A DNA stretch of 26,738 nt from a virus. Both the position numbers and the translations under genes were made by a program. Under the pieces are notes generated by a model. It worked only from the letters and a program-made list of their open reading frames with translations, had not been told where the DNA came from and searched no databases. Location of the stretch: the IMG/VR virus record IMGVR_UViG_3300042691_009454, positions 1 to 26,738 of that record, one strand, 5' to 3'. This document shows, in pieces, positions 1 to 26,738 of the stretch. The stretch's first letter is position 1; the number at the start of each line of letters is the position of its first letter.

Positions 1-390
1 TTGGACCCCAAGGTGCTGTCGGAAGGCGACCAGTCGCCTGAAATGATGGCCGCCCAGCAGCAGATTGAAGTGATGACGCAGGAACTCAGCCGCGTCACCG
101 ACATCATGCAGAACATTCAGGACAGCGCCGAGCAGCAGAAGGTCGAGATAGACCGCTACAAGGCCGATATCGACGCGTACAACGCCGAAACCAAGCGCAT
201 CGCCGCGGTGCAGAACAGCATGACGCCAGAGCAAATTCAGGACATCGTCATGGGGACCATCGCGGCGGCACTAGACACAGGCGATCTGATCGGCGAAGCG
301 CCTGAAATGCGCGAGATGCCCGAAATGGAACCAGAAATGGCCGAAATGCCTGAAATGCCCGAAGGAATGGCCGAAAATGAGCAAATGTAA
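1..390 (+). CDS. portal protein, C-terminal fragment (P22-like)
   Basis: This is the 3' end of a gene that starts before the window; the first codon (TTG, Leu) is not a start. The visible 129 residues are a long helical region rich in Gln, Glu and Lys, with a stretch around residues 50-70 (RYKADIDAYNAETKRIAAV) that resembles the C-terminal helices of P22-like portal proteins. The portal dodecamer is the packaging and ejection gate at the capsid vertex. The last 30 residues are a low-complexity acidic tail with repeated Pro-Glu-Met. The next gene starts inside the last codons (ATG at 377), which suggests coupled translation. The assignment rests on this helix pattern and on the scaffold and coat genes downstream; the diagnostic portal core is outside the window. 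Confidence 0.7.
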   Translation: MDPKVLSEGDQSPEMMAAQQQIEVMTQELSRVTDIMQNIQDSAEQQKVEIDRYKADIDAYNAETKRIAAVQNSMTPEQIQDIVMGTIAAALDTGDLIGEAPEMREMPEMEPEMAEMPEMPEGMAENEQM

Positions 391-742
391 CGACTTTGTT
401 GGAATGCTGTTTTTGGCGCGCGATGTAACGCATTCGGCGCACCTGAACACGCGCAGCTACGCCAAGCATGTGGCGCTGAATGAGTTCTACGACGGGATCA
501 TTGATCTTGCAGACAAGTTTGCCGAAGCCTATCAGGGCAAATACGGCCTGATTGGGCCTATCTCGCTGATGTCGGCCAAAAAGACCAGCAACGTGCTAGA
601 GTTCCTTGAGGGCCAAGTGGACGACCTCATGGAAATGCGGTATAAGGTCGTCGATAAGGAGTGCACTCCGCTCCAGAACATCATCGACGAGATTTTTGGG
701 TTGTATTACACCACGATCTACAAACTCAAGTTTTTGGCATGA
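377..742 (+). CDS. small helical protein, DUF5856-like with Dps-type metal-site spacing
   Basis: A 121-residue all-helical protein that resembles the phage DUF5856 group. It begins inside the end of the portal gene. In the N-terminal half, H19, H31, D46 and E50 have exactly the spacing (12, 15 and 4 residues) of the ferroxidase ligands of E. coli Dps (H51, H63, D78, E82), with a further H22, E36, D39 and D43 nearby. A Dps/ferritin-like fold would bind metal or DNA, but the protein is shorter than Dps (about 167 residues) and the match is a spacing pattern only. Its position among head genes hints at a virion or assembly role, which is an inference. No signal peptide or membrane segment is visible. 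Confidence 0.7.
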   Translation: MSKCNDFVGMLFLARDVTHSAHLNTRSYAKHVALNEFYDGIIDLADKFAEAYQGKYGLIGPISLMSAKKTSNVLEFLEGQVDDLMEMRYKVVDKECTPLQNIIDEIFGLYYTTIYKLKFLA

Positions 743-751
743 GGCTGACCT

Positions 752-1057
752 ATGGAACTGCTTAATCCCTGCGATCAAATCGCCTACCCGTCCTATAGCG
801 TCGCCTTCACCGGCACCGCCGGCAATACGACTGCATGGCTGCCCGGCCCGCAGGGCGTGCTGGTCTGGTCGGATCAGGCCTGCTACGTCGAAGTCGGCGT
901 GGGCGCTGTGGCGACCACCGCCAGCACCCCGATCCCGGCCTTCACGCCGATCCCGTTCGTGCTGGACGTGAGTTCGTCGGGCGCCCCGTGGCGCGTGAGC
1001 GCGATCCGCGTCTCGAACGACGGCACCATCTACTGCAAGCCGATCAACCGGAACTGA
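752..1057 (+). CDS. small hypothetical virion-type protein
   Basis: A 101-residue protein, rich in Ala, Val, Thr, Ser and Pro, that looks all-beta and ends in IYCKPINRN. It starts at ATG 752; a GAGG Shine-Dalgarno lies across the stop codon of the previous gene. I do not recognise a named family. Its place between the portal and fibre genes, and the GC-rich codon use it shares with the portal region, suggest a small structural or head-tail accessory protein. No catalytic motif is visible. Confidence 0.75.
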   Translation: MELLNPCDQIAYPSYSVAFTGTAGNTTAWLPGPQGVLVWSDQACYVEVGVGAVATTASTPIPAFTPIPFVLDVSSSGAPWRVSAIRVSNDGTIYCKPINRN

Positions 1058-1060
1058 TCT

Positions 1061-1222
1061 GTGAGTTTCGGCGTCGCCCTGCGGAACAGCGTTGCCCTCG
1101 GCCTCGGGGGCATTGTCGCGTTGTTCTCGGGCTATGGGCCGGATCAGGCGCAGGGCAACCTAGAAACTGAAAACGGTGACAACCTCGTCCAAGAAGACGG
1201 CGGTCTTTTGCTTTTGGAGTAG
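1061..1222 (+). CDS. 53-residue protein with acidic TE(x)GD repeats
   Basis: A GTG-started gene three bases after the previous stop. The N-terminal half is hydrophobic and glycine-rich (FGVALRNSVALGLGGIVAL), like a membrane or hydrophobic-core segment. The C-terminal half is acidic and holds two copies of an eight-residue pattern (TENGDNLV, then QEDGGLLL). The same pattern occurs in the gp10-like hub protein at residues 407-426. The stop lies four bases before the start of the fibre gene, and the GGAG ribosome-binding site of that gene (1215-1218) lies in the last codons of this one, so the two are probably translated together. Function unknown; a small tail-associated protein is the most likely reading. 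Confidence 0.6.
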   Translation: MSFGVALRNSVALGLGGIVALFSGYGPDQAQGNLETENGDNLVQEDGGLLLLE

Positions 1223-1226
1223 AATA

Positions 1227-1961
1227 ATGGCTGACAAGAAAATTTCCGCGCTGACTGCCGCGACCACTCCTCTGGCGGGCACCGAAGTTTTGCCCATCGT
1301 TCAGAGTAGCACTACGGTTAAAGTAGCCGTTAGTGATTTAACGGCCGGCCGTGCAGTTTCTGCCACGAGCTATAACGTTAGCGGAGGGACCGCCCCTGCT
1401 AACGGGATATACTTGTTTGGTGCCAACACGCTGGGTTTTTCCACTAATTCCTCTGTTCGCGGCGTCGTCGATAGCAGCGGCAATTTTGCCATTGGTGCTA
1501 CAAGTTCAGCCGCCGCACGTTTGAACGTGTCTTCCTCTACGACGCAAGACGTTGTGTATGTCGCGGCTAACAGTGCCGGCGTAGCGGCCGACCCTGTATA
1601 TGTGATGCCTATCCGCACCGCCGGCTCTTTTCGCGGCGGCATCCGTTGGAACGGTTCTAGCATAGACTACAACACCACTTCTGATGCTCGGCTGAAGGAA
1701 AATATCGCTGACGCTGACGATACCGCGAGCCTGATTGATGCAATTCAAGTTCGCAAATTCGACTGGAAAGAAAGCGGTATTCACCAGCGCTATGGCTTTA
1801 TCGCCCAAGAGTTAGCCGAGGTGGCGCCTGAAGCGGTAAGCGGCGATCCTCAAGACACCGACATGACTATGGCGGTCGATTATTCCAAGCTAGTGCCGAT
1901 GCTAGTCAAGGAAATTCAGATGCTTCGCTCTCGCGTAAGCGTTTTAGAGGCAAAACAGTAA
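1227..1961 (+). CDS. tail fibre protein with C-terminal peptidase S74 chaperone domain
   Basis: 244 residues. The ATG at 1227 was chosen because GGAG lies 8 bases upstream and MADKKISALTAATTPLAGTE is the usual beginning of this kind of phage fibre protein; a longer frame from 1176 would overlap the previous gene with no ribosome site. A beta-rich Ser/Thr/Ala region leads to an S74 intramolecular chaperone domain from about residue 150. The diagnostic SDARLKENI is at 152-160, with S152 and K157 the expected catalytic pair. GFIAQELAEVAPEAV follows, and the C-terminus is a helix ending in a short coiled coil. The family known from endosialidases trimerises the fibre and then cleaves itself off just before the Ser. 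Host recognition is the likely role. Codon use is more AT-rich than that of the head genes. Confidence 0.88.
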   Translation: MADKKISALTAATTPLAGTEVLPIVQSSTTVKVAVSDLTAGRAVSATSYNVSGGTAPANGIYLFGANTLGFSTNSSVRGVVDSSGNFAIGATSSAAARLNVSSSTTQDVVYVAANSAGVAADPVYVMPIRTAGSFRGGIRWNGSSIDYNTTSDARLKENIADADDTASLIDAIQVRKFDWKESGIHQRYGFIAQELAEVAPEAVSGDPQDTDMTMAVDYSKLVPMLVKEIQMLRSRVSVLEAKQ

Positions 1962-1970
1962 AGGCGTTCA

Positions 1971-3311
1971 ATGTCTGTAAATCTTTCCCCGCTAGGCGGC
2001 GCGGCTGCGCAGTTTTTTGATAACAACGGGCAGATATTGTCCGGGGGAAAACTTTATAGTTATTCCGCCGGCACAACGATCCCTTTGGCGTGCTACACGA
2101 GCAACTTGGGGCTAACGGCGCACACCAACCCAATTATTTTGGACAGTGCCGGGCGCATCCCCGGCGGCGAAATTTGGCTTTCTGCGTCCACGGCGTACAA
2201 GTTTGTTTTGGAGACCTCGACCGGCATTCTTATCGGCACTTACGACAATGTCCAAGGCATAGACACAGACACGACGCTTCGCAGCGATCTTGCGTCTAAC
2301 CTAGGGGCGTCCCTTATTGGAACTGCCGATGGTTTGACCGTCCAAGACAGCATTTTGGACCAAGGAAACCAGTCTTCTGTTGGCCCGCTCATGAAGGTGG
2401 ATTGGCAAAAACAGGGCGTTACTAACTACCCTATTGAGAATGAAGGCGGCATTTGGACAGCCGACACCTACGCTTTTTTTGGTGTCTCCGCTGAAATGAC
2501 CGCGTCTACAGTCCCGGCCCCCGGCGATGGCACTCTTACAGGCGGCCCTCTGGCGGCCCATTTTGTGTTCGCCAATAACAACGCTTCAGGCGGCGATGTT
2601 GTCGGCTATTTAGCTTCATCAGTAGCGCGCACGTCTGACCAAACTGTGTTCGGTGCAAACTTTATCGCGCGTAACGAGGCTGGAACGACGAACACAAAGC
2701 TCGTTGGCTTAGAAGTGGACGTACAGCCGTCGATTGGGACTACGGTCGGCCCCGGAACCGCAGGTATTCTCGCTAACGTTTTTTCTATCACCACGACAGC
2801 GCCGGTGTTTCAGGCGGGCGGCGTCGGCGGCGGCGTATGGGGGAATGGCTTTCTCACGTCTCAGGTTGCAGGTACGCATTACGGCATAGAAAGTGCGAAC
2901 ACTGTCACATCAGTCAGCTTTATAGACACGACCAACGGCAGTTTTTCAGAGTCTGCGATAAAACTCGGAAAAGGTGCAAGCCAAGGCATAGATTTTGGGT
3001 CCGCCACGTTCGGCGTGACGCCTTTCATATATTCGGGTGCGGTGGCGAACGATCTCATAATCACACTTGGGTCTACAAATTTTCTGAACATAGAAAATTC
3101 AAGCGGAACAATTGCGTTTCAGTTTGACGCCGCGGATAAAACCTTCCGCACGATCCCGGCTACCGTAGCCACCCTTCCGCCTGCCGGCGACGCTGGGCGG
3201 CGGGCGTTTGTTTCAGATGCTACAGCCACTACTTTTGCCAGCATTGTGGCTGGCGGCGGCGCGAACCCAGTCCCCGTATACGACGACGGCGCAAACTGGC
3301 GGATTGGGTGA
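1971..3311 (+). CDS. tail fibre/tailspike-like protein with P22-type head-binding N-terminus
   Basis: 446 residues. The first 100 residues (FFDNNGQILSGGKLYSYSAG, then TNPIILDSAGRIP, WLSASTAYKFVLE, DNVQGID) are the pattern of the N-terminal virion-binding domain of many phage tail proteins, like the P22 tailspike head-binding domain. The middle is repetitive beta sequence rich in Gly, Thr, Ser and Val with no visible enzyme motif. The last 50 residues (GRRAFVSDATATTFASI, then PVYDDGANWRIG) are a C-terminal cap common in phage tail proteins. It starts 9 bases after the S74 fibre gene and shares that gene's AT-richer codon use, so the two look like one exchangeable host-range cassette. Receptor or polysaccharide binding is inferred. 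Confidence 0.82.
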   Translation: MSVNLSPLGGAAAQFFDNNGQILSGGKLYSYSAGTTIPLACYTSNLGLTAHTNPIILDSAGRIPGGEIWLSASTAYKFVLETSTGILIGTYDNVQGIDTDTTLRSDLASNLGASLIGTADGLTVQDSILDQGNQSSVGPLMKVDWQKQGVTNYPIENEGGIWTADTYAFFGVSAEMTASTVPAPGDGTLTGGPLAAHFVFANNNASGGDVVGYLASSVARTSDQTVFGANFIARNEAGTTNTKLVGLEVDVQPSIGTTVGPGTAGILANVFSITTTAPVFQAGGVGGGVWGNGFLTSQVAGTHYGIESANTVTSVSFIDTTNGSFSESAIKLGKGASQGIDFGSATFGVTPFIYSGAVANDLIITLGSTNFLNIENSSGTIAFQFDAADKTFRTIPATVATLPPAGDAGRRAFVSDATATTFASIVAGGGANPVPVYDDGANWRIG

Positions 3312-3454
3312 CGCAGACGCGCTATTTTATGGCAGGCGTTTTCCGCGTCCGCGCCGTAAAAAATACCGGAATTGCCAGCCTGCAACAAATGTTGTAGTCT
3401 GGCCGATAACCGTACTGATGCGGATCATCAGGTGACTGGAAAGGTCAAAACCAA
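3312..3454 (+). promoter_or_regulatory. non-coding gap with dyads before the scaffold-coat genes
   Basis: The longest non-coding gap in the head region (143 nt). It holds a wide inverted repeat GCAGGC (3332-3337) and GCCTGC (3378-3383), and a short hairpin CTGATG-CGGAT-CATCAG (3415-3431) about 23 bases before the scaffold start. No typical -35/-10 pair and no terminator with a T-run is convincing. The location, between the AT-richer fibre cassette and the most highly expressed genes, makes a late promoter or processing site plausible, but this is inference. Confidence 0.35.
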
Positions 3455-4240
3455 ATGAGCGATGATGCTCCTAAACTAGCGGATGTGCCCGCGCCGGAAC
3501 TGGAAACCACGGCGGCTCCAGAACCCGTAGAAATCGAAACGCCGGAAGAGCAGCCTGTCGAACAGGAAGCGTCCAAGACCTTCACTCAGGAAGAACTTGA
3601 CGCGATTGTCGGCAAGCGTCTTGCAAGAGAGCAACGCAAGTGGGAACGCGAACAGGCTCAACGTATTGCGGAGCAGCAGGCCCGGCAACAGCCGACCGAC
3701 ATCGCCCCGGAGCATTTTGAGACCTATGAGGATTACGCAGAGGCTCTGGCCGAACGTAAGGCTCAGGAATTGCTGGCTCGCCGCGAAGCGGAACAGCAGC
3801 AGCGCGCGTATCTCGAAGCCTATCACGACCGTGAAGAGGTGGCGCGGGACAGGTACGACGACTTCGAGCAAGTCGCCTACAACCCGAACCTCCCCGTGAC
3901 GGAAGCGATGGCTCGGGCAATCCAAGCGTCTGAGATCGGCCCCGACGTGTTGTATCACCTAGGGAGCACTCCGAGCGAAGCCGCACGCATTTCGCGTCTT
4001 GACCCTATCTTGCAGGCTCGGGAAATTGGAAAGATCGAAGCGAGGCTCTCTGCCGAACCTTTGGTCAAGAAAACGTCCAACGCCCCGGCACCGATTGCTC
4101 CTGTCACGGCTCGCTCCAATGGGGCGCCGCGGTATGACACCACCGACCCTCGCTCGACCAAGTCGATGAGCACGTCGGAATGGATCGAAGCGGAACGGCT
4201 GCGGCAGATCAAGAAGTACGAGGCACAACGCAACCGCTAA
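3455..4240 (+). CDS. capsid scaffolding protein
   Basis: 261 residues, highly charged and helical. The N-terminal 45 residues are acidic and Pro/Glu-rich, followed by FTQEELDAIVGKRLAREQRK and a long coiled coil rich in Gln, Glu and Arg (about 45-130). The C-terminus is basic (IEAERLRQIKKYEAQRNR), as in scaffolds that bind coat protein through a basic helix-turn-helix. FTQEELDAIVGKRLARE is a common beginning in phage scaffold proteins. The coat gene follows 15 bases later, the classic order. The protein should fill the procapsid core, guide coat assembly and then leave. No protease motif is seen, so exit without cleavage, as in P22, is likelier. Confidence 0.85.
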   Translation: MSDDAPKLADVPAPELETTAAPEPVEIETPEEQPVEQEASKTFTQEELDAIVGKRLAREQRKWEREQAQRIAEQQARQQPTDIAPEHFETYEDYAEALAERKAQELLARREAEQQQRAYLEAYHDREEVARDRYDDFEQVAYNPNLPVTEAMARAIQASEIGPDVLYHLGSTPSEAARISRLDPILQAREIGKIEARLSAEPLVKKTSNAPAPIAPVTARSNGAPRYDTTDPRSTKSMSTSEWIEAERLRQIKKYEAQRNR

Positions 4241-4255
4241 TTTGGGAATACCACC

Positions 4256-5464
4256 ATGTCCAACAGCATTCTTACTATCGACATGATCACGCGGAAGGCT
4301 CTCGAAATCCTCGAGAACAACCTCGTGCTCACCCGCAACGTCAACCGTCAGTACGACGACAGCTTTGCAGTGGAAGGCGCCAAGATCGGCTCTACCCTGC
4401 GCATCCGTCTGCCTGACCGCGCTCTCGTTACCGACGGTGCGGCCCTTCAGGTGCAGGACGACAACGAGCAGTTCACCACCCTGACCGTTGCTTCGCAGAA
4501 GCACATTGGCGTGAACTTCACCACCGCCGAACTGACGATGCAGCTTGACGACTTCGCCGAGCGCGTTCTCAAGCCGCGTATCTCGCAGCTTGCGTCCAGC
4601 ATCGACGCAGACGTTGCCAACGCGTTCCAGACGATTGGCAACTCGGTCGGCACCCCGGGCGTCACCCCGGCGACCTCGGCCGTTCTGCTGGCTGCCCAGC
4701 AGAAGCTGAACGAGAACGCTGCCGTGATGTCGCCGCGCTACGCGACCGTCAACCCGGCTGCCAACGCTGGTCTGGTCGAGGGCATGAAGGGCCTCTTCAA
4801 CCCGACCGACACCATCAGCAAGCAGTTCAAGAACGGCCTCATGGGCACCGGCGTGCTCGGCTTCGACGAAATCAACATGTCGCAGTCGGTCAAGCAGTTC
4901 ACCACGGGCACCCGCAACGCAGCTACCGGTTCGACCTCGGCTGCGGTCACTGCTGAAGGCGCGACCACGATTGCCATCACCGGCGCGGGTAACAACCTGA
5001 CCGTCAAGGCTGGCGACGTGTTCACCGTGAACGGCTGTTTTGCCGTGAACCCGCAGACCCGCGAAAGCACCGGTTCGCTGTTCCAGTTCGTCGCTCTGTC
5101 GAACGTCACGCTGGGTGGTTCGGGCGAAGGCAACATCACCGTGGCCCCGATTTACTCGGCCAACCACGCGCTTGCCACCGTCTCGTCGCTGCCGGGCAAC
5201 GGTCAGGCCGTCGTGTTCGTCGGCGCTGGCGGCACTCAGTACGCGCAGAACCTCGTGTATCACAAGGACGCGATCACCTTCGCCACCGCTGACCTCCTGC
5301 TGCCGCAGGGCGTCGATATGGCGTCGCGTCAGGTGCACAACGGCATCTCGCTCCGCGTTGTTCGTCAGTACGACATCAACAACGACCGTATGCCCTGCCG
5401 TATCGACGTTCTGTACGGCTACAGCACCATCCGTCCGCAGATGGCCTGCCGCCTCTGGGGCTAA
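4256..5464 (+). CDS. major capsid protein, P22 coat-like
   Basis: 402 residues. The beginning (MSNSILTIDMITRKALEILE, then NLVLTRNVNRQYDDSFA, KIGSTLRIRLPDRALVTDG) and the HIGVNFTTAEL and ASSIDADVANAF segments are typical of the P22 coat (gp5) family, an HK97-fold shell protein. The middle part, about residues 220-290, is rich in Thr, Ala and Val and could be the inserted beta domain known in P22 coat. Codon choice is extremely biased to C-ending codons (TTC, AAC, GTC, ACC), stronger than in any neighbour, as expected for the most abundant virion protein. The gene follows the scaffold and is followed by a TTCG-capped hairpin. Confidence 0.92.
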   Translation: MSNSILTIDMITRKALEILENNLVLTRNVNRQYDDSFAVEGAKIGSTLRIRLPDRALVTDGAALQVQDDNEQFTTLTVASQKHIGVNFTTAELTMQLDDFAERVLKPRISQLASSIDADVANAFQTIGNSVGTPGVTPATSAVLLAAQQKLNENAAVMSPRYATVNPAANAGLVEGMKGLFNPTDTISKQFKNGLMGTGVLGFDEINMSQSVKQFTTGTRNAATGSTSAAVTAEGATTIAITGAGNNLTVKAGDVFTVNGCFAVNPQTRESTGSLFQFVALSNVTLGGSGEGNITVAPIYSANHALATVSSLPGNGQAVVFVGAGGTQYAQNLVYHKDAITFATADLLLPQGVDMASRQVHNGISLRVVRQYDINNDRMPCRIDVLYGYSTIRPQMACRLWG

Positions 5465-5473
5465 CCTGAAACC

Positions 5474-5495
5474 GCTTCCGGCTTCGGCCGGAAGC
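5474..5495 (+). terminator. TTCG-capped perfect hairpin after the coat gene
   Basis: A perfect 9-bp stem, GCTTCCGGC (5474-5482) and GCCGGAAGC (5487-5495), closed by the extra-stable tetraloop TTCG. It begins 9 bases after the coat stop. A short CTTTT follows 5 bases later, then the AAAGGA ribosome site and ATG of the next gene. The weak T-run suggests partial termination or 3'-end protection of the coat transcript rather than full termination. Confidence 0.75.
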
Positions 5496-5519
5496 AACAC
5501 CTTTTGAAAGGATATTATT

Positions 5520-5924
5520 ATGAGTCTTCCTAACGGTGCCGGCGGTTATCAGGTCGGCGATGGCAACATCAATCAGGCCCTTCTCGGTGTGCAGGCTATT
5601 CCGACTGCTTACACCGGCGCGGCCACTCTTACGGTGCTCGATCTTGAGCAGGGGTTGATCGTCTACACTTCGGGTAGCGGTAACAACCTTGCTCTTCCGG
5701 CTGTCACCGGCGTCGGCGGCGTCGATGACCGTGTTGATAGCGCACGCGTCAACTCGTGCTTCGACTTTGCGGTCCTGAGCACCGGCGCGGGCGCTGCCAC
5801 CCTGACGGCCGGCACTGGCTGGACGCTGGTTGGCTCGGGTGTGTGCGAAGCTGCCAAGGCTGTTGGGTTCCGCGCCGTCAAGACCGGCGTCGGCACCTAC
5901 ACCCTGTACCGCATCGCCAACTAA
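5520..5924 (+). CDS. small beta-rich virion protein downstream of coat
   Basis: 134 residues starting at ATG 5520, with AAAGGA about 8 bases upstream. It is rich in Gly, Thr, Ala and Val, with alternating hydrophobic strands and no catalytic motif. It contains QGLIVYTSGSGNNLALPAV and ends VGTYTLYRIAN. Codon use is biased like the coat gene, suggesting high expression. A capsid decoration or head-fibre type role is the best guess from its position and composition; I do not recognise a named family. Confidence 0.8.
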   Translation: MSLPNGAGGYQVGDGNINQALLGVQAIPTAYTGAATLTVLDLEQGLIVYTSGSGNNLALPAVTGVGGVDDRVDSARVNSCFDFAVLSTGAGAATLTAGTGWTLVGSGVCEAAKAVGFRAVKTGVGTYTLYRIAN

Positions 5925-5930
5925 TCGGTT

Positions 5931-5952
5931 CGCCCCGGCTTCGGCCGGGGCG
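5931..5952 (+). terminator. second TTCG-capped perfect hairpin
   Basis: A perfect 9-bp stem CGCCCCGGC (5931-5939) and GCCGGGGCG (5944-5952) around loop TTCG (5940-5943), seven bases after the previous stop. It is followed by ACCTTTTAAGGAG, so a four-T run merges into the ribosome site of the next gene. It has the same layout as the hairpin after the coat gene, with different stem bases. Confidence 0.75.
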
Positions 5953-5972
5953 ACCTTTTAAGGAGAAAGACA

Positions 5973-6386
5973 ATGGCAAACACCCAAGCAATTGGCGTTG
6001 CCTACCTCGACCAGAACATCAGCGGCGCCGACTTTGTCTACGTGGATGACGAACTGGGCTACACCGCCAACGCTCGCGGGGCGGTGACGCAGGCGACGGA
6101 CAAATCCACCGCCGTCACACTCAACAAGTCGGCCGGCACCGTCACCATGAACGCGGCGCAGCTTAACGCCACCACTTCGGTGACGTTTACGCTGAACAAC
6201 AGCAAGATTTCGGCCGGCGACGCCGTGATCTTGTCGATTGTCAGCGGCACGGCCACGCCCGGCTCCTACACGCTGTGGGTTACGGGCCTGACCGCAGGCG
6301 CCGCAACGATCACGCTGCGCAACATCACCGGCGGCAACTTGAGTGAAGCCGTCGTGTTTAACTTCGTGATTTTGCACGCGCTGTAA
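5973..6386 (+). CDS. small beta-sandwich virion protein (decoration-like)
   Basis: 137 residues, ATG preceded by AAGGAG. After an N-terminal part (YLDQNISGADFVYVDDELGY), the core (TAVTLNKSAGTVTMNAAQL, VTFTLNNSKISAGDAVILS, then NLSEAVVFNFVILHAL) is a repeating beta pattern that I recognise from phage and prophage structural proteins next to coat genes. No active-site motif. A capsid-surface or head-fibre protein is likely. It shares the hairpin-separated arrangement and strong codon bias of the coat region, which supports abundant production. The family name is not certain. Confidence 0.78.
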   Translation: MANTQAIGVAYLDQNISGADFVYVDDELGYTANARGAVTQATDKSTAVTLNKSAGTVTMNAAQLNATTSVTFTLNNSKISAGDAVILSIVSGTATPGSYTLWVTGLTAGAATITLRNITGGNLSEAVVFNFVILHAL

Positions 6387-6393
6387 TTGATTT

Positions 6394-6413
6394 GGGCGGC
6401 CTTCGGGCCGTCC
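6394..6413 (+). terminator. third TTCG-capped hairpin followed by ATTTTAT
   Basis: An 8-bp stem GGGCGGCC (6394-6401) and GGCCGTCC (6406-6413) with one G-T pair, around loop TTCG (6402-6405). ATTTTAT follows directly, making this the most terminator-like of the three. It sits eight bases after a stop codon and is followed by a GAGG ribosome site and the next ATG (6430). Confidence 0.72.
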
Positions 6414-6429
6414 ATTTTATGAGGTCTTT

Positions 6430-6648
6430 ATGTCAGTCATCTACATGATCCACCCCGTGCACGGCGCTAAGGTCGCTATTAGCGAACACGAAGCGAATTA
6501 TGATGAAATGCACGGCTGGGAACGCTATGATCCCACCACGCCTGCGCAAGCGGCGGACGTTGACGAGGACGACGAAGACGAAGAGTCGGTCAACGAAATG
6601 GCGGCCCCCAAGCGCCGCGGACGCCCGCGCGCCAAGCAGGAAGACTAA
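6430..6648 (+). CDS. acidic small protein with C-terminal AT-hook-like motif
   Basis: 72 residues. The N-terminal part (IYMIHPVHGAKVAISEHEA) is a small folded region. Residues 43-57 are nearly all Asp and Glu. The end is KRRGRPRAK (61-69), which matches the AT-hook core (RGRP flanked by basic residues) that binds the DNA minor groove. The acid-then-basic layout is common in small phage head proteins of this position, whose role is not settled. A DNA-contacting or capsid-completion role is inference. It ends three bases before the adaptor gene, so both are probably translated together. Confidence 0.72.
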   Translation: MSVIYMIHPVHGAKVAISEHEANYDEMHGWERYDPTTPAQAADVDEDDEDEESVNEMAAPKRRGRPRAKQED

Positions 6649-6651
6649 GCT

Positions 6652-7362
6652 ATGACTTCGGCCGGCGACATCATCAATGGTTCGCTCAGGCTTCTTGGCG
6701 TTCTAGCCGAAGGTGAAGTGCCTTCGGCTGAAACGTCTCAGGACGCGCTGAACGCCATGAACCAGATGATCGACAGTTGGAACACGGAACGTCTGTCGGT
6801 GTTCGCAACGCAGGACCAAGTCTTTCTTTGGCCGGCGGGTCAGCTTCGCCGCACGCTTGGGCCTTCCGGCAATTTTGTCGGAAATCGCCCGGTGCTGCTC
6901 GATGACAGTACATATTTCCGCGATCCGGGCACCGGCGTCAGCTACGGCATAAAATTCATTAACCAGCAGCAGTACAACGGTATTGCGGTTAAGACCGTGA
7001 CCTCGACATACCCGCAGGTTATCTTCGTCAACGAAACTTTCCCCGACATAGAAATGTTCATTTATCCGCGCCCGACGCGGGAGTTGGAATGGCATTTTGT
7101 TTCGATCGAAGAACTGACCCGGCCGGCGACGTTGGCCACCCAGCTTCATTTCCCGCCGGGCTATCTGCGGGCGTTCCGTTACAATCTGGCCTGCGAAATG
7201 GCTCCGGAGTTCGGCACGGAGCCGTCATCTCAAGTGCGCCGCATTGCGATGGCCAGCAAGCGTAACCTCAAGCGCATCAACAACCCGAACGACATCATGT
7301 CGATGCCGTACAGCATTGTGGCGACTAGGCAGAGATTTAACGTGTATAGTGGGAATTACTAA
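6652..7362 (+). CDS. head-tail adaptor, P22 gp4-like (packaged DNA stabilisation)
   Basis: 236 residues. The N-terminus (SAGDIINGSLRLLGVLAEGE, then NAMNQMIDSWNTERL) is the typical first helical pair of gp4-like adaptors. A beta segment with QVFLWPAGQ and IYPRPTRELEWHF follows. The C-terminal helices (YLRAFRYNLACEMAPEFG, then RRIAMASKRNLKRIN) match this family. P22 gp4 binds below the portal after packaging and prevents DNA loss. The next structural gene is the gp10-like hub, as in P22, but here an antisense HNH gene separates them. The TAA stop (7360-7362) overlaps the TAG stop of that gene on the other strand. The last 15 codons are AT-richer than the rest. Confidence 0.85.
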   Translation: MTSAGDIINGSLRLLGVLAEGEVPSAETSQDALNAMNQMIDSWNTERLSVFATQDQVFLWPAGQLRRTLGPSGNFVGNRPVLLDDSTYFRDPGTGVSYGIKFINQQQYNGIAVKTVTSTYPQVIFVNETFPDIEMFIYPRPTRELEWHFVSIEELTRPATLATQLHFPPGYLRAFRYNLACEMAPEFGTEPSSQVRRIAMASKRNLKRINNPNDIMSMPYSIVATRQRFNVYSGNY

Positions 7363-7895
7363 GTATATTTACTATGCTTACCGCCGATAAATCCTTTGGT
7401 TCCTTTGACCACCCGCAAAAGTCCTTGCGACTTGTAAGCGTCTATAGCGTGCTGGATATTTTCTTGATGCGTAACCAACTCAAGATTTTCAATTCGGTTA
7501 TCGCTGCGGTCAAGGTTCTTGTGGTTTATCTCCATTCTGTCAGGAATTGGGCCTACAAAAGCCTCCCACATAGCACGATGTACGCCAACTTTCCTGTACT
7601 TGCCATCTTTGCACGGCGAAAAGATAGCGTAACCGTTTATGAGATGCGTCTTGACTGGCCTAGCGTTGCTGTCACCAGCCCACGTCTTACCATGTTTGAT
7701 GTTGAACGCGGTGGTAATGCTGGTTTTGAGAAAAGCAGCAACTGCGCCCAACGCGGCGCCATCCGCAAACATGGCTTTGGCGGCGTCAATTTGCTCGGCG
7801 GTGAACAGCTTTCCCCGCGCCACACGCCGTACACGCGCAAGATTGCTGATTTCGTAAAGGCCCTCGTAGCCGCAAACTGGTTTCCAAATCTCCAT
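7359..7895 (-). CDS. HNH homing endonuclease with NUMOD4 and an internal HTH
   Basis: 178 residues from ATG at 7895 (MEIWKP, the usual NUMOD4 beginning); a TTG 36 bases upstream is possible but less likely. NUMOD4 is at about 1-26 (EIWKPVCGYEGLYEISN). Residues 30-74 look like a helix-turn-helix (FTAEQIDAAKAMF, ending NIKHGKTW). The HNH_3 core follows at 105-150 (VHRAMWEAF, INHKNLDRSDNRIENLELVT; H106, N124, H125). The enzyme should cut a target allele lacking it and spread by repair. It is inserted antisense between the gp4-like and gp10-like genes with no spare DNA. Its codons are AT-richer than both neighbours, a sign of transfer. No convincing ribosome site is seen. Confidence 0.88.
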   Translation of the reverse strand: MEIWKPVCGYEGLYEISNLARVRRVARGKLFTAEQIDAAKAMFADGAALGAVAAFLKTSITTAFNIKHGKTWAGDSNARPVKTHLINGYAIFSPCKDGKYRKVGVHRAMWEAFVGPIPDRMEINHKNLDRSDNRIENLELVTHQENIQHAIDAYKSQGLLRVVKGTKGFIGGKHSKYT

Positions 7896-7933
7896 ACCGT
7901 AGACATTAAACCCGTATACGTTGGAGGTCAATA

Positions 7934-9460
7934 GTGAAAACCCCCATTCTAGGCAGCGCCTACGTCACTCGGTCCGTCAATGCGGCGGATAACAGGTGCG
8001 TTAACCTTTTCCCCGAAATTGTGCCCGAGGGCGGCAAGGAGCCTGCCTTCCTTCAGCGTGCGCCCGGCCTGACGCGGCTGGCTACGCTTGGCGCCGGCCC
8101 GATCCGTGGGATGTGGACTTTCGGCGATTACGGCTATGTCGTGTCGGGCCAAACATTGTTTCAGGTGGATAATAACTGGAACGCGGTGGCCAAAGGCATC
8201 GTCGTTGGCACCGGCCCGGTTAGCATGGCCGACAACGGCACGCAGCTATTTATCGCGGCCAACCCCCAAGGCTACATCTACAACGTCCAGACCAACGTAT
8301 TTCAGCAGATCAGTGACCCAGACTTCCCCGGCGCCGTTACTGTAGGATACCTCGACGGCTACTTCGTGTTCAACGAGCCGAACAGCCAGAAAATTTGGGT
8401 GACGCAGTTGCTGGACGGCACCAGCGTCGATCCGCTGGATTTCGCCAGCGCCGAGGGTAACCCCGACAACGTCGTGGCGATCTTTGTCGATCACCGCGAG
8501 GTCTGGGTTTATGGCACCAACTCGACCGAGGTCTGGTACAACGCCGGCCTGCTCGACTTCCCGCTGGCGCGCATTCAGGGCGCCTACAACGAACTCGGCT
8601 GCGCTGCGCCCTACTCCATCGCCAAGATGGACAATCAGATTTACTGGCTTGGCAAGGACGCCCGCGGTCAGGGCATGGTCTTCCGCGCGGCTGGCTACAT
8701 GGGCCAGCGCATCTCGACGCACGCAATCGAGTGGCAGCTACAGGAATACCCCGACCTGTCGGACGCGGTCGGCTACACCTACCAGCAGGACGGCCACAGC
8801 TTCTACGTCCTGAACTTTCCGACCGCCAACACGACGTGGGTGTTCGACGTGGCGACCGGCGCATGGCACGAACGCGCTTCGTTTGAGAACGGCCAGTTCA
8901 ACCGCCACCGCGGCAACAGTCAGATGTTCTTCAACGCCACTAACGTGATCGGCGACTACCAGAACGGCAAAATTTACAAGTTCGACCTTGAGGTCTACGC
9001 CGACGACGGGCAGCCGCAGAAGTGGTTGCGCTCGTGGCGGGCGCTGCCGACCGGCGCGAACAACCTGACGCGCACGATCCAACACGCCATGCAGTTGGAT
9101 TGTGAGACGGGCGTAGGGTTAAACGGTCTGGCAAGTCCCGAAACCATATATTTGCTGACAGAAGCTGGCGAGTATCTGACCACCGAAGACGGCGACTTTT
9201 TAATCGCCGACGATGTGGCCTATGTACAAGGGGCTGACCCGCGGGCCATGCTGCGTTGGTCGGACGACGGCGGCCATACGTGGTCGAACGAGCACTGGAA
9301 GTCGATGGGCCAGATCGGCCGCTACGGCTACCGTACCATCTGGCGGCGGCTAGGCGCGACGATGAAAATCCGCGACCGCGTCTACGAATTGTCCGGCACT
9401 GACCCAGTCCGCATCTACATCATGGGCGCGGAACTGATCCTGAGCGGGACGCGTGCCTGA
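7934..9460 (+). CDS. tail hub protein, P22 gp10-like (packaged DNA stabilisation)
   Basis: 508 residues from GTG 7934, with a strong GGAGGT at 7923-7928 that decides the start. The N-terminus (MKTPILGSAYVTRSVNAADN, then CVNLFPEI, FLQRAPGLTRLATLG) and the following repeated beta blades (YGYVVSGQTLFQV, GYFVFNEPNSQKIWVTQ) fit gp10-like hub proteins, which form a hexameric beta-propeller ring below gp4. Residues 407-426 hold an acidic repeated insert (TEAGEYLTTEDGDFLIAD) that resembles the tail of the 53-residue protein at 1061-1222. The gene is separated from its usual partner gp4 by the HNH gene and overlaps the next gene by one base. Confidence 0.85.
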   Translation: MKTPILGSAYVTRSVNAADNRCVNLFPEIVPEGGKEPAFLQRAPGLTRLATLGAGPIRGMWTFGDYGYVVSGQTLFQVDNNWNAVAKGIVVGTGPVSMADNGTQLFIAANPQGYIYNVQTNVFQQISDPDFPGAVTVGYLDGYFVFNEPNSQKIWVTQLLDGTSVDPLDFASAEGNPDNVVAIFVDHREVWVYGTNSTEVWYNAGLLDFPLARIQGAYNELGCAAPYSIAKMDNQIYWLGKDARGQGMVFRAAGYMGQRISTHAIEWQLQEYPDLSDAVGYTYQQDGHSFYVLNFPTANTTWVFDVATGAWHERASFENGQFNRHRGNSQMFFNATNVIGDYQNGKIYKFDLEVYADDGQPQKWLRSWRALPTGANNLTRTIQHAMQLDCETGVGLNGLASPETIYLLTEAGEYLTTEDGDFLIADDVAYVQGADPRAMLRWSDDGGHTWSNEHWKSMGQIGRYGYRTIWRRLGATMKIRDRVYELSGTDPVRIYIMGAELILSGTRA

Positions 9461-10305
9461 TGGTCGCACCGATTAACCCAACACAGCTTACGCCGCCGCG
9501 GGTTGACTTTATCGACCCGCGGTCCGGCGCGATCAGCCGTGAATGGTATCGGTTCTTCCTGTCGCTGCTGACGGCGACGCGGACCAACCAAGAAGAGACG
9601 GAACTGGCGCCCGATACGTCCTCGCTGCTGGCGTCCTATGACTCGGTGTTCGGTGAGGCTATTCAGGCGCTGGAGAGCGCCCCTGACTGCTGCTCTGAGA
9701 CGGCCAGCGTAGACGCCAAGGTCAACAGTCTCGCGCAGGCCACTGGCGTCGCGCCGCCGGCGGCCAGCGAAGACGACATCGCGGTCATCCAGTCGCAGCT
9801 TCAGGCGCTGGCGCTGTCGCCGCCGCCGAAAGAGTTTATCTCGCCGCGCTACGGATCGTTCTACGACACGACCGATCAGACCGCTGCATCGCCTAATGTT
9901 GCTTACGCCATGACGTTCAACACGACTGACCTGTCGTTCGGCGTCGCACGCGGCTCGCCCACGTCGCGTATTTTCGTTGACCGGGCCAACGTCTACAACA
10001 TCCAGTTCTCCGCGCAGTTTATCAACACCGGCGGCGGCGCTCACCGCGTTTGGGTATGGCTGCGCAAGAACGGCACCAACGTGCCTGACAGCGCGACCGT
10101 CATCCGTATGCAGGGGAACAACACTGAAGATGTCGCGGCGTGGAATTTTCTGCTACAAATGAACGCTGGCGACTATTTCGAACTGATGTGGGAAGTGGAT
10201 AACACCGGCATTTCGCTGTTTGCAGACCCAGCCACGGCCGTTCACCCTGCGATCCCATCAGTTATTTTAACCGTGACTGACAATGTAAGTTCCTTGGAGG
10301 TATAA
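9460..10305 (+). CDS. tail needle/fibre-type protein with C1q/TNF-like C-terminal knob (probable)
   Basis: 281 residues. The N-terminal segment (PINPTQLTPPRVDFIDPRSG, then ISREWYRFFLSLL) is a conserved opening I recognise in podophage structural proteins and is probably a virion anchor. Residues 45-125 are Ala/Glu/Ser-rich with helical stretches. The last 140 residues are a beta-sandwich-like domain (YNIQFSAQFINTGGGAHRVW, WLRKNGTNV, GDYFELMWEVDN, then HPAIPSVILTV) with the look of phage C1q/TNF-like domains. It lies where P22 encodes the gp26 needle, and the Sf6 needle tip is known to have a TNF-like knob, so a needle role is attractive but inferred. The start overlaps the hub stop by one base. 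Confidence 0.72.
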   Translation: MVAPINPTQLTPPRVDFIDPRSGAISREWYRFFLSLLTATRTNQEETELAPDTSSLLASYDSVFGEAIQALESAPDCCSETASVDAKVNSLAQATGVAPPAASEDDIAVIQSQLQALALSPPPKEFISPRYGSFYDTTDQTAASPNVAYAMTFNTTDLSFGVARGSPTSRIFVDRANVYNIQFSAQFINTGGGAHRVWVWLRKNGTNVPDSATVIRMQGNNTEDVAAWNFLLQMNAGDYFELMWEVDNTGISLFADPATAVHPAIPSVILTVTDNVSSLEV

Positions 10306-10641
10306 ATGGCCGTTACCATCAGCAACATCATCCCGGCCAAGACCGCGGAGAACAGCCAGACGACGCAGTACACGTCGAATGGCGTCCAGACGATCATCGA
10401 CAAGTTTACGGCGACGAACTACAGCGCCAACGCCGCTACGATCAGCGTCAACCTGATCACGGCTGCCGGCAGCGCCGGGAACGACAACCTGATCGTCAAG
10501 ACCAAGACGCTCCAGCCGGCCGAGACATATACGTTCCCTGAACTGGTCGGGCATGTGCTGCCGGTCAACGGGTTCATCTCGACCATCGCGGGCACGGCTT
10601 CGGCGATCAATATCCGCGCTTCGGGCCGACTGGTCAGCTAA
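10306..10641 (+). CDS. small beta-rich accessory structural protein
   Basis: 111 residues starting directly after the previous stop, with GGAGG 7 bases before the ATG. The composition is rich in Thr, Ala, Ile, Asn and Ser with alternating strands (ISVNLITAAGSAGNDNLIV, KTLQPAETYTFPELVG, ASAINIRASGRLVS) and no catalytic residues in a recognisable pattern. It looks like a small beta-sandwich of the kind found in phage tail accessory proteins. Its place between the needle-like gene and the GNAT-like gene supports a tail-tip or accessory role. I do not recognise a family. Confidence 0.78.
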   Translation: MAVTISNIIPAKTAENSQTTQYTSNGVQTIIDKFTATNYSANAATISVNLITAAGSAGNDNLIVKTKTLQPAETYTFPELVGHVLPVNGFISTIAGTASAINIRASGRLVS

Positions 10642-11063
10642 TGCGGCTCGCCCGCACTCACGACGCCGACTACGTCAACTGGGTGGTCAACCATCCTGAT
10701 GTGCGGCCGTTCGTGGGCGCGCCTGAAGCGGGCGAACTGGACCTGTCGCCGATTGTCGAACGGCCCGAGCACTGGTTTTTAATGGGTGAGCACGGCGGGT
10801 TTGGCCTGCTATGGACCGCGCCGCGCACGTATGAAGTCCATACTTTTATCCTGCGCAGCGGCCGCGGCGAGTGGGGCAACGCCGCCCGGTCGGAAGGCAT
10901 TGAGTTCGCCCGCCAGCGCGGCGCTAAAGTGCTCTGGACGAAAATACCGCCCCGCGCCCACCACGTTGAGCGGTTCGCCCGGCAGGGGGGTATGCAACCG
11001 ACTGGAGAAGTGATAGAAACATTCGGTGTTCCGCACCGCATATTCAGGATGGAGTTAAACTGA
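10641..11063 (+). CDS. GNAT-like acetyltransferase fold protein (P22 gp14 position)
   Basis: 140 residues; ATG overlaps the previous stop (TAATG). The sequence MRLARTHDADYVNWVVNHPD, the central strands GGFGLLWTAPRTYEVHTFIL, a Gly/Arg loop (RSGRGEWGNAARSEGIEFAR) and FARQGGMQPTGEVIETF follow the order of a small GNAT acetyltransferase, with the loop as the likely acetyl-CoA pyrophosphate site. P22 has a comparable small protein (gp14, DUF2824) at the same position before gp7. Substrate unknown; it may be needed for maturation of ejection proteins, which is inference. The stop overlaps the next start (ATGA-type). Confidence 0.72.
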   Translation: MRLARTHDADYVNWVVNHPDVRPFVGAPEAGELDLSPIVERPEHWFLMGEHGGFGLLWTAPRTYEVHTFILRSGRGEWGNAARSEGIEFARQRGAKVLWTKIPPRAHHVERFARQGGMQPTGEVIETFGVPHRIFRMELN

Positions 11064-11884
11064 TGCCCGTTGCAGGTGCAATTATCGGCGGCGTTGCGTC
11101 CATTGGCGGGGGTTTGCTCGCAGCGGGCGGCGCCAAAAAGGCCGCCAGCGCGCAGGAGCGCGCGGCGCAGGAAGCACAGGCCGCACAGGAGCGGATGTTC
11201 GAACGCCAGATTGGTCTTCAAGAACCGTTCCGGCAGGCTGGCCTCACTGCGCAGCAGCAGATCATGCAGTTGCTCGGCATCGGCGGCGACGCTACGGCCG
11301 CCGGCTACGGCAGCCTTGCCAAGCCGTTTGGCACCGAACAGTTTCAGCAAGACCCCGGCTACGCCTTCCGCCAGTCAGAAGGGATGAAGGCGCTGGAGCG
11401 TTCGGCCGCGGCGCGCGGCGGTCTGATGTCGGGTGCCACCCTGAAAGGCATTCAGCGCTTCGGTCAGGACTTGGCGAGCCAAGAGTACCAGAACGCGTTC
11501 AACCGCTATCAGGTCGAGCGCGCGGCGCGCCTGAACCCGCTTCAGTCGCTGATGGGTTCCGGCCAGAGCGCGGCTAACGTGCTGACAGGCGCCGCCGGTC
11601 AGGCCGGGCAAAGCCAAGCGCAGAACATCATGAACGCGGGCGCGGCCCGCGCGTCGGGTTACGTCGGCGGCGCCAACGCGCTGGCTGGAGCGCTGGGCAG
11701 CATCGGCAGCATGGCGACGCAGTTCCCGCTGTATCAGGCGCAGGCCAATTACTTTAACTCGATGGGCCGCGCTAACGTCGCCCCCACCTATAGCGCCGAC
11801 GATCTTGCGATTGGCCCGATTAACCGCAACCCGTTCACACCGCCGAGCGGCTACCGCACGCCTCCGATTAACCCCGGCTACTGA
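11063..11884 (+). CDS. DNA transfer/ejection protein (P22 gp7-like)
   Basis: 273 residues. The beginning is a glycine-rich hydrophobic helix (PVAGAIIGGVASIGGGLLAA), followed by an Ala/Gln/Glu helix. Then comes the conserved block DPGYAFRQSEGMKALERSAA, ARGGLMSGATLKGIQRFGQD and EYQNAFNRY (about residues 95-153), which is characteristic of phage DNA injection proteins. The rest is Ala/Gly/Gln-rich with a Pro-rich end (TPPSGYRTPPINPGY). Such proteins are packaged inside the head, ejected first, and form a conduit across the cell envelope. It is the first of three adjacent ejection genes, and its ATG overlaps the previous stop. Confidence 0.82.
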   Translation: MPVAGAIIGGVASIGGGLLAAGGAKKAASAQERAAQEAQAAQERMFERQIGLQEPFRQAGLTAQQQIMQLLGIGGDATAAGYGSLAKPFGTEQFQQDPGYAFRQSEGMKALERSAAARGGLMSGATLKGIQRFGQDLASQEYQNAFNRYQVERAARLNPLQSLMGSGQSAANVLTGAAGQAGQSQAQNIMNAGAARASGYVGGANALAGALGSIGSMATQFPLYQAQANYFNSMGRANVAPTYSADDLAIGPINRNPFTPPSGYRTPPINPGY

Positions 11885-11892
11885 GGTCACTA

Positions 11893-13632
11893 ATGGCTAA
11901 CCAGATGATCGCCCTTGGCGCCCGCGCCCCGCAGACCAACGTACTCGGAGGTGCGATCCAGCAGGGCGCGCAGATGATCAACATGATGCGCCAGCAGGAA
12001 GCGCTGGAGCGCCAGAACGCCGTCGCCCAGCAGCAGATGCAATTGGCGCAGGCCAAGGAACAGCGCGAAGCGTCGGCGGCTGAGATTGAGATGGCCGGCA
12101 AGCAGATCGACTTCTACACGAAGTTGGCCGGGCAGGTCATGAACTCGCAAGGATACCAGCTTCTGCTTGGGCGGCTGGACAAAGAAGCACCTGAAATTGC
12201 GGAGGCGTTCCGCGCCAACCTGCCGCCCGAACAGTTCGACCGCAATCTAATGCTCCAGATGGTCGGCAGCATCGGCGATAACTTCAAGGCGACTTACGGG
12301 CCGCTGGAAACTGAAGTTGTGCAGGACCAAGACGGTAATTACGGTGTCGCTACAACTGGCGGCTTTAGCGCAGAGCGCGGGCAGCAAGGGGTGGCCCCGC
12401 TAAATGTGCTTCGGCCTAAGCGCGCGGCGGCAACGACCGCCCCGTCGGCTGCGGGCGGCATGGGCGCCCCTCAATCGCCCGCGCCGGCCCCGCAAAACCT
12501 TAAGCCAACCCGCGGCGCTAACACAACGCCGGCCGACCTGTACCGGCAGGGTCAGCCGACCAACCGCATCCCGACGCTAAACCCATTCCAAAAGATGTCG
12601 ATGGCAGCCGGCGAAGCAGCGCAACCGGACCTCGGTGCTGTCGTGCAACAGATGATGGAAACCGGCGTGGTGTCGCAGTCCGACTTTGAGGCCATGCGCG
12701 CGGCTGCTGGCCCGGGCAAGGATCAGCAGTTGGCCGAACTGCTGCGTTCCAACAACATTCAGATCATGCCGAACGAAGAGCCGGCTGGCGGAATGCGCAG
12801 TGCGGTCTACCGCCCTGAAGAGGGCGGCGCTTCGATGCAGCAAGTGCAGTCGTTGCAAGGCTTTGAAGACACCGGCGTCCAGTTCCGGGGTAAGCCGCCG
12901 ATGCAGTCGCCGCTCCCCGGTTCGGCACAAGTTCCGTTGCCGCGTGTCCGCCAAGAAACCGAAGCCCAAACAGGCACGCAAGAACGCGTAAAACGTCTGG
13001 AAAAACTGCGCGGTGAAATGCCTCAAGCGAAGGGGGAAACTTCTTCGCTGATTACAAACTTGACCGACCGAATCAATGCAATCGACGCTTTTCTGCGCAA
13101 TCCATACCGTAATTCCGTAATCGGCGCTATCGAAGGTCGAATTCCTAAGGCATTGCAGTCGCCTACCCGGGCAGATGTGCAGGCGCAGTACGATTTTATC
13201 GTTAGCAACTCTGTGCTCGACAAGTTGATTGCGGATCGCCAACAGACCGAGACCGGCGCTTCGCCGCAAGGCATTGTGTCTGATAGGGACTTGGCTATTG
13301 CAGCGTCTGCTGCCAACAAACTCACACAGACCGGCAATGAACGCACCCAAGAACTAGAAATGCAGCGTCTACGCGACGTACTTTACCGTACGCGCGAAAG
13401 CGCATTGCGACGCTATAATGAGGTATACCGCGAGGTTTTGCCGGAAGCGCCCGAACTTCGTCTGCGAGTGTCGCCAGTTGAACCGAAGTATAGGGCAGGC
13501 GCAACTAAACCAAAGCCTTCGCCGGCGGATGTTAACGCGCTCAAGCGCAACCGGGATAACCCGGATTGGACCGAAGGTTTCCGCCGTCAGTTTGGCGATG
13601 AAGCACTGCGCAAGGCACTAGGGGGCCGGTAA
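11893..13632 (+). CDS. internal virion/ejection protein (P22 gp20 position)
   Basis: 579 residues, largely helical and Gln/Ala-rich. An N-terminal coiled coil (about residues 20-75, MRQQEALERQNAVAQQQMQL) is followed by a helical region. A Pro/Ala-rich linker (about 165-220) follows, and the C-terminal half is again helical (RLEKLRGEMPQAKGETSSLI, LTDRINAIDAF, SDRDLAIAASAANKLTQT). No enzyme motif is visible. By position and composition it is the second ejection protein. The 5' two thirds use GC-ending codons, while from about 13030 the codons become AT-richer and remain so into the next gene, which suggests a recombination junction inside this gene. The stop overlaps the next start (TAATG). Confidence 0.75.
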   Translation: MANQMIALGARAPQTNVLGGAIQQGAQMINMMRQQEALERQNAVAQQQMQLAQAKEQREASAAEIEMAGKQIDFYTKLAGQVMNSQGYQLLLGRLDKEAPEIAEAFRANLPPEQFDRNLMLQMVGSIGDNFKATYGPLETEVVQDQDGNYGVATTGGFSAERGQQGVAPLNVLRPKRAAATTAPSAAGGMGAPQSPAPAPQNLKPTRGANTTPADLYRQGQPTNRIPTLNPFQKMSMAAGEAAQPDLGAVVQQMMETGVVSQSDFEAMRAAAGPGKDQQLAELLRSNNIQIMPNEEPAGGMRSAVYRPEEGGASMQQVQSLQGFEDTGVQFRGKPPMQSPLPGSAQVPLPRVRQETEAQTGTQERVKRLEKLRGEMPQAKGETSSLITNLTDRINAIDAFLRNPYRNSVIGAIEGRIPKALQSPTRADVQAQYDFIVSNSVLDKLIADRQQTETGASPQGIVSDRDLAIAASAANKLTQTGNERTQELEMQRLRDVLYRTRESALRRYNEVYREVLPEAPELRLRVSPVEPKYRAGATKPKPSPADVNALKRNRDNPDWTEGFRRQFGDEALRKALGGR

Positions 13633-15242
13633 TGGCACGTAACGAACCAATTCCGTCATGGGTGCTGAAGCCCGGCGAGATTGACGAAACCCCGCCACCA
13701 CCCGAAGACAGTTTTGTCGATACCCTCGGTCAGTACGCGGGTGTCGCTACGCGCGCGTTGGCGCCTTACGCTACCGCGGCCACTGCTGGCGCTGCTGCGG
13801 GTGCGCCGTTTGGCGGTGTGGGCGCCCTTCCGGGCGCCGCCGGCGGCGTGTTGTCGTTAGGGGCCGCCGACATCGGAACGGCACTGTACAACTTGTCCGC
13901 TCCAGCTTTTGGCGGTACGCGCGTTTCGTTGCCGTCCGAAACTATCCGCCGCGGATACGAAAGCGTTGGGATTGGGCGCCGTCCTGAGACTGCCACTCAG
14001 CAAGTATTTAGCGACGTGTTGGAAGCCGCTGCTGCTGGCGGCGGCCAAGCGCGTTCGGCGCAGACGCTCGAAAACATTGTTATGACGCCGCGCGGCCGCA
14101 ACTTTATGCGGTTTCTTGGTCAGTCGCCCGGCGCCCAGACTGGGGCGGCGGTGGGTGGCGCGCTGGCGCCGTCTGTTGCGGCAAACTATTTTAATGTGGA
14201 AAACCCCCTTGCGCTGGCAGGTTTGTCGCTGGCCGGCGGTGTTGCAGGCGGTAAGGCCGCGGCGCCCGCCCCCAAAGCTATTCCGGCTGCAACGTTGGCG
14301 GCTAACGCCAAAGATTTTTACAAGCAGATGGAAGCCGCAAACGTAAACATTGCTCCGCAAGCGATGACTGATCTTCAGCAGCGGGCGCAGCAAACGCTTG
14401 CTCGTCTGAAGTTTGACCCCGACACCGACAAGGTTGCAAAGCAGGCTTTGAACCTATTCGCCAAGAAGGCGGGGCAGCCGATCACATTCGACATGCTGGA
14501 AAAGTTCCGCCGGTCGATCCGTGATCTTCCGTACAGCCAGACCGGTGTGAAGCGCGGCACGAATGAAGAGCGCGCTATGGTCAAGGCGCTTGATGACCTA
14601 GTAGACGATTTCATGGACACCCTGACGCCGGGGATGACGACCGGCAACGCGGCGCAAGCTAAGTCGTTTTTGGATCAGGCACGCCGCGTTCGTTCGCAGG
14701 CTTACCAAACGCAAACTATCGAAGACGCAATCGAAGCCGCGAATAACCGCGCTAAACAAGGCGACGACCCTCGTGCGCTGGGGTCGGTTCTTCGGTCTGA
14801 ATTCGCCAAACTGCTCAACAACCCTCGCCAGTTTGCAAAATTGGATAAGCCAACGCAGGACGCAGTGCGCAAGGTAGCGAACGGCAACTTTGCGCGCGAT
14901 GTTTTGGCCGCCATTGGTCGCGTCGCTCCAAACTCTCGCATCTTTGGTATGCAAGTGCCGTTTCTGGGCGTAGGGGCGCCTTATGCGCCCGGCTCCACAG
15001 CGCTCATCGCCGGAACACAGCTTGGCGCTATGGGCGCTCGCGGGGTCGCCAACACCATGACCAAGCGCGCGGCCAACGCAGCGCTAGTGACGGCCAGCGG
15101 CGTAAAGCCCGGAAGTAAAGGGTGGAATTTGTTGTCACCTGCGACACAACAGGCTATTCTGGCTCAAGAACGCGGTCAGCGTGCCCAGCAGCGCCGCGAT
15201 ACTTTTGAAACGCCTAGCTGGGTTCTTCGCCCTAACCGTTAA
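13632..15242 (+). CDS. large internal virion/ejection protein (P22 gp16 position)
   Basis: 536 residues. A Pro-rich N-terminus with PSWVLKP is followed by two Ala/Gly-rich hydrophobic stretches (about 36-80 and 165-215), typical of ejection proteins that insert in the cell envelope. A helical domain (about 225-400) with ITFDMLEKFRRSIRDLP and ALDDLVDDFMDTLTPGM resembles a module shared by phage internal proteins. After another Ala/Gly stretch the protein ends with PSWVLRPNR, so nearly the same short motif sits at both ends. No transglycosylase catalytic pattern is visible. It is the third and last ejection gene before the lysis cassette. Codons are AT-richer than in the gp7-like gene. Confidence 0.76.
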   Translation: MARNEPIPSWVLKPGEIDETPPPPEDSFVDTLGQYAGVATRALAPYATAATAGAAAGAPFGGVGALPGAAGGVLSLGAADIGTALYNLSAPAFGGTRVSLPSETIRRGYESVGIGRRPETATQQVFSDVLEAAAAGGGQARSAQTLENIVMTPRGRNFMRFLGQSPGAQTGAAVGGALAPSVAANYFNVENPLALAGLSLAGGVAGGKAAAPAPKAIPAATLAANAKDFYKQMEAANVNIAPQAMTDLQQRAQQTLARLKFDPDTDKVAKQALNLFAKKAGQPITFDMLEKFRRSIRDLPYSQTGVKRGTNEERAMVKALDDLVDDFMDTLTPGMTTGNAAQAKSFLDQARRVRSQAYQTQTIEDAIEAANNRAKQGDDPRALGSVLRSEFAKLLNNPRQFAKLDKPTQDAVRKVANGNFARDVLAAIGRVAPNSRIFGMQVPFLGVGAPYAPGSTALIAGTQLGAMGARGVANTMTKRAANAALVTASGVKPGSKGWNLLSPATQQAILAQERGQRAQQRRDTFETPSWVLRPNR

Positions 15243-15268
15243 TATTAGCCGCTGAAGAGTAGCCGCAC

Positions 15269-15445
15269 ATGAGCCTTATCGACCAAACTGAAGCCCGTCT
15301 TAAGACCCATGAAGAAGTGTGCGCTCTGCGGTACGAGAGCATCTGCGCGCGCCTGAAGCGGCTGGAAGGTATTGGCCTGACCGTGGCCGGCACTATTATC
15401 ATGCTGTTGCTTGGCATTTTGCTGGCGCTGCTGGGGTTGAAATGA
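15269..15445 (+). CDS. small coiled-coil/one-TM membrane protein, XhlA-like
   Basis: 58 residues. An N-terminal charged helix with heptad-like spacing (MSLIDQTEARLKTHEEVCAL, ICARLKRLEGIG) is followed by one membrane helix at about 37-56 (LTVAGTIIMLLLGILLALLG) and a short end LK. This layout is that of XhlA-type holin accessory proteins and other small phage lysis proteins. It opens the lysis cassette, and its stop overlaps the next start (ATGA at 15442-15445). An N-inside topology is expected. The exact role is inferred from layout and neighbours only. Confidence 0.72.
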   Translation: MSLIDQTEARLKTHEEVCALRYESICARLKRLEGIGLTVAGTIIMLLLGILLALLGLK

Positions 15446-15708
15446 CTCACGCTGCCATAACTCTGGCTGTTCAACTCGCCGGATGGGCGCTGCTCGGTGC
15501 GTGGTGGCCGGGCGCTATGGTGGCCGCCGGCTATATCGGCCGCGAGCACGCACAAGCCGAATACCGCTGGATTGAACGCTTCGGTGGCGGTAAGCGAGCG
15601 AATATGCCTTGGTGGGGCGGTTTTGACCCGAAAGTCTGGACGTTCAAATCGCTGACTGACTGGCTACTCCCTGTGGCTGTAGTCGGCGTGTTTATCTGGA
15701 GAATGTAA
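15442..15708 (+). CDS. small membrane protein of the lysis cassette
   Basis: 88 residues. ATG at 15442 was chosen because it overlaps the previous stop (ATGA); the longer frame from 15319 would run through the upstream gene. Two membrane segments are visible: about 4-32 (ITLAVQLAGWALLGAWWPG) and 70-87 (LTDWLLPVAVVGVFIWRM). The loop between them is charged and Trp-rich (HAQAEYRWIERFGGG, then MPWWGGFDPKVW). It lies between the XhlA-like gene and the endolysin and overlaps the amidase start by one base. A holin or antiholin role is possible; I do not recognise a family. Confidence 0.72.
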   Translation: MTHAAITLAVQLAGWALLGAWWPGAMVAAGYIGREHAQAEYRWIERFGGGKRANMPWWGGFDPKVWTFKSLTDWLLPVAVVGVFIWRM

Positions 15709-16133
15709 TGCCTGCTCTAGGGCCTGTTAAGTTCCTAACGATCCATTGTGCGGCAACGCCCGAAGGGCGGCATGTCACGCACGAACAAATCACGCAATGG
15801 GATAAAGCCAAGTTCGGCCAGACTAGCTACCATTGGGTTGTTGAACTAGACGGTTCGATGCACCGCACGCTGCGCGACGACCAGAAAGGCGCACACGTAG
15901 GTAGGGCCAACACTGGAAACATCGGCGTCTGCTATATCGGCGGCGTCGATAAGAACATGAACCCCAAGGACACACGCACGCCAGCGCAAAAGAAGTCGCT
16001 CCTTACACTCGTTCGGACGTATAAGGGGCGCTACCCCGGCATTCTCATTCGTGGGCATCGCGATTGGCCGGGCGTCAAGAAAGCCTGCCCTTCGTTCGAT
16101 GTGGACGCGTGGCTGGCCGAAACAGGAGACTGA
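15708..16133 (+). CDS. endolysin, N-acetylmuramoyl-L-alanine amidase (T7 lysozyme-like)
   Basis: 141 residues, a single Amidase_2 domain with no signal peptide and no binding domain. The zinc ligands are visible: H13 in LTIHCAATP, H117 in RGHRDWPG, and C127 in KKACPSFDV. Y41 and K125 match the T7 lysozyme catalytic Tyr46 and Lys128, with the same Lys-x-Cys arrangement. It should cut the amide between N-acetylmuramic acid and L-Ala in peptidoglycan and needs a holin to cross the membrane, which fits the neighbouring genes. In T7 this enzyme also inhibits the phage RNA polymerase, but no such polymerase gene is visible here. Confidence 0.93.
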   Translation: MPALGPVKFLTIHCAATPEGRHVTHEQITQWDKAKFGQTSYHWVVELDGSMHRTLRDDQKGAHVGRANTGNIGVCYIGGVDKNMNPKDTRTPAQKKSLLTLVRTYKGRYPGILIRGHRDWPGVKKACPSFDVDAWLAETGD

Positions 16134-16135
16134 TT

Positions 16136-16312
16136 ATGGCTTTAGTACATTGGGCGCTGACGCGTCTCAAGGAACCGAGCACGTACGCCGGTTTCTCTGC
16201 TCTGGCGCTGGCGTTCGGCCTGTCGGACGTACAGTGGGCGGCCATCTCCACGGCGGTCGCTGGTCTGGCAGGTGTCGCCGCGGTGTTTCTTTCGGAAACG
16301 CCCAAGGCGTGA
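16136..16312 (+). CDS. holin (putative, two-TM)
   Basis: 58 residues from ATG 16136, three bases after the amidase stop. The start is supported by an AGGAG-like site (AACAGGAGAC) in the end of the amidase gene. After a short amphipathic N-terminus (HWALTRLKEPSTYAG) there are two hydrophobic segments at about 17-29 and 35-52 (AAISTAVAGLAGVAAVFL). This small two-segment layout with a charged beginning is what I recognise in putative holins of podophages and siphophages of Proteobacteria. The holin would permeabilise the inner membrane and release the amidase. The stop overlaps the next start (GTGA, 16309-16312). Confidence 0.75.
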   Translation: MALVHWALTRLKEPSTYAGFSALALAFGLSDVQWAAISTAVAGLAGVAAVFLSETPKA

Positions 16313-16533
16313 TCAAACTTCTGTCGTCCCTGCTGTCGCTGCTTGACCGCCTCTGGGCGGCGTGGAACGAGAACAAGTTACGGCAGCAGGGCCGGCAAGA
16401 AGCGCAGAAGGAAGCCGCCGATGAAGTCCAACGGCAAATCGACTTGGCGGAGCACGCCGCTTTTACTCCTGATCCTGAGCGTGACAAGCGCCTGCGCGCA
16501 CGGTTCGACGACGCCGCAAATGGTGATCAATAA
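16309..16533 (+). CDS. Rz-like inner-membrane spanin (putative)
   Basis: 74 residues from GTG 16309, which overlaps the holin stop. A short hydrophobic N-terminal helix (IKLLSSLLSLLDRLWAAW) is followed by a long charged helix (NKLRQQGRQEAQKEAADEV, RQIDLAEHAAF) and a charged end. This is the layout of i-spanins: N-terminal anchor and periplasmic coiled coil. The N-terminal helix carries Asp and Arg, so the anchor is not perfect. The second spanin gene starts inside this one in another frame, the arrangement known from lambda Rz/Rz1, and that context is the main support. Confidence 0.65.
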   Translation: MIKLLSSLLSLLDRLWAAWNENKLRQQGRQEAQKEAADEVQRQIDLAEHAAFTPDPERDKRLRARFDDAANGDQ

Positions 16534-16675
16534 CTATTGCGTCATCGCCAAACCGATCCGGTACAACAGCCAGATTGATAGCCCTGAAACCGTCAAGCGC
16601 ATTGGGGCGCACAACTCTACTTGGGTGTGCCTTTGTGAACAAGACTGTCCCGCCAGCGGTTCAGATACCAAATAG
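16421..16675 (+). CDS. Rz1-like outer-membrane lipoprotein spanin, overlapping frame
   Basis: 84 residues, starting inside the Rz-like gene in the +1 frame and sharing 113 bases with it. An AAGGA ribosome site (16408-16412, inside the Rz-like gene) lies 8 bases before ATG 16421. The N-terminus has a basic region (K2, K6, R10), a hydrophobic core (PLLLLILSV, 13-21) and a lipobox-like TSAC with C25; the -3 residue is Thr rather than the usual Leu. The mature part (about 60 residues) includes INNYCVIAKPI and ends with WVCLCEQDCP. Together with the Rz-like protein it would fuse inner and outer membranes at the end of lysis. Its 3' end overlaps the convergent DUF3310 gene by 59 bases. Confidence 0.72.
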   Translation: MKSNGKSTWRSTPLLLLILSVTSACAHGSTTPQMVINNYCVIAKPIRYNSQIDSPETVKRIGAHNSTWVCLCEQDCPASGSDTK

Positions 16676-16850
16676 CCTTGCCAATCTCTAACACCGTGTC
16701 ATCCTTACGGCCGGCGCGGCTCAGGTACTTCAGCGCGTTGCCGCGGCAATATCCGGCAAACTCTTCCGGCGTAAGTTTGGCCTCGATGTAATCAATCGCT
16801 TCGATGCCGCCCGCTTTGTAATGCGCGGGGTGGTTGACCATATCGCTCAC
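16617..16850 (-). CDS. DUF3310 family protein
   Basis: 77 residues from GTG 16850. VNHPAHYKAGGIEAIDYIEA at the N-terminus and GNALKYLSRAGRKDDTVLEI in the middle are the two diagnostic blocks of DUF3310, a small phage family sometimes labelled nucleotide kinase-like without biochemical proof. It is the last gene of the leftward nuclease/helicase operon. It overlaps the upstream gene stop by 4 bases (GTGA), which indicates coupled translation, and its 3' end runs into the end of the o-spanin gene on the other strand. A role in DNA metabolism is suggested only by the operon. Confidence 0.88.
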   Translation of the reverse strand: MSDMVNHPAHYKAGGIEAIDYIEAKLTPEEFAGYCRGNALKYLSRAGRKDDTVLEIGKAIWYLNRWRDSLVHKGTPK

Positions 16851-17038
16851 TTCTTCATCTTTCTGATGATCTCCTTGCGCTCACGCATGGACCGCAGCTT
16901 GCACAGCCGCTGGTGCAGGCGCCGGGCGATGGCGACGCGCTTGTGCACGCCGATCTCCTCGTCCAGCATCTCCTTGATCTGCGTCTCGGTGTAGCTGGGC
17001 AGCTTTACCGCCAGCGTCTGCCATGATACCTTAGCCAC
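16847..17038 (-). CDS. small basic helical protein of the helicase operon
   Basis: 63 residues from GTG 17038, overlapping the helicase stop by 8 bases. It reads AKVSWQTLAVKLPSYTETQI, KEMLDEEIGVHKRVAIARRL, then ends RERKEIIRKMKK. It is helical, strongly basic in the C-terminal half, and without Cys. It is similar in style to small conserved proteins encoded next to SNF2-type phage helicases; the function is unknown. Overlaps on both sides point to translation coupled with the helicase and the DUF3310 protein. DNA or helicase binding is a reasonable guess from charge and context only. Confidence 0.78.
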   Translation of the reverse strand: MAKVSWQTLAVKLPSYTETQIKEMLDEEIGVHKRVAIARRLHQRLCKLRSMRERKEIIRKMKK

Positions 17039-18332
17039 TTTTCAACTCCTCAATCGCTGTGTCGGACACGGCGCGCTTGTCGTGCAGCGCCGCCCAGATG
17101 CGTTCATCAATCGTCTTTTCCGTCAGCATGACGTAAACCCAAACGTCGCGCGTCTGCCCGCTGCGGTGCAGGCGCCCGACTGCTTGTTCGTAAAGTTCTA
17201 GGCTCCACGGCAGCGACAAAAACACCATGTGCTGCTGGCCTTGTAAGTTGATCCCGTGACCAAACGATTTAGGGTGCGCGGCCAATAGCTGTATCTCGCC
17301 CTTGTTCCAGCGCTCGACGACGTTTTCGTCGTCAGGCGTCTGGATGTGCGGATAGCGCCGGCGCAGTTCGGCCAGTTCTTCCTGATAGGTGTACCAGATC
17401 AGCGTATTGGCCCGCTGGTTTTCGTCCAGCAGTTCTTCCAGCCGGTCGAACTTGTGCGTGCTGAACCAGTGCACCGGCAGCGGCCCCTCGCGGTTGTAGA
17501 CGAAGCCCGACGCCATCTGTTGCAGCTTGGTCGTCACCGACGCGGCGTTCTGCGCGATGACGCGGTCTTCGCCGAACCGGGCGACGTAATCACGCTTCAT
17601 CTTCTCGTATGGCTCGCGGTCGTCCAGCGTCGTGCGGACCTCGACGACATGGCACGGCGGCAGCCGGTCCTTGTACTCGCCCGGCTCCAGCACGTAGGTG
17701 GCCGGCCGGATGCGCTGCATGACCTGCTCCAGCGCGCCGGGCGCGGGCGTCCACTGACCGAAGTCGCGGTTGATGCAGATGAAGTACTGCTGGAGGAACG
17801 CGCCCTTCGACCGGCCAAGCAGCGACTGGTCCACGATCTTGCACTGGCCGAACACGTCCTCAAGGCCGTTCGACGTGAACGACCCGGTCAAGCCCCAGCG
17901 GACCTTGACCGGCTCCAGCAGCTTCTCCAGCGCCTTGAAGCGCTTGCCCGACGGGTTCTTTAGCCGGGTCAGTTCGTCGAACACGATCCCGTCGAAGCCG
18001 GTCAGGTCGTCCAGCTTGTCGAGGTTGTCGTAGTTGATGACGACGACCGGCGCTTGGCCGGCCAGCGCCGCCTGCCGCCGGCTGGGGGCGCCGACGGCCA
18101 GCGCCGGCGTCAGCCTCGACCACTTCGGCGCTTCGACCGGCCACACGTCAGTGCAGACGCGCTTGGGTGCGACGACCAGCCAGCGCTTGACGTGACCGTC
18201 GTCCAGCATCGCCTGCATCGCGGTTAGGGCAATCATCGTCTTTCCCGCGCCAACTGACGCCAAGATCATCGCGCGGTCGCGTTCATACAGGAAGTCAATA
18301 GCTTCCTCTTGGTAAGGCCGTGGTTTAAGCAT
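17031..18332 (-). CDS. SNF2-family DNA helicase/ATPase
   Basis: 433 residues from ATG 18332 (MLKPRPYQEEAIDFLY); a GTG 15 bases upstream is possible. Helicase superfamily 2 motifs appear in order: Q-like PYQ at 7-8, Walker A ASVGAGKT at 25-32, FDEL at 118-121 (motif II), LTGS (motif III), and QAVGRLHRSGQ at 383-393 (motif VI) with both arginine-finger-type Arg residues. The spacing and the HRSGQ form are those of SNF2 translocases encoded in many phages beside VRR-NUC. It is a minimal version with no extra DNA-binding domain. It likely moves on duplex DNA during replication or recombination. The HNH gene is inserted directly upstream and the two genes overlap by 8 bases. Confidence 0.92.
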   Translation of the reverse strand: MLKPRPYQEEAIDFLYERDRAMILASVGAGKTMIALTAMQAMLDDGHVKRWLVVAPKRVCTDVWPVEAPKWSRLTPALAVGAPSRRQAALAGQAPVVVINYDNLDKLDDLTGFDGIVFDELTRLKNPSGKRFKALEKLLEPVKVRWGLTGSFTSNGLEDVFGQCKIVDQSLLGRSKGAFLQQYFICINRDFGQWTPAPGALEQVMQRIRPATYVLEPGEYKDRLPPCHVVEVRTTLDDREPYEKMKRDYVARFGEDRVIAQNAASVTTKLQQMASGFVYNREGPLPVHWFSTHKFDRLEELLDENQRANTLIWYTYQEELAELRRRYPHIQTPDDENVVERWNKGEIQLLAAHPKSFGHGINLQGQQHMVFLSLPWSLELYEQAVGRLHRSGQTRDVWVYVMLTEKTIDERIWAALHDKRAVSDTAIEELKSG

Positions 18333-18816
18333 GGCGGGCGAACTCACCGTGCAGTTCCGCGCGTATTTTAGCGGCCGCTTCAGTTGCTTCTTCTATCGTT
18401 TCGTAGCACCCGAAATGGCGCGTTTTACGGCCTACGGAAAAGCGAACCTGCCATCTGCCTTGATGGGGCGCGACATTTTTAACACCGGTCTTGCTGCGGC
18501 GGTTAGCGCGCCTATTGTGTTGGTTTTGCAGCCGTGTGGCCGCCCTAAGATTTTCAGCGCGATTGTTGCTAGGGTTTCCGTCGATATGGTCAATACAGTC
18601 GGGCCGATAGCCTTGCGTTAATAGAAACACGACGCGATGAACCGCGTAGTGCTTGCGTCGCCAAGTGACATAGGAATACCCGAACGGGTCTGGCGCGGTA
18701 GCTACAATATCGCCGGGGCGCTTTACCGAGACGCCGCGGCCGGCCTTCACCTTCCAATAGAGTTGGCCGTCACGGTATCCCCACACGTCAAAAACTTCAG
18801 ACCAATCACTTGTCAC
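18325..18816 (-). CDS. HNH homing endonuclease with AP2-like C-terminal domain
   Basis: 163 residues from GTG 18816, chosen because GGAGG lies 6 bases upstream. HNH_3 core: VHRVVFLLTQG (H60), CIDHIDGNPSNNRAENL (D76, H77, N90). The C-terminal 111-157 (GVKNVAPHQGRWQVRFSVGR, FGCYETIEEATEAAAKI) is an AP2-like DNA-binding domain. The N-terminal 55 residues (DGQLYWKVKAGRGVSVKRPG, then GYSYVTW) are the usual leading module of this class. The gene overlaps the VRR-NUC stop by 11 bases and the helicase start by 8, so it is inserted between the two with translation preserved. Its codons are AT-richer than both neighbours, a sign of recent acquisition. Confidence 0.92.
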   Translation of the reverse strand: MTSDWSEVFDVWGYRDGQLYWKVKAGRGVSVKRPGDIVATAPDPFGYSYVTWRRKHYAVHRVVFLLTQGYRPDCIDHIDGNPSNNRAENLRAATRLQNQHNRRANRRSKTGVKNVAPHQGRWQVRFSVGRKTRHFGCYETIEEATEAAAKIRAELHGEFARHA

Positions 18817-19099
18817 GACCGACCTCCGTGAAGCGCTTGCACCACTCGTCCACGTCCTGCTTAGACCAGAGGCAGGCGTAATGCTGCTTGGTGTGCTGCA
18901 TCTCTTCGGCGAAGATTTCCTGAAGCGCCGACAGCCGGCCGCCGGGCTTCTTCAGTTCGACAAACCACGCTTCACCATTCGGCATGCAGGCGATGCGATC
19001 CGCCACGCCGCGCTGGGTCACGCTGCGGAACTTGTACGCGTAGCCGCCGAGCGCCTTCACGCGCTTGACGAAATAAGCCTCTATTTCTTTCTCGGTCAT
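18806..19099 (-). CDS. VRR-NUC domain nuclease
   Basis: 97 residues from ATG 19099 (MTEKEIEAYF, the usual beginning); an upstream extension to 19177 would run through the divergent promoter region. The core is GGYAYKFRSVTQRGVADRIA with D34, then WFVELKKPGGRLSALQ with E48, K50 and Q60, the PD-(D/E)XK site of VRR-NUC (relatives: FAN1 and many phage stand-alone proteins). The stand-alone phage form is known to act on branched DNA, for example Holliday-junction-like structures. It is the first gene of the leftward operon with the SNF2 helicase, so joint branch processing is likely. No strong ribosome site is visible. Confidence 0.92.
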   Translation of the reverse strand: MTEKEIEAYFVKRVKALGGYAYKFRSVTQRGVADRIACMPNGEAWFVELKKPGGRLSALQEIFAEEMQHTKQHYACLWSKQDVDEWCKRFTEVGRDK

Positions 19100-19197
19100 G
19101 GGCTGTGGACTACCGCAAAATTTTTTGCACGACAACCCTTGTGAAACACTTTTTATCGTGTAAGGTGGGCGCTCCAAACAGTACAGTGAGGTTCAGT
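19100..19197. promoter_or_regulatory. divergent promoter/operator region between the two early operons
   Basis: 98 nt between the VRR-NUC start (leftward) and the next start (rightward). Rightward, TTGTGA (19139-19144) and TAAGGT (19161-19166) are 16 bases apart, a weak -35/-10 match. A near-palindrome ACAC-8-GTGT (19146-19161) lies in the spacer of that promoter, where a repressor could bind. A perfect palindrome GCAAAATTTTTTGC (19115-19128) is AT-rich and could serve the leftward promoter. The region must drive two operons, but the exact sites are inferred. Confidence 0.5.
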
Positions 19198-19398
19198 ATG
19201 CTTTGGTTTAAGAAAATGCCCGATGCCGTTGTGCGCCGATTTGTTGGCGACGGCACTGAGATTTCCGTGCGTCTCGTTCGCACATTCCGCAAAGAAGGCA
19301 AACTGTGGTGCGAGTGGGATGGCTATGTCCTGCTGCTGCGCGATGATGGTAGTTGCCTTGGGGACGATGTATGCTTCCTGCGTTGGGAGTTCATCTGA
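19198..19398 (+). CDS. small protein at the head of the replication operon
   Basis: 66 residues from ATG 19198, with GAGG 6 bases upstream, which rules out the longer frame from 19105. It reads LWFKKMPDAVVRRFVGDG, a central beta region (EISVRLVRTFRKEGKLWCEW, GYVLLLRDDG), then GDDVCFLRWEFI. It looks like a small mixed-beta domain with no known motif. The stop overlaps the DUF2800 start (ATGA-type, 19396-19400). As the first gene after the divergent promoter it may be a small regulator or host-takeover protein, but nothing in the sequence proves it. Confidence 0.72.
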   Translation: MLWFKKMPDAVVRRFVGDGTEISVRLVRTFRKEGKLWCEWDGYVLLLRDDGSCLGDDVCFLRWEFI

Positions 19399-20519
19399 TG
19401 GCACAGCATAGCCGTATCGTCGGCGGTTCAACCGCCAAGCGCGTCATCGCGTGCCCCGGCAGCGTGGCGCTGGTGGACAAGATGCCGCCCAAGCCCAGCA
19501 GCAGCTACGCCGACGAAGGCACGCTCCTGCACGACACCATCGCCGACGTGCTTGACAAGGGCGCAGCGCCGGAAGACTTTCTCGGCCGCACGCACGCAGG
19601 TGCAGTGCTGACGCAAGACCTGATCGACAGCAAGCTGGCCGTCGCATTGACGGCGCTGGATGAGATCGACCCCAAGGCGGAGATGGAATATGCGGTCGAA
19701 AGCGTGGTGGACTTTGGCGATTTTCTGCCTGATGTCTTCGGCAGCGTGGACCTTATTGGTCGTCTTGGTGACCGCGCCATTGTTCTTGATTGGAAGTTCG
19801 GCGATGGCGTCGCGGTCGATGTCGAGGAAAACGCCCAGATACTCTTCTACGCTGCGGCTGCTATGCGTACGGCGAAAACGGCATGGGTCTTTGACGGTGC
19901 CCGCGAAGTAGAGTTGGTCATCGTCCAGCCGCCCAGTGTCAAGCGCTGGGTGACGACGGTCGAGCGGGTCAAGCAGTTTGAGGAAGAACTCGCCCGTGCC
20001 GTCAAGGTGGCGCTCAAGCCTGACGCGCCGATGGCAGCCGGCGACCACTGCCGCTGGTGCGCCGCCAAGCCGGTCTGCCCGCTGATGACTGGCGCTATCG
20101 ACCGGATCACCAAGGCCAAGATTGAGGCGCTGCCGGTCGAGCAGATCGCGCACTATCTGGACCAAATCCCGATGGTGGAAAGTTTCATCAAGGACTTGCA
20201 GCAGTTGGCCCACGGCCTGATTGAAGAGGGCGCCAAGGTGCCCGGCTGGAAGCTGGTCAACAAGCGCGCGACGCGCCAGTGGGCGGACGCCGACAAGGCG
20301 GCGGCATTCCTGATGCAGACCGGCGTCGAGCCGTACGAAGAGAAGATCATTACGCCTGCGGCGGCTGAGAAGGCGCTGAAGAAGGCGAAGCAGAACTTGC
20401 CCGACGACCTTGTGGTCGCCGTGTCAAGCGGGTCCACCCTCGCACCGGAGAGCGATCCCCGGCCGGCGGTGGTCACAATCGGACAGACGCTCCGCAAAGC
20501 CCTGTCCAAGGTACAGTAA
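19398..20519 (+). CDS. DUF2800 PD-(D/E)XK nuclease with probable 4Fe-4S cluster
   Basis: 373 residues from ATG 19398. A RecB/AddB-like nuclease pattern is visible: H45 in EGTLLHDTIAD, D118 in GSVDLI, D131 and K133 in VLDWKFGDG. One Cys near the N-terminus (C19, IACPGS) and three in CRWCAAKPVC (C218, C221, C227) match the split Cys layout of iron-sulfur exonucleases of the AddB/Cas4 type. DUF2800 proteins of this size stand at the start of phage replication modules before a DUF2815-like protein and a family-A polymerase, as here. Exonuclease activity in recombination or end resection is the likely job. The C-terminal 130 residues are helical and Lys/Ala-rich. Confidence 0.9.
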   Translation: MAQHSRIVGGSTAKRVIACPGSVALVDKMPPKPSSSYADEGTLLHDTIADVLDKGAAPEDFLGRTHAGAVLTQDLIDSKLAVALTALDEIDPKAEMEYAVESVVDFGDFLPDVFGSVDLIGRLGDRAIVLDWKFGDGVAVDVEENAQILFYAAAAMRTAKTAWVFDGAREVELVIVQPPSVKRWVTTVERVKQFEEELARAVKVALKPDAPMAAGDHCRWCAAKPVCPLMTGAIDRITKAKIEALPVEQIAHYLDQIPMVESFIKDLQQLAHGLIEEGAKVPGWKLVNKRATRQWADADKAAAFLMQTGVEPYEEKIITPAAAEKALKKAKQNLPDDLVVAVSSGSTLAPESDPRPAVVTIGQTLRKALSKVQ

Positions 20520-20538
20520 CGAAGAAAGGTAAAGTACA

Positions 20539-21195
20539 ATGAGTGAAGTCGTAAAGTTTGCCGGCGCCAACCTGCCGTCGGTCAAGTCGCTGTCGTCGGC
20601 GCTGCGCTCGATTGAGGCAGATGTCGGTGGCCCGAACGGGATGGTCATCCTGAAGATGGACAAGACCGGCCACTGGGTGTTCGGCGCAGACCAGACCGAA
20701 GTCGAGGATGACAGCATCTGGGCGGTCAATCCGTTCTCGTTCGTCCACGGCTTTATTGCGTGGGGCGAAGGCACCGTGCTGGCCGAGAAGATGGCGCCGG
20801 TGCAAGACCCGCTGCCGGAAACCGGGCCGGCGCCGGAAGGCGCCAAGCGCGGCTGGGAAATGCAGGTCGGCATGTCGCTGGCATGCACCAACGGCGAAGA
20901 CGAAGGGATGCAGGCCCGCTACACCGTCACGTCGGTGGGCGGCAAGAAGGCCGTGCAGGCGCTGGCTATTGCCATCGCCGAACAGGTCGATGCCAACCCC
21001 GAGAAGCCGGTGCCGCTGGTGCGCCTGAAGAAGGAGCACTACCAGCACAAGTCGTACGGCCGTATCTTCACGCCGGTGTTCGACATCACCGGCTGGACTT
21101 CGCTCGACGCCAGCGCGGCGCCCGAACCGGAGCAGGACGGCCCTGACGCTGAAGAAACAACCGAAGAAGCCCCGCGCCGTCGGCGCCGCGGTTAA
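20539..21195 (+). CDS. probable ssDNA-binding protein (DUF2815 position)
   Basis: 218 residues. The ATG has AAAGG 9 bases upstream. The middle is beta-rich (GMVILKMDKTGHWVFGADQT, NPFSFVHGFIAWGEG, YGRIFTPVFDITGW) and could form an OB-like fold. The C-terminus is acidic (EPEQDGPDAEETTEEAP), as in many single-stranded DNA-binding proteins, but ends in a run of Arg and Gly (RRRRRG). The place between DUF2800 and DNA polymerase is where phages of this type usually encode DUF2815, an ssDNA-binding family. I do not see a decisive family signature, so the assignment rests on position, tail and fold impression. Confidence 0.65.
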   Translation: MSEVVKFAGANLPSVKSLSSALRSIEADVGGPNGMVILKMDKTGHWVFGADQTEVEDDSIWAVNPFSFVHGFIAWGEGTVLAEKMAPVQDPLPETGPAPEGAKRGWEMQVGMSLACTNGEDEGMQARYTVTSVGGKKAVQALAIAIAEQVDANPEKPVPLVRLKKEHYQHKSYGRIFTPVFDITGWTSLDASAAPEPEQDGPDAEETTEEAPRRRRRG

Positions 21196-21297
21196 TCGGT
21201 AAGCGAAAGCCGGGGCACACTTTTGGGTGAAGGCGGTCAGCACCGCTGTCAATCGAACCTCAAGGCCCCGGTGAGTAGCGGTTGAAGTGAGGCAACC
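21196..21297 (+). promoter_or_regulatory. structured leader of the DNA polymerase gene
   Basis: 102 non-coding bases with nested base pairing. A 7-bp stem CCGGGGC (21210-21216) and GCCCCGG (21265-21271) encloses a hairpin GCGGT-CAGC-ACCGC (21233-21246). After it, a third hairpin (21279-21298) covers the polymerase ribosome site. No open frame and no T-run is present, so this is neither a gene nor an intrinsic terminator. A cis-acting RNA or small RNA is the best reading. Confidence 0.6.
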
Positions 21298-21298
21298 G
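21279..21298 (+). promoter_or_regulatory. hairpin enclosing the ribosome site of the DNA polymerase
   Basis: A 6-bp stem CGGTTG (21279-21284) and CAACCG (21293-21298) around an eight-base loop AAGTGAGG that carries the GAGG Shine-Dalgarno. The last paired base is the first base of the GTG start. This resembles the translational operator hairpin of T4/RB69 DNA polymerase (gp43) in concept, although that polymerase is of another family. It could allow self-regulation or binding of another protein. Confidence 0.6.
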
Positions 21299-23289
21299 TG
21301 ACGATACTCTGGCTTGATTTCGAGACGCGGTCGCGCTGCGACCTGAAAAGCAAAGGCGTCTACAACTACGCGATGGACGCCAGCACCGACGTGCTGTGCA
21401 TGTCCTACGCCTTCGATGACGAAGAGGTGCGGACGTGGCTGCCAGACCAGCCTTTCCCGCAAGCCGTCGCCAACCACAAGGGCCAGATACGCGCGCACAA
21501 CGCCGCGTTCGAGCGCCTGATCTTCTGGTACGTGCTCCAGATCGACTTCGACCTTGAGCAGTTCTACTGCACCGCGACGCAGGCCCGCGCCAACTGCGCG
21601 CCGGGCAGCCTTGAGGATGTCGGCCGCTTCGCCGGCGCTGGGATGCGTAAGGACCACCGTGGCAGCCAACTCATTCGGCTATTGTCGATCCCGCAGGCTG
21701 ATGGCACCTTCCGCGAAGACGCTGACCTGATGGATGAGATGGTCCGCTACTGCGAACAGGATGTGCGGGCCATGCGGGCGATCAGCAAGGCGCAGCGGGA
21801 GTTGTCGGGGGATGAACTGCACGACTATCACGTTAACGAGCGTATCAATGACCGCGGTGTCCTGCTTGATAAACCTCTGGCTCTGGCGGCGGTGCGCTAC
21901 GCAGAAGCGGAAGCTGTCGAGATACAGGGCATCGTATGCGAAGTTACTGAAGGCGTGGTCACGTCGGTCCGCAGCCCGAAAATGCGGTCATGGGTTCTCG
22001 ACCGCGTCGGTCCGGAAGCCCTGAAGTTGGCCACCGTTTACAAGGACGGCGAAGCGAAGCTATCCATTGACAAGAACGTGCGCGCCAACCTGCTGGCGCT
22101 GGTGGAGGAGAACGCCGATGAGGTGCCGGCTGAAGTGGCGGAAGTTATCCAGTGCGCGGATGATCTCTGGGCCTCGTCCGTTGCGAAGTTTAGTCGCGCC
22201 GCAGCGCTTGCTGATGAGGAGGATAGCCGAGTTAGAGGAGCGTTTGTATTTGCAGGAGGTAGCGCTACTGGCCGCGCTTCATCATATGGGCTTCAGCTCC
22301 AAAATTTCCCCCGCAAGTGCGCCGACGACCCTGCATTAGTTCGTCAGGCTTTGGTGCGCGGGCACCAGATTGTTCCGCAGTTCGGCAAGCGCGTCACGGA
22401 CGTGCTAAAAGGAATGCTTCGGCCGTCCCTTATGGCACCTGCCGGCCGCGCGTTTGTCGTGTACGATTGGTCTTCAATCGAAGCCCGCGTCAACCCGTGG
22501 TTGTCCACGCACCCTTCGGCGCAAGACGTGCTCGACGTGTTTGCCGGCGGTCGCGACATTTACTGCCGCGAAGCGGCCGCTATTTTTCGGGAAAACGAAC
22601 TCGACATTTTGCGCGAGTACGAGGAAACCGGAAAGTCAGACCGTCGCCAGCAAGGCAAGGTGGCAATTCTCGCGTGTGGGTTCTCGGGGGGTGTAGGCGC
22701 CTTCGCCGCTATGGGCCGAATTTATAATGTTATTTTGCCTGAAAGCGATGCTTTGCGCACTGTTCAAGCGTGGCGCAGGGCTAACCCTTGGGCGCCATAC
22801 TTCTGGTCCAAGCTGGAAAACGCATACATGGCAGCTATGCGCAACCCCGGAAAAGAGTTCACCGCGGGGCGTGTAACCTACCTATTTGACAAGCAGCACC
22901 TTTGGTACGCCCTGCCAAGCGGGCGCATTCTTTGCTACCCCTTTGCTCAGTTCGACGACGAGGGCAATCTGACGTACGCCAAAGCGTCATGGAAGCCGTC
23001 CGCCGACGCAAAGGAATGGCCGCGGGGGCGCTTGTGGAAAGGGTTGGCCTGTGAAAACGTCGTACAAGCCACGGCGCACGATATTTTGCGCAGCGCTTTA
23101 CGCCGATTAGACGCCGAAGGGTTTGCAACCGTAGGCCACATACATGACGAAATTATTGTCGAGTGCGATGAAGCTGACGCCGAGCAAACTGCACGGCGGG
23201 TCCATCAAATAATGACGGAAAACCCGTCGTGGGCGACTGGATTGCCTCTTGCCGCCGAAGGCAAAGTAATGTTACGGTATGGCAAATAA
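21298..23289 (+). CDS. family-A DNA polymerase with 3'-5' exonuclease
   Basis: 663 residues from GTG 21298. Exonuclease: D7 and E9 (WLDFET), AHNAAFER (motif II), YCEQD (motif III). Polymerase: motif A VVYDWSSIEARV (D390), motif B RRQQGKVAILACGFSGG (R449, K454), motif C HIHDEIIVE (H616, D617, E618). All catalytic residues are present, with no 5'-3' exonuclease domain, as in T7-type replicases. By alignment from K454, the residue matching E. coli Phe762 is Leu458, the Leu type reported to be common among environmental phages. The first 300 codons are GC-ending; from about 22190 to the stop the codons are AT-richer, like the HNH gene that follows. This suggests replacement of the palm/fingers half by recombination. 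Confidence 0.96.
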   Translation: MTILWLDFETRSRCDLKSKGVYNYAMDASTDVLCMSYAFDDEEVRTWLPDQPFPQAVANHKGQIRAHNAAFERLIFWYVLQIDFDLEQFYCTATQARANCAPGSLEDVGRFAGAGMRKDHRGSQLIRLLSIPQADGTFREDADLMDEMVRYCEQDVRAMRAISKAQRELSGDELHDYHVNERINDRGVLLDKPLALAAVRYAEAEAVEIQGIVCEVTEGVVTSVRSPKMRSWVLDRVGPEALKLATVYKDGEAKLSIDKNVRANLLALVEENADEVPAEVAEVIQCADDLWASSVAKFSRAAALADEEDSRVRGAFVFAGGSATGRASSYGLQLQNFPRKCADDPALVRQALVRGHQIVPQFGKRVTDVLKGMLRPSLMAPAGRAFVVYDWSSIEARVNPWLSTHPSAQDVLDVFAGGRDIYCREAAAIFRENELDILREYEETGKSDRRQQGKVAILACGFSGGVGAFAAMGRIYNVILPESDALRTVQAWRRANPWAPYFWSKLENAYMAAMRNPGKEFTAGRVTYLFDKQHLWYALPSGRILCYPFAQFDDEGNLTYAKASWKPSADAKEWPRGRLWKGLACENVVQATAHDILRSALRRLDAEGFATVGHIHDEIIVECDEADAEQTARRVHQIMTENPSWATGLPLAAEGKVMLRYGK

Positions 23290-23304
23290 CTTGTGAGGTT
23301 TGCT

Positions 23305-23802
23305 ATGGCCTTGTCGGCAGAAAGATTGAAGCAACTGCTGGATTACGACGCGCGTACCGGTGAGTTCTATTGGTTGAACACCAAAGGCCGAGCTAAAGCC
23401 GGCAAACGCGCCGGCGGGACCGATGCCTACGGCTACCGTGTAATTCGCGTGGATGGTGTCCTCTATAAGGCGCACCGCTTGGCATGGCTTTGGTGTTACG
23501 GGCGCTGGCCGGACGGATTGCTAGACCATATTGACCGCACGAAAAACAACAACAGCATAGAAAATCTGCGCGAGGTGTCGCAGTCAGAAAACATGCACAA
23601 CGCTAACAAGCGCAGCAAAAGCGGCGTGCCGGGCGTGCGCTGGCGCGAAGAAAGGCGTCGATGGGTCGCACAAATTCGTGTCGGATACCGCAACCATGTG
23701 ATAGGCTCTTTCGCCACTAAGAACGAAGCCATAGCGGCGCGGCGCGCGGCGGAGAGAAACATGGTTTCTTCAATCTATAAAACGGGAGCAAGCGATGAGT
23801 GA
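23305..23802 (+). CDS. HNH homing endonuclease with AP2-like domain, after DNA polymerase
   Basis: 165 residues from ATG 23305, with GAGG (23295-23298) 6 bases upstream; a GTG at 23293 is not needed. N-terminal module (RLKQLLDYDARTGEFYWL), HNH_3 core AHRLAWLWCYGRWPDGLLDH with H57, D74 and H75, then NNNSIENLREV with N87. A C-terminal AP2-like segment at 107-152 (GVPGVRWREERRRWVAQIRV, GSFATKNEAIAARRAAE) should bind DNA. It lies 15 bases after the polymerase stop and overlaps the primase start by 8 bases, a compact insertion between two essential replication genes. Its composition matches the AT-richer half of the polymerase, so both may have arrived together. Confidence 0.93.
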   Translation: MALSAERLKQLLDYDARTGEFYWLNTKGRAKAGKRAGGTDAYGYRVIRVDGVLYKAHRLAWLWCYGRWPDGLLDHIDRTKNNNSIENLREVSQSENMHNANKRSKSGVPGVRWREERRRWVAQIRVGYRNHVIGSFATKNEAIAARRAAERNMVSSIYKTGASDE

Positions 23803-26140
23803 GGATCGCGACCAATTTATCGAGTTCATTACCAATCTGGGTGACGTGGACGGCGAGACAGCGCTGCTGCTGCTCCAGAAGCCGAGCAAGGACGGCGACG
23901 GCAACCTCATCTACCACGGTGACGGCGTACCCAAGGCGTCGTTTCCGGCGTACTACCCGAGCAAGGCCAAGATCAAGGACGGCGAGGCGTGGTACGTCAA
24001 CACCGGCGCGTTCATCATTGACCGGTTCAAGGACGGCAAGCCCAGCGCCAAGCGCGAGAACTGCGACTACGTCCTGTTCATGATGCTGGACGATGTCGGC
24101 ACCAAGTCGAAGACGCCGCCGCTGGAGCCGACGTGGGTCATGGAAACGTCCGAAGGGTCGTTCCAGTGGGGCTACGTCTTCAGCGAACAGCCGACCAAGC
24201 ATGAGTTCAGCGCGGCGATCAAGGCGATTGCCGAAGCAGGCTACACGGACCCCGGCGCGACCAACCCGGTGCGCAACTGCCGCGTGCCGGGCAGCGTCAA
24301 TCTCAAGCAGGGGCGGAACAACTTCCGCGCCCGGCTGGTCGAATTCCACCCCGAGCGCGAATACACGCTGGATGACATCTGCAAGGCGCTGGACGTGCAG
24401 CCAGCCGAACCCGACAGTGCCGACTACAAGTCGGTCAGCATCCGCGACACCGGCGGCGACACGGTGCTGCAATGGCTGTCGGACAACAACCTCGTGCTGT
24501 CCAAGGTCAACAACGAAGGCTGGTGCGGGATTGTCTGCCCGAACCACGCCGAGCACAGCGACGGCAACCTAGAGGCCCGCTACAAGCCGCTCGACCGGTC
24601 GTTCTGCTGCTATCACGGCCATTGCCAGCATCTCGACAGCCGCGCGTTCCTCGACTGGGTCGCGGCGAATGACGGGCCGCAGGTGACGCCGGGGCTGCGC
24701 GACGAACTGATCGCCGAGCGGATGCGGATGATGGCCGAGAAGATCACGCCGACTATGGCTTACCCTGACGAGGCCGCGGCTATCGTCCGCGAGGTCGAGC
24801 GCAAAGAAGCCGGGAGGTTGGAGAAAAGCGAATGGTTTGACCGCTTCGCCTATATCCAGTCCGACGACAGCTACTTTGACATGGTGACCCGCCGGGAAAC
24901 GCCGCGCAACGTCTTCAATGCGCTCTACCGGCACGTTGACTGCCGGTCAGTGCATAGCAAGAAGCGCCAGATACAGGCGTCGGTCTATTTCGACGAGCGC
25001 CGGCAGGAGTGCGGTGCCAAGGCTCTGACCGGTGTGACCTACGCGCCGGGCGAAGACGTGCTGGTGGCGCGTGACGGGCTGGTTTACGGCAACACATGGG
25101 TCAACCACCGCCCGGACATGTCGGGCAGCGACACGATCCCCGATGGCGACATCGCGATCTGGCTGGACCACTGCCGCGCGCTGGTGCCCGAGCCGGTCGA
25201 ACTGGAGCACATGCTGAACGTCATGGCGTTCAAGGTGCAGCACGCCAACGTCAAGATCAACCACGCGGTGCTGCACGGCGGCGACGAAGGCTGCGGTAAG
25301 GACAGCATGTGGGCGCCGTTCCTGTGGGCGATTGGCGGTGTGCACCAGCACAACCGGTCGATCATTGAGAACAAGGGCCTCGACAGCCAATGGGGCTACG
25401 GCCTGCAAGCTGAAGTCGTGATCCTGAACGAACTCAAGGAACCCGAAGCGCGTGAGCGCCGGGCGCTGGCCAACCGGCTCAAGCCGATCATCGCCGCGCC
25501 GCCTGAGACGCTGACGATCAACCGCAAGGGGCTGCATCCGTACGAGATGCTGAACCGTCTTCAGGTTATCGCGTTTACCAATGACCCGCTGCCGATCACG
25601 ATCCCGACACAAGATCGCCGCTGGTTTTGCGTCTGGAGCCATGCCCCCCGGATGGACCCGGACGCGGCCCAAGCGCTGTGGGCTTGGTACAAGCGCGGTG
25701 GGTTTGAAAAGATCGCCGCGTGGCTGTGGCAGCGTAACGTCGCGCGGTTCAATCCGGCAGCCGCGCCGCCAGTGACCGAGTGGAAGCTGAACATGGTCGA
25801 GCACGGCCTGAGCGTGGCCGAGAGTTTCCTTGTCGAACTGATGCAGAAGCGTGTCGGGCCGTTCATGTCGGGCATTGTCGCCGGGCCGTTCCACAAGCTG
25901 TGCGACACGATTGCGGCTGGGCACGTTCCAGCCGGCACGAAGGTGCCGCAGGCGGCGCTGCTGCACGCGTTCAAGGAAGCAGGCTGGGTTGACTGCGGCC
26001 GGATCGGCTCGACCGAATACCAGACCAAGAAGCATATTTACGCTGCGCCGGACGTGGCAACGCGTTACTCCAAGTCTGACCTGCGGCGCATGGCAGAGGG
26101 GGTTGCATCGACTGACGCAAAGGTGGTAAGCCTGCGTTGA
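23795..26140 (+). CDS. primase-helicase (RepB-type primase + D5-like SF3 helicase)
   Basis: 781 residues; ATG preceded by GGGAG. The N-terminal 200 residues resemble an archaeo-eukaryotic-type (RepB) primase, with MMLDDVGTK (D99, D100) as the metal site and NPVRNCRVPGSVNLK. At about 245-280 a Cys/His-rich segment (CGIVCPNHAEHSDGN, then CCYHGHC) may bind zinc. The C-terminal half is a DUF5906/D5-like superfamily-3 helicase: Walker A GGDEGCGKD (495-503), Walker B-like VVILNELKE, and the SF3 signature FTNDPLPI followed by DRRWFCVW. The protein would prime and unwind DNA for the adjacent polymerase. It is the last gene before a strong terminator. Codons return to the GC-rich type, unlike the gene before. 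Confidence 0.92.
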   Translation: MSEDRDQFIEFITNLGDVDGETALLLLQKPSKDGDGNLIYHGDGVPKASFPAYYPSKAKIKDGEAWYVNTGAFIIDRFKDGKPSAKRENCDYVLFMMLDDVGTKSKTPPLEPTWVMETSEGSFQWGYVFSEQPTKHEFSAAIKAIAEAGYTDPGATNPVRNCRVPGSVNLKQGRNNFRARLVEFHPEREYTLDDICKALDVQPAEPDSADYKSVSIRDTGGDTVLQWLSDNNLVLSKVNNEGWCGIVCPNHAEHSDGNLEARYKPLDRSFCCYHGHCQHLDSRAFLDWVAANDGPQVTPGLRDELIAERMRMMAEKITPTMAYPDEAAAIVREVERKEAGRLEKSEWFDRFAYIQSDDSYFDMVTRRETPRNVFNALYRHVDCRSVHSKKRQIQASVYFDERRQECGAKALTGVTYAPGEDVLVARDGLVYGNTWVNHRPDMSGSDTIPDGDIAIWLDHCRALVPEPVELEHMLNVMAFKVQHANVKINHAVLHGGDEGCGKDSMWAPFLWAIGGVHQHNRSIIENKGLDSQWGYGLQAEVVILNELKEPEARERRALANRLKPIIAAPPETLTINRKGLHPYEMLNRLQVIAFTNDPLPITIPTQDRRWFCVWSHAPRMDPDAAQALWAWYKRGGFEKIAAWLWQRNVARFNPAAAPPVTEWKLNMVEHGLSVAESFLVELMQKRVGPFMSGIVAGPFHKLCDTIAAGHVPAGTKVPQAALLHAFKEAGWVDCGRIGSTEYQTKKHIYAAPDVATRYSKSDLRRMAEGVASTDAKVVSLR

Positions 26141-26166
26141 TCGGTTTGCTCCATCGGTCAGACACT

Positions 26167-26204
26167 AAGCCCCGGCGGTCCTCACTCCGCCGGGGCTTTT
26201 TCTT
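26167..26204 (+). terminator. strong intrinsic terminator of the replication operon
   Basis: A perfect 12-bp GC-rich stem, AAGCCCCGGCGG (26167-26178) and CCGCCGGGGCTT (26187-26198), with an eight-base loop. It is followed by TTTTCTTT on the + strand, the classic Rho-independent form. It lies 26 bases after the primase stop. The other strand has no T-run after the stem, so it acts only rightward; it also shields the leftward genes that end at 26204. Confidence 0.93.
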
Positions 26205-26410
26205 TATCGGATGCGCGTGACGGTCATCACGCCGGCCTTGGTGCGGCAGCGGTAGCCGCGGTCATTGCGCACGCCGAATTGGCTGACGTTGCGGCAGAGC
26301 CGCTTGATGTCGGCTGGCGTGGCAGCCGGCAGCGTAATGCAGTCGCCCACTGCCATCTCGCGCAGCGGGTAGATCGGCGGTCGGCCGAAGGTCTTAGAAG
26401 CGGATGTCAT
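26204..26410 (-). CDS. small basic protein of the leftward right-end operon
   Basis: 68 residues from ATG 26410. It reads TFGRPPIYPLREMAVGDCIT, then LPAATPADIKRLCRNVSQFG and ends YRCRTKAGVMTVTRIR. It is a small mixed domain with an Arg/Lys-rich C-terminus that I recognise as a short conserved phage type often with DNA-binding character, but no named function. It overlaps the end of the tiny 27-residue gene by 17 bases and ends at the tail of the terminator of the opposite operon. A DNA-binding regulator is a guess from charge. Confidence 0.72.
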   Translation of the reverse strand: MTSASKTFGRPPIYPLREMAVGDCITLPAATPADIKRLCRNVSQFGVRNDRGYRCRTKAGVMTVTRIR

Positions 26411-26477
26411 CAGGTTCCCAATCGTAAACGTCCCAACCGAAGTTGGTCCATATCCAGTGGCGCAGTGCGGGGGTCAT
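26394..26477 (-). CDS. 27-residue Trp-rich micro-gene (putative)
   Basis: ATG at 26477 overlaps the stop of the upstream gene (ATGA, 26474-26477), and the TAA end lies inside the first codons of the next gene. The product, MTPALRHWIWTNFGWDV followed by YDWEPDDIRF, has four Trp, one Tyr and an acidic C-terminal part. It fills exactly the space between two leftward genes, which supports real translation by coupling. It is too short for any fold assignment; it may bind a partner protein or a membrane surface. Confidence 0.5.
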   Translation of the reverse strand: MTPALRHWIWTNFGWDVYDWEPDDIRF

Positions 26478-26738
26478 GGCTTGGCTCCTAGGGCTTGGCG
26501 GGCGCTATCGTGCAACGGGTCGAACTCTTCGCCGGACATGATGGCAAACCGCTTGCGCTGGTACGACCGGACGCGCTCACGAAACGCAGCGTCATCTCCC
26601 CGGCAAATGTCGTCCAGAGTGTCGATGTCGTCGAGCAGCGCCCATAGTGCAGCCTTTTCGACTGTGACCCGCTCCACCTCCGCGCGCAGGGCTTCGATGC
26701 GGTCGGCTGCTAGATCAATATCCTCTGCGATCACGAAA
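26474..26738 (-). CDS. coiled-coil hypothetical protein, 5' end near or beyond the window
   Basis: At least 86 residues. A GTG at 26734 gives a plausible start (IAEDIDLAADRIEALRAEVE), but the frame stays open to the edge, so the gene may begin upstream. The first 45 residues form a heptad-like coiled coil (LAADRIEALRAEVERVTVEK, ALWALLDDIDTL), followed by a charged region with RERVRSYQRKRFAIM and a short end. It is the first visible gene of the leftward group and overlaps the micro-gene by 4 bases. No known family recognised. Confidence 0.7.
   Translation of the reverse strand, partial: FVIAEDIDLAADRIEALRAEVERVTVEKAALWALLDDIDTLDDICRGDDAAFRERVRSYQRKRFAIMSGEEFDPLHDSARQALGAKP

Follow-up and report, generated by a model that had tools for sequence, protein, structure and literature searches.

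The 26,738-base virus contig analyzed here, referred to as the window, carries a replication block in the order DUF2800 nuclease, 218-aa protein, family-A DNA polymerase, HNH endonuclease and DUF5906/primase. Two HNH_3 endonuclease genes flank this block (18325–18816 on the minus strand and 23293–23802 on the plus strand), the second of them lying between the polymerase and the primase-like gene. The leader separating the 218-aa gene from the polymerase folds into a compact element with the following parts.

20539–21195, + strand: putative ssb-type gene, 218 aa; its stop codon (21193–21195) anchors the leader element
21203–21204, + strand: 5' strand of P1 (GC), pairing with 21278–21279; the G-C pair is invariant, and the other is C-G, U-G or U-A in relatives
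21205–21208, + strand: GAAA, one strand of a bulged-G-like internal loop; GAA invariant in 51 aligned leaders, fourth base covarying with 21273
21209–21216, + strand: 5' strand of P2, from covariation
21232–21247, + strand: inner hairpin within the P2 loop (21232–21237 with 21242–21247), from the fold; window-specific
21265–21272, + strand: 3' strand of P2, from covariation
21273–21277, + strand: GAGUA, opposite strand of the bulged-G-like loop; AGUA invariant, with a separate check in class D
21278–21279, + strand: 3' strand of P1 (GC); C21279, and in the fold G21278 too, is in addition a partner of the start codon within the extended P3
21279–21298, + strand: P3 hairpin, arms 21279–21284 and 21293–21298, loop 21285–21292 with GAGG at 21289–21292
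21298–23289, + strand: family-A DNA polymerase (PF00476, E 2e-16; phrog_17), GTG start with its first base in P3

The 218-aa protein has no match in a Pfam search. Its sequence runs through an acidic stretch into an arginine-rich C-terminal tail, RRRRR (both within 21150–21195). The structure model (pLDDT 77) gives weak, OB/SSB-like matches, to the phiC31 RDF at Z 7.4 and the RB69 gp32 core at Z 5.0, further structural neighbors being SSBs at Z 4.3 and below; the top Foldseek matches are also mostly SSBs, at E 0.03 or worse. Judged by this model, the gene upstream of the leader is probably of ssb type.

The window core begins 9 nt past the stop codon of this gene. An earlier note on this DNA had described two stems and an inner hairpin in the leader, and all three are present. 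The 7-bp stem (21210–21216 with 21265–21271) belongs to the GC-rich P2, which a G21209-U21272 pair extends to 8 bp. The 6-bp hairpin with GAGG in its loop and the first base of the start codon in its stem is P3, where G21298 of the GTG is paired, the loop counts 8 nt and the fold adds a G21278-U21299 pair. The inner hairpin also appears in the window fold, but it is peculiar to the window and not conserved, and the most conserved part of the leader, the GAAA/GAGUA internal loop, was absent from that description. P3 had further been thought to hide the ribosome site. It does hold the SD, though in its loop, where the SD is constrained but unpaired. In GUG-start leaders such as that of the window, P1 and the start-codon-clamping end of the extended P3 use the same GC, so that sequence and folds suggest the two to be alternatives.

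In a shuffle test (200 shuffles), the window leader folds better than 198 (z -2.4) and the core better than 200 of 200 (z -3.1); P3 alone has a z of -2.6, and the 135-nt fold that includes coding bases a z of -1.4. Two candidate readings of the window fold were rejected. Pairing of GAGUA (21273–21277) with the polymerase codons AUACUC (21308–21313) in a long fold occurs only in window-like sequences (the window and L003) and is not kept elsewhere, and an intrinsic terminator lacks the T run after its GC stem.

Conservation and covariation in related leaders

A scan of viral contigs yielded 80 relatives of the polymerase (67–82% identity), and pattern scans added more, resulting in a merged set of 86 distinct leaders with the core (classes A and B) from public contigs. 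Pattern matches L086–L088 lack the stems and were set aside as chance. The leaders share a layout in which the ssb stop is followed by an often G-rich stretch, GC, GAAN, P2, NAGUA, GC and the rest of the leader, and the core starts 7–12 nt after the ssb-type stop codon in 86 of 86. Across 51 aligned leaders, hardly any change is seen in GAA, in AGUA or in the G-C pairs flanking them, in contrast to a variable P2; the P2 loop differs in both length and sequence (48 nt in the window, 4–12 nt in most relatives). The GAAA/GAGUA internal loop reads as a bulged-G (sarcin-ricin or loop E) module, with GAA facing AGUA and Watson-Crick closure on both sides, a likeness seen at the level of sequence only. 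Such a module is a recurrent 3D motif rather than a family and would here be a building block.

Covariation was judged against a phylogeny-preserving null, made by replaying the substitutions on the tree while assigning them to random positions. For the structural pairs of the core the scores add up to 196, as against a null maximum of 46. The five top-scoring column pairs overall all lie in P2, and the sixth joins two non-Watson-Crick partners in the internal loop (A.G, C.U and similar). In a count of pair changes, 94% of cells are paired with 74 two-sided changes, a number that none of 500 shuffles attains and from which slid controls stay far away on the low side.

The compensating changes by which the earlier note had proposed to check its stems are strong in P2 and clearly weaker in P3, whose best single pair has an E of 0.0016 within the structure pairs and of 0.11 when all pairs are considered, with no other P3 pair significant alone. 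In an alignment of 58 leaders, five of which have irregular loops and were aligned by hand, all five P3 pairs are kept in 49. About seven pairing-preserving two-sided changes can be placed on an independent tree of the ssb protein, with GGAUG/CAUCC changing to GGUUG/CAACC twice and to AGAAG/CUUCU, GAAAG/CUUUU in L198 and GGUG/CACC in L016 and L039. RNAalifold recovers P1 and P2 from the same alignment and misses P3, because the loop register shifts between clades. P3 is weak in one large clade (-2.4 to -3.4 kcal/mol) and absent in others; in the AGAAG clade, at about -3 kcal/mol, any damping would be mild. An alternative in which the G run upstream pairs with the 3' arm of P3 fits GGGUGC/GCAUCC and was rejected, as no covariation across leaders is visible by inspection.

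On the ssb tree the presence of the core requires seven changes, indicating that it is old and was lost or replaced several times. Where relatives lack it, a simple GC hairpin often takes its place, and in L034, where the core is lost, a hairpin GGUUU-CUGGGCGGGG-GAACC still stands before the AUG (by inspection). Searched with the class A/B model, 23 of 25 records each show a single copy per genome that is strong and of full length.

Neither the open-access literature searched nor a DNA search of named phages with the leader returned the element. Rfam (15), at the gathering threshold and at E up to 10, holds no match to class A/B or to the longer class D described below beyond a sub-threshold one to the Pseudomonadales-1 RNA (RF03046). 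The two agree letter for letter in the strands CGAAAGCC / GGUGAGUAGC that enclose a stem; at 12 bits versus a gathering threshold of 68 (E 5.9), and with the rest of the model misfitting, this candidate was rejected.

Other folded leaders occupy the same junction in further contigs: a multi-hairpin form in L064 (about 3880–4000), a long closed form with AAGCCAG/CUGGCUU in L092 and L097, and, behind the ssb stop of L050 and L054, a stem with a GAU/AGA loop. Rfam gave no match at the gathering threshold for those scanned among them.

Neighboring genes and the ribosome site

The polymerase is not a constant partner of the leader. Another gene follows the core in about 19 of the 86 leaders, with P3 intact in about 13 of those, and where the polymerase sits further down, its own start is ordinary and without such an element. 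The earlier note had suggested that the leader might be an operator of the family-A polymerase or a target of the neighboring ssDNA-binding-like protein. What holds of the operator reading is a conserved, covarying leader with a hairpin at the ribosome site before the polymerase; the element itself stays with ssb and does not require the polymerase. Five relatives (L072, L077, L096, L098 and L099) keep the polymerase without the stems or any comparable structure at the junction, an outcome that the earlier note had itself named as refuting its reading and that speaks against an obligatory polymerase operator. The element is not a polymerase operator as such, and the operator reading is weakened. 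The tail of the ssb-type protein, acidic and then RRRRR and thereby unlike classic SSB tails, is found in practically all relatives and is retained even where the core is lost.

The slot between the ssb leader and the polymerase is an insertion site for DNA-modification-type genes (L017, L021, L027, L037, L041, L190, L199, L201, L221 and L223). Genes inserted before the polymerase encode C5 and N6/N4 DNA methylases, a radical-SAM QueE-like protein, a PTPS/QueD-like protein, a candidate queuine tRNA-ribosyltransferase-like DpdA and, by eye, a PAPS-reductase-like protein.

The position of the SD relative to the hairpin differs between leaders. An SD between core and start is missing in 12 leaders, and 10 of these carry a GGAG-type SD between the ssb stop and the core, compared with 1 of 61 others (Fisher p 1e-9, a value that ignores kinship; there are only 2–3 independent contrasts, in about three lineages). 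Part of this reciprocity is trivial, as no gene can do without a start site. In the class B leaders concerned, the linear SD-start spacing of 55–60 nt becomes 10–16 nt with the hairpin looped out. L060 has neither an SD nor P3.

A split ribosome site with a hairpin between SD and start is described for T4 genes 25 and 38 (PMC3014915). The class B leaders (L053, L055, L080, L193, L196, L199, L200 and L051) resemble it in that the intervening hairpin shortens the effective SD-start spacing, and in 10 class B relatives the SD lies upstream of the hairpin with none between. The window differs from this arrangement: its GAGG lies downstream, in the P3 loop, and pairs with the anti-SD at -7.2 kcal/mol (P3 itself being worth about -9 kcal/mol), whereas the stretch upstream of the core pairs weakly (-3.1). 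What sets the present hairpin apart from those of T4 is that its internal loop is invariant and that diverse phages carry it downstream of ssb-type genes.

The longer form, class D

Class D shows the layout P1 of about 4–6 bp, GAAA, GC, GGAUG, P2, ACGCA, GC, GAGUA and P1'. It was collected by an exact 23-base core pattern, so that part of the invariance of its core stems from the search itself. The pattern matched at least 120 viral contigs, and 117 distinct copies were analyzed. The matches of a 16-base control pattern that leaves GAA and AGUA free divide sharply into 42 with (G/A)AAA plus AGUA and 53 without. Nearly all of these 42 have P1 and P2, and the control supports conservation of the class D core. 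P1 and P2, which lie outside the search pattern, display 100 two-sided changes, as against none of 500 shuffles reaching this number and slid controls of at most 31. Exactly one copy is present in each of 25 larger phage records. A tandem of three class D copies (60.7, 53.3 and 18.7 bits) was seen at L261:2756–2992.

The core lies 7–17 nt past a stop codon in 85 of 99 class D elements, with a peak at 9–13. Among 80 upstream proteins scanned, 18 match the SSB families phrog_7364/18154, 6 are gp2.5/Enc34-type ssDNA-binding proteins and 5 are of the window type; a few others are SSB, DUF669 or endonuclease VII, and the tallies may overlap. The share of ssb genes is estimated at about 1 in 50 phage genes, from which chance would give one or two. 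Many class D elements sit behind genes not recognized as SSB, and the genes downstream are mixed. Most of the latter have an ordinary open SD, for which looping-out is unnecessary. Fourteen start 12–17 nt after GAGTA without a downstream SD, 12 of them also without an upstream one, and starts of this kind would suit coupling across a looped-out hairpin.

Class D occupies the ssb/polymerase junction in eight polymerase relatives (L056, L057, L059, L061, L063, L065, L071 and L076). The window agrees with it in core and position (GAAAGC / GUGAGUA versus GAAAGC / GCGAGUA, one U for C that leaves a G-U pair) but has a continuous P2 and a 2-bp P1 instead of the second internal loop GGAUG/ACGCA and the 4–6 bp P1. 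The class D model, R2, finds no match in the window at E 0.1, which makes the window a divergent relative and not a class D member. The two forms appear to be akin: they sit at an orthologous junction, flanked by the same pair of genes, and have the GAAAGC/GCGAGUA core in common. No class D match was obtained in MW202483, the nearest annotated polymerase relative, or in six phages with related ssb genes. In bacterial genomes, R1 matched 0 of 148 and R2 3 of 399, one of them decent (35.7 bits, L374, in a GC-rich context), the empty results carrying little weight.

Several class D loci have features of their own. The genes upstream in L266, L276, L283, L288, L314 and L323 form a family of 310–340 aa with a CxxC-type stretch and an acidic DWDDE tail, which looks SSB-like; phrog_27714/23155 have 7 matching members each in this family, and its structure model is poor (pLDDT 41). 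PDB sequence searches with two protein profiles gave no match. A second conserved-looking block, UAAUACGCC-AGCCGG-AGUGGCG-AGUAAC-CCGGC and possibly a pseudoknot, stands right after class D in L254, L255, L270 and L273. An unrelated int-alpA RNA (RF02996), just above threshold, lies near an ssb gene carrying class D (L371:8470–8534, minus strand).

Possible modes of action

What is known of cis-acting RNAs in phages comes chiefly from model phages, those of T4 type among them. The present element is compact and covarying, occurs once per genome in more than 100 uncultured phage contigs and is attached to a functionally coherent class of genes. It is likely a new RNA family for annotation and offers a testable handle on how phages set the levels of SSB and polymerase.

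We consider the chances about even that the leader is an intercistronic cis-acting RNA behind ssb-type genes that tunes translation of the following gene. The core would form a rigid hairpin with a bulged-G-like loop, placed only a few nucleotides downstream of the ssb stop codon. By being looped out of the stretch from ssb to the next start, it would govern ribosome access to that start, whichever gene the start belongs to, and tune the hand-over from a terminating ribosome. In some relatives the hairpin would bring an upstream SD near the start, and in the clade of the window P3 would keep the SD in its loop and damp initiation of the next gene, here the polymerase. GAAA/AGUA is conserved more strictly than a simple spacer would require, which counts against the looped-out model. 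The strict conservation of the internal loop in sequence argues for a reader, either a protein or the ribosome. A broader hypothesis, which we put forward tentatively, is that of a single undescribed RNA family across unrelated phages, placed directly behind ssDNA-binding genes as a switch of the replication module. Its double internal loop would be read by a protein or the terminating ribosome and set expression of ssb and its neighbor; in the GUG-start subgroup, competition of P1 and P3 would create a two-state switch.

The reader might also be the SSB itself, as T4 gp32 acts on its own leader (PMC3014915). Free SSB would bind the hairpin behind its own gene and alter translation or decay of ssb or the next gene, a possibility that we regard as rather improbable. 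This analogy would agree with the link of a structured RNA to a phage SSB gene, with the SSB-family, Enc34/gp2.5-like and window-type proteins upstream of class D, with the RRRRR end of the window-type protein, and with the observation that bulged-G modules often bind proteins (PMC7247131). The gp32 site, however, is a pseudoknot that precedes gene 32 itself, whereas the present element lies downstream of the ssb stop. One RNA would have to be recognized by several SSB families without relation to each other, the genes upstream of many class D elements are not identified as SSB, and relatives without the core keep the RRRRR tail. Strict placement behind the stop codon and the tie to the upstream, not the downstream, gene would also be expected of a signal in the ssb mRNA for 3' protection or processing, a stable hairpin that stops 3'-5' decay after cleavage and raises ssb output; the high stability of the hairpin and the plain GC hairpins of many core-less relatives fit as well. 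Such a signal leaves the invariant internal loop, P3 and the reciprocal SD placement unexplained, and we deem it unlikely.

Autogenous control by the family-A polymerase, in analogy to T4/RB69 gp43, is highly improbable. The element does adjoin the polymerase in most close relatives with the ribosome site in P3, and like the gene 43 operator it is a hairpin upstream of the start of a phage DNA polymerase. Yet gp43 is a family B enzyme with an operator of conserved hairpin loop features (PMC3014915); here no loop like -UAAC- is conserved, the P2 loop being variable. The element moreover stays with ssb when genes intervene, relatives of the polymerase do without it, and class D is present in phages where different genes lie downstream. 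That the structure arose by chance in compact GC-rich intergenic sequence of no further function is barely credible: the modest z of the 135-nt fold would fit, but covariation in two independent sets and the control search with free core ends stand against it.

In one contig (L090:4880–4990), the leader runs directly into a polymerase gene that lacks about its first 17 codons, and translation would then begin at an ATG within the arm of P3.
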